This document shows positions 1 to 64,000 of a stretch of DNA of 64,000 nucleotides, one piece after another (the first letter of the stretch is position 1; every line of letters begins with the position of its first letter). Source of the DNA: Kosakonia oryzae (GTDB lineage Bacteria > Pseudomonadota > Gammaproteobacteria > Enterobacterales > Enterobacteriaceae); NCBI RefSeq assembly GCF_001658025.2, contig NZ_CP014007.2, positions 3,162,001 through 3,226,000 on the forward strand, read 5' to 3'. The translations under genes and the position numbers were made by a program. The notes under the pieces were generated by a model. That model saw only the letters and a program-made list of their open reading frames with translations. It ran no database searches and had not been told where the DNA came from.

Positions 1-632
1 TCATCGCGGCGCACCACCAGCCCGAGCACCGGCGTCTGTACGCGGCCGACCGACAGCACGCCCTGATAACCGGCATTGCGCCCTAGCAGCGTATACGCGC
101 GGGTCATATTGATGCCGTACAGCCAGTCGGCGCGGGCGCGGGCCAGTGCGGATACGCACAGCGGAATAAATTCACTGTTGGCGCGCAGGCGTTCGATCGC
201 GCGCTCCACCGCCTGCGGGTTGAGATCGTTAATCAGGCAGCGTTGCACCTGCTGGCGCTTTTCCGGCGCCAGTTGCAGGTAGTCGATCACCTCGTCCACC
301 AGCAACTGCCCTTCGCGATCCGGGTCACCGGCGTGCACCACCTGCTCGGCATCCGCGAGCAGGCGTTTAATGACATTGATCTGTTTCAGCACCGACGGGC
401 GCGGTTGCAGCTGCCACTTTTCCGGCACAATCGGCAAATCCGCCAGATTCCAGCGGGCGTAGCGGCTGTCGTAAGCATCCGGCTGCGCCTGCTCCAGCAG
501 GTGACCGATACACCAGGTCACCACCTGACCATTACCGCACTCAATATAGCCGTCGCCTTTGCGATGCGGTTTGGGGAGCACATCGGCAATGGCGCGGGCC
601 AGACTGGGCTTTTCGGCAATAAATAACCGCAT
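1..632 (-). CDS. topB: DNA topoisomerase III, N-terminal part (partial)
   Basis: Type IA topoisomerase that decatenates and relaxes DNA by single-strand passage. The reading frame starts [17 protein letters not shown], the Toprim start of TopB, with the acidic residue E7 in place, and continues with the Toprim motif [10 protein letters not shown] about 100 residues in. About 210 residues are present. The catalytic tyrosine region and C-terminus lie beyond the left edge. The ATG is three bases after the selD stop, so the two genes are almost certainly co-transcribed as in E. coli. Very high similarity to E. coli TopB; no defect seen in the visible part. Confidence 0.95.
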
Positions 633-635
633 GAA

Positions 636-1679
636 TTAACGGATCTCGATCATCGGACGGCCGCCGCGAGCGCTGACCAGCTCGCCAATGGCGCTCAGTT
701 CAATGCCGTACTCCGCCGCCGTGGCTTTCACTTCGTTTTCCGCTTCCGGCGACACCGCCAGCAGCAGGCCGCCGGAGGTTTGCGGATCGCACAGCAGATC
801 GCGCACGGGCGCAGGCATTTCGCCCATCAGATGACCATAACTGGCGAAGTTGCGCTGCGTGCCACCCGGCACGGCACCTTTGGCAATATACTCTTCGACG
901 CCCGGCAGTTTCGGCACGGCCTGATAATTCACTTGCGCCTGCACACCCGCGCCCTGACACATCTCGCTCAGATGACCGAGCAGGCCAAAGCCGGTGACAT
1001 CGGTCATCGCTTTCACCCCGTCGATATTTGCAAAGGCTGCGCCAGCAATATTCATCCGGCACATCACTTCCGTCGCCAGACCAACATGCTCCGGTTTAAG
1101 CAGGGATTTTTTCTCGGCAGTGGTTAATACGCCAATACCCAGCGGTTTGGTCAGGAACAGTTTGCAGCCCGCCTGCGCGGTGCTGTTTTTCTTCACGCGT
1201 TCTGTCGGCACTACACCGGTCACGGCGAGACCGAAAATCGGCTCTGGCGCATCGATAGAGTGACCGCCCGCCAGCGCAATACCCGCCTGCTGGCAAGCAA
1301 AGCGCCCACCGTCGATCACTTCACGGGCAATTTCCGGCGGCAGTTTATCGAGCGGCCAGCCGAGGATGGCAATCGCCATGATCGGTTTTCCCCCCATCGC
1401 GAAGACATCGCTGATGGCGTTGGTTGCCGCAATGCGGCCAAAATCGAACGGGTTATCGACGATAGGCATGAAAAAATCGGTGGTACTGATAATGCAAGTG
1501 CCGTTACCGAGATCGTAAACCGCAGCGTCGTCGCGCGTTTCATTACCGACCAGCAGATTCGGGTCGAGAAACTTCGCCTGCTCGCTGTGCAGAATGGTAT
1601 CCAGCACTTTGGGGGAAATTTTACAACCGCAACCGGCTCCGTGGCTGTATTGCGTTAAACGAATGGTTTGCTCGCTCAT
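636..1679 (-). CDS. selD: Selenide, water dikinase (selenophosphate synthetase)
   Basis: Makes selenophosphate from selenide and ATP, the selenium donor for selenocysteine and selenouridine. The N-terminus has the conserved HGAGCGCK segment with the reactive Cys and the ATP-binding Lys, and the body follows the E. coli 347-residue protein throughout. Two ATGs compete, at 1685 and 1679. An AGGAG ribosome site directly abuts the first and lies six bases before the second, so 1679 (347 residues, MSEQTIRL) is chosen. It is upstream of topB in the same operon. In E. coli ydjA precedes it; here a phosphatase gene on the other strand intervenes. Confidence 0.96.
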
Positions 1680-1958
1680 GGACATCTCCTGTCATTGCAA
1701 TCCCGCTATGGTAGCGCCCAAACGGCATGGTGGTAAGTCTGCGTGTCTGAATTCACGCGCTGTTGCTCATTAAGCGAACGAATAACAGCATTTCACTGCT
1801 GAGTATGTCGCCACATAACATCACTGAGCTCAATACATCGGCCATTTTGCGATGCAGAGCAATTTTTTAAACCGTGTGTTTATTTATTACTTTTATATGA
1901 CAGAAATATTACTTATCTTTTTATCTGAGGATGTCATTGATAATTAAAGGAATCACTA

Positions 1959-2705
1959 ATGAAAAGACGTTTACTAACCCTCTGCATTGCGAGTTTGTTC
2001 TCTGTTAATACCTTTGCACTTGTCCCTGCGGGCAACGATGCCACCACCAAACCAGACCTTTACTACCTGAAAAATGCGCAGGCGATTGACAGCCTGGCGC
2101 TGCTGCCGCCACCGCCGGAAGTGGGCAGCATTGCGTTTCTCAACGATCAGGCGATGTACGAACAAGGCCGCCTGCTGCGCAACACTGAGCGTGGCAAACA
2201 GGCTGCGGAAGACGCCAACCTGAGCAGCGGCGGCGTCGCCAATGCCTTCTCAACGGCATTCGGTTCTCCGATTACCGAAAAAGACTCCCCGCAGTTGCAT
2301 AAGCTACTGACCAATATGATTGAGGATGCGGGCGATCTGGCCACGCGCGGCGCTAAACAGAAGTACATGCGCATACGTCCGTTTGCCTTCTATGGTGTGC
2401 CGACCTGCAATACCAAAGAGCAGGATGAATTGTCGAAAAACGGCTCCTATCCTTCCGGGCATACCTCAATTGGCTGGGCAACGGCGCTGGTGCTCGCGGA
2501 AATTAACCCGCAGCGCCAGGATCAGATCCTCAAGCGCGGCTACGATCTGGGGCAAAGCCGGGTGATCTGCGGCTACCACTGGCAGAGTGATGTTGATGCC
2601 GCGCGGATCGTCGGTTCTGCCGTTGTTGCTACGCTGCACACCAGCCCGGCATTCCAGCAGCAACTGGAGAAAGCCAAAGCGGAGTTTGCCGCGAAGAATA
2701 AGTAG
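1959..2705 (+). CDS. phoC: Class A non-specific acid phosphatase (PhoC/PhoN type)
   Basis: Periplasmic acid phosphatase that hydrolyses many organic phosphomonoesters. A signal peptide (about 1-20, cleavage after NTFA) is followed by a vanadate-type phosphatase signature: K133-X6-R140-P141, PSGH at 165-168, and S200-R201-X5-H207-X3-D211. Length (248) is usual for class A enzymes. Start ATG is preceded by AAAGGA. The gene sits alone on the plus strand between selD and ydjA, which are adjacent in E. coli, so it is an insertion into a backbone operon. PhoC versus PhoN subtype (phosphate-irrepressible versus PhoP-controlled) cannot be decided; no convincing PhoP box was found upstream. Confidence 0.9.
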
Positions 2706-2719
2706 CGAATCCATAACGC

Positions 2720-2750
2720 AGGCCGGCCAGGCATTAGCGCCTTCCGGCCT
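2720..2750 (+). terminator. Hairpin after the acid phosphatase gene
   Basis: AGGCCGG at 2720-2726 pairs with CCGGCCT at 2744-2750. Only a short T run follows, so it is a weak terminator or a processed 3' hairpin. Confidence 0.45.
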
Positions 2751-2819
2751 TTCAAGCGTCACGAGGCTATTTGCCGGGTGGCGCTTTCGTCTTATACGGC
2801 CTGTGAATAGATGCGGTGA

Positions 2820-3371
2820 TTAAAAACGCGTGACGAACGGAGCGATATCAGGAACCGTAACGGTGGTGGAGGCTTTCAGTTGTGGCGTGCCGAGATACAG
2901 GAAACCGACGATTTTATCCTGCTCACGGCAGGCAAACGCCTCGCGCACCTGTGGGCTGTCGGTCAGCGGGCCGGTGCGCCAGATACCGTTGAACCCCTGC
3001 GCCAGCGCCGCCATCTGCATCGCCATCACGGCGCAACCGGCAGAAAGCAGCTGTTCCCACTGTGGTACTTTATGGCCCACTTCACATTTGGCGACCACGG
3101 TAATAATCAGCGGCGCGCGCAGCGGTGAAGTGCGCGCTTTCTCAATACCCTTTTCATCCTGGCCCGCCGCAATTGCGCCCTGCTCCAGCACTTTTCCTAA
3201 GCGTTCGCGCCCTTCACCATCGATAACGAAAAAGTGCCACGGTTGCAGCGTACCGTGATCGGGTGCGCGCATACCGGCACGCAGAATGTTATCCAGTTGT
3301 TCACCCGCTGGTGCCGGTTCCGCCAGGCGTGACGCGCTACGACGGTTGATGAGTAGTTCAAGTGCATCCAT
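2820..3371 (-). CDS. ydjA: NAD(P)H nitroreductase, YdjA family
   Basis: Small FMN-dependent nitroreductase of the NfsB/FRP superfamily. The N-terminus [19 protein letters not shown] and the [14 protein letters not shown] segment (residues about 34-50) are typical of YdjA, which forms the flavin-binding dimer interface. Length 183 equals the family norm. It reads leftward like selD and topB, its E. coli operon partners, but the plus-strand phosphatase gene now separates them, so selD must have its own promoter or depend on another. The physiological substrate is not known. Confidence 0.93.
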
Positions 3372-3533
3372 TAGTTAAACTCCTGTATTAAAATTTATTC
3401 TTAAAATTAACACGGACGTAGAATTTGTTACAGCGCAGCAGGCGATTCCTGCTGACAAGAGGCGACGGGATAATTAGGATAACCACACTTCGCCGCCCGG
3501 GCAGCGGCGGCCTAAACAAACCAGGGAGAATAC

Positions 3534-5387
3534 ATGCGAACACTTTGGCGTTTTATTGCCGCTTTTTTCCGATGGAGCTGGCGATTGCTGAACTTTATCC
3601 GCAATCTGGTGCTGAATTTGTTCTTTATCCTGCTGGTGCTGGTGGGCGTCGGGATCTGGATGCAGGTCAGCGACAGCAAAACCGAGCACAGCAATCGCGG
3701 CGCGTTACTGCTGGATATCACCGGTGTGGTGGTCGATAAAACTTCAACCAGCGGACGTCTTGGTGCACTGGGCCGCCAGCTCTTTGGCGCCAGTTCCGAT
3801 CGCCTTCAAGAGAATTCGCTGTTTGATATCGTTGAGACCATTCGTCAGGCGCAGAGCGATCGCAATATCACCGGTATTGTGCTGGATCTGAAAAACTTCG
3901 CCGGTGCCGATCAACCCTCAATGCAGTACATCGGTAAAGCGCTGCGCGCGTTCCGCGACAGCGGTAAACCGGTTTACGCCATCGGTGATAACTACAGTCA
4001 GGGCCAGTATTACCTTGCCAGCTTCGCCAATAAGATCTGGTTGTCGCCGCAGGGCGTGGTGGATCTGCACGGTTTCGCCACCAACGGCCTCTACTACAAA
4101 ACGCTGCTGGATAAGCTGAAAGTGACCACGCACGTGTTCCGCGTTGGCACCTATAAATCTGCCGTTGAACCGTTTATCCGTGACGATATGTCACCTGCCG
4201 CGCGCGAAGCGGACAGCCGCTGGATCAACGAGCTGTGGCAAAACTACCTTAATACCGTTGCTGCAAACCGCCAGATCACGGCGCAACAGGTCTTCCCTGG
4301 CGCGCAGGCGATGCTGGACGGTCTGCGCAAAGCCGATGGCGACACGGCAAAATACGCACTCGACAATAAGCTGGTGGATGAGCTGGGTTCCGCTGCCGAC
4401 GCTGAAAAAGCGATGGTCAAACAGTTTGGCTGGAGCAGCGAAGATAAAAACTTCCGCGCCGTCAGCATGTATGACTATCAGACGAAGAAACCGAGCGATG
4501 TCGGCGACACCGTTGCCGTGATCTTCGCTAACGGGGCGATCATGGATGGCGAAGAAACGCCGGGGAATGTCGGCGGTGATACCACTGCCGCACAGATCCG
4601 CGACGCGCGTCTTGATCCAAAAGTGAAGGCCATCGTCCTGCGGGTGAACAGCCCTGGTGGCAGCGTCAGCGCCTCCGAAATCATCCGCTCTGAACTGGCA
4701 GCGGCAAAAGCGGCCGGCAAACCGGTGGTGGTGTCGATGGGCGGTATGGCGGCCTCCGGCGGCTACTGGATCTCGACGCCGGCAAATTACATCATCGCCA
4801 ATGCCAGCACCCTGACCGGCTCGATTGGTATTTTTGGCGTGATCAATACGCTGGAAAACAGCCTCGATACCATTGGCGTGCACACCGACGGCGTCGCCAC
4901 GTCACCGCTGGCGGATGTCAGCATGACCAAAGCGCTGCCTGACGAAGTTCAGCAAATGATGCAACTGAGCATCGATAACGGCTACAAACGCTTTATCACG
5001 CTGGTCGCCCAGTCACGCAACAGCACGCCTGAGCAGGTCGATAAGATTGCCCAGGGTCACGTCTGGACAGGCCAGGATGCGAAAAACAACGGTCTGGTTG
5101 ATGCGCTGGGCGATTTCGACGATGCGCTGGCGAAAGCCGCGGAACTGGCGAAACTCAAGCAGTGGCATGTGGATTACTACGAAGAAGAACCGAGCTTCTT
5201 TGATCGGGTAATGGACAGCATGACTGGCTCCGTGCGCGCGATGCTGCCGCAGGCGTTGCAGGCTTACCTGCCTGCGCCGCTGGCCAGTGCTGCGCAGGAA
5301 GTCAAAGCCGAAACGGACAAACTGGCGGTGTTTAACGATCCACAAAATCGTTACGCCCTCTGTCTGAACTGCGCCAATATCCGCTAA
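3534..5387 (+). CDS. sppA: Signal peptide peptidase A (protease IV)
   Basis: Inner-membrane serine protease that digests signal peptides left after secretion. An N-terminal membrane anchor (about residues 22-42, [19 protein letters not shown]) precedes two tandem S49 domains. The catalytic Lys208 is in GTYKSAV and Ser408 in MAASGGYW, one residue offset from E. coli K209/S409. Length 617 versus 618 in E. coli. Start ATG lies behind a GGGAGA ribosome site. It is followed by a strong terminator and then ansA, the usual gene order. Confidence 0.96.
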
Positions 5388-5401
5388 ACTCACCTCACAC
5401 G

Positions 5402-5427
5402 TCCCCTCCACCGGAGGGGATTTTTTT
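5402..5427 (+). terminator. Rho-independent terminator after sppA
   Basis: TCCCCTCC at 5402-5409 pairs with GGAGGGGA at 5413-5420 across a three-base loop, followed directly by seven T residues. Confidence 0.85.
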
Positions 5428-5448
5428 AGATGCGGCAAGAACGAAACC

Positions 5449-6465
5449 ATGCAAAAGAAATCTATTTACGTTGCCTACACCGGCGGTACCATCGGTATGC
5501 AACGCTCAGAACACGGTTATGTGCCGGTTTCCGGCCACCTGCAACGTCAACTGGCGCTGATGCCGGAGTTCCATCGCCCGGAGATGCCGGATTTCACGAT
5601 TCACGAATATGCCCCGCTGATGGACTCTTCCGATATGACGCCGGAAGACTGGCAGCATATTGCTGATGATGTGAAAGCGCACTACGACGAGTACGACGGT
5701 TTTGTCATTCTGCACGGCACCGACACCATGGCGTACACCGCGTCAGCACTGTCGTTTATGCTGGAAAATCTTGGCAAGCCGGTAATTGTGACAGGGTCAC
5801 AAATCCCACTCGCCGAGCTTCGCTCCGACGGGCAAATTAATCTGCTGAACGCGCTGTATGTGGCGGCAAACTTCCCGATTAACGAAGTGACGCTGTTCTT
5901 CAACAATCGCCTCTATCGCGGCAACCGCACCACCAAAGCGCATGCGGACGGTTTTGATGCATTCGCTTCACCGAACCTGCCACCGTTGCTGGAAGCCGGT
6001 ATCCACATTCGCCGCCTCAATACGCCGCCTGCACCGCACACGGTGGGAGAATTGATCGTGCATCCTATCACCCCGCAGCCAATTGGCGTGGTGACGATTT
6101 ATCCGGGGATCTCCGCCGATGTGGTGCGTAATTTCCTGCTTCAGCCGGTAAAAGCATTGATTCTGCGCTCCTATGGCGTGGGAAATGCGCCGCAAAACGG
6201 CGATTTCCTGAAAGCCTTGCAGGATGCCAGCGCGCGCGGCATCGTGGTGGTCAACCTGACGCAATGTATGTCCGGCAAGGTGAATATGGGCGGCTACGCC
6301 ACCGGTAATGCTCTCGCCCACGCAGGGGTGATTGGCGGCGCGGATATGACTGTCGAAGCCACGCTGACCAAACTGCACTACCTGCTGAGCCAGCAGCTTG
6401 ATGCGGACGCGATCCGTACCGCGATGATGCAAAATCTGCGTGGTGAACTGACGCCGGATGAATGA
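5449..6465 (+). CDS. ansA: L-asparaginase I (cytoplasmic)
   Basis: Hydrolyses L-asparagine to aspartate and ammonia in the cytoplasm. The first catalytic threonine motif YTGGTIGM lies at residues 10-17 and the second, HGTDTMAYTASAL, near 90. No signal peptide is present, separating it from the periplasmic AnsB. Length 338 and sequence match E. coli AnsA almost throughout. An upstream in-frame start is not supported; the MQKKSIYVAY start is family standard though its ribosome site is weak. It lies ten bases before pncA and probably shares a transcript with it. Confidence 0.95.
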   Translation: MQKKSIYVAYTGGTIGMQRSEHGYVPVSGHLQRQLALMPEFHRPEMPDFTIHEYAPLMDSSDMTPEDWQHIADDVKAHYDEYDGFVILHGTDTMAYTASALSFMLENLGKPVIVTGSQIPLAELRSDGQINLLNALYVAANFPINEVTLFFNNRLYRGNRTTKAHADGFDAFASPNLPPLLEAGIHIRRLNTPPAPHTVGELIVHPITPQPIGVVTIYPGISADVVRNFLLQPVKALILRSYGVGNAPQNGDFLKALQDASARGIVVVNLTQCMSGKVNMGGYATGNALAHAGVIGGADMTVEATLTKLHYLLSQQLDADAIRTAMMQNLRGELTPDE

Positions 6466-6475
6466 GGAGTTTTGT

Positions 6476-7117
6476 ATGACGCAACGTGCCCTGCTGTTGG
6501 TCGATATCCAGAATGATTTTTGCGCCGGCGGCGCGCTGGCCGTGGCCGAAGGCGACAGCACCGTGGATATCGCCAATGCCCTGATCGAGTGGTGTAAATC
6601 ACGCGGCGATGCGGTACTGGCAAGCCAGGACTGGCACCCTGCTAATCACGGCAGCTTTGCCAGCCAGCACGGTGTTGCGCCGTTCAGCACCGGCAAGCTG
6701 GATGGTTTAGCGCAAACGTTCTGGCCGGATCACTGCGTGCAGAACAGTGACGGCGCGGCGCTGCACCCGCTGCTGAATCAGCAGGCCATTGATGAGGTGT
6801 TCCGCAAAGGTGAAGATCCGAACATCGACAGTTACAGTGCGTTTTTCGATAACGATCACCGCAAAGCTACAGCGCTGCATGGCTGGCTGCAGCAGCACGG
6901 GATTCGTGAGTTAATCGTGCTGGGGCTGGCCACCGACTACTGCGTCAAATTCAGTGTGCTGGATGCGTTGAAGCTGGGCTACGTGGTCAGTGTCATCACC
7001 GATGGCTGCCGGGGCGTCAATATTCAGCCGCAGGACAGCACGCAGGCATTTATGGAGATGGCGGTAGAAGGCGCCACGCTCTATACATTGGCAGACTGGC
7101 AGGAAACACACGCCTGA
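6476..7117 (+). CDS. pncA: Nicotinamidase / pyrazinamidase
   Basis: Deamidates nicotinamide to nicotinate for NAD salvage. The catalytic triad D10 (VDIQNDF), K111 (FRKGEDP) and C156 (ATDYCVKF) is present at exactly the positions of the E. coli enzyme, and length is 213. The chosen ATG at 6476 sits six bases after GAGGAG; the longer frame from 6458 has no such site and overlaps ansA. The gene follows ansA by ten bases, so the pair forms an amide-hydrolysing operon. Confidence 0.95.
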   Translation: MTQRALLLVDIQNDFCAGGALAVAEGDSTVDIANALIEWCKSRGDAVLASQDWHPANHGSFASQHGVAPFSTGKLDGLAQTFWPDHCVQNSDGAALHPLLNQQAIDEVFRKGEDPNIDSYSAFFDNDHRKATALHGWLQQHGIRELIVLGLATDYCVKFSVLDALKLGYVVSVITDGCRGVNIQPQDSTQAFMEMAVEGATLYTLADWQETHA

Positions 7118-7123
7118 GGGCAT

Positions 7124-7153
7124 AGCCGGACAGAGGCTGTTGCCTGTCCGGCT
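7124..7153 (+). terminator. Hairpin between pncA and yeaC
   Basis: AGCCGGACAG at 7124-7133 pairs perfectly with CTGTCCGGCT at 7144-7153. The two flanking genes are convergent, so it may serve both; the T run is weak. Confidence 0.6.
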
Positions 7154-7206
7154 TGCGATTTTACAGGCCAGATAAGGCGAAGCTGCCCTCCGGCATCGCG
7201 CAACGC

Positions 7207-7482
7207 CTATGACTTAAATGTCGCGATCGGCTTCGGCGCAATGCCGAAATCCTCTTTCAACTGCTGCTTACTTTTCATCACCATCTGCCCGTTAGTGTCG
7301 ATGGTCATGTGCTGCGCCTGCGTGTTGTTGCGCGCCTGCCATAACATCACCAGTTGCAGGCTGTTCTCTTTTTGCTCCGGCGTCAGCGCCACGCCGTCTG
7401 GCCATTTTCCTAATTCAACGGCCGTCGCCAGTCGCTGGTAGATCTCCGGCGTCATACTGTTAACAATTTGTTCAAGATCCAT
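7207..7482 (-). CDS. yeaC: DUF1315 family protein YeaC
   Basis: Small conserved enterobacterial protein of unknown function. The sequence MDLEQIVNSMTPEIYQRL, followed by a conserved TPEQKENSLQLVMLWQA helix, matches YeaC. Two ATGs are possible: the one at 7491 directly touches the GGAG ribosome site, while 7482 lies nine bases after it and gives 91 residues, near the E. coli length. It reads leftward after msrB, from which it is separated by about 40 bases, so the two may be co-transcribed. No domain of known activity is visible. Confidence 0.85.
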   Translation of the reverse strand: MDLEQIVNSMTPEIYQRLATAVELGKWPDGVALTPEQKENSLQLVMLWQARNNTQAQHMTIDTNGQMVMKSKQQLKEDFGIAPKPIATFKS

Positions 7483-7520
7483 GTTACTCATCTCCGTGGA
7501 ATAATAGCTGAATCGATTTT

Positions 7521-7934
7521 TCAGCCACGAGTCCGGCTACCATCTTCATCATCCGTGAAACTCAGCGAGGCGGAGTTCACACAATAACGCTCCCCCGTCG
7601 GCTGCGGGCCGTCCGGGAAGACATGGCCCAGATGCGCATCACATTTCCCGCAGCGAATTTCTACGCGCTGCATACCGTGGGAATAGTCATTGATGTAGCG
7701 GATCGCGTCTTCACTTACCGGTTCGAAAAAACTCGGCCAGCCACAGCCAGAATCGTACTTGGTTTGGGAATTGAACAGCGCAGCATCGCACACCAGACAG
7801 TGGTAAACGCCATCGCGCTTGTTATGCAGCAGATGCCCCGTGAACGGGGGTTCTGTGCCGTGATTTTGCGTCACATAAAACTGCATTTCAGTCAGTTCTT
7901 TTTTCAGGTCGTCTTCGGAGGAATTATTCGCCAT
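7521..7934 (-). CDS. msrB: Peptide-methionine (R)-S-oxide reductase
   Basis: Repairs oxidised methionine (R-sulfoxide form) in proteins. Zinc ligands C46, C49, C95 and C98 are in two CXXC pairs, and the catalytic C118 is in ERYCVNSAS. The substrate loop GCGWPSFF is present at 63-70. Length 137 matches E. coli MsrB. It diverges from gapA across a 340-base region holding a CRP palindrome, and yeaC follows it downstream on the same strand. Confidence 0.95.
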
Positions 7935-8053
7935 ATGCTCACATCTCGCGGTAAAAGTAAGACCATTTTTTCCAACGATTCTAACAAAACATTAACACTA
8001 GGGTGTTAACTTTTGTTCTAAACTTAGCAGTTGCGATAAAGCAGCCAGGTAAA

Positions 8054-8069
8054 TGTGATGTATTTCACA
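8054..8069. promoter_or_regulatory. CRP-cAMP binding site
   Basis: TGTGA-TGTATT-TCACA, a perfect match to the CRP half-sites with the standard six-base spacer. It lies about 180 bases upstream of the proximal gapA promoter and 120 bases from the msrB start, so which gene it serves is open. Confidence 0.75.
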
Positions 8070-8206
8070 TTTTTATCCTGTCTGACCTTTAAAATCCCAC
8101 GCGGCGCCTCCACATGGGGAGGATGCTCAAAGGAAGAGTGAGGCGAGTCAGTCGAACAAAGGTTATGCGGAGGATTGATTTGTCGCAATGATTGACACGA
8201 TTCCGC

Positions 8207-8234
8207 TTGACGCTGCGTACGGTTTTTGTAATTT
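8207..8234 (+). promoter_or_regulatory. Proximal sigma-70 promoter of gapA
   Basis: TTGACG at 8207-8212 and TAATTT at 8229-8234, spaced by 16 bases. The gapA start codon follows 44 bases downstream. Confidence 0.6.
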
Positions 8235-8265
8235 TACAGCCAACCTTTTATTCACTAACAAATAG

Positions 8266-9273
<1,008 letters not shown>

Positions 9274-9295
9274 GTTGAGATGAGCATATGATCTG

Positions 9296-9324
9296 AAAGA
9301 GCGACTTCGGTCGCTCTTTTTTTT
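9296..9324 (+). terminator. Rho-independent terminator after gapA
   Basis: AAAGAGCGAC at 9296-9305, a TTCG tetraloop, then GTCGCTCTTT and a run of T residues. Confidence 0.9.
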
Positions 9325-9349
9325 GTTTTCAAGACAGAGGATTGCGTTA

Positions 9350-10234
9350 ATGATTACAAAAATTTTTGCACTTCCGGTACTCGAACAAATTACCCCAACG
9401 CTTACCCGCCGTAAAATGGACGAACTGGATGTGTTAGTCGTTGAACATCCGCAGGTTAAAGCCGCCTTTACCTTGCAGGGCGCACATCTGCTCTCATGGA
9501 AACCGCAAAGCGAACAGGAAGTCCTGTGGCTGAGCGGCAACACTCCGTTTAAAGACGGCGTCGCAATCCGTGGCGGTATTCCAGTGTGCTGGCCATGGTT
9601 TGGCCCGGCAAAACAGCAAGGCCTGCCTGCGCACGGTTTTGCGCGCAATCTGCCGTGGACGCTGAAAGCGCATAACGAAGATGCAAACGGCGTGGTGCTG
9701 ACTTTTGAACTGCAAAGCAGCGATGCCTCGCGCAAATTGTGGCCGCACGACTTTACTCTGTATGCACGTTATAAACTGGGCGCAACCTGTGAAATTGAAC
9801 TGGAAGCCCACGGTGAGTTTGAAACCACCTCCGCCCTGCACACCTACTTCAACGTTGGTGATATCGCCGCGGTGAAAGTGAGCGGGCTGGGCGATCGCTT
9901 TATTGATAAAGTGAATGACGCAAAAGAAGATGTGCTGGCCGATGGCGTACAGACCTTCCCGGATCGTACCGATCGCGTCTATCTGAACGCTGAAGGTTGC
10001 AGCCTGATTCATGATGCCGCGCTGAACCGCAAGATTGAAGTGACCCACAGCCATAATGCCAACGTGGTGGCCTGGAACCCGGGTCCGGCGCTCTCCGTCA
10101 GCATGGCCGACATGCCGGACGATGGTTATAAAACCTTTGTTTGCGTGGAATCAGTCAATGCGACCGTCGCGCAAAAAGCAACCGCCGAAAAACCGTCCCG
10201 CCTGGCACAAAGCATCCGCGTGGTTAAACGCTGA
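9350..10234 (+). CDS. yeaD: D-hexose-6-phosphate mutarotase YeaD
   Basis: Aldose 1-epimerase-fold enzyme that interconverts anomers of glucose 6-phosphate and related sugars, fitting its position behind gapA. The conserved GVAIRGGIPVCWPWFGP stretch (about residues 65-82) and PAHGFARN carry sugar-phosphate contacts and a catalytic His; HTYFNVGD and the late acidic region complete the family pattern. The ATG at 9350 gives 294 residues as in E. coli; the frame extends upstream but lacks a ribosome site. A terminator lies between gapA and this gene, so its expression may rest on readthrough or a local promoter. Confidence 0.93.
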   Translation: MITKIFALPVLEQITPTLTRRKMDELDVLVVEHPQVKAAFTLQGAHLLSWKPQSEQEVLWLSGNTPFKDGVAIRGGIPVCWPWFGPAKQQGLPAHGFARNLPWTLKAHNEDANGVVLTFELQSSDASRKLWPHDFTLYARYKLGATCEIELEAHGEFETTSALHTYFNVGDIAAVKVSGLGDRFIDKVNDAKEDVLADGVQTFPDRTDRVYLNAEGCSLIHDAALNRKIEVTHSHNANVVAWNPGPALSVSMADMPDDGYKTFVCVESVNATVAQKATAEKPSRLAQSIRVVKR

Positions 10235-10244
10235 TCCGCTGCCT

Positions 10245-10267
10245 ACCCTCTCCCGCCGGGAGAGGGT
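10245..10267. terminator. Bidirectional hairpin between yeaD and yeaE
   Basis: ACCCTCTCCC pairs with GGGAGAGGGT across a three-base loop, lying between two convergent genes. No long T run on either side. Confidence 0.5.
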
Positions 10268-10279
10268 TAAAGCCCGATA

Positions 10280-11137
10280 TTACACTACATCGAGCGGCGT
10301 TTTACGGTTGGGTGCCGGAAACGCGTTATCGAGTCGCGCCAAATCATCCGCACTGAGTTCGATTTTCAACGCTGCCGCATTTTCCTCGACGTGCGCCACG
10401 CTCGCCGCTTTGGGAATGGCCATCACCCCCTGATGGCTGATAACCCACGCCAGCAGAATTTGCGCCGCGCTGGCGCGATGCGCCTGGGCGATATCCTGCA
10501 CCACGCGGCTTTCCAATAAACCATCTCGCAGACGCCCGGCCTGCGCCAGCGGACAATACGCCATAACAGGCATCGCCTGCTGCTGGCACCAGGGCAGTAA
10601 ATCGAATTCAATCCCGCGGGAGCCGAGGTGATACAGCACCTGATCGGTAGCACAGGCCTTACCGCCGCTGACGCGGAAAAGTTCCTGCATGTCGCTGTAA
10701 TCGAGGTTAGAGACGCCCCAGCGGCGGATTTTGCCCTGCTGCATCAGCGTTTCCATCACCTCGACAGTTTCGGCAAGCGAGTAGTTGCCACGCCAGTGCA
10801 GCAGATAGAGATCGAGCACATCGGTTTTCAGGCGACGTAAGCTCGCTTCACAGGCCGCAATCGCTTTTTTACCCGCCGCATTCCACGGATAGACTTTAGA
10901 GACCAGAAACGCCTTATCGCGCAAACCGCCCTGTAAGGCTTCGCCGACTACCTCTTCAGCACCACCTTCCGCGTACATTTCGGCGGTATCAATCAGCGTC
11001 AGCCCCAGATCGATACCCGCCCGTAGCGCAGCCACTTCTTTTGCCCGCATACGTGAATTTTCACCCATATACCAGGTGCCCTGGCCGATCGCGGGCAGCG
11101 TTGCATTACCGGTAAAAACGATGTTTTTCTCTGCCAT
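10280..11137 (-). CDS. yeaE: Aldo-keto reductase YeaE (methylglyoxal reductase)
   Basis: NADPH-dependent reductase of the AKR superfamily; the E. coli homologue reduces methylglyoxal and other carbonyls. The catalytic residues are seen as D and Y in DTAEMYAEGG, K in VSKVYPW, and H in LLHWRG. Start at 11137 (MAEKNIVF, 285 residues) lies behind a GGGGGAG ribosome site and matches E. coli; the upstream extension in frame is not family-like. It reads toward yeaD, convergent, and lies downstream of mipA from which a terminator separates it. Confidence 0.93.
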   Translation of the reverse strand: MAEKNIVFTGNATLPAIGQGTWYMGENSRMRAKEVAALRAGIDLGLTLIDTAEMYAEGGAEEVVGEALQGGLRDKAFLVSKVYPWNAAGKKAIAACEASLRRLKTDVLDLYLLHWRGNYSLAETVEVMETLMQQGKIRRWGVSNLDYSDMQELFRVSGGKACATDQVLYHLGSRGIEFDLLPWCQQQAMPVMAYCPLAQAGRLRDGLLESRVVQDIAQAHRASAAQILLAWVISHQGVMAIPKAASVAHVEENAAALKIELSADDLARLDNAFPAPNRKTPLDVV

Positions 11138-11172
11138 CTTCTCCCCCTGCGATAAATGCACCACCGTAAAAC

Positions 11173-11197
11173 AAAACAGGGCCAAAGGCCCTGTTTT
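11173..11197 (-). terminator. Rho-independent terminator after mipA
   Basis: AAAACAGGGCC at 11173-11183 pairs with GGCCCTGTTTT at 11187-11197; on the minus strand it ends in a T-rich tail. It lies between mipA and yeaE. Confidence 0.75.
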
Positions 11198-11228
11198 AAT
11201 GCACAAATTACGCTATTCAAATGCACAA

Positions 11229-11975
11229 TCAGAAGCGGTAAGTCACACCCGTGGATAACAAGCCAGCCCATGATTTATCCACCATCGGGCTGTCTTTAAT
11301 TTCATCCGACAGATGAGTATAGCGGCCGGTGCCGTAGATGCTCCAGCTATCAGTCAGGCGGTAGCTGACGCTCAGCTCAAGATACGGGTTCCAACTGCTG
11401 TCTGGATCGTAGCTATTTAAACCGCTGCGACGCGCTTCAGAAGCCGAGACACCATAATAGTACTCGTTCTGGTTGTCGCTACTCCACTCAACGCCAATTC
11501 CCGGCGTCACCGTCAGACCGCCGTTGTGGTACGCATACAACCACGCGGTGTCCCAGGTAATACCGTTGCTGTTATCCAGCACATCGCCAGCAAGCGTGGT
11601 GCGCAGGAAACCATATGGCGTATTGTGAATATACGACAGCCCCGCCATCATGGTCGCCTTACGGCGATCTAACTGGCGTAACTGATTGTTATCACTGTCT
11701 TTCGGTTTAAACTGCCACGGTGAGTAATAAGCCGTAATCGACAGCTTATCCGCATCATCATTCCACAGATAGTAGCCGCCACCGATACCGCGAAACCAGA
11801 AATCATCGCCTTCATAGGTGATCACCGGAATCGGCAGTACATCCCTGTCATACTGTTTGTACGGCGTTTCCACGACGCCGACACCAGCGCCCAGGGAAAA
11901 GGTATTTTCTGCATTCGCCGCAAAGGCGGAACCTGCAGTCAGCACACCCAGTGCCAGGAGTTTGAGTTTGGTCAC
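11229..11975 (-). CDS. mipA: MltA-interacting outer membrane protein MipA
   Basis: Outer-membrane beta-barrel scaffold that links the lytic transglycosylase MltA to PBP1B in the E. coli murein complex. A signal peptide ends at about residue 22 (AFAANA) and the protein ends in the aromatic residue typical of barrels (TYRF). GTG at 11975 behind AAAGGA gives 248 residues, exactly the E. coli length. In E. coli the next upstream gene is yeaG; here the dlt operon occupies that interval. Confidence 0.92.
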   Translation of the reverse strand: MTKLKLLALGVLTAGSAFAANAENTFSLGAGVGVVETPYKQYDRDVLPIPVITYEGDDFWFRGIGGGYYLWNDDADKLSITAYYSPWQFKPKDSDNNQLRQLDRRKATMMAGLSYIHNTPYGFLRTTLAGDVLDNSNGITWDTAWLYAYHNGGLTVTPGIGVEWSSDNQNEYYYGVSASEARRSGLNSYDPDSSWNPYLELSVSYRLTDSWSIYGTGRYTHLSDEIKDSPMVDKSWAGLLSTGVTYRF

Positions 11976-12327
11976 AGTCCTTTCTTTCCTGTAGTCAAAT
12001 AATTGGCGCAAGAAGTTTAACCGCCCACGACATCCTACCCAAATTTTTTTACCTGAACATTACAAAAAAGACGCTAATTGTTCATAGCGCCTTACCTGGC
12101 GTATTTAGTACGACAAAACGCTGCCGCACCCTGCTCAGCAAAACTGCGCTGTGTCGTTTCTGGAATTGCTGGCGACAAATGACGCACTGTACATACTGTT
12201 ACACGGCAATACTCATCATTCCCCTGCGGCTGGTATATAGTGTCGCGGAAACAAAGTTTCCTTTGTCTGTGACTTTGAAAAACAACAATTTTGAAACATA
12301 AGAACATCAAGTAATTTCACGTTTATA
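11976..12327. promoter_or_regulatory. Divergent mipA-dlt intergenic region
   Basis: These 352 bases carry no gene. They are AT-rich and must hold the mipA and dlt promoters. GGAAAC-AAA-GTTTCC (12247-12261) overlaps a second inverted repeat CAAAG-TTTC-CTTTG (12252-12265), about 65 bases before the dltD start; this could be an operator. No confident -35/-10 pair was assigned; a TATAAT overlaps the dltD start codon itself. Confidence 0.4.
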
Positions 12328-13464
12328 ATGAAAATCAAAAATACTTTTTGCCTACATTTTCTGATGGCACTTCTTGCCGTCCTGTTCCTTTGTATTCATC
12401 CGCTGATGAACAGTTATGCTCCGCCGCTTAAATTCCAGCCGCTGATTGAATCTATGGACGGAACGACAAAAGAACAGGCGGAAAAAATAGCGACTATTTC
12501 CCATGCTTTACAGGGCAATGCGATTTTTTTCATTGGCGCATCGGAGGTAGCTACCTCTGAAGATGAACCTTACGCCGTATATAATTATCTCAATAATAAT
12601 TTACATCGCAATGTAGTAGCATTTGGTGACAGTTTTGATGACAGCATCACACATTTTCTTTTGTTGTCACGCTTTAAAAATTCCCTTAACGCAAACAGTA
12701 AAGTGGTTTTACTGCTGGCCCCCGACAGCTTTTATTCTACTGGCGTGCCTCCCACTATTTTCGCTAACAATTTCCCGGCCCCTGTATTTAATCCATTAAT
12801 GCAGGATGAACAGACACGCCCATTTTTGGTCAATTACTTACGCAAAATAGATAAAAAGGAAACCAGCCATTTAACGTTTGAACAAATGAAAATCTCTGGC
12901 TGGGATCTGGACAATATCTGGCAAGAAGTCAGTTACGAGTTTGCCAACTTCTGCACGCTGATAAAAAACGACTGGCTGGCGATGCTGCATATTGTCCCTT
13001 CACCTGCGCGGCCCTGGCCGGTGCAGCCTGCCGTTGCCATCACGCCGGACTGGGATCGCGAACTGGCCCATGCCCACAAACTGAACGAGGCGCGTCAGGA
13101 AAGCGCCGACACCTTATGGATGGATAAAACTGTCTATGAACCGGGAGAAAAACCGGAAGTGTGGGACGATTCGCCCGTTGAAGCCGAACAAATGAAAGCG
13201 TTTCGCGCCATGATCCAGCTGCTGAAAGAGCACCACGTTCAGGTAGTGGTCATTATCGATGCGATTAATCGGCGCGCGGTACAAAACCCTGAACTGGTAC
13301 AGCCTGCGGTAACACAGACGACAGCCATCCTGAAAGAAAATCAGATCCCGTATCTTGATATGTATTCAATGCCCTACCAGAACGGCTGGAACTGGGATCG
13401 CCTGCATCCTACCGATCTCGCATGGGTTCCGATGGACCGCTTTATTGTTGAGAGTTTTAAATGA
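12328..13464 (+). CDS. dltD: DltD-like D-alanyl transfer protein
   Basis: SGNH-fold, membrane-anchored protein of the DltD family, which acts on the outer face of the membrane in the last step of D-alanine transfer to envelope polymers. A signal-anchor spans about residues 8-25. The nucleophile Ser72 lies in FIGASEVA and the Asp357/His360 pair in WDRLHPT, so the catalytic triad is intact. Length 378. No good ribosome site precedes the ATG. It is first in a five-gene operon; its stop overlaps the next start (ATGA). Family assignment rests on the residues and on the flanking dltB, dltA and dltC. Confidence 0.82.
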   Translation: MKIKNTFCLHFLMALLAVLFLCIHPLMNSYAPPLKFQPLIESMDGTTKEQAEKIATISHALQGNAIFFIGASEVATSEDEPYAVYNYLNNNLHRNVVAFGDSFDDSITHFLLLSRFKNSLNANSKVVLLLAPDSFYSTGVPPTIFANNFPAPVFNPLMQDEQTRPFLVNYLRKIDKKETSHLTFEQMKISGWDLDNIWQEVSYEFANFCTLIKNDWLAMLHIVPSPARPWPVQPAVAITPDWDRELAHAHKLNEARQESADTLWMDKTVYEPGEKPEVWDDSPVEAEQMKAFRAMIQLLKEHHVQVVVIIDAINRRAVQNPELVQPAVTQTTAILKENQIPYLDMYSMPYQNGWNWDRLHPTDLAWVPMDRFIVESFK

Positions 13465-13583
13465 TGAAATACGCTATTCGCCTGTTTTTCCTTTACCTCT
13501 TACTGGCGGTCACCATTATCGCGTGGTCCTCTGTTGATGAAAGCATGAATTTAAAAGTGCACTTTGAATATCAAAAGTTCTGA
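13461..13583 (+). CDS. dltX: DltX-like small membrane peptide
   Basis: A 40-residue peptide starting MMKYAIRLFFLYLLLAVT, with one membrane helix (about residues 6-22) and the C-terminus HFEYQKF. Gram-positive DltX is also a single-helix small protein whose aromatic C-terminal F-x-Y-x-x-F type motif takes part in D-alanyl transfer with DltB. The ATG overlaps the dltD stop, and dltB starts seven bases after the stop behind AGGA, so it is translated within the operon. It is too short for most gene callers. Homology is inferred from position, topology and the C-terminal tail only. Confidence 0.68.
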   Translation: MMKYAIRLFFLYLLLAVTIIAWSSVDESMNLKVHFEYQKF

Positions 13584-13590
13584 GGAATGA

Positions 13591-14712
13591 ATGATGTACA
13601 GCTCCGGAACCTTTTTCTTCTTTCTCTTTTCTTCGGCGTTGCTGTTTGCGCTGGTTAACCGCGTACTGCGTTACCGGTTAACTTATTTATCCGCATTTTC
13701 CGTGCTGGCGGCATTCGGCTGGGGATATATATTTCAGGGCGATTACATAGTCCCCGTTGCGGTATTCATCAGTTTTTATATTCTCGTGACCCTAAAAGAA
13801 AAAGGCTGGTTAAAAACCTGGCAAGCGGTAAGTTTAACCCTGCTGCCGTTGTTCGCGGTGAAATTGCATTTAAATAATCACTGGGGAATGATTGGCTTAT
13901 CCTTTATGACCTTCCGTGCCATTGATGTTCTGCTCTATCGCAACAAAAAAGATGGCAACAATATTTTGCATTATTTCTGCTACCTGTTTATGCCGTTTAT
14001 TATTCTGGCCGGCCCGATGTACCGCTGGCGCACATGGATCACAGATATTAATAAACCGGTATTTACGCTGACACGTGAGCAATTTCTCGTTGCTGCAGAA
14101 AGCATTTTTACCGGCATTATCCAGAAATTCTTATTTGCCATGCTGATCGATAACCTGGTCATTCAGTCGTGGAGCCATCGCCCGTTTAGCTTAAGTGTTG
14201 GCATTGTTATGTCGCTGGCCTATAGCGCCTATCTCTATTTTGATTTTGCTGGCTACAGCAATATGGCGATCGGTGCCGGACGCTTGTTTGGTCTTAATAT
14301 TCCGGCAAATTTCAATATGCCCATTCTGGCGAAAAATCCACAGGATTTCTGGCGCCGTTTCCATATCAGCCTGTCTGAATGGCTACGCGATGTGGTCTTT
14401 ATGTCGATATATATGAATTTAATGAAGCTCGACTTTTTCCGTCAGAACAAAACGCTGGCGCAGAATATCGGTATTTTCTGCACGCTGTTTTGTATGGGGG
14501 CATGGAACGGGCTCGAACGGCACTATGTCATTAGCGGCGCGCTGTTTGGCGCCATTTCAGTTGCACACAATATGTTGCAATGGTCAGCAAAGCGCAGCCC
14601 GGCACTGAACCGTTGGTTGCAATACCCCGTGATGCTCTTTTTGGGACGCCTGTTAACGCTCGCAAGCGCTGCGGTATCCCTTTACATTTTTAGCGGAATG
14701 TCTCCCCTATGA
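13591..14712 (+). CDS. dltB: MBOAT acyltransferase DltB
   Basis: Multi-pass membrane O-acyltransferase that moves D-alanine from the DltC carrier across the membrane. About ten hydrophobic segments are seen over 373 residues. The MBOAT signatures are present: DFWRRFHISLSEWLRD with His258 and MGAWNGLERHYVISG with His311, the two histidines of the family, of which the second is catalytic. The start ATG lies behind GAGGA. Its stop overlaps the dltA start (ATGA), a sign of translational coupling. Confidence 0.92.
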   Translation: MMYSSGTFFFFLFSSALLFALVNRVLRYRLTYLSAFSVLAAFGWGYIFQGDYIVPVAVFISFYILVTLKEKGWLKTWQAVSLTLLPLFAVKLHLNNHWGMIGLSFMTFRAIDVLLYRNKKDGNNILHYFCYLFMPFIILAGPMYRWRTWITDINKPVFTLTREQFLVAAESIFTGIIQKFLFAMLIDNLVIQSWSHRPFSLSVGIVMSLAYSAYLYFDFAGYSNMAIGAGRLFGLNIPANFNMPILAKNPQDFWRRFHISLSEWLRDVVFMSIYMNLMKLDFFRQNKTLAQNIGIFCTLFCMGAWNGLERHYVISGALFGAISVAHNMLQWSAKRSPALNRWLQYPVMLFLGRLLTLASAAVSLYIFSGMSPL

Positions 14713-16142
14713 ATCTTCACTCTGATCTCCAGGCGCTCCAGGATTTCCTGCGTGCAGCATTACTCGATCCCGCCCGCCCGCATCAGTTAGCGATCAGCGG
14801 CAGCGATGAAACCTTAACCTGGCAACAGCTCTCTGTGGCGGTAACTGAGTGGTTACAGCGCTATCAGCGTTGCCAGCCCCCGGCCGGAACGCCGGTGGTG
14901 TTATATGGCCACCAGCAGGCGGAATTTGCGGTGGCAATCTATAGTTGCCTGCTCCACAACATTCCCTATATTCCGGTGGATTGCATCTACCCTCAGGAAA
15001 GGTTGAAGGAGATCTGCCACCTCGCCAGCGCGCCGTACTACTACGACGTAGCAGCCCGTCAGTTTGTGCCAACCGGTGAAACCGGCCAGCCGCTGGCGGA
15101 GCCGGATCTTGCCTATATCATGTTTACGTCTGGTAGTACTGGCAAACCGAAGGGCGTGCAGATCGGGCGCGAAAGCGTGTGGCATTTTATGCAGTGGGTA
15201 AGCCACGATTTCGCGTTGCCGCAAGTGCCGGTGCTGATGAATCACGCCCTGTTCAGTTTCGATCTCTCGTTGATTCCCTTGCTGGCGAATCTGGCAACCG
15301 GCGGCCACATTGTGCTGAATGCCAAAGAGGATATTGCGGCAGAAGACTGGCTTACCAGACTGAAAAATAATGCTGTCTCGGTCTGGGTTTCCACCCCCTC
15401 TTTCGCCTACCAGAAATTGCTCTCGCCGCAGTTTAATAGCGACTTTTTACCTACGCTTGGCGTGTTTATATTTATCGGCGAGGTGCTCAACAAAGCGCTG
15501 ATTAAACAGCTACGCCGCCGTTTTCCGCAGGCCAAAATCCTCAACTCTTATGGCCCGACCGAAGCGACTATCGCCACCACCGTGGTTGAAATCACCGATG
15601 AGATAGTGAACAGCGAGAACGACCTGCTGCCAATCGGCACCATGATGCCGGAATCCAGAATGGAGATTACTGCCGAGGGTGAGTTGATAATCTGGGGCAA
15701 AAACGTGATGCGCGGCTATCTCGGCCTGGCGCAGGAGAATGCAGAAAAATTACTGCGCCGGGAAGGCGAAGCCTGGCGCGGCTATAAAACGGGCGATCTC
15801 GGCTATGAAGACGGGCTTCTTTACTGTCAGGGGCGCAATGACAGCCAGATCAAACTCAACGGCTACCGCATTGAAATCAACGAGATTGAAAACCGCCTGC
15901 TGGCGATGTCCGGCATTCGCGAGGCGGTCGTATTGCCGTTGATGAAAACAGGCGGCGGCGTACTGCGTATCGCAGCGTTCTGCGTAACGAAACTGGCGCC
16001 TGACGCCATCAAACATTCGCTTTCACAGGTGGTGCCCTCGTACATGGTGCCGTCGCAAATCATTATCCAGGACGCGTTGCCGTTGAACCCTAACGGTAAA
16101 ATCGACCGTAAACTGCTGGACAGCCACGCCCGCAGCCACTGA
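14709..16142 (+). CDS. dltA: D-alanine--D-alanyl carrier protein ligase DltA
   Basis: Adenylation enzyme that activates D-alanine with ATP and loads it on the phosphopantetheine arm of DltC. ANL-family motifs in order: FTSGSTGKPKG (139-149), the GEVL segment near 257, YGPTEAT (281-287), TGDLG (361-365), IKLNGYRIE (381-389), and the catalytic lysine K464 in NGKIDRK. Length 477 is close to Gram-positive DltA (about 500). The ATG overlaps the dltB stop. A stand-alone NRPS adenylation domain is the main alternative, but the neighbours decide for DltA. Confidence 0.92.
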   Translation: MNLHSDLQALQDFLRAALLDPARPHQLAISGSDETLTWQQLSVAVTEWLQRYQRCQPPAGTPVVLYGHQQAEFAVAIYSCLLHNIPYIPVDCIYPQERLKEICHLASAPYYYDVAARQFVPTGETGQPLAEPDLAYIMFTSGSTGKPKGVQIGRESVWHFMQWVSHDFALPQVPVLMNHALFSFDLSLIPLLANLATGGHIVLNAKEDIAAEDWLTRLKNNAVSVWVSTPSFAYQKLLSPQFNSDFLPTLGVFIFIGEVLNKALIKQLRRRFPQAKILNSYGPTEATIATTVVEITDEIVNSENDLLPIGTMMPESRMEITAEGELIIWGKNVMRGYLGLAQENAEKLLRREGEAWRGYKTGDLGYEDGLLYCQGRNDSQIKLNGYRIEINEIENRLLAMSGIREAVVLPLMKTGGGVLRIAAFCVTKLAPDAIKHSLSQVVPSYMVPSQIIIQDALPLNPNGKIDRKLLDSHARSH

Positions 16143-16159
16143 TTACACAGGAAAAGACA

Positions 16160-16381
16160 ATGGAACAAGAAATTCTCGCGCTGTTTGAAAAGATTCTGTC
16201 CCGCAAAGTGGGCTTTCATGATGAGCTGATCGAGTCCGATATTCTCGACTCTATTCTCGCGGTAGATATGGTTCTGGAAGTGCAGGACGTTTACGGCTGC
16301 ATGATCCCGCCGACGGAAGTCGCCAGCGTACTGAAAACACCCGCCGATTTAGCGCGTTACATCGAAGAGAACCGCGGCTAA
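16160..16381 (+). CDS. dltC: D-alanyl carrier protein DltC
   Basis: Acyl carrier protein of 73 residues. The phosphopantetheine attachment serine is S31 in DILDSILAVD, matching the LLDS context of DltC carriers. It begins 17 bases after dltA with an AGGA ribosome site and is followed by a terminator, closing the operon D-X-B-A-C. It needs a phosphopantetheinyl transferase encoded elsewhere. Confidence 0.9.
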   Translation: MEQEILALFEKILSRKVGFHDELIESDILDSILAVDMVLEVQDVYGCMIPPTEVASVLKTPADLARYIEENRG

Positions 16382-16404
16382 TCACGCAGGCGTTATGGCA
16401 TTCA

Positions 16405-16439
16405 AAGGCTCCAGGCGTTATCGCACGGAGCTTTTTTTT
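16405..16439 (+). terminator. Rho-independent terminator of the dlt operon
   Basis: AAGGCTCC pairs with GGAGCTTT across a 14-base loop and runs into eight or more T residues. Confidence 0.7.
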
Positions 16440-16864
16440 CGTCTTAACAACCTACTGTCATCCTCCGTTAACACAGTTCGCGTAGTTAATATTGTCGCTC
16501 CTCTTTGCTCTGTGGCGAAGTGACCATGACGGCGTCACTTTTTCTATACTTGCGATTCCGCACATCCTGTAAAAATTTACCAACATTCGCCCGGTGCGAA
16601 ATGTTGGCATTTTCCAACGCAAAAACCCGTTACCATTCATAAAAAATCTGTATAAACACAACCAAACAGATTTTTAATCTAAATAATGGTTAAAAAACGC
16701 CCTCCTGTCATCAGAATCTTCTCCAGCGATAACTTGATCAAAGACGGATACACGCTCATAACAGATAGGACGGATCAGATTTTTTATCCCGTTGGTTTGC
16801 GACGCTAAAAGTGGAAAAACTGATAGCTGTAATGTTCCCACAGATTACGAAAGGACGGCATGCC
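16440..16864. promoter_or_regulatory. yeaG upstream region
   Basis: About 425 bases without a gene. An imperfect inverted repeat lies at 16580-16607 (CCAACATTCGC and GCGAAATGTTGG). The yeaGH promoter must be in the later part; E. coli yeaG is stress- and nitrogen-controlled, but no match to the sigma-54 spacing (GG-N10-GC) was found, and no sigma-70 pair is convincing. Confidence 0.4.
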
Positions 16865-20145
<3,281 letters not shown>

Positions 20146-20155
20146 CCCCACACAT

Positions 20156-20183
20156 CAGCCAGCCAGGGCCGCCCGGCTGGCTG
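20156..20183 (+). terminator. Terminator hairpin after yeaGH
   Basis: CAGCCAGCC pairs perfectly with GGCTGGCTG across a ten-base loop, followed by a short ATTTT tail. Confidence 0.65.
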
Positions 20184-20369
20184 ATTTTCCTCAGGCGTTT
20201 CTTTCCCGTAATCCCATCTATTCCGCTCGCGCCGGGCTAATCCACGAATTGCCCTACAAAAGCGCGGCTATTTCACCCCTTGTGAACAAAGAAATGTGGC
20301 ACATTTTACGCACGACAAATCGTGGCGTTCTCTTTCGTCGCGAAAGACAAATTGACAGGAACCGTGCGC

Positions 20370-21044
20370 ATGATCGACCTGGATGACTTAAAAGTATTTG
20401 TACAGGACCCTGAAATAAAAGGGATTATTGATACCGTCTGGGACGATCTGGGAGAAGCTTTCGTGCAAGCGCAAGCCATCCTGCCCGCTGAAAAAGCGAT
20501 GCCGCGTCGGGAACTCTCTTTTCACGATCACGTTAAGCTGCTCGGTTATCTCTGCTGGTTAGTCAATAATGCCAACGCCGCTGGCGACATTATTGAAATC
20601 GGCGTCTGGAAAGGTAAATCCAGCGCCTTTATGAACGCCCTCTGCCAGGGTAACCGCCGCATTATCAGCATCGACCCGATGGAATTAACGAACCAGCCTC
20701 TGGAGTTAGGTTTCTACCACGAGCATATTTTCCCGCAAGTCACGCTGATACGCGGTTATTCACAGCACAGTATTGAACGGGTAATGGCGCTGGAGCCGAA
20801 AACCATTCTGCTGCATATTGACGGCGGCCACCTGAAAGAGCATGTTCTTACCGATTTCCTGCTGTATGCGCCAACCGTGGTCAGCGGTGGATTTATTGTG
20901 TTCGATGATTATCGTGACTTCATTTACTCTCCGGAAGTCGGACCCGCAGTTGACCTGCTGCGCGCAGGCGGCTTCTTTAACGGATTCGACGTTATTGGTA
21001 GCGTTCCGGGCTTTGAAAACAGCTACCTTTTGCAAAAAAAATAA
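20370..21044 (+). CDS. CmcI-like class I SAM-dependent methyltransferase
   Basis: The sequence has a Rossmann methyltransferase start, DIIEIGVWKGKSS, followed by IISIDPME, then LLHIDGGH and GGFIVFDDY, the pattern of the CmcI / Methyltransf_24 family that modifies sugars or secondary metabolites. ATG 20370 (MIDLDDLKVF) is nine bases after AGGA and gives 224 residues; the frame extends upstream without a ribosome site. The gene occupies the place of the E. coli yeaI-yeaJ pair, so it is an accessory replacement. It ends before a terminator and stands alone. Substrate unknown. Confidence 0.75.
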   Translation: MIDLDDLKVFVQDPEIKGIIDTVWDDLGEAFVQAQAILPAEKAMPRRELSFHDHVKLLGYLCWLVNNANAAGDIIEIGVWKGKSSAFMNALCQGNRRIISIDPMELTNQPLELGFYHEHIFPQVTLIRGYSQHSIERVMALEPKTILLHIDGGHLKEHVLTDFLLYAPTVVSGGFIVFDDYRDFIYSPEVGPAVDLLRAGGFFNGFDVIGSVPGFENSYLLQKK

Positions 21045-21086
21045 ACAGTACACACAAAGCGTTGTTTGTAGTGCTTGTATTTTTTC

Positions 21087-21111
21087 GCCGTCCTTCGGGG
21101 CGGCTTTTTTA
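21087..21111 (+). terminator. Rho-independent terminator after the methyltransferase gene
   Basis: GCCGTCC pairs with GGGCGGC (one G-U) across a small TTCG-type loop and is followed by six or more T residues. Confidence 0.75.
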
Positions 21112-21172
21112 TTCTCATCGCCCGGCGAGTGGATTATGCTTTCACTCTTACTGTTTGTTATCGGGAGAGATC

Positions 21173-21676
21173 ATGTCTGAAATTGCCAGCCGCGACGTCC
21201 ACCAGCATCTGTTGACCCTGCTTGAGCAGCAACAGGCACGTTTTCAGGTCGTCGAGCACGACGCCGTCGGTAAATGCGAAGCGGTCAGTGAAATTCGTGG
21301 CACCGCCCTGGGCCAGGGTGCCAAAGCGCTGGTATGCAAAATTAAAGGGAACGGCGTGAAAAAGCATGTGCTGGCGATCCTTGCCGCCGACCTGCAAGCC
21401 GATCTCAGCCGCCTGGCACAGCATTTTGGTGGGCTGAAAGCCTCGCTGGCCAGTCCGCTGGAAGTGGAAGAACTCACCGCCTGCGTCTTCGGCGCTATTC
21501 CGCCGTTTAGCTTTCATCCGGATCTGCATCTGGTGGCCGACCCGGTACTGTTTCAGCGCTTTGACAATATCGCCTTCAACGCCGGTCTGCTGGAAAAATC
21601 AGTGATTATGGATACACAAGACTACCTGCGCATTGCGCAGCCGGAAATTGTCGATTTCCGCCGTCTGTCCGCGTGA
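21173..21676 (+). CDS. yeaK: Mischarged aminoacyl-tRNA deacylase YeaK
   Basis: YbaK/ProX-fold trans-editing enzyme; E. coli YeaK clears Ser-tRNA mischarged with other amino acids. The invariant stretch GKCEAVSEIRGTALGQGAKA and the later FGAIPPFSFHP are present. ATG 21173 (MSEIASRDVHQ, 167 residues) lies behind GGGAGAGA; the frame extends upstream without family support. It is convergent with yoaI. Confidence 0.93.
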   Translation: MSEIASRDVHQHLLTLLEQQQARFQVVEHDAVGKCEAVSEIRGTALGQGAKALVCKIKGNGVKKHVLAILAADLQADLSRLAQHFGGLKASLASPLEVEELTACVFGAIPPFSFHPDLHLVADPVLFQRFDNIAFNAGLLEKSVIMDTQDYLRIAQPEIVDFRRLSA

Positions 21677-21684
21677 TGAACCGG

Positions 21685-21780
21685 TTACCACTCCGAGCGT
21701 TCCAGTATTAACACGCAAATCACCAGCCCAACGGCCAGCGTCGTAAACAGTGCGGTAAGAACATAGATATCTGATGGCAT
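21685..21780 (-). CDS. yoaI: Small membrane protein YoaI
   Basis: A 31-residue reading frame, MPSDIYVLTALFTTLAVGLV then ICVLILERSEW, is a single membrane helix ending in a charged tail, like E. coli YoaI (LLIERTG end), which sits in the same place between yeaK and yeaL. E. coli YoaI is a PhoP-controlled small protein that influences EnvZ signalling. The ribosome site is weak. The frame is too short for ordinary gene callers. Confidence 0.72.
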   Translation of the reverse strand: MPSDIYVLTALFTTLAVGLVICVLILERSEW

Positions 21781-21931
21781 GATAGCGGCTCGCAGTTGCC
21801 TGAAATTTCACCCGTCGATGCGCTATTCATAAGCGCCGAACATGACTGTTCCATGACAAATTGACAGGGTTTAGGTAAAAAAATCGCTTCGCACTCTGGC
21901 AACTGCCCGAAATTAGCCGTACGAAAGAAAA

Positions 21932-21981
21932 AAGCCTGCCTCATCATCCGTTTATGCGTAGAGTGAACAGGCTTCTTTTTT
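21932..21981 (+). terminator. Hairpin with T tract just upstream of yeaL
   Basis: AAGCCTG (21932-21938) pairs with CAGGCTT (21968-21974) over a long loop and is followed by a run of T residues, with the yeaL ribosome site right after. It could terminate upstream transcripts or attenuate yeaL. Confidence 0.4.
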
Positions 21982-21998
21982 TGGCAAGGAACCTCTGC

Positions 21999-22445
21999 AT
22001 GTTTGATAGCACACTGTTTATTTTACTCGCGCTCGCCGCGCTGGGATTTGTCAGCCACAACACCACTGTCGCCGTCTCCATTCTGGTGCTGATTATTGTC
22101 CGTATCACGCCGCTGAATACCTTCTTCCCGTGGATAGAAAAACAGGGGCTGACAGTGGGGATTATTATTCTGACGATTGGCGTGATGGCGCCGATTGCCA
22201 GCGGCTCGCTGCCGCCATCCACCCTGCTGCACTCCTTCGTCAACTGGAAGTCGCTGGTGGCCATTGCGGTGGGTATCTTTGTCTCGTGGCTCGGTGGGCG
22301 CGGTGTGACATTGATGAGTACGCAGCCGTCGCTGGTGGCAGGGTTGCTGGTCGGCACCGTGCTGGGCGTGGCCCTGTTCCGGGGCGTTCCGGTCGGGCCA
22401 CTGATTGCTGCCGGGCTGGTGTCGCTGCTAATTGGCCGGCAGTGA
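21999..22445 (+). CDS. yeaL: DUF441 inner membrane protein YeaL
   Basis: Conserved membrane protein of 148 residues with four predicted helices (about 2-18, 22-40, 52-70, 80-97 and a C-terminal pair). The sequence is nearly identical to E. coli YeaL from [17 protein letters not shown] through [16 protein letters not shown] 21999 has AAGGA eight bases upstream. Function unknown. Its 3' end overlaps the 3' end of the convergent permease gene by 18 bases. Confidence 0.93.
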
Positions 22446-23120
22446 ATAACGGCGCTGGTGGCGTTTGACGGCAAATTCCAGCGCACTGCACAGCAGGTAG
22501 TAGACCAGACCGGTAAAGATAAACAGCGCCGCAGGGTAGACCTGCACCCGGTTATTCACCTGCCCGGCCACGGTAGTCAGCTCCGGCACGTTGACGATAA
22601 ACGCCAGCGAGGTGTCCTTCAGTAGCGCAACCAGCAACCCCACGTATGAGGGCAGCGCGTTGCGTAACGCCTGGGGTAGCAGCACCAGCCGCAGGGTTTG
22701 CACGCTGCTAAAACCGCTGCTCAGCGCCGCTTCGTACTGGCCGTCCGGCAACGCGCCCAGTGCCGCCAGCGTCGAATACATTACCGATGCCGAGGTAAAC
22801 CACGCCAGCGCCAGCGTCACGGTCACCGCGCCGGGCAGATCCGTTCCTGTCAGCCACGGCAGTAAAAACCACAGCCAGAAAATCACGAAGATCAGCGGAA
22901 TGCCGCGAATAATCTCCGCCCACAGAAACAGCGCCCTGCGCGGCCAGCCGCGAAAGCGCCAGGCGCAACAGGCCAGCAGCACGCCGCCGGGAAAGGCCAG
23001 CGCCGCCGCGCCAAACGTCATCAGCAGCGAGAGCAATACCCCGCCCGGTTCGCCCTGGGCCGCGCGTCCCCACAACAGATAATCGAGGTTATCGGTGATA
23101 ACCGTAACGTTAGCGATCAC
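22428..23120 (-). CDS. Polar amino acid ABC transporter permease (second)
   Basis: HisM/GlnP-type permease with an N-terminal membrane pair and the EAA-loop region around [23 protein letters not shown] at 23120 follows GGGAGG by five bases and gives 230 residues; it overlaps the end of the upstream permease by 11 bases. It is the last gene of the operon binding protein - ATPase - permease - permease and ends within the yeaL coding region, convergent. Both permeases probably form a heterodimer in the inner membrane. Confidence 0.88.
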
Positions 23121-23868
23121 GCTGACCTCCCGCCGCGCGGCGTAAAATCCGCCAGCTTTGCGACACATTGAACAGCACGCTCATCACCAGCCCCAGCAGC
23201 AGATAGAGCACGCTGCCAATGGCAAACGCTTCCAGCTCATGCGCGTTGTAACTTTCGATCTGCCGGGTCTGGTAGGTCAGCTCGCCAAGGCCAATCCCGG
23301 TGGCCAGCGAGGAGAGTTTCATCAGGTTGAGATATTGCCCCACCACCGGTTGCCAGGCATTATGTAACCCCTGAGGTAACAACACCCAGCGAAACAGCGC
23401 CAGCGGGCTGAACCCCTGCGACTCGGCCGCTTCAATTTGCCCGCGCGGAACTGCGTGCAGCCCGGCCTGAATCTCTTCCACCAGAAATGCGGCGGTAAAC
23501 AGCCCTAACGCCCAGGCGGAGGAGAGAAATTCCGGGGTAAACCACCAGACATTGCCCGGCAGAATGCTGAATGCATGATCGTCATTCACGTACTGACGAA
23601 AACTCAGCGGTAACAGGTTCCAGGCGGCGAAATACCAGAACAGTAACTGCACCAGCAAAGGGGTGTTGCGAAACAGCGAAACCCACACCGCCACCGCTGC
23701 GCGCCCTGCTTTGCCGCCGGTCAACCGCAACGCCAGCAGCAGCACCGTCAGCGCCGTCGCCAGCAGCATACCGGCGAGGGTGACCCAAATGGTGGTGAGA
23801 AAACCGGAGAGGATCCATTGCGCGGGCTGCCCGGTCAGCACGCCTGCCCAGTCGAGATGCAGCGCCAT
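23110..23868 (-). CDS. Polar amino acid ABC transporter permease (first)
   Basis: HisQ/GltJ-type permease of 252 residues with about five membrane helices and the EAA-type loop EAAESQGFSPLALFRWVLLP. An ATG at 23868 lies five bases after AAGGAG; a GTG just upstream is too close to the ribosome site. It shares one base with the stop of the ATPase gene (TGATG), so translation is coupled. Works with the second permease, ATPase and binding protein of the same operon. Confidence 0.88.
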   Translation of the reverse strand: MALHLDWAGVLTGQPAQWILSGFLTTIWVTLAGMLLATALTVLLLALRLTGGKAGRAAVAVWVSLFRNTPLLVQLLFWYFAAWNLLPLSFRQYVNDDHAFSILPGNVWWFTPEFLSSAWALGLFTAAFLVEEIQAGLHAVPRGQIEAAESQGFSPLALFRWVLLPQGLHNAWQPVVGQYLNLMKLSSLATGIGLGELTYQTRQIESYNAHELEAFAIGSVLYLLLGLVMSVLFNVSQSWRILRRAAGGQRDR

Positions 23869-24689
23869 CACAACTCCTTGTTATCTGCGTGCAGTGGGTT
23901 GAGCACTTTTTGCAGGAAACGCTGCGCGCGCGGGTGTTGCGGCGCGGAGAAGAACTGCGCCGGTGCCGCCTGCTCCAGGATCTCGCCGCCGTCGATAAAG
24001 ATCACCCGATCGGCGATTTCACGGGCAAACTGCATCTCGTGGGTGACAACAATCAGCGTGATACCGCTGTGCGCCAGCGATTTCATCACCTGCAACACTT
24101 CACCAATCATCTCCGGATCCAGCGCCGAGGTCGGTTCATCAAACAGAATGATGTGCGGATCGGCCGCCAACGTGCGGGCAATCGCCACCCGCTGCTGCTG
24201 ACCGCCGGAGAGCTGCGAGGGAAAGTGATGCGCTTTATCCTGCAATCCCACCCGCGCCAATAACGCCAGCGCGATAGCCTGCGCATCACCGGCACTTTTA
24301 CCGTGAATGTGCCGCAGCGCCAGCGTGATATTGTCCAGCGCGTTGAGATGCGCATAGAGATTGAATTGCTGAAAGACAAAACCGACATGGCGACGCAGTT
24401 CACGCAGCGCGCGCCAGGAGAGTGTGCTGGTCGGTTGACCATCAACCTCAATCTCGCCGCTGCTCAGGGTTTCAAGCTGGTTGATCAGGCGGATCAGCGT
24501 GGATTTGCCGGAACCAGAGGGGCCGCATACCGCCAGCACTTCACCAGCGGCGACCTGTAAATCAATGCCATTCAGCACCACATTATCGCCATAGCGTTTT
24601 GTGACGCCGCGAAATGTCACCGTTCCTTTTTGCACGGGAAACGCCTCCGTGGCGGAAGCCACAGAGGCGGAAAACAGACCTGACAGCAT
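23868..24689 (-). CDS. Polar amino acid ABC transporter ATP-binding protein
   Basis: GlnQ/HisP-type ATPase. Walker A GPSGSGKST at 56-64, Q-loop in FVFQQFNLYAHL, ABC signature LSGGQQQR, Walker B IILFDEPTSALDP and the switch His in VVTHEM are all intact. The protein carries about 20 extra N-terminal residues before the ABC domain, so the true start could be a little downstream. It begins one base after the binding-protein stop and overlaps the first permease. Confidence 0.9.
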   Translation of the reverse strand: MLSGLFSASVASATEAFPVQKGTVTFRGVTKRYGDNVVLNGIDLQVAAGEVLAVCGPSGSGKSTLIRLINQLETLSSGEIEVDGQPTSTLSWRALRELRRHVGFVFQQFNLYAHLNALDNITLALRHIHGKSAGDAQAIALALLARVGLQDKAHHFPSQLSGGQQQRVAIARTLAADPHIILFDEPTSALDPEMIGEVLQVMKSLAHSGITLIVVTHEMQFAREIADRVIFIDGGEILEQAAPAQFFSAPQHPRAQRFLQKVLNPLHADNKEL

Positions 24690-24690
24690 A

Positions 24691-25512
24691 TTACTTCGCT
24701 TCTATTTTAAAGCTGCGTGGAGCCGGGGTTTTAGTTTGCGGACCGAACCAGGTATCGTAGATTTTTGCCGCGTCGCCGCTCTTCTCAAGGTTCACCAGTT
24801 CATCATTCACCGCTTTCAGCAGCGCGGTTTCACCTTTCCCCACCCCTACGCCAATCTCCTCTTTCGACAGCAGATCCGGCAGGATTTTGAATTTGGCTTT
24901 ATCCGGCGCTTCCGCCAGTAATCCGGCCAGAATGGTACTGTCCTGCGTAATCGCCTGTACGTTGCCATTACGCAGCGCGGTCAGCGCCAGCGGGATATCG
25001 TCATAGGCCAGCACGCGGGATTGCGGGAAGCGTTGGTGCAGCGCCTGTTCGCCGGTGGTGCCTTTCACTGCGCCGATGCGCGCTTTGCTGTAGGCCTCCA
25101 GTTTATCGGCAGCCGTTGCCGGGACGAGGAACTGCTGGCCGGTAACAAAATACGGCGTGGAGAAGTCAATCACCTGCGCGCGTTCCGGGGTGATGGTGAT
25201 ATCCGCAACAATCAGATCCACCTTGCCGGATTGCAGCAGCGGAATGCGGTTCGCCGGATTGGTCGCGACCAGCTCCAGTTTTACCCCGAGGCTTTTCGCC
25301 AACGCTTTAGCAAAATCGACGTCATAACCGACGATCTCGTGCGATTTCGGGTCAATCGCGCCAAACGGCGGGTTGGCATCGAAGGTCGCCACTTTGACGA
25401 CACCGGCGGCTTTGATATCCGCCAGTTTGTCGGCATGCGCAGAAAATGAGAGTGCGGAAAGGAGTGCCAGTGCGCTGAGCGCGGTGATTTTTGTGTGTAA
25501 TGAGGTTGCCAT
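24691..25512 (-). CDS. Polar amino acid ABC transporter substrate-binding protein
   Basis: Periplasmic cluster-3 binding protein (SBP_bac_3). Signal peptide 1-27 (ALSFSAHA cleavage). The ligand-pocket pattern is present: TFDANPPFGAIDP near the start, VGYDVDFAKALAKSLG, and ITITPERAQVIDFSTPYF with the alpha-carboxyl-binding Arg. This class takes Glu, Asp, Gln or cystine-like ligands; the exact substrate is not readable. It is first in a four-gene operon inserted between yeaL and nimR, which adjoin in E. coli. Confidence 0.9.
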   Translation of the reverse strand: MATSLHTKITALSALALLSALSFSAHADKLADIKAAGVVKVATFDANPPFGAIDPKSHEIVGYDVDFAKALAKSLGVKLELVATNPANRIPLLQSGKVDLIVADITITPERAQVIDFSTPYFVTGQQFLVPATAADKLEAYSKARIGAVKGTTGEQALHQRFPQSRVLAYDDIPLALTALRNGNVQAITQDSTILAGLLAEAPDKAKFKILPDLLSKEEIGVGVGKGETALLKAVNDELVNLEKSGDAAKIYDTWFGPQTKTPAPRSFKIEAK

Positions 25513-25716
25513 GCTTATCCTTATGCCCTGTTATTGTGGTGATTTCAGCGCTAAAGTCACATAACCCCATTCATCAGACAAATATCAAAAAGTGCATTGA
25601 TTATCTGAAAATATTATTAAAAACAGATGCGCCATATAAATCACTTATCCATCATCACTCCACAGAACAAACCTTTTAAGACCTTATAAACACAAGGGAA
25701 TAGAGAGCAGAAAATA

Positions 25717-26502
25717 TTACTCTGTACCGAGGGTGGCCAGATAACGCCCCGGCGTCTGACCAAGCCCCTTTTTAAACATGGTAATAAAGGCTGTCGTTGA
25801 GTCGTACCCCAGCGTCTGGGCGACTTGCTGTACGGACTGGCCGCTAATCAACCGTTGCAGGGCGAGAATCAACTGCATCTGATGTCGCCAGCGGCGAAAA
25901 CTGAGGCCCGTCTCCCGAACCACCAGCCGCGCCAGGTTACGCTCGCTCATGGCGAACACCTGCGCCCACTGCGCCAGCGTTTGTCGCTCAGCCGGGCTGG
26001 CCTCCATATGATCGACCATCTGGCGGATCTTCGGGTGCGCGGAAACAGGAAGCTGCAACTGCATCTGCGGTTGATCCGGCAATTCATCAAACAGCACCTG
26101 CACCAGCCGCTGCGTAGCAGGCTGGCGTCGCTGCGCTGGCGTTCGTGCGGCAAGCACCATAATCAACTCGCGTACCAGCGGCGAGATCTTCAGCGTACAG
26201 CAATGCTCTGGCATCACCACTGACCAGGGTTCGATAAATAAAAAGCAGAGCTGCGCGTTGGGGGTCGCGTGATTGCTGTGCGACACCCTACCTGGCAGCC
26301 ACATGGCATGGTGCGGCGGCACCATCCAGCGTGCATGTTCAACTTCGCAGGTGATGGCCCCTTTCAGCGCCAGAATCAGTTGCCCCTTGCGGTGATAATG
26401 CGCAGGAATGCGCTGCTCTTCTGCCGCAACGGTGATACGAAAAGCCACCGCCGCTTCCTGTTGGCTGTCGGGATCGTAGCCGCCCAGTCCGAGTCCGTGC
26501 AT
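25717..26502 (-). CDS. nimR: AraC-family regulator NimR (YeaM)
   Basis: Cupin-like N-terminal domain (IPAHYHRKGQLILALKGAI near 33-52) followed by two helix-turn-helix units at the C-terminus, the second in STTAFITMFKKGLGQTPG. The E. coli homologue represses the adjacent divergent nimT and responds to 2-nitroimidazole. 261 residues against about 273 in E. coli; no good ribosome site precedes the ATG, so the start is uncertain. A palindrome in the shared intergenic region is a candidate operator. Confidence 0.88.
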   Translation of the reverse strand: MHGLGLGGYDPDSQQEAAVAFRITVAAEEQRIPAHYHRKGQLILALKGAITCEVEHARWMVPPHHAMWLPGRVSHSNHATPNAQLCFLFIEPWSVVMPEHCCTLKISPLVRELIMVLAARTPAQRRQPATQRLVQVLFDELPDQPQMQLQLPVSAHPKIRQMVDHMEASPAERQTLAQWAQVFAMSERNLARLVVRETGLSFRRWRHQMQLILALQRLISGQSVQQVAQTLGYDSTTAFITMFKKGLGQTPGRYLATLGTE

Positions 26503-26561
26503 TAAGTTGTCCGAATTTAGCGATAAACTGTCATTTTAGCTTGATTAAAACCGAAGAAAAA

Positions 26562-26578
26562 ACCGCTATCGTAGCGGT
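26562..26578. promoter_or_regulatory. Candidate NimR operator palindrome
   Basis: ACCGCTA-TCG-TAGCGGT, a perfect 7-base inverted repeat 24 bases before the nimT start, in the nimR-nimT divergent region. Confidence 0.5.
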
Positions 26579-26601
26579 CTGTTGTTTATCAAGAGAATAC
26601 A

Positions 26602-27789
26602 ATGACCACTCGCCTTTCTTCCCGTGGGCAACAAGGGGTGCTGCTGATTGCCGGTATCCTGATGATTGCAACCACGTTACGCGTCACGTTTACCGGCGCG
26701 GCGCCGTTACTCGATGCCATTCGTGCAGAATATGGTTTAAGCACAGCCCAAACCGGCATGCTTACCACACTGCCGCTGCTGGCGTTTGCGCTGATCTCTC
26801 CGCTGGCTGCCGGTGTTGCCCGCCGTTTCGGCATGGAGCGCAGTCTGTTTGCCGCAATGGTGCTGATTTGTCTTGGCATCGCCATCCGTTCCCTGCCATC
26901 CTCCACGCTGCTGTTTGTTGGCACGGCGGTGATTGGTTGCGGCATAGCACTCGGCAACGTGCTGTTGCCAGGCATGCTGAAGCGTGACTTCGCCGGGCAT
27001 GTGGCGAAACTGACCGGCGCCTACTCCCTGACGATGGGCGCGTCTGCAGCGCTCGGCTCCGCGCTGGTGGTTCCGCTGGCGCAGAGCGGCGCGGGCTGGC
27101 ACGGCGCATTGCTGATGCTGATGGTGTTTCCGCTACTCGCGCTGCTGCTGTGGCTGCCTCATCTGCGTCGCGGTGCACCGGCGCAGATCAGCGCTTCCGG
27201 AGCGCTGCACAGCCGGGGGATCTGGCGCTCGGCGCTGGCCTGGCAGGTCACGCTGTTCCTCGGTATCAACTCACTGATTTATTACATTATTATTGGCTGG
27301 TTGCCGTCGATTTTGCTGACGCAGGGTTTTAGTGAAGCGCAGGCGGGTTCCCTGCACGGTGGTTTGCAACTGGCGACCGCCGCGCCGGGTTTACTGGTGC
27401 CGGTTTTCCTGCATCGGCTGAAAGATCAGCGCGGCATCGCGGCACTGGTGGCGCTTCTGTGCGCGGTGGGTTCGCTGGGATTATGGTTGCTGCCAGCACA
27501 CGCCGTGCTGTGGACGGTTATTTTTGGTTTTGGCTCCGGCGCGACAATGATCCTCGGCCTCACATTTATTGGCCTGCGCGCCAGTTCCGCACATCAGGCG
27601 GCAGCCCTCTCCGGGATGGCGCAGTCGGTCGGTTACCTGCTGGCAGCCTGCGGCCCGCCGTTGATGGGGAAAATTCACGACGCCAGCGGCGACTGGCACC
27701 TGCCGTTGCTGGCATGTACCGTGCTGGCGGTGGTAATGGCGGTGTGCGGCGCGTTTGCTGGCCGCGATCGGGAAATTATTTCCCGCTAA
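26602..27789 (+). CDS. nimT: MFS transporter NimT (YeaN), CynX-type
   Basis: Twelve-helix major-facilitator transporter of 395 residues; the E. coli homologue exports 2-nitroimidazole. The CynX/NimT family body is seen in RVTFTGAAPLLDAIRAEYGL and the cytoplasmic loop GVARRFGMERSLFAAM between helices 2 and 3. Start ATG follows an AAGAGA site. It diverges from nimR, its regulator, as in E. coli. Confidence 0.9.
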   Translation: MTTRLSSRGQQGVLLIAGILMIATTLRVTFTGAAPLLDAIRAEYGLSTAQTGMLTTLPLLAFALISPLAAGVARRFGMERSLFAAMVLICLGIAIRSLPSSTLLFVGTAVIGCGIALGNVLLPGMLKRDFAGHVAKLTGAYSLTMGASAALGSALVVPLAQSGAGWHGALLMLMVFPLLALLLWLPHLRRGAPAQISASGALHSRGIWRSALAWQVTLFLGINSLIYYIIIGWLPSILLTQGFSEAQAGSLHGGLQLATAAPGLLVPVFLHRLKDQRGIAALVALLCAVGSLGLWLLPAHAVLWTVIFGFGSGATMILGLTFIGLRASSAHQAAALSGMAQSVGYLLAACGPPLMGKIHDASGDWHLPLLACTVLAVVMAVCGAFAGRDREIISR

Positions 27790-27793
27790 ACCG

Positions 27794-27824
27794 CGCGCCA
27801 TCCGGCCGGATATCGGATGGCGCG
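27794..27824. terminator. Hairpin between nimT and the amidotransferase-like gene
   Basis: CGCGCCATCCG pairs perfectly with CGGATGGCGCG (11 bp) across a nine-base loop, between convergent genes; no T run follows. Confidence 0.5.
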
Positions 27825-27839
27825 GAAGAGGTCCATGGC

Positions 27840-28547
27840 TTATTCGCAGGCGGCGCGCAGCATCGCCTGTACCAGCGGTGAAGGTCGCCCGGCCAGCGCA
27901 GCGCGTTCATGCTGGAACAACGTGGCGACAAAGAACGGGTGCGTCACCAGTTCCACCGCGCGGATTTCGCCCTCTTCATCCCAACCGGTCACGCGCAGAT
28001 CGCCGCTCTCCAGCTCGCGGGCAAACTCTGGCGAAACGCCAAAGCTGCAACGGTAGGCCTCTTCCACCACATCACGGCCATACGCGCGGGCAATCAGCGT
28101 ATTCGGTCGCAGTTCGATGGTACCGGTTTGATCCACCAGCGCGCAGGTCAGCGCAGAGATCACCATGCGCCCTTCGTTTTCCGTTTCGGCATGTGCAGCG
28201 TCGCTCCAGCCCAGCACATTGCGGGCATATTCGATCACCGCATGCTGAAAGCCGCCGCAGGTACCGAGGAACGGCACGGCATTTTCTCGCGCATACTGAA
28301 TGGCGATAAACGCGCCACGGGCATTTTTATAGGGGCTTCCCGGCACCACCCAGATGGCATCATAGCCGACCAGATCTTCGGCGCTGTTAATTTCGCTGGT
28401 CGGTAACCAGTCGTAATCAGCGGTAATTTCCAGTACGGCAGCAGCGTCATCAATCGCCAGCGGAATCGCCTGATGAGCAACAATGTCATGGCTGTAATCG
28501 CCGACCAGTGCGATACGCAGTGTTTTTTTCGGAGGGATATGATGCAT
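27840..28547 (-). CDS. CTP synthase C-terminal-like amidotransferase homologue
   Basis: A stand-alone class-I glutamine amidotransferase fold related to the C-terminal half of PyrG. It has the IWVVPGSPYKNARG oxyanion region and the nucleophile elbow FLGTCGGFQHAV with C97. The normal HPE triad motif reads VTHPFFVAT: the His is present but the Glu is replaced by Phe, so ordinary glutaminase activity is doubtful. The ATG at 28547 (235 residues) follows AAGGAC; the in-frame upstream start would be TTG. Related proteins are annotated as a '(seleno)protein' family, some with selenocysteine at the Cys position. Absent from this place in E. coli. Function unknown. Confidence 0.72.
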   Translation of the reverse strand: MHHIPPKKTLRIALVGDYSHDIVAHQAIPLAIDDAAAVLEITADYDWLPTSEINSAEDLVGYDAIWVVPGSPYKNARGAFIAIQYARENAVPFLGTCGGFQHAVIEYARNVLGWSDAAHAETENEGRMVISALTCALVDQTGTIELRPNTLIARAYGRDVVEEAYRCSFGVSPEFARELESGDLRVTGWDEEGEIRAVELVTHPFFVATLFQHERAALAGRPSPLVQAMLRAACE

Positions 28548-28794
28548 GAATGTGTCCTTATGCCGGGGCAAATAACGAATAACATAAGGAACATCACATT
28601 AGCTGTCTTTTACTGGAATCACAACACCTTAAAATTGAGATCATGTATCACGCAGAAGAATGAAATAATCTGTTGCGCAAGAACAAATTATCAGGAGCCA
28701 GCCGTGCAGCAAACCTGCATCCTCGTCAGCGACTGCCTTTCCCGCGCAACAATTACCGGCACTGGTGACCTGGGATGATAGAGAGGGAAAAAAC

Positions 28795-29142
28795 ATGATC
28801 CAATGTAAACGTGTTTATGACGCCGCCAGCGACGACGACGGTTACCGGGTGCTGGTGGACCGGCTCTGGCCGCGCGGCGTAAAAAAAGCCGATCTGCGTT
28901 TTGATGAATGGAACAAAACGCTGGCACCCTCAACGGAGCTGCGCAAAGCCTTTCACGGGGAAGTGCTCGATTTCGCCAGCTTCAGCGAAGCCTACCGCAA
29001 AGAGCTGGATGGGCAAAAAACGGCAGGTGAACAGCTCGCGGCGCGGGGTAAAAAAAGTACCGTTACGCTGTTATACGCGGCGAAAAACCAGGCGCAGAAT
29101 CATGCCATCGTGCTGGCTGAATGGCTGCGCTCGTTGACTTAG
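28795..29142 (+). CDS. yeaO: DUF488 family protein YeaO
   Basis: Small cytoplasmic protein with the family signature DGYRVLVDRLWPRGVKK (residues about 15-31) and TLLYAAKNQAQNHA near the end. 115 residues, as in E. coli YeaO. ATG 28795 (MIQCKRVYD) is the family start; the frame is open ten codons further upstream without support. Function not established. The 3' end overlaps a convergent hypothetical gene by four bases. Confidence 0.9.
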   Translation: MIQCKRVYDAASDDDGYRVLVDRLWPRGVKKADLRFDEWNKTLAPSTELRKAFHGEVLDFASFSEAYRKELDGQKTAGEQLAARGKKSTVTLLYAAKNQAQNHAIVLAEWLRSLT

Positions 29143-29444
29143 TCGATCACCCGCTCGCGCAGATCCTGCGGTTCGCTGTCGGGTTGCAGCGGCATCAGAT
29201 GCTCAGCCCGGATAAAAGCAAAGCCCTGCTGGCCATCGAACGCGGTGACATTGCCGGTGACCAGCCACAGCGCCCGGCCGACGTTGCGCGGCATCTCTGT
29301 GATCACACCGTTAACAGGGTTTAAAAAACGTTCTCCAGGCTGGCACAGGCCGAACAGTTCAACGGCTTTACCAATATTGCAGCGACCATTGGCGGTCTGG
29401 GCGCCAATGACTAAGGCCTGGCTGCCCGCTCGTAGCTGAAACAT
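29139..29444 (-). CDS. Conserved hypothetical protein (101 residues)
   Basis: Reads MFQLRAGSQALVIGAQTANG, with a later EMPRNVGRALWLVTGNVTAF stretch and the end AEHLMPLQPD. This looks like a small beta-rich protein with no recognised domain. It is not the E. coli gene content at this place. The start at 29444 follows an AGAGAAG site; a longer frame to 29465 is possible. It overlaps the yeaO end by four bases and lies upstream of yoaF on the same strand orientation. The well-formed sequence and lack of stops suggest a real gene. Confidence 0.55.
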   Translation of the reverse strand: MFQLRAGSQALVIGAQTANGRCNIGKAVELFGLCQPGERFLNPVNGVITEMPRNVGRALWLVTGNVTAFDGQQGFAFIRAEHLMPLQPDSEPQDLRERVID

Positions 29445-29519
29445 ACTTCTCTGGTACTCTCGCAACAGTAAAATGAGATTAATCTGAAAGCGAAGTTTAC
29501 CCTGGGCTGCCCGTTGCTG

Positions 29520-29768
29520 TCACGATCCGGATTGCGGATGATCGCGACGCCACAGCGTCCATTCATCGATTACCTCACCATTCGGCAATTTACACTCGGT
29601 ACGCACCCCCTGCGGGCTCTGAACCGGCACCCGCTGCCCGCCCTTTTGCTGGCAGTACATCGCCGCCGGATTGGCTTTACCGATCTGCGGCGGCAACGGC
29701 GCATCGGGTTTCGTTGTGGAGCAAGCGGTGACTAAAAACGGCAAAACCCATAAAACATAGCGCATCAT
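29520..29768 (-). CDS. yoaF: DUF333 lipoprotein YoaF
   Basis: Outer or inner membrane lipoprotein of 82 residues. Lipobox LVTAC places the acylated cysteine at C16. The conserved DUF333 body includes ANPAAMYCQQKGG, then CKLPNGEVIDEWTLWRRDH, matching E. coli YoaF. ATG at 29768 is preceded by AAGGA. Function unknown. Confidence 0.88.
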   Translation of the reverse strand: MMRYVLWVLPFLVTACSTTKPDAPLPPQIGKANPAAMYCQQKGGQRVPVQSPQGVRTECKLPNGEVIDEWTLWRRDHPQSGS

Positions 29769-29829
29769 TTTTTTCCTTCATCTCAGGCGAAATTGCTCTT
29801 CAGCATAGCCTCAAGCCGGAGGTATCTCC

Positions 29830-29868
29830 ATGATTTCTCCATTCTTACTGCACTTTTGGTCATTATAG
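29830..29868 (+). CDS. Possible 12-residue leader peptide
   Basis: ATG followed by eleven codons (MISPFLLHFWSL) and TAG. A GGAGG ribosome site lies seven bases before the ATG, which is ideal. A strong terminator follows 57 bases later. It could be a leader peptide or part of a small transcript; coding is not proven. Confidence 0.3.
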   Translation: MISPFLLHFWSL

Positions 29869-29925
29869 TGAGCCTCGTTCTCACCCATGACCAAGAGAAC
29901 ATCATTCCGTAATCAATGAGTTTTT

Positions 29926-29954
29926 GCCCCGCTTCATCAACGGGGCTTTTTTTT
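29926..29954 (+). terminator. Rho-independent terminator downstream of yoaF promoter region
   Basis: GCCCCG pairs with CGGGGC across nine bases, followed by eight T residues. No annotated gene ends just before it on the plus strand, so it probably ends a short unannotated transcript. Confidence 0.8.
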
Positions 29955-30194
29955 ATTTTTCCCTGTCAGCTTTAGTGGCTCCCGCCCCCGATATATCAAA
30001 TGTTCTGCTTTCATGATGTAATGTCGCGCGTTTGCGAGAGAGGTAATGTAACGGATGAAAAAAATAAAAGAAAAAATCCTTTACCCGTCTCGATTAAGCT
30101 TATTGCCCCCCATGGATAGCTTGAGAAAAATCTGATTTTCTTCTATCTCTTATACAATTCATTTCTGGCGTATATCGCCGGTGAAGGAGTTTTC

Positions 30195-30269
30195 GTGAGA
30201 AAGACAACCATCATTATGCTGATTGTGGCAATTGTTGCCGTGGCCGGAACGCAATTGGGCTGGTGGTAA
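30195..30269 (+). CDS. yoaJ: Small membrane protein YoaJ
   Basis: A 24-residue frame starting GTG behind a perfect AAGGAG site reads VRKTTIIMLIVAIVAVAG then TQLGWW (first residue translated as Met). E. coli YoaJ is also 24 residues with the same KKTTIIM start and LGWW end, a proven small inner-membrane protein. It lies 101 bases before the GAF-EAL gene and could share its transcript. Function unknown. Confidence 0.8.
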   Translation: MRKTTIIMLIVAIVAVAGTQLGWW

Positions 30270-30370
30270 TTACAGACACGTTGCTATTTCAGCGCAGAAT
30301 TCAACCAAACGAATGATGGCGTCCTCTGAACAGATTTCTACGGTCTCATTTATTTGGGCAGGAGCTCGCT

Positions 30371-32200
30371 ATGTTCACTGGTCTGAAAAAAAGCGAAAGC
30401 AAACGGTTGGCCACTCTGGAGCTGCTGAGCAAGGAGGATAAATCCCGCGATGCAGCACTGGCCGAGTTTGCTCTTCTGGCGTGCGAAGTTATGGGGGTTG
30501 AAGGCTGTTTTATCACTACATTCGATGATGTTTTTCAATATATCAAATATGTTAAAAACATTCCGATTGAGCACGTAAAAATACGAATCGAACAGACCAT
30601 GTGCCAATATTCTTTGCACAGCGGCCAAACGGTAATTAGTTCAGATACCCGCCTTGATGGTCGATTTAATCATCAGCCGCTGGTAAAAAACGGCGATATT
30701 GTTTTTTATGCTTCAGCGCCAATGATAAATAAAGATGGCGTGATCATGGGTACGCTGTGTGCGAGTCATCCCGAAACCTACGTGCCCACATCCAGCCAGG
30801 TTGCCAGCTTTTTACGTGTTGCCGCCCTCGCCGCCGCCTATCTTGAATCCTTTTATACCGTCGGGTTGGTGGATGCGCTGACCGGCCTACCTAACCGTCA
30901 GTTTCTGATGAAAGAGATGGAACGGTTAACCCTTGCAAAAGCGAGCACTCCTTACGGGCTGGTGATTTTTGATTGCATCGATATGCCGCGCGCTTACGAA
31001 CTCTCTCGCTATCTCGGCCTCGAAGCGCTGGAGAAACTGCTGCGCAGCTTCGGTTCACTGCTGCGTTTGCGCCTGAAGCTGAAAGACGAGGTCACGCTGT
31101 ATGCCTTTACCACCGCGCGTTATGCCGTGCTGGTGGATATCGATTACGCGCTGACGCTGGCAAAACGGGCGGAACGTTTACCCTGTACACAGGCGAAAGT
31201 GGCTGGCGATATCGACATCAACCTGACGCTGCATACGGGTTACGTTAAATTTTCCCCGCAGGAAGACAATGTGCAGGAAGTGGTGCGCCAGGGAATTAGC
31301 GCCCTGCATGAGTCCATTCGCCAGGGTATTCCGGCGTTGCTTTTCGACCCGACCCTCGACCACAAACGCAATAAAGACTTCAAGCTGCTGCACGATCTCA
31401 GCGAAGCCATCAAATCCCTGGACCAGCTCTATATGGTCTATCAACCGAAGGTTTCGCTGCGCTCCGGTAAAACCGAAGGCGTCGAAGCGTTACTGCGCTG
31501 GAAACACCCGCAACTGGGGAATGTCTCTCCGGCCCTCATTGTCGAGCTGGCGGAAAAAACCACCCTGATGAGCGACCTTACGCAGTGGGTAATTAAAACG
31601 GTGATCGCACAGCTAAAAAGCTGGAAACAGCAGGGTATTTTGCTGCCGGTATCGATCAACGTGACGGTGAGCGATTTTTCGCGTCCGGGATTTGCCGATG
31701 AACTGGAACGCAACGTGCTCGCGGCCGGGCTTTATACCTCCGATCTGCGTATCGAATGTCTGGAGACGGAAAAAGTGCTGGAAAGCGAACCGGCGCTGGC
31801 GGAGCTGGACAGGCTTAAGCTACTGGGCTTTACCATTCTGCTTGATGACTTTGGCGCCGGATACAGCAATATCAGTTACTTACGCCGAATTCCGATCGAC
31901 GTTATCAAGCTCGACCGCTCGCTGGTCAGCCAGGTGACCACCGACACCGGCAGCCGGATTATCGCCCGTAACGTGATTATGATGCTCAAAGAGTTACAGT
32001 ACGTGGTACTGGCCGAGGGGATTGAGGATCTTGAAACCGCACGCATGCTGGAAGAGTATGGCTGCGATGTCGCACAGGGGTACCTCTTTTCACGCCCGCT
32101 GTCGCCCGAAGAGATCCCGGACTGGCTGGCTGACAGTAAACCCTTTCGTTTACTGGCGAAAATCAACGCTGGCGAGAATCACCACCAGTACGGCATTTAA
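30371..32200 (+). CDS. GAF - degenerate GGDEF - EAL cyclic di-GMP phosphodiesterase
   Basis: Cytoplasmic signalling protein of 609 residues. A GAF sensor (about 20-165) contains the TMCQYSL segment typical of this group. A GGDEF domain (about 170-320) has TTARY instead of GGDEF, so it should not make cyclic di-GMP. The EAL domain (about 340-590) keeps the metal and catalytic set: EALLRW, the Asn in SINVTVSD, ECLETE, LDDFGAGYS, IKLDRS, AEGIED and QGYLFSRP. It is thus a likely phosphodiesterase with ligand control through GAF. It follows yoaF and yoaJ, the place held by dgcP (yeaP, a GAF-GGDEF cyclase) in E. coli. Start ATG follows CAGGAG. Confidence 0.85.
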   Translation: MFTGLKKSESKRLATLELLSKEDKSRDAALAEFALLACEVMGVEGCFITTFDDVFQYIKYVKNIPIEHVKIRIEQTMCQYSLHSGQTVISSDTRLDGRFNHQPLVKNGDIVFYASAPMINKDGVIMGTLCASHPETYVPTSSQVASFLRVAALAAAYLESFYTVGLVDALTGLPNRQFLMKEMERLTLAKASTPYGLVIFDCIDMPRAYELSRYLGLEALEKLLRSFGSLLRLRLKLKDEVTLYAFTTARYAVLVDIDYALTLAKRAERLPCTQAKVAGDIDINLTLHTGYVKFSPQEDNVQEVVRQGISALHESIRQGIPALLFDPTLDHKRNKDFKLLHDLSEAIKSLDQLYMVYQPKVSLRSGKTEGVEALLRWKHPQLGNVSPALIVELAEKTTLMSDLTQWVIKTVIAQLKSWKQQGILLPVSINVTVSDFSRPGFADELERNVLAAGLYTSDLRIECLETEKVLESEPALAELDRLKLLGFTILLDDFGAGYSNISYLRRIPIDVIKLDRSLVSQVTTDTGSRIIARNVIMMLKELQYVVLAEGIEDLETARMLEEYGCDVAQGYLFSRPLSPEEIPDWLADSKPFRLLAKINAGENHHQYGI

Positions 32201-32625
32201 CGCGCACGTTATTTGTCCGGCCTGTTGTATTAAGCAGCAGGCGGGAATCCTGCGGGAAGGATGAAAATCTTCAAACGCAGACGAATAATAAGATAACTTA
32301 ATGAATTGAGCTGCTGCGGCGTCACATTCCGCAGCAGCATGTGGCTATCAAACGAAGCGCAGTGCGGACAATCATCAAATTCCTTAATCTTTCCAGCGAA
32401 AATTTCGCGTTGGCTCACAATCGGGTTACAGGTTATAAAGTGCGCACGTGACGGATATACGCTTTAACAATCTCAAAAAACATTCGCTGGCAGTTTTGGT
32501 GTCGAAACTGCCGCATTTTATTGCCCTTCCCCTGCTTCAAGCCGCAAATGAAAATGGGTACTCTTTTTTCTCTGCAATTAATTCACTGCAACTAAGATAT
32601 ATCGCATAAGAAACAGTAAATTAAT
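32201..32625. other. Intergenic stretch after the GAF-EAL gene
   Basis: 425 bases with short frames only. One leftward GTG frame (32230-32418) with a CPHC motif has no ribosome site. No promoter, RNA gene or repeat is clear. Confidence 0.4.
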
Positions 32626-32880
32626 TCAGTGCGTGCGCAGAAACATGCTAATGGCATCCTGTTCAGATAATCCATAGCCTTTCACAGAGACCTCCATCGC
32701 TTCATTCTGAGTCTGGTTAAACAACGTCTCCTTACCGTTGGTATGCAGGTTTCCAGAAACGATATCTCCCATCTCAACATCATAATTTCCCAGCAGCTCT
32801 GCGAGGGCGAACTCGCCTTTATCGTCGCGAATCACAAGAAAGCCAATGCGGTGTTCGTGGTGAACGACAGTACCTTTCAT
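32626..32880 (-). CDS. Conserved hypothetical protein (84 residues)
   Basis: Reads MKGTVVHHEHRIGFLVIRDD, then EFALAELLGNYDVEMGDIVS and ends AISMFLRTH. The first 45 residues look like a small beta-barrel of OB or cold-shock-like size, with a helical end. ATG 32880 lies eight bases after AAAGGA, which decides against the longer open frame to 33006. Not a family I recognise. It is flanked by non-coding stretches on both sides and is probably monocistronic. Confidence 0.6.
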   Translation of the reverse strand: MKGTVVHHEHRIGFLVIRDDKGEFALAELLGNYDVEMGDIVSGNLHTNGKETLFNQTQNEAMEVSVKGYGLSEQDAISMFLRTH

Positions 32881-33317
32881 AAGAACATTCCTTTCGCAGT
32901 AAGAGAGTTTCAGCGTAGCTGAATCCAGCCCGCCGGGAAACGATCTGGCGCGTATTTGGCGCACCGTAGCAACAGGTTTATGATCCCGACCACAACTCTT
33001 ATTCATGTATTTATAGTTTCAGCGGAAACATTATCCCTGCAGCTTCAACAATAATAAAAACATCTACACTATGTATGGTTATGCTGGAATATAAATATAC
33101 ACTTACTTTACTGCCGCGCCTTTTTTTGCTCCTTAAGTGAAATTTCCTTTTATCTTCGGGAAAAAAGATGATGGCTTAAATGAAATTATTTTATGCACTA
33201 TTTTGCCAGTACGTAAGCAACAGAAAAATATAAAGCACGTAGTACCTCATGCCGTAAATAGATATAAGCAATGTAACATGTTTCAGGCTCGTATCCCTTT
33301 TCCTGAGAAGGCTCACT
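32881..33317. promoter_or_regulatory. Intergenic region before the Aer-like gene
   Basis: 437 AT-rich bases. A possible flagellar sigma (FliA) promoter lies at 33231-33258; otherwise only short frames without ribosome sites. Confidence 0.4.
33231..33258 (+). promoter_or_regulatory. Possible FliA (sigma-28) promoter of the Aer-like gene
   Basis: TAAAGCAC and GCCGTAAA spaced by 12 bases, against the consensus TAAAGTTT-N11-GCCGATAA. Chemoreceptor genes are usual FliA targets; the spacer is one base long. Confidence 0.35.
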
Positions 33318-34862
33318 ATGCGTAACAATGAACCCGTCACACAGCAAGAATACGTTTTCGATAATGATGCCACCTTAATGTCAACGACCGATCCACAAAG
33401 CCATATTAATTATGCTAACGACGCGTTTATCCAGGTCAGTGGTTTTTCGCTTGAGGAACTAAAAGGCGAGCCGCATAACCTGGTTCGTCATCCCGATATG
33501 CCAAAAGAAGCTTTTGCGGATATGTGGGGCACGCTGAAACAGGGAGAACCGTGGACGGCACTGGTAAAAAACCGCCGTCGTAATGGCGATCATTACTGGG
33601 TACGCGCTAACGCTATTCCGGTAGTGCGTGAGGGCAGGATCAAGGGTTATATGTCAGTACGTACGCGGCCCGCAGCGGAAGAAGTCGCGGCGGCGGAGAC
33701 ACTGTACCGTGAGTTTCGTAACGGCCAGAGCAAAGGCCGACGTTTTCATAAAGGGTTGATCATTCGCACCGGTTTGATGGCATGGCGCTCGCTGTTCGTC
33801 ACCCTTCCCCTGCGCTGGCGATTACGTTCAGCGCTAATTATCGCGCTGTTATTCAGCCTTGCCGCCGCCTGGCTGCATGCATTGACACTGGGGCAAATGG
33901 CGAGTTTCTCGGGTTTTATGACGCTACTGCTGCTGGCAATCGATATCTGGCTTGAACAGCAAATCGTTCGCCCGATTGAACATCTGCGGCGCCAGGCGTT
34001 GCAGGTTGCCAGCGGCGAAATACATCAGGTGGAACAGCTCAACCGCGTAGATGAAGTGGGCGTCACGCTACGCGCCATCAACCAGCTTGGCCTGATGTTT
34101 CGCTGGCTGGTTAACGATGTCAGCGGCCAGGCGGTGACCGTGCTGAAAGCGTCAGATGCGCTGCGGGAAGGAAATGACTCCTTAAGCCGTCAGACTGAAC
34201 AGGCGGCGTCAAATGTGCAGCAAACGGCCGCCACCATGAACGAAATGACAGCGACGGTAAGGAGTAACCGTGAGACGGCGGCGGAAGTGACCACCCTTTC
34301 GCAGGGTACGCAGAGCGCGGCGCAACAAGGCGGGCAGGTCATGAATCAGATGATCGAGATGATGTCGGCAATTGCGGACAGCTCGCGGCAAATTGCCAGC
34401 ATCACCAGCATCATCGACAGTATCGCCTTTCAGACCAATATTCTGGCACTGAACGCCGCAGTAGAGGCAGCACGCGCGGGGGAACAAGGGAAAGGTTTTG
34501 CCGTGGTGGCTGGCGAAGTAAGAAGCCTGGCAAGCCGCAGCGCCAGCGCGGCCAGCGAAATCAAAGCGTTGATCGAAACCAGTGTGGCGCACGTCGATTC
34601 CGGTAGTGAGCTGGCCGATAACGCTGGCAAGACAATGAAAGAGATTGTCAGCAAGGTCCAGAATGTCACCGCGCTGATTGCACAAATCAGTGCCGCCACC
34701 GCCGAACAGGCGACGGCGCTTGGCGAAATTAGTCTGGCCGTGGAAGATCTGGACAAGATCACCCACCAGAATGCCGAGCGCGTGCAGGAAGGCGCTGAGG
34801 CCACCGGGCGCATGAATCAGCAGGCTATTCGTTTAGCAGAAGCTATTTCGGTGTTCCAGTAA
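33318..34862 (+). CDS. Aer-like PAS-containing chemoreceptor
   Basis: Energy/aerotaxis transducer of 514 residues. A PAS domain (about 15-120) resembles the FAD-binding PAS of E. coli Aer, with [16 protein letters not shown] and [16 protein letters not shown] almost identical. A membrane hairpin (about 170-215) replaces a periplasmic domain, then HAMP and the signalling hairpin whose tip reads [21 protein letters not shown]-like. It should sense redox state and feed CheA/CheW. Start ATG follows AGAAGG. Another chemoreceptor lies at 53178. The N-terminus diverges from Aer enough that a paralogue is as likely as Aer itself. Confidence 0.85.
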
Positions 34863-34950
34863 CGATATTTCGTAATAAACCTGGAGGCTGCGCTCATTTT
34901 CTCGCCACTGGCAGGCATAGTGTAGGCGTATCTTCCAGGAGGACAGGACC

Positions 34951-35262
34951 ATGAAAAAGTTACTAATATGTTGTCTTTTCGGCAATACCGCCAATGCACT
35001 GGCGAAACGGATGCAAAAGGCAGCCAACGAACATGGCTATCCAATGCTGATTAGTGCAATCGGTCTGGATAATTTCGCCAGCGTCGCTCCCGCCTTTGAC
35101 TGTTTTCTGGTCGCGCCGCACATCCAGTACAAACTGGACGAAATTAAGGCCGCCGTGGGTAATGCCCCTGTCGCGATTATCGAAAGTTATCCTTTCGCGT
35201 CAATGGATGGTGAGAAAGTGCTGGAGTTTGTGATGGCGAAAATGCCCGTGCTGGCAGAATAA
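34951..35262 (+). CDS. Orphan PTS IIB component, lactose/cellobiose type
   Basis: A 103-residue protein starting MKKLLICCLFGNTANALAKR, with the phosphorylatable cysteine at the end of the first beta-strand (C7 or C8) followed by the P-loop-like turn GNTAN. The overall size and the LVAPHIQYKL segment fit EIIB of the lactose/cellobiose PTS family. No EIIA or EIIC gene is near, so it is an orphan that may act as a regulator or serve a distant permease. Start ATG follows AGGAGGACAGG; a strong terminator follows. Confidence 0.75.
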   Translation: MKKLLICCLFGNTANALAKRMQKAANEHGYPMLISAIGLDNFASVAPAFDCFLVAPHIQYKLDEIKAAVGNAPVAIIESYPFASMDGEKVLEFVMAKMPVLAE

Positions 35263-35267
35263 ATGCT

Positions 35268-35302
35268 AAAAAGCCACGCTGTCTGGCGTGGCTTTTCTTT
35301 TT
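35268..35302. terminator. Terminator between the PTS IIB gene and leuE
   Basis: AGCCACGC (35272-35279) pairs with GCGTGGCT (35286-35293); A residues before and T residues after make it usable by both convergent genes. Confidence 0.85.
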
Positions 35303-35321
35303 ATCTCTTCAGGCTAACTCT

Positions 35322-35960
35322 TCAGGACTGCAACGTTGCCAGACGGGCGGCGAAGCCGACAAAGATTAAACCAATCAGCGAATTTCCCAGACGGGTTAAG
35401 CGTTTTTTTGTCTTCACCCATTGCGTCACATAAGAACCTGTCACGATCAGGAAGCTGAAATAGCAGAAGCTGATGAGCTCCAGCGTGCTGGCGAGAATAA
35501 AAAATGACACGCCGGGCCGGGCATAATGGATATCAATAAACTGCACAAAGAACGAAACATAAAACAGAATCGCTTTCGGGTTGGTCAGGCTCAATACCAG
35601 CGAGCGTTTTAAAATATCGCCTTTATGCACATCATCATCACTTTGCGGCGGCGTCCGCTGCACAAAGGTACTGTAGAGCATTTTCCCGCCAAGCCAGAGC
35701 AAGTAAATCGCGCCGAGATAACGCACGATATTGAACAATACCGGTGTTGTTTTAATCAGCGTGGCGACACCGGCGTACGCGAGAAACATCAGCACAGCAT
35801 CACCAATAAAAACGCCTGCCGCAGCGGTATACCCGTTGCGTAATCCGCCGGCGATACTGGTTTTCAGCACAAAAAAGGTGTTCGGACCGGGCACCAAAAT
35901 AATAAAAATTGCGCCGATAAAGTAGGTCCAGTAACTGATAACGCCAAATTCCGCAAACAC
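35322..35960 (-). CDS. leuE: Leucine exporter LeuE, LysE/RhtB family
   Basis: Six-helix inner membrane exporter of leucine and some analogues. The family motif [19 protein letters not shown] near the N-terminus and [20 protein letters not shown] in the centre match E. coli LeuE. GTG at 35960 (212 residues, the E. coli length) has AAGGA seven bases upstream; the GTG at 35966 is almost in contact with that site. It stands convergent to the PTS IIB gene. Confidence 0.93.
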
Positions 35961-36077
35961 ACTCACATCCTTAGAGCTAACGCTACAACCACAATAAAAT
36001 TCGCGACATATGCTACAAGGGGCGCAGCAGAAACAAAAGCGTTGCGGCTATTTCAGCGCAAAGATACTCACCGCGTT

Positions 36078-38537
36078 TCAGGGCTGCGCCTCTTGCGCGA
36101 TAAGCCTTGGGAAGGTCGTTAAAAACCACTCTGGAACCTCTTCCGGAGGAATCGGTCTGGAAAAATAGTAGCCCTGGACCACCGGGCATCCAATATGCCG
36201 CAGGAGCTGTAACTGTTCACGGGTTTCGACGCCCTCCGCCACCACCGTCATGCCAAAGCTCTGCCCGATGCCGGTTATTGCCTCCAGCAGCGAACGGCTC
36301 CGGTTATCCGTCAGACAACTATCGACAAAGCTTTTATCGATTTTAATTTCGGTCACCGGCAGCGTGACCAGCCGGGAAAGCCCGGAAAACCCCGTCCCGA
36401 AATCATCTACCGACAGACCAACCCCCATATCGCGCAGCGTCTGAAAACGCGCTGATAGCTCATCATCCGGCGCCATGACCATACTTTCGGTAATTTCCAG
36501 CGTCAGCATTTCACCGGGGATGGCAAACTCGTTGATGGCGTCCAGTACCTGCATGGGAAGCTGGATATTGTGAAAGTGAATGGCCGACAAATTGACAGAA
36601 AGCGCAGGAAAATCCGGCCAGTTTTTGCGCCACTGCGCCAGTTGGCGGCATGCCTCGCGCAACACCCAGATGCCGATATTCTCGATTTCTCCCACCTCTT
36701 CCGCCAGCGGAATAAACCGCGCAGGCGGCACTTCGCCGTGTTCTGGGTCCCACCATCTGGCCAGCGCTTCAAGACCATACAATTCACCGGTAGCGATATT
36801 GATCTGCGGCTGATAGACCAACCGCAAGCGATTTTCCGCAACGGCGCGCTTCAGCGACGCTCCCAAAAGCAGGCGCTCCCTCGCAGCGCGGTTAAGCTCC
36901 TGATTGAAGAACTGCCAGCCGTTACCGCCGCTGCGGTAAATATGATCCATGGCGCTGTGCGCAGTGGACAGCAGCCAGTCGCGATCTTTACCCGCCTCAT
37001 AGCTAATGCCGATACTCAACGTCAATGAAAACGTCGTGTTATTAAAGTTGATAGGTTCACTGACGGCGTTTTCGAGCACTTCCGCAACCCGCGTCATGCT
37101 GCTAACGTCATTCTCACTATCCACCAGCACAAACTGTTGCCCCTCTATTTTGCTCAGATACTGGCCCGCGCCGAGGCTATTGCGCAGCCGGTTAGCCACG
37201 ATTGAGAGGAGCTGCTCAGCGGTGGCATACCCCTGCGCATCAATGACATCCTGGAAGTGATCAACCATCATCATCAGCACTACTGGCGCTTTCGTCTCCG
37301 CTGTCGCCAGCCGTTGATCGAGATAATCTTGCAGATGTCTGCGGTTAGGCAGCCCGGTTAGCGGATCGAATTTAATCAGATGTTCAATCTGCTGCCGGCT
37401 ATTTTCCTGTTCCAGCACCAGCGCGGCCAGGTGCTGGCTGATATCGGCGACACGCTCAGTCAAGGCTCGGTTTTCCTTGCCAGCCACGGTGTCGATCGTC
37501 AGGATACCTGCGGCAACACCGTCGCGTCGGCGAATCGTCACGGCGCGCGATATGACTCCCGGACAGTCGAGTTTTTCGGCGCTGCACGCCCAGCGTTGCG
37601 GAACATTATTTTGCAGGATTTTCAGCGAAGCGTGCGCCTGCCCCAGCACGGCGACGATATTACGGCAGATGATTTCGCCCATTTCACCGATCGGCAGATT
37701 GCTGCGCATCGCGGAAAGCAAAGCCCGTTCAAGTTCGCGGATCTTGCGATCTTCGGTGATATCAGAAAAAGTCATTACCAGATTCTGCAACTGGCCATTT
37801 TTGGCAAGAACCGGGCTGAGGGTGGCGTTGAACCAGACGTTCTCGCCATTGCTGGCAAGCGCCTGAAACTCATTCTGCTCGCGCTCATTCTTGCGCAACA
37901 GGTTTTGCAGACGCTGCCGGTTATCCGGCGGATCATCCGGAATATTGAGGACGCTATCCAGGCGTTTTCCCGCCGCCTCACTTAAGCTCAGACCAAACGC
38001 CTCCGTAAAAGCCCGGTTCGCCTGCACAATACGCCGTCCGGTATCCAGCACGATCACCGGTTTGCTGATATGGTCAACGGCCAGCAGCAACAGACGCGTC
38101 TGTTCCCGCTGTTCCATCTCCAGAGTGGCGTCACGCGCCAGCGCGAGATAACAGACTTTTCCTGCGTTCACGACCCGGGAAAGGGCAAAGCGCGTCCAGA
38201 TCCTCTCGCCGTCCTTTCGCTCCAGTTGCAATTCCCGGCTCATCCCCTCAACGCGTGAATCACCGCCCTCGCGATGATGGCGAATAAAGCCAGGATGCGC
38301 GGCTTTTAGATCATGCGGAATCAGAATGGAGACACTTTGTCCGAGCACATCGTCACGGCGGTAGCCCCATAATTTTTCTGCCGCGCGATTGTAAAACATC
38401 ACCCTGTCCTGCTCATCAATCAGCACGGCAGCCATCATATTCTGCTCAAGTGCAGCAAAGAGAATATCTTCCCCCTGCGATGGCGATACCGCCGGTTCTT
38501 TATACTGGTGCATTCGTTTTTTCAAATGATTAAACAT
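36078..38537 (-). CDS. dosP: Haem oxygen-sensing cyclic di-GMP phosphodiesterase DosP
   Basis: PAS-PAS-GAF-like-GGDEF-EAL protein of 819 residues, near the E. coli DosP length. In the first PAS the haem ligands are kept: His81 (AAHPGFI), Met99 and distal Arg101 (EGMSREL), equal to E. coli H77, M95, R97. The GGDEF motif is degenerate (EGQQF, as in E. coli DosP). EAL residues are complete: LEALARW, SVNLSA, EITESM, VDDFGTGFS, IKIDKSF, AEGVET, QGYYFSRP. The E. coli partner cyclase gene dosC is not present upstream. ATG 38537 was preferred to an upstream GTG. It should convert cyclic di-GMP to pGpG when O2 is bound. Confidence 0.9.
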   Translation of the reverse strand: MFNHLKKRMHQYKEPAVSPSQGEDILFAALEQNMMAAVLIDEQDRVMFYNRAAEKLWGYRRDDVLGQSVSILIPHDLKAAHPGFIRHHREGGDSRVEGMSRELQLERKDGERIWTRFALSRVVNAGKVCYLALARDATLEMEQREQTRLLLLAVDHISKPVIVLDTGRRIVQANRAFTEAFGLSLSEAAGKRLDSVLNIPDDPPDNRQRLQNLLRKNEREQNEFQALASNGENVWFNATLSPVLAKNGQLQNLVMTFSDITEDRKIRELERALLSAMRSNLPIGEMGEIICRNIVAVLGQAHASLKILQNNVPQRWACSAEKLDCPGVISRAVTIRRRDGVAAGILTIDTVAGKENRALTERVADISQHLAALVLEQENSRQQIEHLIKFDPLTGLPNRRHLQDYLDQRLATAETKAPVVLMMMVDHFQDVIDAQGYATAEQLLSIVANRLRNSLGAGQYLSKIEGQQFVLVDSENDVSSMTRVAEVLENAVSEPINFNNTTFSLTLSIGISYEAGKDRDWLLSTAHSAMDHIYRSGGNGWQFFNQELNRAARERLLLGASLKRAVAENRLRLVYQPQINIATGELYGLEALARWWDPEHGEVPPARFIPLAEEVGEIENIGIWVLREACRQLAQWRKNWPDFPALSVNLSAIHFHNIQLPMQVLDAINEFAIPGEMLTLEITESMVMAPDDELSARFQTLRDMGVGLSVDDFGTGFSGLSRLVTLPVTEIKIDKSFVDSCLTDNRSRSLLEAITGIGQSFGMTVVAEGVETREQLQLLRHIGCPVVQGYYFSRPIPPEEVPEWFLTTFPRLIAQEAQP

Positions 38538-38991
38538 GCTGCTTCCCACTGTTCAACACCGTTACGCCTGCGATGAGGAGAGATATGTACGAACCGGTAT
38601 CATCAACCCGCTACAGTCACCGCGCTTACGCGCTATTCGACATATTTCCAGACGGTACTGGCGTAAGCCTTCCTGGTGAACAAGCACAAAGGGGCCTTCG
38701 CTTTCGCTGCTCAGTTCAGTGTATGTCATCCGATCGTGCCAATAGTGGCCCGGTACGGGCAAAATCAGATATTGCACGCTCTTTTTTACTCATGCGGTGG
38801 GCAAACGCTGCGCTTTCACGCGCGGCGAGAGGGGATATTGCGCGGCGGACTTGTCCGCCCAAACGGTAATTATTTTAAATAATGAGATCATTTCGTAGGG
38901 CTGAAAAAACCGCATCGATTAAATCGTCATAAACTGGCCAATAACATTGCTCTATTTGAGTGGCTACACGCTCTGAAGCTACAGGTGATAA

Positions 38992-39093
38992 ATGGAAGAT
39001 ATTCTCAGAATATCGGGGCTGGTTCTCGACGCATTCCAGTTTGTGATTAATGACGAAAACTTTAAAAAGAAAAAAACCGTACAGCCCAGCTGA
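38992..39093 (+). CDS. Possible 33-residue small protein
   Basis: ATG frame starting MEDILRISGLVLDAFQFVI with a lysine-rich end (NFKKKKTVQPS). AGGTGA lies five to six bases upstream, a fair ribosome site. A perfect hairpin follows 39 bases after the stop. No homology is recognised; coding is uncertain. Confidence 0.3.
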   Translation: MEDILRISGLVLDAFQFVINDENFKKKKTVQPS

Positions 39094-39131
39094 TCTCTAC
39101 CGGCAATTCCCGCTCAGAATCGAAATAAAAC

Positions 39132-39155
39132 CGTGAGTCCTGAAAAGGACTCACG
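39132..39155. terminator. Perfect 10-bp hairpin with GAAA loop
   Basis: CGTGAGTCCT (39132-39141) pairs with AGGACTCACG (39146-39155). On the minus strand it is followed by GTTTTATTTC, which resembles a terminator tail; on the plus strand no T run follows. Confidence 0.5.
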
Positions 39156-39277
39156 ATGATACACACCGCAAACACCGCCTCTGTTTTTCACCCATTCCGC
39201 GCAGAAACAGCGCGGAATAACCGATCGCTATTCCACAAAATACTTTCTGCCCTTCCCCTCTCACTTTCATTGTTGAT

Positions 39278-39297
39278 TACTGTTGTTTTATACAGTA
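39278..39297 (+). promoter_or_regulatory. LexA (SOS) box upstream of the dinI-like gene
   Basis: TA-CTGT-N8-ACAG-TA, an exact match to the LexA consensus, ending 38 bases before the dinI-like start codon. Confidence 0.88.
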
Positions 39298-39335
39298 TAA
39301 ATACTGCGCTATTAATTCACACACAGGAAGGGTTA

Positions 39336-39575
39336 ATGTTCGTTGAACTGGTCTATGACAAACGCAATGTTGAAGGGCTTTCCGGCGCCAGGGAAATCAT
39401 CCTTGATGAACTTACCCGGCGTGTTCACCGTCTGTTTCCTGATGCCGATGTCCGGGTAAAACCCATGCAGGCCAACGGGCTAAACAGCGATGCCAGTAAA
39501 AACGACCGGGAAAAGCTGAACCGGATGCTCGAGGAAATGTTTGAAGAAGCGGATATGTGGCTGGTGGCGGAGTAA
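39336..39575 (+). CDS. DinI-like family protein
   Basis: A 79-residue protein starting MFVELVYDKRNVEGL, with a central VHRLFPDADVRVKPMQANG and an acidic C-terminal helix LNRMLEEMFEEADMW. This is the DinI family, whose members stabilise or inhibit RecA filaments during the SOS response. The ATG follows AGGAAGG. A LexA box 38 bases upstream confirms SOS control. The frame continues upstream to 39156 but that part covers the LexA box and promoter and is not coding. Such genes are common on prophages too; no other phage gene lies here. Confidence 0.88.
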   Translation: MFVELVYDKRNVEGLSGAREIILDELTRRVHRLFPDADVRVKPMQANGLNSDASKNDREKLNRMLEEMFEEADMWLVAE

Positions 39576-39730
39576 GGCAGCGCCAGCGTGGATGACGCTC
39601 TCTGAATTTGCGCCGAAATCTGCCGGCTGCCAGAACGTGCAGCCGGGTTGAAATCAGGGATGCCGGAAGAGAAGCCGCCAGCGACGATTCACTTTACGTC
39701 CTGCTCTTCCTTCGTTTTCAGCACTCCCCT

Positions 39731-40573
39731 CTATGCTTTTTCCGCAAAACGCATCGCCAGCCACTGTGCCTGCTGCTGCATTACCAGCACCTGATGGCCC
39801 TGCTCTCGCCACTGAATATCGCCCTGGCTAAGGCAGCGCCTGAGCTGCTCCAGTGAAGCCACCTGAAAACAGAGCGCCACCATTTTCGCCGGTGCCTGCG
39901 CCGCAACAGGCGGCAGCGCAAACTCCAGGCTTGCTTGTTGATGCGTGATAATGCGCAGGCAACAGGTTCCTGAATCAAGCACATAGCCGCCGTTCTCCTC
40001 CGCGCGGGCCTCCGTGCCGAACAACTGGCGATACAGCGCCAGCGTCTGTTCAGGTTGCGGCGAGGCAATAACGAACGCGGACAGCGCCTGCACGCTATTA
40101 GGATGTACTTGCCAGGCGGGCTGCCAGACGGCTTGCGGCGTCTGATGTTCGCAGAAAAAACTGAAGCCGTATTCCACGGCGCTGGCGCGGATCCGCGAGA
40201 TACAAAACCGGGCCTCAGTCTGGCTGCCGTCCGGCAGTATCACCGGGCGGAAGAAGCGGGTCGGCGGTTCGCCATCGAGCTGGCATTGCTGGAGGTGCCG
40301 CCATACCGCATGCGCATCGCGGGTTTTCCAGACCAGCCCGGCAAGGCCTGGGGCTACGTTCCATAAACCGCGCGCATCTGTCTGGCGGGCGGGTTCATAA
40401 CCTAAAAGTTCCAGATAGTTATCGGCAAAGATGGCCAGATGGTTGCTGGAGCCCATCGAATGGTGTCCCCGCGTACTGAGCTGAAATCCCATCCGCTGGA
40501 ACAGGCATTGCGCCTGATCCAGTTCTTCATCAACATTAATCACCGCGTGATCGATAACCGGGGTAATCGGCAT
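39731..40573 (-). CDS. VOC / glyoxalase-like protein
   Basis: 280 residues with two vicinal-oxygen-chelate half-domains. It starts MPITPVIDHAVINVDEELDQ, carrying the first metal His (H9), then GLAGLVWKTRDAHAVWRHL and a second half with LYRQLFGTEA. It looks like the glyoxalase-like_3 domain found in hydrolytic or isomerising enzymes of amino acid and aromatic catabolism. ATG 40573 follows AGAAGGA. It is the last gene of the leftward ABC transporter operon, 31 bases after livF, so it likely acts on the imported compound. Exact reaction unknown. Confidence 0.75.
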   Translation of the reverse strand: MPITPVIDHAVINVDEELDQAQCLFQRMGFQLSTRGHHSMGSSNHLAIFADNYLELLGYEPARQTDARGLWNVAPGLAGLVWKTRDAHAVWRHLQQCQLDGEPPTRFFRPVILPDGSQTEARFCISRIRASAVEYGFSFFCEHQTPQAVWQPAWQVHPNSVQALSAFVIASPQPEQTLALYRQLFGTEARAEENGGYVLDSGTCCLRIITHQQASLEFALPPVAAQAPAKMVALCFQVASLEQLRRCLSQGDIQWREQGHQVLVMQQQAQWLAMRFAEKA

Positions 40574-40604
40574 AGCGTATTCCTTCTGTTCTTTTTTGAT
40601 CCTG

Positions 40605-41324
40605 TCAGGCAGCACGACCGCCAAAATAGAGCTCGCGCATACGCGGGTCGTCCAGCAGATCCCGCGCGCTGCCCTCCATCGCCACTTTCCCCAGTGCCAG
40701 TACGTAAGCCCGGTCGGAAATGTGCAGAGCTTCCATGGCATTCTGCTCGACCATCAAAATGGTCACTTTTTCCTGGCGGCGAATGGTTTGTATGGCGCTA
40801 AACACTTCCGTCAGCATTTTCGGTGACAGCCCGGCCGAGGGTTCATCAAGCAGCAGTACCGCCGGTTCGGGCATCAGTGCGCGGGCCAGCGCGAGGATTT
40901 GCCGCTCGCCGCCGGAAAGCGCGGACGCGGGCGATTGCCACTTTTTATGTAACACCGGGTAATGTTCCGCCAGTTGCGCCATCCGCTGTTTACGCTGGCC
41001 GGGCGGCAAAAACTGCCCCCCGGTTTGCAGATTTTCTGCCACGGTCAGATTGTTGAAGACATTGTCCAGTTGCGGGACAAACCCGAGTGCGCATTCACGG
41101 ATTTTGCGGTGCACCGGAATTTTTGCCGTTTCCCGACCATCAATTTCAACCCGCCCTTCGCGCGGCGAGACAAAACCAGCAATCGATTTCAGCAAGGTGG
41201 ATTTGCCGCAGCCATTTGGCCCCAGCAGCGTCACGATTTCCGCCTGTTCAACGTGCAATGAAATGCCATGCAGAATATCAATCCCCGGGGTATAACCGGC
41301 GACCACGTTTTCGAGGGTAATCAT
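40605..41324 (-). CDS. Branched-chain-type ABC transporter ATPase (LivF-like)
   Basis: 239 residues with Walker A GPNGCGKST, signature ALSGGERQILALARAL and Walker B VLLLDEPSAGLSP. ATG at 41324 follows AGGAGG and overlaps the LivG-like stop (ATGA). The two ATPases form the heterodimeric motor of a HAAT-type importer. Long upstream frame extensions are not family-like. Confidence 0.88.
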   Translation of the reverse strand: MITLENVVAGYTPGIDILHGISLHVEQAEIVTLLGPNGCGKSTLLKSIAGFVSPREGRVEIDGRETAKIPVHRKIRECALGFVPQLDNVFNNLTVAENLQTGGQFLPPGQRKQRMAQLAEHYPVLHKKWQSPASALSGGERQILALARALMPEPAVLLLDEPSAGLSPKMLTEVFSAIQTIRRQEKVTILMVEQNAMEALHISDRAYVLALGKVAMEGSARDLLDDPRMRELYFGGRAA

Positions 41325-42100
41325 ACGGCCTCCTGCAATGTTGCAGTGCTGTGCCCAAGATAGGCCTCCAGCACCTGCTGGTTCTGCGCCAGTTCGTCCG
41401 GGCGGCAACTGGCAACAATCTGCCCGCGATCCAGCACGATACAGCGCTGACACAAGGTGTTAATAAAGTGCATGTCGTGCTCGATGACCAAAAGTGAAAT
41501 GCCCTGACGGCTGAGGTTAACCAGCGTTTCCACCAGCTCCTGACGTAATTTCGGGTGCACGCCGGCCATAGGCTCATCCAGCATCAGAAGCGTCGGTTTG
41601 CCCATCAACGCACAGGCAATGCCCAGTAATTTTTTCTGTCCGCCGGAAAGCGCCGCCGCAGGCAGGTCTTTCACTTTGGTTAACAACAAAATATCCAGTA
41701 ATTCGCGGGCGCGGGCTCTGTCTTCCTGTTCGGCTTTACGCCCGGAGGGCAGCCCAAGCAGACCATTGAATAACCCGTGCTGACGAGTGCCCGCCGTCAT
41801 CACGACTTCCATCACGCTCATCTTTTCCGGCATAACCGGTAGCTGGAAGGTACGCGCAATGCCCGCCTGGATGATCCGGTGGCTGGGCTGGCAAGCAATG
41901 GAACGCCCATCAAATGTGATGCTGCCGCCATCCGGCCGGGTAAACCCGGAAATGGTGTTAAGCAGCGTGCTTTTACCGGAACCATTCGGCCCCAGCAGGC
42001 CAAGAATTTCGCCCTTCTCCAGCGTAAATGATACGGATGTCAGTACCTGGTTGCCGCCAAAGGCTTTGCTGACATCAGCCACTTCAAGCAAACGGCTCAT
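41321..42100 (-). CDS. Branched-chain-type ABC transporter ATPase (LivG-like)
   Basis: 259 residues, Walker A GPNGSGKST, signature ALSGGQKKLLGIACALM, Walker B LLMLDEPMAGVHP and switch histidine VIEHDMHFI. The C-terminal tail is the longer LivG form. It overlaps the permease before it by four bases (ATGA) and the second ATPase after it, a tightly coupled operon. Confidence 0.88.
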   Translation of the reverse strand: MSRLLEVADVSKAFGGNQVLTSVSFTLEKGEILGLLGPNGSGKSTLLNTISGFTRPDGGSITFDGRSIACQPSHRIIQAGIARTFQLPVMPEKMSVMEVVMTAGTRQHGLFNGLLGLPSGRKAEQEDRARARELLDILLLTKVKDLPAAALSGGQKKLLGIACALMGKPTLLMLDEPMAGVHPKLRQELVETLVNLSRQGISLLVIEHDMHFINTLCQRCIVLDRGQIVASCRPDELAQNQQVLEAYLGHSTATLQEAV

Positions 42101-42984
42101 GATAAAGTCCTTAATTTTTCCGGTAACAGGCCGCCCGGGCGGGTGAGCAGACAGAGTAATAAAGCCAGACCCACCAACCCCAGGCGCAGAGCGCCAGTCA
42201 GGTCTGAGCTAATGTGAAAATAATCTTTTGCGAAGGGGATAAAGTTATACAGCCCTTCCACCAGCAACACGCCCAGCAGCACGCCGCGCACATTGCCAAT
42301 ACCGCCGATCATCACCATGCTCCAGATAAGAAAGGTTTCCGAAGAGAGCAAATAATCCGGGCTGACATAATCGGTATACCAGGCCAGTAACATGCCAGCC
42401 AGACAGCACATCACCGCGCTGCTCATTAACGCCCGGCATTTCAGCCACGGCAGCGCATAACCCATGCAGATCGCTAATTGAGGTTGCTCGCGCATCAGGC
42501 GCAGCGCCCGGCCAAACCGGCTGGCGCCGATCCGCAGGCTGGCGAGCGTAGCGATAATGACGCTGAGCAGGATAATGACCGCGAAGATACGCGTATCGGT
42601 GACGGTATCGCCGGTTGACCAGGGCGCGGACAGCCCGCCAATCCCCTGCGCGCCGCCTGTCAGATGGTCTTCATTGACCACCGCAATACGGATGATTTCA
42701 GCCAGCGCCAGCGTGGCAATGCCCCAGTAATCCGCCGTGAGCTGACGGCCCAGCAGCGTCATCAGCGCACTGATAACAATGGCGCACAGTAACCCGGCCG
42801 GGATCACCAGCCACAGCGGCAAGCCAAAATTGCTTCCCAGACCAATGGCATAAGCGCCGGTTCCGACAAACACGATATGGCCGAAATTCAGCAAACCGGC
42901 GTAGCCTGCCTGTAAATTCAGGGCAAGTGCGACGATGGCATAGATCCCGGCAAGGCAAAGGATATGCAGTAAAAATTCAGACAC
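42097..42984 (-). CDS. Branched-chain-type ABC transporter permease (LivM-like)
   Basis: 295 residues, about nine membrane helices. LNLQAGYAGLLNFGHIVFVG near the N-terminus and MIGGIGNVRGVLLGVLLVEG near the C-terminus are the LivM hallmarks. GTG at 42984 lies six bases after GGGAGG and overlaps the LivH-like stop by eight bases; an ATG further upstream at 43011 is not family-like. Confidence 0.87.
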   Translation of the reverse strand: MSEFLLHILCLAGIYAIVALALNLQAGYAGLLNFGHIVFVGTGAYAIGLGSNFGLPLWLVIPAGLLCAIVISALMTLLGRQLTADYWGIATLALAEIIRIAVVNEDHLTGGAQGIGGLSAPWSTGDTVTDTRIFAVIILLSVIIATLASLRIGASRFGRALRLMREQPQLAICMGYALPWLKCRALMSSAVMCCLAGMLLAWYTDYVSPDYLLSSETFLIWSMVMIGGIGNVRGVLLGVLLVEGLYNFIPFAKDYFHISSDLTGALRLGLVGLALLLCLLTRPGGLLPEKLRTLS

Positions 42985-43870
42985 GGCGGACCTCCCGGTT
43001 AAACAGGCCATAAGGACGCAGCAACAGCGCCAGCAGCAGGATCACAAACGATGAGGCATTCACCCAGGTCACCGGGATAAACAATAAGTCACCGCCGAAC
43101 AGCCAGCTCCAATCGATGTTGGTCACGAGGGTTTCGGTTGTCGCGATGAGGAGCGCGCCAAAAATAGCGCCCATTGGGTTTCCCAGACCGCCAAGAATGG
43201 CGGCAGCGAGTACCGGCAACATCAGATCATTGCCCTGGTTAACCCATGCACTGGCGTTCATCGCCAGCATGCTGCCGCCCACGGCGGCCAGCATTCCGGC
43301 CACCAGATTGACGGTGTGGATAATGGCGCTGGCATTTAACCCGGAGGCTGCCGCCAGATCCCGGTTACTGGCCAGCGCACGAATAGCGCGGCCTTGCGGC
43401 GTGCGAAACAGCAGCAGGCTGAACATCACCACCAGCGAAATCGTGACGCCAAGGCTCCAGAGTTCGTCGGAGGAGATGCGGGTGTCACCTACCTGTAAGA
43501 GCGCGCCCACGGGCAGGGAATAATTCACCGGGGCCGATCCCTCAACCCCGAGAACCAGTGCAATCAGCACCATCGATACCGCCAGCGAGCCGATCATGGC
43601 GTTAGCGGTGCCGCTTTTCAGCAGCGGCTGGTATACCCAGTGATGCAACATCATGGACAGCATGCCGCAGACTATTGCCGAAAATACGATGGCCAGCGAC
43701 AACGGCATGCCAAGATGAAGCCCGGCGGCGGTCATAAATGAACCGACCATGGCATATTGCATATGGGCGATATTGGCGAACCGTACCAGCCCGTAAACCA
43801 GGCTTAATCCCAGCGCGACCAGCGACAAATCCGCCGTGCGAATTAATGTATCAATCAAAAACTGCAGCAT
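42977..43870 (-). CDS. Branched-chain-type ABC transporter permease (LivH-like)
   Basis: 297 residues with about eight helices. GLSLVYGLVRFANIAHMQYA at the start and AAILGGLGNPMGAIFGALLI near the end are typical of LivH. It follows the binding protein gene by 48 bases and overlaps the second permease gene. Confidence 0.87.
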   Translation of the reverse strand: MLQFLIDTLIRTADLSLVALGLSLVYGLVRFANIAHMQYAMVGSFMTAAGLHLGMPLSLAIVFSAIVCGMLSMMLHHWVYQPLLKSGTANAMIGSLAVSMVLIALVLGVEGSAPVNYSLPVGALLQVGDTRISSDELWSLGVTISLVVMFSLLLFRTPQGRAIRALASNRDLAAASGLNASAIIHTVNLVAGMLAAVGGSMLAMNASAWVNQGNDLMLPVLAAAILGGLGNPMGAIFGALLIATTETLVTNIDWSWLFGGDLLFIPVTWVNASSFVILLLALLLRPYGLFNREVRRV

Positions 43871-43918
43871 GGTTTTTCCCCGATGATGTAGCGTGAACTG
43901 GCAAAATAAAACGGCTCG

Positions 43919-45046
43919 TTACCGGGGAACCGGTACGCCATTAAACGCTTTCACTTTCAGGTATGGCTGGGACTGACGTTGATTATCGGCATCCAGATTT
44001 AATGTGCCGGTAATGCCCGTAAAGCCAGGCGCAACGGTTTTCATTGCTGCGATCATGGCTGCCGGATCGGCACTGTGCGCTTTATCAATCGCTGCCGCCG
44101 CCAGCATCACGCTATCCCAGGCATAGCTGCCATACACGGATCGTGGCTTCTCATGGAATTTTTGCTGGTACAGCTCCGCATAATTTGCGCCGTTGCCGCT
44201 CGCCGCTTTCTGGTCAATACCCGCCACTTCCATACCAACCTGCCCGTTGGTGTACTGCGCCGGAGAACCTTCAATGGCCATGGTTAAATACATGCCATAC
44301 CAGGGCGTTTTATTCAGACCCAGCTCCCAGGCCTCGCGGTTCAGCACAATGGCATCCTGGCCGTAGCTGGTATAGACATACGCTTGCGGATGGGCGCGGG
44401 AGATTTGCTCCAGCTCGCGGCGGTAAGAAGGCTGGCCGCTGGTATAGAGCACTTTGGCAACCACTTTGCCACCCGCTTTTTCAAACGCTTTGGTGAACTG
44501 CTCCGCCATCCCCTGACCATACGCGCCATCCGGGGCGATAAAGGCCACATTGCTGTAACCGAGCTGGCGCACATCTTGTGCCGAGAAGCTCGCGGAAAGG
44601 GAATCCAGGCCAATCACGCTCCAGGACGTCGCGCCGATTTTGCGGATATCGGTGCTGGTGCCGGAAATATTGATGTGTAGCAGGTTGTTCTTCACCAGAT
44701 ATTGCCCAATTGGAATGGTAACGCTGGAGGAAAAACTGCCCATCACTAAAGGGACATGGTTAACCTGGGTTAACTTACGTACGGCATTCAGGCCTGTTAC
44801 CGGGCTTTCGGCGGAATCTTCCACGATCACATGTAATGGCTGGCCATTAACGCCGCCATGGGCATTGATCTGTTCAACCGCCAGTTCCATACCACGACGC
44901 TGATCTTCACCAATGCTGGCGCTGGTGCCGGTTAAGGGCAAAATCGCGCCAATGTTCACATCGGCCTGCGCCGTGTGCGCCAGACCTAACAACGTCATAC
45001 CTGCCAGTGTTGACAGCGTCATGCCCTGCCCAAAACGATTTTTCAT
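43919..45046 (-). CDS. Branched-chain-type ABC transporter binding protein
   Basis: Periplasmic receptor (Peripla_BP_6). Signal peptide ends near residue 28 (AHTAQA), and the mature protein begins DVNIGAILPLTGTSASIGED, the usual LivJ/AmiC-like start. 375 residues. The ligand pocket motif DSAESPVTGLNAVRKL and APDGAYGQGMAEQF are present. ATG at 45046 follows GGAGA. Ligands of this class include branched-chain amino acids, urea, amides and aromatic acids; the neighbours suggest an N-acyl or cyclic-imine-forming amino acid. First gene of the leftward operon. Confidence 0.88.
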   Translation of the reverse strand: MKNRFGQGMTLSTLAGMTLLGLAHTAQADVNIGAILPLTGTSASIGEDQRRGMELAVEQINAHGGVNGQPLHVIVEDSAESPVTGLNAVRKLTQVNHVPLVMGSFSSSVTIPIGQYLVKNNLLHINISGTSTDIRKIGATSWSVIGLDSLSASFSAQDVRQLGYSNVAFIAPDGAYGQGMAEQFTKAFEKAGGKVVAKVLYTSGQPSYRRELEQISRAHPQAYVYTSYGQDAIVLNREAWELGLNKTPWYGMYLTMAIEGSPAQYTNGQVGMEVAGIDQKAASGNGANYAELYQQKFHEKPRSVYGSYAWDSVMLAAAAIDKAHSADPAAMIAAMKTVAPGFTGITGTLNLDADNQRQSQPYLKVKAFNGVPVPR

Positions 45047-45162
45047 GTTGGTTCTCCGGTTTGCTGTTGCCGGCTTCTGAGGCCGGTGTTTTTTGTCGCC
45101 TGTACAAACGTGCACAAGCCTGCCTGGTAATGCCGAAAAAGCGCGCACTAAAGTGAATATAT

Positions 45163-45176
45163 AAGTGCATACACTT
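45163..45176. promoter_or_regulatory. Operator copy 1 (AAGTG-N4-CACTT)
   Basis: AAGTG-CATA-CACTT. Located 117 bases upstream of the binding-protein start, with a further AAGTG half-site 12 bases to its left. Confidence 0.72.
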
Positions 45177-45353
45177 GTGCATTAAGCAAAGACGATGCCA
45201 GGAAGCAGAACGTTCCCGGCATCCAGTGCTTATTTCAGGTAAGACAAATGCAAATTCCCGAATAAATACAAGGGAATCGAAAATAATGAAAAGCGCATCA
45301 TGAAACTTTCATTTTTCTTTTTTATCGTGATTTATAAAAACATCTGCGTGCAA

Positions 45354-45367
45354 AAGTGAATACACTT
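45354..45367. promoter_or_regulatory. Operator copy 2 (AAGTG-N4-CACTT)
   Basis: AAGTG-AATA-CACTT, centrally placed in the divergent region. Confidence 0.72.
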
Positions 45368-45470
45368 TGAATCATTTTGGTGCAATGCTGCCGTAAAATG
45401 GTGCGGAAAAAACTCAGGATAAAAAATAAGATAAAAACAGTTATAAATCATAGGCTTTTAAATAAAAACA

Positions 45471-45484
45471 AAGTGTATTCACTT
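45471..45484. promoter_or_regulatory. Operator copy 3 (AAGTG-N4-CACTT)
   Basis: AAGTG-TATT-CACTT, 110 bases upstream of the gntR start; suited to autoregulation. Confidence 0.72.
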
Positions 45485-45593
45485 TTGTGTTGAGTTGTTT
45501 TTTCCGCTGTGCTATCTATAAAAATATTACGTGAAATAACCTGTACAGCATTTTTATTTTCGTGCTGAGTGTGCGGTAAATTAAGGGGATAAT

Positions 45594-46295
45594 GTGGTTG
45601 CTATTAAAAAGAAATCCCGTAGCGCTGACAGTGTGGAAAAGGTCTACGAGAAAGTGAAAGGCCTGGCGATTGATTACCACTTTCGTCCCGGCGAACGGGT
45701 GAATGAAGTTGAGCTTGCGGCGCAACTGGGCGTCTCGCGTACCCCGGTGCGGGAAGCGCTGAACCGTCTGGCGAAAGACGGCTTTATGAACTTTGTCCCC
45801 AACCGGGGTTTTTACTCCCGCGACCTGACGCCGGAAGGTGTCCGCGAGCTGTATGAAGTGCGAATGGTGATAGAGCAGTCCACCTTTCGTTTCGCCTGCC
45901 TGCGGGCAACCGATGAAGAGATCGCTGCAACCACGGCTATCTGGGAGGAAGTGAGCCAGCATCGCCCGGCGCAAACCGAACAGGACTGGGCGAAGATCGC
46001 GGAAATCGATGAGCGTTTCCACATGGAAATAGCCCGTATTTCCCATAACAGCCGGCTCTATGAAATGCTTGATAGCCTGAATTCGCTAAGCCGTTTTTTC
46101 CGGCGCATCGATCTCGAAACCCCCGTGCGCAGGAACAATGCTTATGACGAGCATGTCGAAATTATTGCGGCTTTACGTCAGCGGAATATAGAAAAAGGCG
46201 TGGTGCTGATTGAGCAACATATTTCATTGAGCGCCGAGCACGCAGTTGAAGTGACAAAAGAGGGGCTTGCGAGGATCTATTTTGGCAAGCCCTGA
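45594..46295 (+). CDS. GntR-family transcriptional regulator (FadR/VanR type)
   Basis: 233 residues. N-terminal winged helix with NEVELAAQLGVSRTPVREAL (about 37-56), then an FCD-type all-helical domain with metal-site residues in IDERFHMEIARISHN. GTG start five bases after AAGGGG; the ATG two bases earlier is out of frame. It diverges from the transporter operon and leads the amidohydrolase operon. The palindromes AAGTG-N4-CACTT in the shared region are of the size and symmetry bound by GntR dimers, so it is the probable repressor of both operons, relieved by the substrate. Confidence 0.87.
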   Translation: MVAIKKKSRSADSVEKVYEKVKGLAIDYHFRPGERVNEVELAAQLGVSRTPVREALNRLAKDGFMNFVPNRGFYSRDLTPEGVRELYEVRMVIEQSTFRFACLRATDEEIAATTAIWEEVSQHRPAQTEQDWAKIAEIDERFHMEIARISHNSRLYEMLDSLNSLSRFFRRIDLETPVRRNNAYDEHVEIIAALRQRNIEKGVVLIEQHISLSAEHAVEVTKEGLARIYFGKP

Positions 46296-46417
46296 GCCGC
46301 TCTTTTTCGTTAGCGCCACTACGATAATTGAATCAGCTACCAGAGGGCATTACGCGTTCCGGTAATCCATTCACTGCGCCATGCTGCGGCATTGCGCCGG
46401 GAAAATGCAGAGGAAAT

Positions 46418-47596
46418 ATGCGCTCCATTCCCGAAGAGATTATTCATCAGGCGATTATCTGGCGACGTGAGATCCACGCGCGTCCGGAGATTGGCTTACA
46501 AGAGTTTCATACGTCCGCGAAAATCAGCAGCCTGCTGCGCGAATTTGATCTTGAAGTGCATACCGGTATTGCAGGCACTGGCGTGATGGGTGTTCTGCGC
46601 AATGGCGAGGGGCCGGCAATAGCCCTTCGCGCTGATATTGATGCCTTACCCATCCAGGAAAACAACGTTGTTGACTGGTGCTCAACCTCGCCAGGCACGA
46701 TGCACGCCTGTGGACATGACGGGCATACCGCCATTCTGCTGGGTGCGGCGCGCTATCTCAGCCAGACCAGAGCATTCCACGGTACGGTGTACTTTATTTT
46801 TCAGCCTGCGGAAGAGAATGCCGGCGGCGGGCGTTTGATGGTGGAAGAAGGGATCTTTACGCGCTTTCCCGTTTCTGCGGTCTATGCGCTGCACAACTGG
46901 CCAGGGCTGCCGGTGGGCGAAGTGGCCGTGAGCGCAGGCCCAATGATGGCTTCGCAGGACAACTTTTTTATCACGCTGACTGGCGTGGGATGCCATGCGG
47001 CGATGCCGGAAAAAGGTGCCGATCCGGTGCTGGCCGGTGCGCACCTGATTACCGCATTGCAAACGATCACCACGCGGCGCCTCTCTCCACTGGACAGCGC
47101 CGTGATCAGCGTGACGCAACTGCAGGCCGGAGAAGCGATAAATGTCGTTCCGCAGACAATGCACTTATCCGGCACATTGCGTTGCCTGAGCCAGGCCGCC
47201 AGAACGCGCTGTCAGACTCTGATGGCGGAGTATGTCGAACAACTCGCCCGACCGTTTGGCGTCAGTGGCAGCATTCGTTGGGAATACGGTTACCCGGTAA
47301 CTGTCAACCATGCGCAACAGGCAAAAATTCTGGCGGATGCCGCACGCCATGTCCCCGGTATCACGCAGGTCCATACCCAGTTATCGCCATCCATGGCGGC
47401 AGAAGATTTCGCCTATTTTCTGGAAGCCTGTCCGGGCGCTTATCTGTGGCTGGGGGCCGATGGCCCAACGCCGGGCGCAGCATTACATAACCCGCATTAC
47501 GATTTTAATGACCAACTTATCGCGCCTGGCATCGGTCTTTGGGTATCGCTGGTGGAGAGGTCATTGGGCCCTGTTTCTGTTACATCCGAGGATTAA
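46418..47596 (+). CDS. M20D-family amidohydrolase (N-acyl amino acid hydrolase type)
   Basis: Metal-dependent amidohydrolase of 392 residues, hippurate/N-acyl-L-amino-acid hydrolase family. Metal ligands are visible: C98 and H100 in MHACGHDGHT, E132/E133 in QPAEENAGGG, H159 in ALHNWPG and a late His in LHNPHYDFND. The lid domain (about 180-290) has VTQLQAGEAINVVPQ. ATG 46418 follows AGAGGA; the in-frame upstream start would be TTG with 30 unusual residues. It is followed by the ProC-like and RidA genes and probably cleaves the imported acylated compound. Confidence 0.87.
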   Translation: MRSIPEEIIHQAIIWRREIHARPEIGLQEFHTSAKISSLLREFDLEVHTGIAGTGVMGVLRNGEGPAIALRADIDALPIQENNVVDWCSTSPGTMHACGHDGHTAILLGAARYLSQTRAFHGTVYFIFQPAEENAGGGRLMVEEGIFTRFPVSAVYALHNWPGLPVGEVAVSAGPMMASQDNFFITLTGVGCHAAMPEKGADPVLAGAHLITALQTITTRRLSPLDSAVISVTQLQAGEAINVVPQTMHLSGTLRCLSQAARTRCQTLMAEYVEQLARPFGVSGSIRWEYGYPVTVNHAQQAKILADAARHVPGITQVHTQLSPSMAAEDFAYFLEACPGAYLWLGADGPTPGAALHNPHYDFNDQLIAPGIGLWVSLVERSLGPVSVTSED

Positions 47597-47598
47597 TT

Positions 47599-48402
47599 AT
47601 GAGCCATATCCACTTTATTGGTGCCGGTCAAATGACCGAAGCAATCCTGCGCGCCGCCTTAAAACGCGGCGCATTAAACCCGGACAAGGTCAGCTTATCG
47701 GACATTGATCCAGCGCGAATTGAAACGCTGAAAACGCGCTATCAGTTGAGCAATACACAGGATTTGCCCGACGCGCTGGCCGCAGCGGATCACATCGTGA
47801 TCGGGGTTCGTCCGCAGGATGATATTGCCGGTGTCGCACAACTGATTAAGCAGCATGCAGCGCCGCAGGCGTCAGTTATTTCTATTATTGCTGGCGTAAC
47901 GCTGGCTCAACTGTCTGAAATGCTGGGCGAGTCGCGTCCGATTACGCGGATCATCCCGAATACGCTGACGGATACCGGGCTGGGCTACAGCGGCGTGGCG
48001 TTTAATGCTTATGTCAACAGCGCGTCCGTCATGCCGTTCCTCGAAAGTTTCGGCAAGGTGATGGTACTGGAGGAGCGGCTGATTGACGTTTTCACCGGTT
48101 TTGCTGTCGCTGGCGTCAACTATGTCTATTACTTTGTCGAAGCACTGGCTGATGCCGGAGTTCTTGCCGGGTTAACCCGCACGCAGTCCACGCAGGTGGT
48201 GTGGGAAAACCTGGTCGGCGCGGTTGAAATGCTTAAGTTAACCGGACGCCATCCGCGCCAACTGATGGATATTAATAACTCTCCGGCGGGTGTCGGCATT
48301 AATGGTTTGTATGAGTTGAATAAAAGTGATTTCGCCGCTGGCCTGCAAAGCAGCGTTCTGGCTGCGGTACGTCGTACGACGGAGCTTTCCGGTCAAAAAT
48401 AA
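47599..48402 (+). CDS. Pyrroline-5-carboxylate reductase-like protein (ProC family)
   Basis: 267 residues. N-terminal NAD(P)-binding fold MSHIHFIGAGQMTEAIL, then ITRIIPNTLTDTG in place of the usual R-x-M-P-N-T-P, and VEALADAGVLAGLTR at the dimer domain. The SGSGPAY segment of housekeeping ProC is altered to VAGVNYVY, so the substrate is probably another cyclic imine and not proline biosynthesis. It starts two bases after the amidohydrolase stop, behind GAGGA, and is co-transcribed with it and ridA. Confidence 0.82.
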   Translation: MSHIHFIGAGQMTEAILRAALKRGALNPDKVSLSDIDPARIETLKTRYQLSNTQDLPDALAAADHIVIGVRPQDDIAGVAQLIKQHAAPQASVISIIAGVTLAQLSEMLGESRPITRIIPNTLTDTGLGYSGVAFNAYVNSASVMPFLESFGKVMVLEERLIDVFTGFAVAGVNYVYYFVEALADAGVLAGLTRTQSTQVVWENLVGAVEMLKLTGRHPRQLMDINNSPAGVGINGLYELNKSDFAAGLQSSVLAAVRRTTELSGQK

Positions 48403-48427
48403 CACTACTTTTTAATAAGGTTGGTCT

Positions 48428-48811
48428 ATGTCAGCAATTTCAACGTCCCAGGCGCCTGCCGCTATTGGGCCTTATGTTCAGGGGGTAGATTCAGGCTCCC
48501 TGGTGTTCACTTCCGGGCAGATCCCGTTAAACCCGACGACGGGCGAGATGGCGACAGACATTGCGCAGCAAACCCGGCAGTCGCTGGAAAATGTGCAGGC
48601 CATTATCGAGGCAAGTGGCCTGCAGGTGGCGGATATTGTTAAAACCACCATTTTTGTCAAAGACCTTAATCATTTTTCGCAGGTGAACGCGGTATATGAA
48701 GCCTTTTTCCGCGAACATGACGCCGCTTTCCCGGCGCGTTCCTGCGTGGAAGTGGCACGCCTGCCAAAAGATGCCGGTGTGGAAATTGAGGCCATGGCAG
48801 TACGCCGCTAA
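48428..48811 (+). CDS. RidA/YjgF-family enamine/imine deaminase
   Basis: 127 residues. The family signature IGPYVQGVDSGSLVFTSGQI, the active-site arginine R104 in FPARSCVEVARLPKDAGVEI and the acidic pair at the end are present. RidA proteins hydrolyse reactive enamine/imine intermediates to keto acids. It ends the operon amidohydrolase - ProC-like - RidA, which suggests that an imine arises in this pathway. Confidence 0.87.
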   Translation: MSAISTSQAPAAIGPYVQGVDSGSLVFTSGQIPLNPTTGEMATDIAQQTRQSLENVQAIIEASGLQVADIVKTTIFVKDLNHFSQVNAVYEAFFREHDAAFPARSCVEVARLPKDAGVEIEAMAVRR

Positions 48812-49247
48812 TCACATCAGTGCAAGATTCAGGGCCGCTCGCCTTGTGTGGACATGTCTGTTTTCACTGATGTGGTCTGCCCAAATCGCCTTGCTGCCCT
48901 GACCTCTTCAGAGGCCAAACACCCGCCCCCCACGCTTCTCACTCTCCACTACACTATGCTCGCCAGCAAATCTTCACTATTTCGACTTAAGTAAAATTAC
49001 GCTGTGAATAAACATCCCAAAAAGTTTAATACTTCGGCAACTCAACAAAACGTCGCCCTGGCAAAGCGATCAACTCGCCACTAATATTCATCGCTGAACC
49101 AGCAAGATCCCACTGAATATGGCCCAACAAAATAACCTCTCCTGAGGTTTTTCTTTGAGTGATTTTATTTAATGGCAACTCAGATCATCCTGGTCTGAAA
49201 ATAAAACGCCCCGCAGATGCGAGGCGTTGATTAAAAAGAGATGAGGA
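48812..49247. other. Intergenic stretch between ridA and the cigR-like gene
   Basis: 436 bases. It holds the leftward terminator of the next gene (49205-49228). Nothing else is recognised: no ribosome-site-backed frame, RNA gene or repeat. Confidence 0.45.
49205..49228 (-). terminator. Terminator of the cigR-like gene
   Basis: AACGCCCCGCA pairs with TGCGAGGCGTT (one G-T) and on the minus strand is followed by a TTTTATTTT tail. Confidence 0.75.
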
Positions 49248-49763
49248 TTAATCAAACACACCATTGATGATGGCGGTAACAATGGCTGTACTCAGCGCGA
49301 CCAGCACCAGGTCGTTACCGACAATACGCCATTCATAGCCGGGATAATAAGGCAACTGACCCAGCATTGATGCGGGTACGGCTTTTTTAGCAATGCCCGG
49401 AGGTAAAGGCTTGCCGCGAGCAAGGTTTTTAGCAATGCCAGGAGGAAGCGACTGGTAACCCGTTAAGCCATAGTTGATCGCCAGAGAACGGGCGCGGGAG
49501 ACACTAATATCCGATTCCACGTGATCCGGTTTCCCGTAGTTTTTACGATTCCCCTGATCGGCTGCGGCGCTGCTGTTCCCTCGGTTACCGCTGTTGCCTT
49601 TATTGCCGTTATTACCATGATTACCACTGCTGTTACCATTGCCGTTACCATTGCCGTTACCATTGCCATTTCCGTTACCCGGATTAGCAAAAGCAGGAGC
49701 CGCGAGTAAAGAGAGTGAAATCACCGCCGCAAGAGCAGTATTAAAAGTGCGACGCTTAAACAT
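49248..49763 (-). CDS. cigR: CigR / RcnB-like envelope protein with GN repeats
   Basis: 171 residues. Signal peptide 1-27 (LLAAPAFA). Next comes a low-complexity stretch of alternating Gly-Asn (about residues 28-65), then a folded part containing two LPPGIAKN/K repeats (SLPPGIAKNL and PLPPGIAKKA) and the C-terminal YYPGYEWRIVGNDLVLVALS of the RcnB-like family, ending in a hydrophobic segment. This layout matches the CigR anti-virulence regulator of Salmonella and its non-pathogen relatives. The Gly-Asn tract is encoded by nearly identical 12-base repeats and could vary in length. The start at 49763 gives the signal peptide. Confidence 0.78.
   Translation of the reverse strand: MFKRRTFNTALAAVISLSLLAAPAFANPGNGNGNGNGNGNGNGNSSGNHGNNGNKGNSGNRGNSSAAADQGNRKNYGKPDHVESDISVSRARSLAINYGLTGYQSLPPGIAKNLARGKPLPPGIAKKAVPASMLGQLPYYPGYEWRIVGNDLVLVALSTAIVTAIINGVFD
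49634..49676. repeat. 12-base tandem repeat in the cigR-like gene
   Basis: The unit TTACCATTGCCG recurs with small changes about three and a half times. It encodes Gly-Asn pairs and is prone to slippage in multiples of three. Confidence 0.7.
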
Positions 49764-50559
49764 GATTTTTATACCTTCTACGTGAGTACACTTTATAAGA
49801 GTATTAAGTGCACCCCGCTTCAGCAATCTCATTAATTCTTATTTTTAAGCTGCATTTCTCCCGCTACACAAGAAATATTAATAAAACATTAAGATTTATA
49901 ATCAGCAATGAGAAAAAACCAAAAGGTTATTGCAAAGCAATATAGAAAATATCCGTGAAGCTAATTATCATCAGCCTGCTAATTATTTCCAGGCAATAAA
50001 AACGGGAATCATCAGGTTCCCTGTTATATTTGAGACTGTAAGTAAAAATGCTATTGCAAAATCAATCCCTCAACGCTGCTAACAAGCCGTTGAGTCGGCC
50101 CATACTTGCTGCAACCATGAATGGCAGCACCCGCGTTGAGCGCCGTTGCCGTTCCAATAATCTCCGGAAGAGTTGCATTGCTCGGCTCCTTTGTGAGCAT
50201 GCGGGACAGGATGCAATCCTCGAAATCCAGCAAATTAAGTGGCACTGATAGCATGGCATTGAGAACCGCAACACCTTGATTTCCTGTTAACCGATATCTT
50301 CCGTACTTAGGGAGAGTTTTGTCAGGATAGCCAGATGGCCACACTCTCTTACGCTAAAAGACAAGAGCTTTGATCGAAGCAAGTCAGGCCTGTTGTAGAA
50401 GTGGCCGTTATGTTGCACTCCGTCTTAGCAAACACCGGGCTGTATTAATCCACAGGGAGCAGGCCAACTAAAATGGAATTCAAATTTGACAGCAGCTACA
50501 CATTTTTTAATTGCAGGGAGACTATTCTGAGCTAAACAAAATCAGACAGGAGATCTAAC
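49764..50559. other. Long intergenic region between the cigR-like gene and uspF
   Basis: About 800 bases. A hairpin resembling a terminator lies near 50000-50028 (GGGAA and TTCCC). A leftward 97-codon frame at 50051-50344 lacks a ribosome site and family likeness. The uspF ribosome site and promoter are at the right end. No other feature is clear; this may be decayed sequence. Confidence 0.4.
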
Positions 50560-50994
50560 ATGTATAACTCTATTCTGGTTCCCATCGATATTTCTGAAAC
50601 CGACCTGACTCACCAGGTCATACCCTTTGTGCAGGCACACGCGGTGATGAATACCGCCAAAGTGCATTTTCTCACGGTTATACCCTCGTTACCCTATTAT
50701 TCAACGTTGGGTCTGGCCTATTCGGTTGAAATGCCGAAAATAAAAGAAATCCAGCAGGCGGCGTTAGAAAAACTGGATGAGCTTGCTAAGGAATTCAAAC
50801 TACCGCCGGAAAAGGTCCAGACCCATGCTGTGACCGGATCACCAAAGGATCAAATCCTCAAGCTGGCCGATTCGATTAATGCGGATTTAATCATCATTGC
50901 CTCCCATCGGCCGGACATCTCTACCTATCTGTTAGGTTCAAACGCGGCAGCAGTGGTAAGACACGCCAAATGTCCTGTTCTGGTTGTCCGGTAA
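50560..50994 (+). CDS. uspF: Universal stress protein UspF
   Basis: 144 residues, Rossmann-like Usp fold. The N-terminal [20 protein letters not shown] and the stretch [19 protein letters not shown] are close to E. coli UspF. The ATP-loop region [20 protein letters not shown] with a following [16 protein letters not shown] ends the protein. ATG follows CAGGAGATCTAAC. UspF is linked to adhesion and stress in E. coli. It stands alone. Confidence 0.9.
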
Positions 50995-51465
50995 CATGTC
51001 ACGGACGAGCCAGAAAAAGGGAACCCGGAGAAGACAGGCGTTTCCTGCCTTCTCCTGAGGTGCAGAAGAACCTGCACAGGTGGAATACACAGCCAGCTTT
51101 ATAACCCCCCTGTCCGGGCTGTCGTAAGCTTGCAACCTTGCAATGCGCTGTAAGATCGATGCATACGCTATACCTCCATTCTGCGCAGGACAGGATGGCC
51201 CGTCAGAATTTGCGGTGAAGTATGCCGGTTGCCAGCATATGCAGCCAGACTGAAGCCGTTATTCCTGATTATGACTGAATCCTGCTCGGGTAAGGGTCAC
51301 GGGTAACGCCGCAAGAGAAAGAGGATAGACATTACTGATAAAGTCTCGAGCCGTGCGGCCGATAACCACGAAAACTGCTTTTACCTCTCATGTCGCAATG
51401 CGATGGCTGGAGTATGGTCGAGACTATACAAAACGTTCGCGCCGAATAACCATAATGACAGGGGG
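50995..51465. other. Region between uspF and the CSS-EAL gene
   Basis: 471 bases. A hairpin at 51027-51055 (GGAGAAGACAGG with CCTGCCTTCTCC, one G-T) may end the uspF transcript. No gene is recognised in the rest. Confidence 0.4.
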
Positions 51466-53034
51466 ATGCTGTCAACAATGCCACTGCAAATATTGAAAAT
51501 TATCCACCACAGGATCAGTATCTACTCACTTTCAATAGTGTTAACCTTCGGCGTCCTGTACGGCGCAGGACTCGGGATATATTATTACTATATCCATGAA
51601 AAAATTGAAAATTATGCTGATTTAATTCTGGCGCGCAGTGACACTTTGATCGCGGAGGTAAAACAGATTGACGGGCTTCGGCAGGAGTTTGCAGTCTATG
51701 AGCCATGCAGTAGCCAGTACCTGGATGTATTGCGAAAACGGCTCTGGCCCTACCCCCTGATTAAAGATATCGCCTATGTTGATGATGAGAAAATTATCTG
51801 TTCGGCCCTTTGGGGAAAATTGAATTCACCTGTTTCTTTAAATTTATTCAGAAATAAGGTTAATCGCGGGAGCTATACTTGGGTATTTGATGCCTTTATA
51901 GAAGAGAACATTACCGCAAATGTTCTTTACACTAATAACTTCGCCATAACGCTCTCTCCTTTTGTCTTCCAGCGTTTCTGGGAGGAAGCCAATAAAATGG
52001 ATTTTGATGCCATCATCGGTGATTTTAAACATGAAAATCATTTTTTCATGATCGGGAAAAATACGCAATTACTGGAGTCGATAGAGCATAACAAAACTCA
52101 TTCTTTGTTGTACTTTACTGAGCACTCCTGCGACCGTGCGAATGATATTTGTGTTATTGTCGGAACCTCACTCTCGCTCTTCTTTAAAAACAATAGTTAT
52201 ATTCTGGTATTTTTATTTAGTCTCTCCTTTATTATCGGCTTTTTGATTGGCACCCTGTATATTAATAACTTATCCCATAAACAGTCATTACTTACGCGAC
52301 TGGAAAATGCAATTTTAAACCGGGAGTTACATTTCGTCTATCAACCCATATACAGAGTTAAAGACCGGGGAATAACCGGAGTGGAGGTGCTGTTACGCTG
52401 GACGGATCCGCAAATAGGATATATCGGCCCTGATATATTTATCCCGCTTGCGGAAAAAAATGGCTTAATCAACAAGATTAGCCAGTATGTGGTTGAGCAT
52501 GCCATCAGGGAGTGCGCACCACTATTGCTGAACAACAATATCACTTTAAGCATCAACGTTAATTGTTCTGATATCTGTTCTGCAGAATTCCGTGAGAAAC
52601 TGCTGAGTACGTTAAAAAAAGAAAATGTCGCAGGGGAGTCTATTATCCTTGAAATTACGGAAAGGCAAAGCTCCGGAACAGATGATATCAAGCAAGCGAT
52701 GGATTTTTTTAAGGATACCGGTGTCATGTTTGCACTTGACGATTTCGGAACTGGTTATTCAAATCTGAACTGGCTTTCATTGCTTGACGTGGATGAAATT
52801 AAAATTGATAAATCATTAACGGACTCGATAGGGACTGAATCCATCAATAAACATATTCTTCCTGGTTTGATAGAAATGTTTAAAAAAATTCCTAAAATAG
52901 TGGTTTTCGAAGGCGTGGAAACTGAAATGCAGTATCAGTTCCTTAAAGAAAATGTACCTGAGTGCTGTGCACAGGGATGGTATTTCGCAAAAGCCGTTCC
53001 TTTAAGCGAACTCCGTGCTGTCCTCCCGGGTTAG
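51466..53034 (+). CDS. CSS-motif EAL phosphodiesterase (PdeC-like)
   Basis: Membrane-bound cyclic di-GMP phosphodiesterase. Two helices (about residues 18-38 and 247-269) enclose a periplasmic CSS domain with the CSS motif in YEPCSSQYL and its partner Cys in IICSALWG. In E. coli this disulfide is set by DsbA/DsbB and tunes protease cleavage and activity. The cytoplasmic EAL domain is complete: EVLLRW, SINVNCSD, EITERQ, LDDFGTGYS, IKIDKS, EGVETE and CAQGWYF. Start codons at 51466 and 51478 are both possible; 522 or 518 residues. It stands alone upstream of a convergent chemoreceptor gene. Confidence 0.87.
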   Translation: MLSTMPLQILKIIHHRISIYSLSIVLTFGVLYGAGLGIYYYYIHEKIENYADLILARSDTLIAEVKQIDGLRQEFAVYEPCSSQYLDVLRKRLWPYPLIKDIAYVDDEKIICSALWGKLNSPVSLNLFRNKVNRGSYTWVFDAFIEENITANVLYTNNFAITLSPFVFQRFWEEANKMDFDAIIGDFKHENHFFMIGKNTQLLESIEHNKTHSLLYFTEHSCDRANDICVIVGTSLSLFFKNNSYILVFLFSLSFIIGFLIGTLYINNLSHKQSLLTRLENAILNRELHFVYQPIYRVKDRGITGVEVLLRWTDPQIGYIGPDIFIPLAEKNGLINKISQYVVEHAIRECAPLLLNNNITLSINVNCSDICSAEFREKLLSTLKKENVAGESIILEITERQSSGTDDIKQAMDFFKDTGVMFALDDFGTGYSNLNWLSLLDVDEIKIDKSLTDSIGTESINKHILPGLIEMFKKIPKIVVFEGVETEMQYQFLKENVPECCAQGWYFAKAVPLSELRAVLPG

Positions 53035-53145
53035 AGGGCGATTCAGTTTAGTAAAAATACCGAAGTGCGAATGGATTTTTACAACAAGGGAAATGCGAAG
53101 CGGGCATTGACGGAAAGGATAAGTGACGGACGCAAGATATAAGAA

Positions 53146-53167
53146 AGCCGACTCTGCAGAGTCGGCT
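53146..53167 (-). terminator. Terminator of the chemoreceptor gene
   Basis: AGCCGACTCTGCAGAGTCGGCT is a perfect 11-bp inverted repeat; T residues follow on the minus strand (TTTCTT). It lies between two convergent genes. Confidence 0.7.
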
Positions 53168-53177
53168 ATTTTGTCTG

Positions 53178-55076
53178 TCAGAGCTTGAAGCTGCCAACCA
53201 CGTTTTCGAGCTGGACGGTTTGTTCTTCCATGGACTGCGCGGCCGCCGCCACCTCTTCCACCAGTGCCGCATTCTGCTGCGTTGCGCTATCGAGCTGGTT
53301 GATGGCGATGTTGATCTGGGCAATCCCGCGACTTTGTTCATCGCTGGAAGAGCTGATTTCCGAGATCAGCACACCCACGCTTTCAACTTTTTCCATCAGG
53401 CCGTCCATCGTTGTACCCGCCTGACGAACCAGTCCGCTGCCCTGCTCAATGCTGCTCACCGACTCTTCAATCAGCTTTTTGATCTCCTGCGCTGAGCGGG
53501 CACTGCGCTGCGCCAGTGAACGAACTTCACCGGCCACCACAGCGAACCCACGACCATGCTCACCCGCCCTTGCTGCCTCCACAGCGGCGTTAAGCGCCAG
53601 AATGTTGGTCTGGAAGGCGATGCCGTCAATCACACTGATAATTTCCACCACTTTTGAGGAGGAGTCATTGATGTTATTCATCGTAGAGACGACTTTATTA
53701 ACCACACTGGCCCCTTGTTTCGCCGCCGCCGAAGCCTCTTCCGCCAGCTTGTTCGCCTGCAACGCGTTCTCTGCGTTAAGGCGCACGGTGCTGGTCAGCT
53801 CTTCCATCGAAGCTGCCGTTTCCACAATCGAGGCCGATTGATCTTCGGTGCGTGAGGAGAGGTTCAGGTTACCGCTGGCAATCTGGCGCGAAGCCGAAGA
53901 TATCGCCATCGAGCTATTTCCTACCTGTTGCATCAGCTCATTAAGGAACGAAATAAACTTATTGAAGTTGTTGATAATGGCGTTAAATTCCGGGCTTTTA
54001 CTTTGCGCAAGACGCTGCGTTAAATCCGCACCGCCGCTGGATAGCGCTTCAATATTACGATTGAGCAACGTCACATTATGGAAAATATTGCGCACAATGA
54101 TCATCATGATAAAGACGATAAGTATTCCGATAATCGCCTGTACGATGGTGAGCTTGGTCATAATAGCGTCAGACATACTCACCAGGTGGCTGCTCGGAAT
54201 ATCAACCGCCATGAACCACGGGCTGCCGCTAATGGGCAGAACGAACAGTGAATGCGCGCCATCTTCACCTTCATAGCTTCCGCGCACTTCCGTTTTTTTA
54301 TCCTGGCCCAGCAGGCTAATTAACGGTGCCGCCGCCGGAATACCGAGATCGCGGACATTTGAGAGCGCGGGTTTATCCTGTACGGAAGAGCCGTTACCGA
54401 CGATTTTGCCGTCCGCTTCTACAATCAGTACGCTGCCGTTTACCGCTTTGCCCATATCGACAGCCAACTGGTTAAAGAAGCCCAGCGTCACGTCGATGGT
54501 CGCCACGCCCCAGGCTTTGCCGTCTTTCCAGATCGCCATAGCACAGTTAGTTCGCGGCTGCGGGCTGGCCGCATCCTGATAGGCTTTCGCCCACGCACAC
54601 TCGCCTTTCGGCGCATTCATGCCGTCTTTATACCAGGGTTGTTCCCAGTATTTTGCTGATTCCGGCTGGTTCCATACGGTGTTGACCTGCAGATTACCGC
54701 CTCCGTCACGGGCATAGAAGGTACTGAATTTGTCCCGAGCCGGATCGCGCTGAGCAGGCAGAGGCCAAATCCCACCGCCGAATACGTTTAAATCGCCATA
54801 TTGGTTAACCAGACGCGGTAATAACTCGTCGATTTGCTGGCTTTGCAGCCCGACAACCAGTTCAGTGATTGAGCGTTGCTGAGCCTTAACGCGGTTCATC
54901 TGCTCTTTAATCGCGTTACTTTGTAATTCAACTGTCGCCTGAATATTTTTAGTCTCAGTCTCAATAATCTGCGGGGAGACGAATTGCTTGATAACAATAT
55001 AGGTTACTATCAATAAGATAACGAAAAAGCTTATAAGTAACAGGCCTATTCGGCCCTGGGTATTTTTCCATGTCAT
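53178..55076 (-). CDS. Methyl-accepting chemotaxis protein with dCache sensor
   Basis: 632 residues. N-terminal helix (10-30), a large periplasmic dCache-type sensor (about 35-310) with WEQPWYKDGMNAPKG and SGSPWFMAVDIP, a second helix (about 318-338), HAMP, and a signalling domain with the tip [20 protein letters not shown]. The protein should sense small periplasmic ligands, often amino acids or organic acids. No pentapeptide for CheR/CheB binding is seen at the C-terminus (VVGSFKL). A FliA-like promoter lies upstream. Confidence 0.9.
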   Translation of the reverse strand: MTWKNTQGRIGLLLISFFVILLIVTYIVIKQFVSPQIIETETKNIQATVELQSNAIKEQMNRVKAQQRSITELVVGLQSQQIDELLPRLVNQYGDLNVFGGGIWPLPAQRDPARDKFSTFYARDGGGNLQVNTVWNQPESAKYWEQPWYKDGMNAPKGECAWAKAYQDAASPQPRTNCAMAIWKDGKAWGVATIDVTLGFFNQLAVDMGKAVNGSVLIVEADGKIVGNGSSVQDKPALSNVRDLGIPAAAPLISLLGQDKKTEVRGSYEGEDGAHSLFVLPISGSPWFMAVDIPSSHLVSMSDAIMTKLTIVQAIIGILIVFIMMIIVRNIFHNVTLLNRNIEALSSGGADLTQRLAQSKSPEFNAIINNFNKFISFLNELMQQVGNSSMAISSASRQIASGNLNLSSRTEDQSASIVETAASMEELTSTVRLNAENALQANKLAEEASAAAKQGASVVNKVVSTMNNINDSSSKVVEIISVIDGIAFQTNILALNAAVEAARAGEHGRGFAVVAGEVRSLAQRSARSAQEIKKLIEESVSSIEQGSGLVRQAGTTMDGLMEKVESVGVLISEISSSSDEQSRGIAQINIAINQLDSATQQNAALVEEVAAAAQSMEEQTVQLENVVGSFKL

Positions 55077-55379
55077 AATTGCAGCACTCGATCTGGTTGT
55101 ATTAGATGTAATAACGACATTTATTTGGAATTCTTTAATTTAATTTATGCACGGTTTCATATAAAAGCACATGCCATAATGGCAAAATGACGTTTTAGAA
55201 AAAAAGCTCTGCCTTTCATATTTTTTAAGTGCCACGCATTGTTTCTATAAAAGATAATATCGTCGTAATGAGTTATTTCTCGTGGATGAATTTACGTTGA
55301 TGATATCAATATCATTTTCATCAAATCGACCTGGCGCTATGAAGCACTGCGTCCGGCTGTTGATGCGCAGGCCACCGTG
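55077..55379. other. AT-rich stretch upstream of the chemoreceptor gene
   Basis: About 300 bases holding the chemoreceptor promoter (55111-55137) and little else. Confidence 0.4.
55111..55137 (-). promoter_or_regulatory. FliA (sigma-28)-like promoter of the chemoreceptor gene
   Basis: On the minus strand TAAAGAAT, an 11-base spacer, then GTCGTTAT, against TAAAGTTT-N11-GCCGATAA. Spacing is exact; 11 of 16 positions match. Confidence 0.5.
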
Positions 55380-55525
55380 CACGCAGGCGTTTCGATTACC
55401 GCCGTATATGGCAGTTGCTGCGTCGTGAAGGTCTGCATGTTAATCACCAACGCGTGTACCACCTTTATCATTTTAACGGCCTGGGTGTAAAACACAGACG
55501 GCGTCGCAGGGGCTGGCAACTGAGT
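55380..55525 (+). pseudogene. IS3-family transposase remnant
   Basis: A fragment of the orfB transposase reads RRFDYRRIWQLLRREG then LHVNHQRVYHLYHFNGLGV and a basic RRRRRG run, the start of the IS3-type integrase region. Reading from upstream needs a frame change, and no inverted repeats or rest of the element remain. It lies just outside the icd-associated prophage. Confidence 0.7.
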
Positions 55526-55700
55526 AGCTTCCGCTGACGGTTGTATCTAATTCTGGGGAAAGGTCAATTGTTCCCTACTCAAGCTGTACGGTCACAATTG
55601 TTAGCTCAAATAATTTAAAAAGGATTGTATTCAATAAATAGTGAAGGAATCTCTAAGGGTTTTGATAAATTATTTTGATAACCGTTCGGGATCTAATAAT
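55526..55700. other. Non-coding stretch left of the icd repeat
   Basis: 175 AT-rich bases between the IS3 remnant and the left icd repeat; nothing recognised. Confidence 0.35.
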
Positions 55701-55915
55701 AAAAAAACGGGAACCCTCAGGCTCCCGTTCTTGTTTAACCCGCAATGCGGATTACATGTTCGCGATAATCGCGTCACCAAACTCTGAGCATTTCAGCAGC
55801 TTAGCGCCTTCCATCAGACGTTCGAAATCGTAGGTCACGGTTTTGGCGTTAATCGCGCCGCTCATGCCTTTGACGATCAGGTCAGCCGCTTCAACCCAGC
55901 CCATGTGGCGCAGCA
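55701..55915. repeat. Left copy of the icd 3' end (attachment-site repeat)
   Basis: A 215-base direct repeat of 63399-63613 with four mismatches, offset 7698 bases. It covers the icd terminator, stop codon and last 54 codons. This is the displaced original end of icd left by phage integration; the homology ends abruptly at 55915 inside a codon series identical to icd. Confidence 0.92.
55752..55915 (-). pseudogene. icd: Displaced 3' fragment of icd
   Basis: The last 54 codons of isocitrate dehydrogenase (ending [12 protein letters not shown]) without the rest of the gene. After the repeat boundary the frame runs into unrelated sequence. It is the bacterial remnant replaced by the phage-supplied end of icd at the other side of the element. 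Confidence 0.9.
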
Positions 55916-56092
55916 GTACACTTATAAAAATAGCATAAGGTCTTGTTATTGTGTCGAATTTTTCAATAACCAAACATCTTTTTAACGCTGTATCACAAGA
56001 TCTAACGTGCTGATATACAAATGATTTACTTTCGTTTTGGGGAACGCTTTTGTAACATACACACTATATCTACTTCGAAAAAAGCAAAGACA

Positions 56093-56659
56093 ATGGATTT
56101 TTTGACATTCTTATCATCAGTAATCAAGTCACTAGCCTGGCCTGTTCTTTTAGCTAGTGTTCTCTATTACGGAAGAAATGACCTTTTCAAACTTATTAGA
56201 ACAATAAAATCAATAAAATATGATAAGTTTGAGATGATGTTTGAAGAGCAAGCTGCAGAAGCTGCTGGGGAGGCTGAGAATATTTCAGGTAAAGAAAAAG
56301 ACAACTCAGAGCGTTACAAGGATTTTGTTTTCTTAAGCCCTTATGAAACTGTCATGAAATCCTATATGAAACTTGAAGACTCATTGCGTAATGCAGTGAG
56401 ACGAAAGGTTGATGACGGTACAATTGAGTTACCTTCTCATTCACACCTCATTCGCCTTGAGACAATGCATGGAGCTACTCTTATGCGCTTGCTTTATAAA
56501 ACTGGCTTGGTTGATGTAGATTTTGCAGCTTTACACGATAACTTACGCAATTTGCGTAACATGGCTGCACATAAGCATAATTTCGAAATTTCCCAAGACG
56601 CTGCAAAAAACTTTGCGGACTCTACAATTGCTCTGATAGACAAGTTAGAAGAAATTTGA
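56093..56659 (+). CDS. Hypothetical protein with DUF4145/HEPN-like end
   Basis: 188 residues. A hydrophobic segment near the N-terminus (SLAWPVLLASVLYYG) suggests a single membrane anchor. An acidic linker rich in Glu follows. The C-terminal part, with KLEDSLRNAVRRKV, HDNLRNLRNMAAHKHNFEIS and AIALIDKLEE-like helices, resembles DUF4145 / HEPN-type folds, where R-N-x-A-A-H is the usual core. Such proteins occur in phage defence islands, but no partner is visible. AT-rich compared with its neighbours, so acquired. ATG 56093 has a weak ribosome site. Confidence 0.6.
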   Translation: MDFLTFLSSVIKSLAWPVLLASVLYYGRNDLFKLIRTIKSIKYDKFEMMFEEQAAEAAGEAENISGKEKDNSERYKDFVFLSPYETVMKSYMKLEDSLRNAVRRKVDDGTIELPSHSHLIRLETMHGATLMRLLYKTGLVDVDFAALHDNLRNLRNMAAHKHNFEISQDAAKNFADSTIALIDKLEEI

Positions 56660-56663
56660 ACAT

Positions 56664-56713
56664 CCGACATGGGGTGTCAGGGGTCGGAGGTTCAAATCCT
56701 CTCGTACCGACCA
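56664..56713 (+). tRNA. 3' fragment of tRNA-Pro(GGG)
   Basis: From the anticodon stem (CCGAC, loop ATGGGGT) through the T arm (GGAGGTTCAAATCCTC) to the acceptor end and CCA, it matches the proL-type tRNA. The 5' half (acceptor strand and D arm, about 27 bases) is missing, so it cannot be functional. Such 3' tRNA pieces are the usual core of attachment sites left by tRNA-targeting integrases. Confidence 0.85.
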
Positions 56714-56725
56714 AAAATCCCAAAC

Positions 56726-56752
56726 AAACCAACCCATTGCGGTTGGTTTTTT
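56726..56752 (+). terminator. Terminator after the tRNA fragment
   Basis: AACCAA pairs with TTGGTT across a short loop and is followed by seven T residues; typical of the sequence downstream of a tRNA gene. Confidence 0.75.
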
Positions 56753-56770
56753 TATGCCTGCGATTTGCCC

Positions 56771-56801
56771 AAGGTAAAACAAAGGTAAAATGAAGGTAAA
56801 A
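56771..56801. repeat. Three direct repeats AAGGTAAAA, 11-base period
   Basis: Copies at 56771-56779, 56782-56790 and 56793-56801, with exact 11-base spacing (one helical turn). They lie 58 bases after the tRNA fragment, the position of integrase arm-type binding sites in an attP. Confidence 0.7.
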
Positions 56802-56978
56802 CCCCTGTCTGTTCGGTGCGTTTTTTTGAGAGATACTTACCAGAATCGCTGACCGTTCCTTTACTTAAATTTCCGTGTAATGTTAAATCAAATTCCCTTA
56901 TAAAACGTAGTACTTAAGGGTGCGCACCAGTTTTCCCCCCTGCCCTATACTTTCAGCATTACAGTGCTGGAGGTGTCT

Positions 56979-57633
56979 ATGTGTGGACGTTTTGCACAAG
57001 CTCAAACCCGTGAAGAATATCTGGCTTACCTGGCCGATGAAGCCGAACGTGATATTCCTTCCATATGCTCCAAAACCCATTGGATGCTATAACGTGGCTC
57101 CGGGAACAAAAGTTCTGATACTCAGCGAGCGCGATCATCTTTTACACCTCGATCCGGTAATCTGGTCATATGCACCGGGATGGTGGGATAAACCGCCACT
57201 GATTAATGCACGGGTAGAAACTGCGGCTACCAGCAGAATGTTCAAACCTCTATGGCAACATGGGCGAGCAATTTGTTTCGCTGAGGGTTGGTTTGAATGG
57301 AAGAAGGAGGGACAAAAAACGACCTTATTTCATCCACCGCGTCGACGGACAGCCGATTTTCATGGCGGCGATCGGAAGCATACCCTTCGAACGAGGTGAT
57401 GAGGCGGAAGGATTTTTGATTGTTACGGCTGCGGCAGATAAAGGTCTGGTAGATATTCATGCTCGGGGTCCCTCGTGTTAACTCCTGAAGCGGCGCGTGA
57501 ACGGATGAGACAGGATATTGGCGGAAAGGTTGTTGTGAAGATGGCTGCGGACAGTACTGTGCCGACAGAGAAGTTCATCTGGCACGCTGTGTCGCGTGCC
57601 ATGGGAAATACTATATATCAAGGAAAAAATTAA
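56979..57633 (+). pseudogene. SRAP/YedK (HMCES-type) pseudogene
   Basis: Encodes the abasic-site-crosslinking SOS-response-associated peptidase family. The catalytic N-terminus MCGRFAQ (C2) is intact and INARVETAAT, FAEGWFEW and FIWHAVSRA are readable. The frame is broken at least three times: after ERDIP near 57060, in the lysine run near 57310, and after HARGPS near 57478. It cannot make a full protein. Its place beside umuDC fits the DNA-damage gene content of the element. Confidence 0.85.
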
Positions 57634-57666
57634 TAGCACCTTGATAAAATGTTTTTGCGGTTCGCA

Positions 57667-58599
57667 TTATAGGTCACTCAACGCTGTATCTATTTCACTA
57701 TCTGAATATATATATGGCATATTGCTGAAATAGTCCCCTGGATAAATTAACTTCCTTTTCAATTCAAAACCCACACCTTCATTAGCCATTTTCCAAAACT
57801 TCAGCTTACGATTATCTGACATCATAGCTCTCATGACCGTATAAATAGTAACGTCGGGACATTTAAATCCAAATATTACAGATTTGATAGGCGGCAATGA
57901 ATTTCCAAGGCCTATTGGGCCAAAAATTCTCCATTCCGATTCATATCGCCACTCCCCAGATTTTGTTAACAGGCAAACCTGTTTTATTCTTGTATCATTC
58001 TCAGGATTATCGAGCCATTCGTTGATTTCGCTTGTTAAAATCTCCCTGGAGCCACCATAGATAACCTCTTGTACATGTTCGTCTTTTACTGATCTCATAT
58101 CATATTCAATACAAAGCCCTTTATGTTGATTGGCATAATGAGACCACATTAATGGACTATCAAATTTTCGGCTAAGGCAGAGCACACCTTTTTTAAAGGT
58201 GTTAACTATTTCATCTTGGATCACCCCTCTATAGCGTTTCTCCAAGTAATCACTTCGCTGTTTCGTTTCAAACTCAGTCGCTGAATACTCAAAGTCAGAG
58301 AGCGCTTGTTCAACCTCACTGTTTGCAAGAAGATAAGCTCTTTGCGCTGTTTTTTCCTTTGGGAATTTCAACTTGCGCAAACTGCGAGTAAACTGCTTTT
58401 CAGCTTTCCTTAAAATTAATTTCGAGTAAACCTCTCTTAAATCCGCTAATTCCAAGTCGTTAACAATAATAGGTCGACAATCCAAAGGATCATTGAATTG
58501 CGATGGATCTGCATAATAGACCTGCAGCATACAGAGAAGATTAAGGGTATTTTCGCTGAAGGTTAAATATTTATAAAGATGCACCGGTTTATGTGCCAT
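57667..58599 (-). CDS. DUF2971 family protein
   Basis: 310 residues. The domain is recognised by LYKYLTFSENTLNLL, PSQFNDPLDCRP, VLCLSRKFDSPLMWSHYANQ and HKGLCIEYD. DUF2971 proteins are widespread in phages and defence islands and have no established activity. Start: ATG 58599 lies nine bases after AGGA, whereas ATG 58608 touches it. It follows umuC by about 30 bases on the same strand, so it can share the SOS-controlled transcript. AT-rich, thus recently acquired. Confidence 0.75.
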   Translation of the reverse strand: MAHKPVHLYKYLTFSENTLNLLCMLQVYYADPSQFNDPLDCRPIIVNDLELADLREVYSKLILRKAEKQFTRSLRKLKFPKEKTAQRAYLLANSEVEQALSDFEYSATEFETKQRSDYLEKRYRGVIQDEIVNTFKKGVLCLSRKFDSPLMWSHYANQHKGLCIEYDMRSVKDEHVQEVIYGGSREILTSEINEWLDNPENDTRIKQVCLLTKSGEWRYESEWRIFGPIGLGNSLPPIKSVIFGFKCPDVTIYTVMRAMMSDNRKLKFWKMANEGVGFELKRKLIYPGDYFSNMPYIYSDSEIDTALSDL

Positions 58600-58629
58600 C
58601 AAAGCCATTCCTAAAGTAAAAATGTTTTT

Positions 58630-59895
58630 TTACTTTACAGTAAGCAAATCACTAAATCGAGTTGTATACCGGGGTGACAGCATATCGCGTTTCATTTGCC
58701 ACTGTTGCTGTATGCCCTGCCCGGCAAAGTATAAAGTGCCTCGGCCGTCTTTTTTATTTAGCTGATCCAGAACTTCCATAAGCTTTTCACTGTTCGCGCG
58801 CGGTGCGTTGTCGTCAAACAAATTGAGTTGCGCGACGCCCTGGCTGAAAAAATCGCCCAGCATTACCCCCGCCTTCTGATACCGATGGGCATCCTTCCAG
58901 ATCCGGTCCAGACAGCGCGTGGCCGCACCAATAATATCCCTGCTGTCCTGCGTGGGTGTTAGGAGTTTTACAGAGGCACTGTTGCCATAATAAGGCTCAT
59001 TTGGTGCAAACGGGCTGGTTTTAACGAAAGCAGATATGAACCGGCAGTACTGATGCTCGCCACGCAGCTTTTCCGCCGCCCGGCTGGCGTAGCTGCATAT
59101 CGCCTGTCGCATATCCTCATAATCGGTAATGCGACCGTCAAACGAACGGGAGCAGACAATTTCCTGTTTTGCCGGTGCGAACTCCTCAAACCCGAGGCAT
59201 GACTCGCCGCGAAGCTCCCTGACTGTTCTCTCCAGAACGACACTGAAGTGCTTACGGATAAACCGGATATCAGTATCAGCCAAATCCAGTGCCGTTTTGA
59301 TACCCATAGCGTCGAGCTTTTTTGAGATACGACGTCCTATCCCCCAGACGTCTTCAACCGGAAGCACTGCCATCAGCTTTCGCTGGCGCGCCTGGTTCGA
59401 CAAATCGAGCACGCCACCAGTCTGTCGCTGCCACTTTTTTGCCGCGTGGTTGGCGAGCTTCGCCAGGGTTTTGGTTTGTGCGATGCCAACGCCGACAGTC
59501 AGATGAGTACGCTTCAGCACTGTGGCCCGTATCTCACGACCAAAGTCAGTTAAATCGCGGCAACTCCGTACGCCGGTAAGATCACAAAAGGCTTCATCAA
59601 TTGAGTATATTTCCACGCGAGGGCTCATCTCTTCCAGCGTTGTCATCACCCGGTTAGACATGTCCGCGTATAGTTCGTAGTTACTGCTGAACGCCACAAT
59701 GCCGTGGCGCCTGAATGCTTCTTTCTGCTTAAAGTAAGGCTCGCCCATCACGACAAAAGGCTTTGCTTCAGCGCTCCGGGCAATCACGCAGCCGTCGTTA
59801 TTCGACAAAACTACGACCGGCATCCCCCGCAAATCTGGCCGGAAAACAGTCTCGCACGACGCATAGAAGCTGTTCACATCACAAAGCGCAAACAT
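58630..59895 (-). CDS. umuC: DNA polymerase V catalytic subunit, UmuC type
   Basis: Y-family translesion polymerase of 421 residues. Palm catalytic residues D6 and D100/E101 ([10 protein letters not shown]) are present, as is the helix-hairpin region [21 protein letters not shown] beta-clamp binding motif QLNLFDD lies near the C-terminus, followed by [14 protein letters not shown]. It begins two bases after the umuD stop. The phage-type sequence and position in the element mark it as an accessory copy, not necessarily the chromosomal umuC. Confidence 0.92.
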
Positions 59896-59897
59896 AT

Positions 59898-60320
59898 TCA
59901 GCCCACTGCTTTGACGATAAAAGTCACAACCCCGAATATGTCGAGCGTGTCTTCACTCGTCACCCGGATCGGGCTGTATGCGGGATTCATTGGGTTGAGC
60001 TGAATGGTTGGCCTGAGCTGGAGGCGCTTCACAGTGAATTCGCCATCAACCGCCGCAATCACAATATCGCCGTGCTGCGCGGTGCACGAACTGTCTACAA
60101 CCAGCAGATCTCCATCGCTGATTCCGCCATCAATCATAGAATCCCCAGCAGCCTTTACGAAGTATGTCGCACTGGGGCGCTGTACAAGAAGTTCGTTAAG
60201 GTCAATTCGCTGCTCAACATAATCCGCTGCCGGGCTGGGGAAGCCACATTGAACAAGGTCACTGAAGAGCGGGAGCGCGACAACTGCGCGCGGAAAATCT
60301 GCTGGTTTGATGAATTGCAT
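59898..60320 (-). CDS. umuD: UmuD-type LexA-fold self-cleaving protein
   Basis: 140 residues. Cleavage site C25-G26 ([15 protein letters not shown]), nucleophile S61 ([11 protein letters not shown]) and base K98 (FTVKRLQL) match UmuD. RecA-stimulated cleavage gives UmuD', which activates UmuC. ATG 60320 follows AGGG; the longer frame covers the LexA box region. Directly upstream of umuC. Confidence 0.92.
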
Positions 60321-60337
60321 AGTGTAGCCCTGCTTAA

Positions 60338-60357
60338 TACTGTTTTTATATACAGTG
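60338..60357 (-). promoter_or_regulatory. LexA (SOS) box of umuDC
   Basis: TA-CTGT-N8-ACAG-TG, an exact CTGT-N8-ACAG match, 18 bases before the umuD start. Confidence 0.88.
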
Positions 60358-60477
60358 GTGTTATTGGTGCTACTGATCAAGGCCGCTTCGCTTTACATAT
60401 GCCAGCAATTGACATGTTTTCTATTGGCAATAAATATTTAGGTGGTGGAAAATTTTTTCGTGGTTCCGTCCGGTATC

Positions 60478-61326
60478 TCATGAACCTGAATGAAGTATGT
60501 CTATTTGCTTTTCAAGGTCATCAATGCGGGACATAAGCGCAAGAATGGCCTCATGATGCAACGCGGCCGCAACGCCTGAAGTATCCACGCCAAGAACGCC
60601 TTCGACGACAGTGCCATCAGTTAACGTCCTGTTCTGCCCCTCATAAACGCTACCCGGAAAAACCTTCTGCACGTCTTGTGCGATAAAGCCAAGACCACCA
60701 GCATAACCGTCGAGACGATCCCACGATACGCCACGAAGTTGCATCATTTTATCCAGCGGATCAGTTATGCGCTGGATATTAGTTTTAATACGCTCATCTG
60801 CGTTATTCACCCATTGTCCCGGAGCAGTTGCAGAGCCGCCGCCATCAAATGTATAAGATGCCCCCCGGACAAATCCGCCTTGAGCATTGTAAAGAGCAAC
60901 GTTAAAAGTGCCGAAAGCGTTTGTTTGTCCCCATGTGTAATTACCAACAAGTGATGCGATCGCTCGGTCAACGCCAGCAATGTTATGGATTGACTCAATC
61001 GGGAAGCCTGTAAGTGCCGTTCCGGAAGAAGGTTCCGCCGCTGTTCTTCGCCTTACAGAGACGTTACCAGTGACATCAACAATTGATGTTATCTGACCGC
61101 CAGTTTTACCCGCAACCGTATTGAGGCGCGAATCATTTCCCTGGCAGAAAGTGTCCGCTGCCGTACCGAATGGACTGTTTGAACCTGTGCCGCCCTGCGT
61201 TTTGGATAGCGGCGTTGTGATCCCGGCCAGGCTGGTAATGTCGCTGTTCGCTCCCTTTGCAGCTTTATTGCCTACATCAGTCGCCAGGCTGTTAATTGAA
61301 GTAGACAGGCTATTAAGTGAAGCAGC
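60478..61326 (-). CDS. Prophage tail fibre, C-terminal part with S74 chaperone-type end
   Basis: An open frame of about 280 codons that has no start and is cut at 61326 by an in-frame stop. It reads as a helical repeat region (SLNSLSTSINSLATDVGNK), a fibre core, and an intramolecular chaperone domain at the end (DERIKTNIQ, GLGFIAQDVQKVFP). In active S74 domains the S-D-x-R-L-K serine is the autocleavage nucleophile; here it reads NADERIK, so cleavage is doubtful. It is the C-terminal half of a tail fibre or spike gene. Confidence 0.8.
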   Translation of the reverse strand, partial: AASLNSLSTSINSLATDVGNKAAKGANSDITSLAGITTPLSKTQGGTGSNSPFGTAADTFCQGNDSRLNTVAGKTGGQITSIVDVTGNVSVRRRTAAEPSSGTALTGFPIESIHNIAGVDRAIASLVGNYTWGQTNAFGTFNVALYNAQGGFVRGASYTFDGGGSATAPGQWVNNADERIKTNIQRITDPLDKMMQLRGVSWDRLDGYAGGLGFIAQDVQKVFPGSVYEGQNRTLTDGTVVEGVLGVDTSGVAAALHHEAILALMSRIDDLEKQIDILHSGS

Positions 61327-61542
61327 TCAGGGGAGCTGTGTGCGTGAAAGGGTCAGACTCTCCGACAACGAAGCCTTCAGATGTTTATTGCCCGGAAGCT
61401 GAATATGAAAAATCCCCGCACAAGCCAGGATTCAACGTTGTTTCTAACCAGAGAGAAGTAAAAATCTTGTTTCAGGTAATACTTTTTGCGCAGCGCACTG
61501 GCTTTTTTTATCATCAGCTTCAACCCATTACGGAGTAAAACA
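61327..61542. other. Junction between tail fibre and toxin gene
   Basis: About 216 bases with a sharp change of content and no recognised gene; contains the toxin ribosome site (GGAG seven bases before 61543). Confidence 0.45.
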
Positions 61543-62370
61543 ATGAGTGAAGGATTACAGATTGTTATGTCGCCGGTACAACTGGCAGCAGTCTTATCAG
61601 ATAAAACAATTACCAAAGCAGAAACCCTGCAAAACAGGTTACTCGGCGGTCTTGGTGTCGCGATGAGTACCGTTGAACTGGCCGGGGCTACCGTATTGTG
61701 TGCAGCACCGGATCCCACCGGATTAACCAAAGCAGCCTGTGTTGTTGTTGGTGCTCATAGTATGGATGGCCTAAAAACATCTATTGAACAAACCATCACC
61801 GGGCGCGATACCCGTAGTGCTGCATACCGGCTGGCCGTTGATATGGCCCGAAAGTTCGGCGCAGATGAAGATACGGCGTTAAACATCGGGCTGACTGTCG
61901 ATATCGCTGTGCCTATGGCGTTTGGCCTGACGCTCGGTGCTGCCCGGGTGGCTTATGTCCGGGCAGGGACTTTCAAACTGGCAGAGCATGAAGCGGTTAA
62001 AGGTATCAAAGCTGGCGGCCATACTGTTGCGAAGCATATCGCCATTCCTGATGAGGAAATATTATCCCGGCTGGCAAGAAGTCCGCAGCTGGAATCGGTG
62101 TCGTCTTTCTATAAAATTGAACAGGCCGAAAAAGTTATCAGTGCAACACTAAAAGCTAATCGATTGAAAATACTGCACTGGGCAAATTTAACCCCTGATT
62201 CCCGGAACATACTGGAACTAACATACAATTACGGTTCTGCAGTTGGTTATGGCTTTCGACAGGGTAGTCAGATTAAGGAAACACTGTATGTTGTGCGCGT
62301 TGTTTTGATTAAAAAGATGTATAACAACAAACCCTATTACGTTTTAACTGCTTATCCATTCATGAGATAA
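61543..62370 (+). CDS. Polymorphic toxin with RNase A-like (CdiA-CT type) C-terminus
   Basis: 275 residues. The N-terminal half (about 1-150) has a start MSEGLQIVMSPVQLAAVL and two hydrophobic stretches (34-72, 119-141), as in short effector N-termini. The C-terminal half fits the RNase A-like CdiA-CT domain: GGHTVAKHIAIPDEEILSRL (H160, H165, R177), SVSSFYKIEQAEKVI, an aromatic WANL, and the end YYVLTAYPFMR with T269-x-Y271. The CdiA-CT from Yersinia kristensenii uses a His/Arg/Thr/Tyr set of this kind to cut RNA. GGAG lies seven bases upstream. An immunity-like gene starts four bases after its stop. Toxicity is inferred. Confidence 0.75.
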   Translation: MSEGLQIVMSPVQLAAVLSDKTITKAETLQNRLLGGLGVAMSTVELAGATVLCAAPDPTGLTKAACVVVGAHSMDGLKTSIEQTITGRDTRSAAYRLAVDMARKFGADEDTALNIGLTVDIAVPMAFGLTLGAARVAYVRAGTFKLAEHEAVKGIKAGGHTVAKHIAIPDEEILSRLARSPQLESVSSFYKIEQAEKVISATLKANRLKILHWANLTPDSRNILELTYNYGSAVGYGFRQGSQIKETLYVVRVVLIKKMYNNKPYYVLTAYPFMR

Positions 62371-62374
62371 AACT

Positions 62375-62665
62375 GTGAAAAAAAAATACCCTGATGTCAG
62401 GCTGCTGGTCGTTATTTTCTTTGGTCCAGACTTTCATATTTTTGGCGAATCTATTGATGAGATAATGGCCAGTTACGCTGAAACCGAAAGCGAATATGCT
62501 TTCCGTAACCTTAAAAAACAGGCATCACAATTGCTGGCACTCGAAAGCGATGATGAGTTAAACCATATTATGGTTGAACTGGCGGAAAACCAGTTTAAGC
62601 CCGCTTCCTGGGGTGAAACCTGGCGTTCATTCCTTCAAAAAGTTGTAGAGAGAATTCCTGATTAA
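62375..62665 (+). CDS. CdiI-like immunity protein
   Basis: 96 residues. FFGPDFHIFGESIDEIMASY then YAFRNLKKQASQLLALESDD and FLQKVVERI give the all-helical pattern of the CdiI_2-type contact-dependent inhibition immunity family. GTG start, four bases after the toxin stop, so translation is coupled, as toxin-immunity pairs usually are. It should bind and block the RNase domain. Confidence 0.72.
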   Translation: MKKKYPDVRLLVVIFFGPDFHIFGESIDEIMASYAETESEYAFRNLKKQASQLLALESDDELNHIMVELAENQFKPASWGETWRSFLQKVVERIPD

Positions 62666-62678
62666 ACGGATAAAGCAA

Positions 62679-62706
62679 GGCCCGCATGGTGGGCCGTACC
62701 TTTTTT
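62679..62706 (+). terminator. Terminator after the toxin-immunity pair
   Basis: GGCCC pairs with GGGCC across seven bases and is followed by GTACC and six T residues. Confidence 0.5.
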
Positions 62707-63398
62707 AAGTGGATAAACCTGAAGGTCCTCTGATCTCAGCAGCCGTCTGGTTAAAACGTTCCTCTTCCAGTTCCACACCTATAGCTCTGCGGCCAAGCGC
62801 CAACGCTGCCTTTATCGTTGAACCGGATCCCATAAATAAGTCGGCAATAACATCTCCCGGTCTGCTGCTGGCGGCGATAATCTGCTGCAGCATATCCGCT
62901 GGTTTTTCGCACGGGTGTTTTCCCGGGTAGAACTGTACCGGCTTATACGTCCAGACATCGGTATACGGAATCGCGGCGGTGACAGCAAAGTGCCGCCGGA
63001 GCGATTTATATTCGTCCACCAGCTCGCAGTATTTACGGTTGAGTGAATGGTACGTGGCCACCAACTGGTGATGAGGTTGAATCAGTTCGCTACGCTGGTG
63101 CTTCTCTGTGGCTATTCGGGTGAATAACGCCTGCAACTTTTGATAATCCGCCTCGCCCGGCAGTTGCCACTGGCTGGATCCGAACCAGTGCGAGACCATG
63201 TTTTTCTTACCCGTGGCGGCTGAAATCTCTTTCGATATGACGCCGAGTGAGGCTCGGGCACCCTGAAAATACTCGATCAGGGGAGCCATCAGGCTTTGCT
63301 TTAATTCCGTACCTTTCCTCTCGTAGCCATCGTCTTTCGGTCTGTACGGCCCAAGATAATGCTCTGCGAAGAGAACGCGGAAGAATTTTTGCGGGGAG
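62705..63398 (-). pseudogene. 5'-truncated DNA methyltransferase gene
   Basis: The C-terminal part of a phage-type N6-adenine/N4-cytosine methylase: DVIADLFMGSGSTIKAALAL with GRRAIGVELEEERFNQTAAE is the SAM-binding motif I region, which lies late in the beta class. The catalytic DPPY motif should be N-terminal and is missing, since the frame is cut at the icd repeat boundary (63398/63399). The open frame continues into the icd terminator sequence, so any start there is artificial. Probably not functional. Confidence 0.8.
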
Positions 63399-63613
63399 AA
63401 AAAAACGGGAACCCTCAGGCTCCCGTTCTTGTTTAACCCGCAATGCGGATTACATGTTCGCGATAATCGCGTCACCAAACTCTGAACATTTCAGCAGCTT
63501 AGCGCCTTCCATCAGACGTTCGAAATCGTAGGTCACGGTTTTGGCGTTAATCGCGCCGCTCATGCCTTTAACGATCAGGTCAGCCGCTTCGACCCAGCCC
63601 ATGTGACGCAGCA
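63399..63613. repeat. Right copy of the icd 3' end (attachment-site repeat)
   Basis: Direct repeat of 55701-55915 with four mismatches in 215 bases. This copy is joined to the intact icd frame on its right and carries the terminator, stop and last 54 codons; it is the phage-borne end that restores icd. Confidence 0.92.
63405..63433 (-). terminator. Terminator of icd
   Basis: On the minus strand AACGGGAGCC pairs with GGTTCCCGTT across a TGAG loop and a T run follows. The same hairpin is in the left repeat (55707-55731). Confidence 0.8.
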
Positions 63614-64000
63614 TCATCTCAGCGGAAAGGATCACAGAACCCGGGTTCACTTTGTCCTGGCCGGCATATTTCGGTGCCGTACCGTGGGTCGCTTCGAACA
63701 GTGCGCATTCGTCACCGATGTTCGCGCCAGGCGCAATACCGATACCACCAACCTGAGCAGCCAGGGCGTCAGAGATGTAGTCACCGTTCAGGTTCATACA
63801 GGCGATAACGTCATATTCAGCCGGACGCAGCAGGATCTGTTGCAGGAACGCATCAGCGATCACATCTTTAATGATGATCTCTTTGCCAGTTTTCGGGTTC
63901 TTGATTTTCTGCCACGGGCCGCCATCGATCAGTTCGCCGCCGAACTCTTCGCGAGCAAGCTGGTAACCCCAGTCTTTGAACGCGCCTTCGGTGAACTTCA
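63450..64000 (-). CDS. icd: Isocitrate dehydrogenase (NADP), C-terminal part (partial)
   Basis: Krebs-cycle enzyme oxidising isocitrate to 2-oxoglutarate. 183 codons are visible, from [20 protein letters not shown] to GDAIIANM. The metal-binding D and the [15 protein letters not shown] cofactor loop are present. The 5' part lies beyond the right edge. Its last 54 codons are the phage-supplied duplicate; the displaced original copy is at 55752-55915. The protein end is preserved, so activity should be normal. Confidence 0.96.

Follow-up and report, generated by a model that had tools for sequence, protein, structure and literature searches.

A dlt operon of Kosakonia oryzae and a proteobacterial branch of DltB with asparagine in place of the catalytic histidine

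What can a dlt operon do in a Gram-negative bacterium, and how would its DltB act if the histidine regarded as catalytic is missing? The acceptor of the Gram-positive system is teichoic acid; Gram-negative cells have no teichoic acid, and none is expected for Kosakonia. We studied such a locus of Kosakonia oryzae in a 64,000-nucleotide stretch of contig NZ_CP014007.2 (the window; all coordinates refer to it). A first-pass annotation had proposed that the operon D-alanylates an envelope polymer and may affect resistance to cationic peptides.

The operon is real and complete, and chance is excluded. The genes dltD-dltX-dltB-dltA-dltC occupy 12328-16381 and are followed by a terminator:

12328..13464, + strand: dltD, SGNH/GDSL-type transferase of 378 aa (Pfam DltD 79.3 bits, cut-off 22.7)
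13461..13583, + strand: dltX, one-helix peptide of 40 aa (sequence reading)
13591..14712, + strand: dltB, MBOAT protein of 373 aa (Pfam MBOAT 33.2 bits, cut-off 27; alignment to S. thermophilus DltB)
14709..16142, + strand: dltA, adenylation enzyme of 477 aa (Pfam AMP-binding, AMP-binding_C)
16160..16381, + strand: dltC, carrier protein of 73 aa (Pfam PP-binding 34.5 bits, cut-off 20.8)
16404..16439, + strand: intrinsic terminator, stem of 9 bp followed by eight T (folding energy -17 kcal/mol, z -3.59; 0/200 shuffles equally stable)

The reading of the ORFs and the identification of the flanks agree with the first-pass annotation: five coupled genes in the order D-X-B-A-C, unlike the Gram-positive XABCD, lie between mipA and yeaG and end at a terminator. 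The terminator stem was missing from the list of a simple scan, presumably owing to the limit of that scan to loops of 3-8. The Pfam domains DltD, MBOAT, AMP-binding, AMP-binding_C and PP-binding all score above their gathering cut-offs. The dN/dS ratios, each from six pairs, are 0.04-0.06 for dltB (dS exceeds 1 in four of these pairs), 0.05-0.07 for dltA, 0.06-0.13 for dltD and 0.02-0.25 for dltX, whose 40 codons carry little weight; within the operon, dltB ranks with the more strongly constrained genes. A decaying copy is ruled out by the absence of stops and the low dN/dS.

Conservation was counted over 56 loci in total, from which rows were dropped beforehand: L004, L089 and L091 for DltB, the same three and L090 for DltD, L068, L085, L089 and L091 for DltA, L068 and L091 for DltC, and L004, L088 and L090 for DltX (L088 and L090 were read by eye). 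The following residues belong to the carrier, the small peptide and the transferase:

16250-16252, + strand: DltC Ser31 (DS motif)
13563-13580, + strand: DltX C-terminal acyl-shuttle motif FEYQKF (motif as defined in PMC12148441)
12541-12543, + strand: DltD Ser72 (row alignment)
13396-13398, + strand: DltD Asp357 (row alignment)
13405-13407, + strand: DltD His360 (row alignment)

The carrier serine annotated at position 31 is confirmed by a DS motif in 54/54 DltC rows; the DltC matches are too weak to tell it from acyl carrier proteins. DltX is indeed a peptide of one helix. Its C-terminus reads FEYQKF in 43 and FEYQQF in 10 of 53 rows, i.e., it has the FXYXXF acyl-shuttle motif of Gram-positive DltX, and all 24 Burkholderiales sequences have [FY]xYQQF. 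The first-pass annotation mentioned neither this motif nor the promoter described below. The DltD triad, which it regarded as intact, has Ser72 and His360 invariant in 52/52 rows and Asp-x-x-His-Pro in 51/52.

The annotation of MBOAT histidines in DltB holds in part: His258 is present, but the catalytic histidine is not. The relevant positions, all from alignments, are:

14362-14364, + strand: DltB His258
14506-14508, + strand: DltB Asn306, at the place of the catalytic His
14533-14535, + strand: DltB Ser315
14545-14547, + strand: DltB Phe319
14566-14568, + strand: DltB His326

The column of the catalytic histidine (DltB His336) holds asparagine in all 53 full-length DltB rows of this type and in 24/24 Burkholderiales DltB, two genomes being common to both sets. 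The same column holds histidine in all 44 other MBOATs aligned, six Gram-positive DltB among them; the alignment against these proteins has 24 rows that overlap the 53-row set in part, and L030 is unaligned at the column. An alignment error is ruled out by the motif MG-x-W-N-G, which corresponds to MG-x-W-H-G of Gram-positive DltB. The second conserved histidine (His349) is replaced by Phe319 (L116 and L117 left out of this alignment), and the equivalent of Tyr345 is Ser315. One histidine, His326, is gained; His326 and His258 are invariant and lie in the half of the sequence with the active site. His311 was rejected as a substitute base, being Asn in 7/53 rows. In the literature covered on Gram-negative dlt and His-less MBOATs, which did not extend to Taneja 2013, Pandin 2016 and the 2023 DltX mechanism paper, we found no mention of a His-to-Asn change.

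The protein nevertheless belongs to the MBOAT family by fold and sequence (Pfam score, structure search and tree), although the invariant histidine is absent. The best Foldseek matches of its AlphaFold model are 8jem and 6bug, i.e., DltB structures. The model is mediocre (mean pLDDT 70), and residues 241-263, with His258, are among its worst; therefore active-site distances were left unused. In the tree (L116, L117, L103 and L030 left out; 10 rows flagged for unusual composition) the clade joins Gram-positive DltB with support 100/100. A Gram-positive contaminant or recent transfer is ruled out by the separate clade and by an identity to Gram-positive DltB of 29-34% over the aligned part.

The histidine is described as common to all MBOAT proteins and as probably the base in catalysis, and it is reported to be necessary in DltB and PatA (PMC12148441). 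Together with the invariant asparagine and the loss of the second histidine, this speaks for a non-catalytic DltB reduced to a channel or scaffold; the DltX tyrosine would then react with the DltC thioester simply through their closeness, or the transfer would be catalysed by another protein. We consider this unlikely: dltB is strongly constrained within the operon, and His258 and His326 are kept in the active-site half. Resistance of D. dadantii also needs dltB (PMC3544676), though a scaffold would be needed too.

The adenylation motifs of DltA are intact, as annotated; however, one residue of the amino-acid pocket is changed:

15474-15476, + strand: DltA Ile256, aligned with Cys269 of B. cereus DltA

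Selectivity for D-alanine depends in large part on Cys269, and the C269A substitution in B. cereus relaxes the preference for D-alanine (PMC4176424). The column has Ile in 50/52 DltA rows and Cys in two, both from Candidimonas, so the pocket cysteine of Gram-positive DltA is mostly absent here. Pocket position 239 is Ile, not Met, and S. aureus DltA accepts D-serine too (PMC12071552). These observations would suit an enterobacterial branch that carries another amino acid, e.g., glycine, D-serine or L-alanine. We regard this as doubtful, if somewhat less so than a non-catalytic DltB, since the pocket Asp, Leu, Ser and Lys are retained in 52/52 rows, the nearest structures are DltA enzymes, the cysteine is kept in 24/24 Burkholderiales relatives, and a residue bulkier than Cys could still shut out L-alanine. 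D-alanine thus stays our preferred substrate, on weaker grounds than the first-pass annotation claimed, since the principal stereoselectivity residue of DltA differs and none of the four NCBIfam equivalog scores reaches its cut-off (TIGR04092 DltD 61.5/150; TIGR04091 DltB 192.5/375; TIGR01734 DltA 367.9/559.85; PRK05087 DltC 23.2/68).

Two known systems bear on the function. In D. dadantii, aphids induce the homologous dltBAC genes and polymyxin kills a dltB mutant (PMC3544676); a dltD mutant reportedly keeps wild-type resistance (Pandin 2016, cited through PMC5541007). The Pectobacterium and Dickeya loci that we examined have the same five genes in the order D-X-B-A-C and a DltB 87-91% identical to that of Kosakonia; two Dickeya species (L057, L067), neither being D. 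dadantii, share Asn306. Their insertion site differs from the mipA/yeaG site of Kosakonia. The Bordetella dra locus (BP2987-BP2991) also has five genes and is reported to bring D-alanine into the outer membrane and to confer peptide resistance (PMC4448142, PMC9858536). The Burkholderiales relatives examined, with no named Bordetella among them, have the DltB asparagine and the DltX motif. The Candidimonas locus differs from that of Kosakonia in its order C-D-X-B-A, a DltD only 21% identical and the retained DltA cysteine. Envelope aminoacylation and a bearing on cationic-peptide resistance, both foreseen by the first-pass annotation, fit the reports on Dickeya and Bordetella.

In the route that we infer, a small amino acid, with D-alanine the likeliest, would be adenylated by DltA and loaded onto the phosphopantetheine arm of DltC Ser31. 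DltC would dock at the inner face of DltB, and DltB would then aminoacylate the tyrosine in the C-terminal motif FEYQKF of DltX; DltX would pass the aminoacyl group to DltD Ser72, and DltD would transfer it to an acceptor in the outer envelope, either LPS or some other component of the outer membrane. The aminoacylated acceptor would carry less negative charge and bind less cationic peptide. His258 and/or the newly fixed His326 is probably the base in DltB, with Asn306 in the old histidine place. We have modest confidence in this route for a proteobacterial Dlt branch. It is supported by the complete domains and catalytic motifs, the DltX motif found in 53/53 and 24/24 rows, the low dN/dS of dltB, the DltB clade and the best structural matches, the need of D. 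dadantii for dltB in polymyxin together with Asn306 in other Dickeya, and the report that dra brings D-alanine into the outer membrane of B. pertussis. It is weakened by the reported necessity of the missing histidine, the lost selectivity cysteine, the low equivalog scores, the mediocre model around His258 and dS above 1 in most DltB pairs. The links to phenotypes run through the DltB of relatives (other Dickeya species, other Burkholderiales), and the wild-type resistance of the D. dadantii dltD mutant is a misfit with DltD as an obligatory last step. On balance we lean towards reading the whole proteobacterial DltB branch as an active MBOAT acyltransferase without the catalytic histidine, in which the transfer of the aminoacyl group from DltC to the DltX tyrosine relies on a different residue or mechanism. 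The site would have been remodelled along a single branch, with Asn replacing His336, Phe replacing His349, Ser replacing Tyr345 and a histidine gained at residue 326, and the enterobacterial sub-branch would then have changed its amino-acid pocket.

The operon appears to have its own promoter:

12190..12203, + strand: predicted RstA-box-like site TACATACTGTTACA, differing at one position from the SELEX consensus TACATNTNGTTACA (PMC4117788)
12236..12241, + strand: -10-like hexamer TATAGT (reading of aligned upstream regions; missing from the list of a sigma-70 scan)

An RstA-box-like site in an asr-like promoter lies upstream of 49/51 loci (L088 left out), against a mean of 0.02/51 in 100 shuffle rounds. 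The genome encodes RstA (NF007977, 463.7 bits, cut-off 330) and asr (NF033636, 82.8 bits, cut-off 50), a reported RstA target under acid (PMC4117788). The dlt and asr promoters of this genome share a 34-column ungapped match that none of 2000 shuffles equalled. The pattern TACATNNNGTTACA has three occurrences in the genome of 5.4 Mb (one for a control pattern), including one in the asr promoter and one at the dlt operon; the count itself is no evidence, because simple arithmetic expects about 2.6. Another OmpR-family regulator, e.g., ArcA, may instead bind the site, a possibility that we take seriously but hold to be less than even: only 2/51 loci match the SELEX consensus exactly, and in two of ten further loci (L075, L082) the similarity to the asr promoter is not above shuffles. 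D. dadantii dltB is reportedly under ArcA control. Polymyxin sensing in D. dadantii is independent of PhoP and PmrA (PMC3544676), and a search of 25 representative upstream regions, each about 260 bases long, gave no PhoP or PmrA box. The asr likeness and the presence of RstA favour an RstA-type box, and so acid or envelope stress probably induces the operon.

Comparison with other systems places the locus further. It shares with Gram-positive dltXABCD the five components, the DltX motif, the DltD triad, the carrier serine and the DltB fold, and differs in the equivalents of DltB His336, His349 and Tyr345 and of DltA Cys269. V. cholerae AlmEFG likewise aminoacylates the envelope against peptides; it is not known to have a DltB-DltX-DltD module. 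AlmEFG differs in adding glycine to lipid A, and its regulator CarR binds a tcpP promoter site that the authors liken to the RstA box (PMC9178039). An acyl-tyrosine shuttle motif and an SGNH partner are also found in PatAB and other MBOAT-SGNH pairs (PMC12148441); these pairs have the motif within the MBOAT protein, depend on acyl-CoA and retain the histidine.

The operon is no isolated oddity in the family: a DltB of at least 58% identity is present in 26/295 sampled Enterobacteriaceae genomes, one with stops. Insertion sites vary, and copies are found on three Enterobacter and Klebsiella plasmids. Among 29 neighbouring proteins scanned from 15 of 18 loci there is no gene common to all. Near relatives share neighbours: a LysR regulator and a hydrolase (L061/L064), a flavodoxin fold (L052/L060) and a porin (L062/L084).

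Operons of this kind, with D, X, B, A and C homologues together in a Gram-negative genome, are already in print as peptide-resistance systems, namely Dickeya/Pectobacterium dlt and Bordetella dra. The conserved asparagine branch, close relatives of which show a phenotype for dltB, offers a naturally occurring mutant of the catalytic histidine and so makes the role of this residue directly testable. If DltB is active without it, the invariant histidine would be no requirement of MBOAT chemistry. The change also concerns inhibitors, as m-AMSA lies in DltB between His289 and His336 and forms a bond with Tyr345 (PMC11035591); of these residues, His336 and Tyr345 are altered here. In practical terms, the operon is a self-contained, probably peptide-protective cassette with a stress-type promoter, carried at varied chromosomal places and on three plasmids.

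The dlt operon lies on the plus strand between mipA and yeaG, and a terminator follows its last gene.

Features of the dlt operon (positions in the window)
12328-13464, + strand: dltD, ORF; Pfam DltD above the gathering cut-off
13461-13583, + strand: dltX, ORF
13591-14712, + strand: dltB, ORF; Pfam MBOAT above the gathering cut-off
14709-16142, + strand: dltA, ORF; Pfam AMP-binding and AMP-binding_C above the gathering cut-offs
16160-16381, + strand: dltC, ORF; Pfam PP-binding above the gathering cut-off
16404-16439, 3' of dltC: terminator, -17 kcal/mol; equally stable shuffles, 0 of 200

The operon is not a member of the Gram-positive Dlt equivalog families; all four proteins for which NCBIfam has such a model score below its cut-off, and DltX has no NCBIfam hit. 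It represents a Gram-negative resistance system that is known but has been little studied. PMC3544676 reports that expression in Dickeya dadantii infecting aphids rises 32-fold for dltB, 20-fold for dltA and 9-fold for dltC, and that a dltB mutant suffers 99% mortality after one hour of polymyxin; the authors describe the modified substrate as unidentified. As cited in PMC5541007, Pandin 2016 ascribes peptide resistance to the system in soft-rot enterobacteria, probably through LPS modification, with a dltD mutant as resistant as the wild type. Virulence of D. solani on a weed host is reported to require DltB (PMC10931765). A similar locus, dra of Bordetella pertussis (BP2987-BP2991), is reported to place D-alanine in the outer membrane.

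The window DltB, the only match in its genome, shares 98% identity with DltB of Kosakonia sacchari; the identities for the neighbouring yeaE, mipA and yeaG are 95-98%, which makes Kosakonia the probable genus of the genome. A locus scan returned 52 loci, from Kosakonia, Pectobacterium, Dickeya, Symbiopectobacterium, Enterobacter, Lelliottia, Phytobacter, Pluralibacter, Cedecea, Buttiauxella, one Serratia strain, two further Enterobacteriaceae, one record labelled Chryseobacterium and two Candidimonas (Burkholderiales). In the Chryseobacterium record (L075, contig title Chryseobacterium sp. 18061) the operon is of the enterobacterial type, with DltB 73% identical to that of the window; the label or assembly of this record is doubtful. 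The order D-X-B-A-C is common to the enterobacterial loci, decayed copies excepted. Both mipA and yeaG flank the operon at six of the 52 loci, in addition to the window; the neighbours elsewhere include porins, a fimbrial usher, efflux and solute-binding proteins, regulators and a transposase fragment.

The family was sampled with 295 genomes: an MBOAT match of some kind occurs in 49, and 26 encode DltB at an identity of at least 58%, one of these with stops. Pfam DltD matched 6 of 398 genomes sampled from the phylum, all six from the same family, and a single one, the window's own, of 369 sampled from the class; this profile does not detect the Burkholderiales DltD that came to light later. 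The collection of 5,426 E. coli genomes gave no match in a near search with the operon, nor in a distant search with dltB of locus L053.

Plasmid copies flanked by insertion sequences occur in Enterobacter cloacae and Klebsiella electrica; a third, with an IS1 transposase downstream of it, spans the point where the record of a K. pneumoniae plasmid begins. These copies are L002 15001-19053, L003 15001-19053, and L004 2-2243 with L186 1367-2625, and two of the three plasmids are typed conjugative. The E. cloacae copy has transposase genes of the IS903B type and of IS1 on its two sides, in a region that also carries tet(A) and aph genes, and a gene named pmrD is downstream of the K. pneumoniae copy. 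The majority of operons are intact; interrupted or incomplete ones (L030 and L089; L068; L085; L091) come from Enterobacter sp. EA-1, two Symbiopectobacterium and Pectobacterium sp. PL152. On a Ligilactobacillus murinus plasmid (L122 2513-3921) a lone dltB adjoins a bactofencin-type bacteriocin gene, as if the DltB homologue served the producer.

The putative regulator is RstA. In 49 of 51 loci (shuffles, mean 0.02 of 51) the site TACATNNNGT[TA]ACA is present at a distance of 125-186 bases upstream of dltD; the loci are related by descent and thus not independent. It is absent upstream of dltD in two Buttiauxella of the 51, and both Candidimonas loci are without it. Only two of the 51 fit the SELEX consensus exactly. 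The genome holds TACATNNNGTTACA three times and the reversed control once; this count is no evidence, since simple arithmetic expects 2.6. One of the three places is the promoter of asr (identified by NF033636), a reported RstA target (PMC4117788). The window dlt promoter matches this asr promoter over 34 columns, a likeness equalled by 0 of 2000 shuffles. Ten further loci were compared: seven beat all 300 shuffles, L057 was reached by one shuffle, and the similarity in L075 and L082 was not distinct from shuffles. The asr promoter (L132 1500-1618) has an RstA-type box and flanking bases in common with the dlt promoter, and a Buttiauxella dlt promoter (L076) is even closer to it. RstA, PhoP and PmrA are all encoded in the genome. 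It is possible, if somewhat doubtful, that a regulator other than RstA, such as ArcA, acts at the dlt promoter. ArcA control, reportedly described by Pandin in 2016, speaks against RstA. Polymyxin sensing without PhoP or PmrA, reported for D. dadantii in PMC3544676, also favours another regulator over RstA. A perfect inverted repeat, GGAAAC-AAA-GTTTCC (12247-12261), closely follows a -10-like site; in a comparison of 25 representative upstream regions it was confined to the window and K. sacchari (L040).

One His is described as universally conserved in all MBOAT proteins and required in DltB and PatA (PMC12148441); in Streptococcus thermophilus DltB it is given as His336 (PMC11035591). The window DltB has Asn306 at this position, in the motif MG-A-W-N-G. 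Asn fills the column in all 17 rows of the first alignment, whose search did not select for it, and in all 53 full-length rows of a wider set, whose loci were found in part with a peptide pattern that includes this Asn. Asn is also present in all 24 full-length DltB recovered by a profile search from 200 genomes of the Candidimonas family; the profile was built from Asn-bearing rows, and one genome certainly and another probably duplicate the named Candidimonas. All 44 other alignable MBOATs, including six Gram-positive DltB, have His. In 53/53 rows this Asn is encoded by AAC or AAT, one base away from His.

His258, equivalent to His289 of S. thermophilus, is kept in 53/53 rows and in 24/24 Burkholderiales. 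Phe319 is likewise invariant (53/53), the position being His in all six Gram-positive DltB and 35 of 36 other MBOATs. His326 (53/53) is found in none of the six and in five of the 36; the Burkholderiales keep both residues (24/24). Ser315 (53/53) replaces the Gram-positive Tyr345, reported to contact m-AMSA (PMC11035591). The best matches of the DltB structure model (mean pLDDT 70) are the DltB structures 8jem and 6bug. A maximum-likelihood tree (13 Asn-clade, six Gram-positive DltB and 35 other MBOAT rows) groups the Asn clade with Gram-positive DltB against the other MBOATs with 100/100 support, and because of this grouping the His would most simply have been lost on the Asn-clade branch.

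DltX ends in FEYQKF (43) or FEYQQF (10) in the 53 rows, and in FQYQQF (18) or YEYQQF (6) in the 24 Burkholderiales. DltD Ser72 and His360 are invariant (52/52), as are Asp, Leu, Ser and Lys of the DltA pocket code (52/52). At the DltA position that corresponds to Bacillus cereus Cys269, 50 of 52 rows have Ile, the exceptions being the two Candidimonas; Cys is kept in all 24 Burkholderiales DltA and at the five Gram-positive loci read. Since the Burkholderiales have the altered DltB but keep this Cys, the DltB change probably came first, and the change in DltA is probably confined to the enterobacterial branch.

DltB dN/dS is 0.04-0.06 (six pairs). The point that deserves attention is the invariant loss of the MBOAT catalytic His in a conserved, selected operon that near relatives need for peptide resistance.
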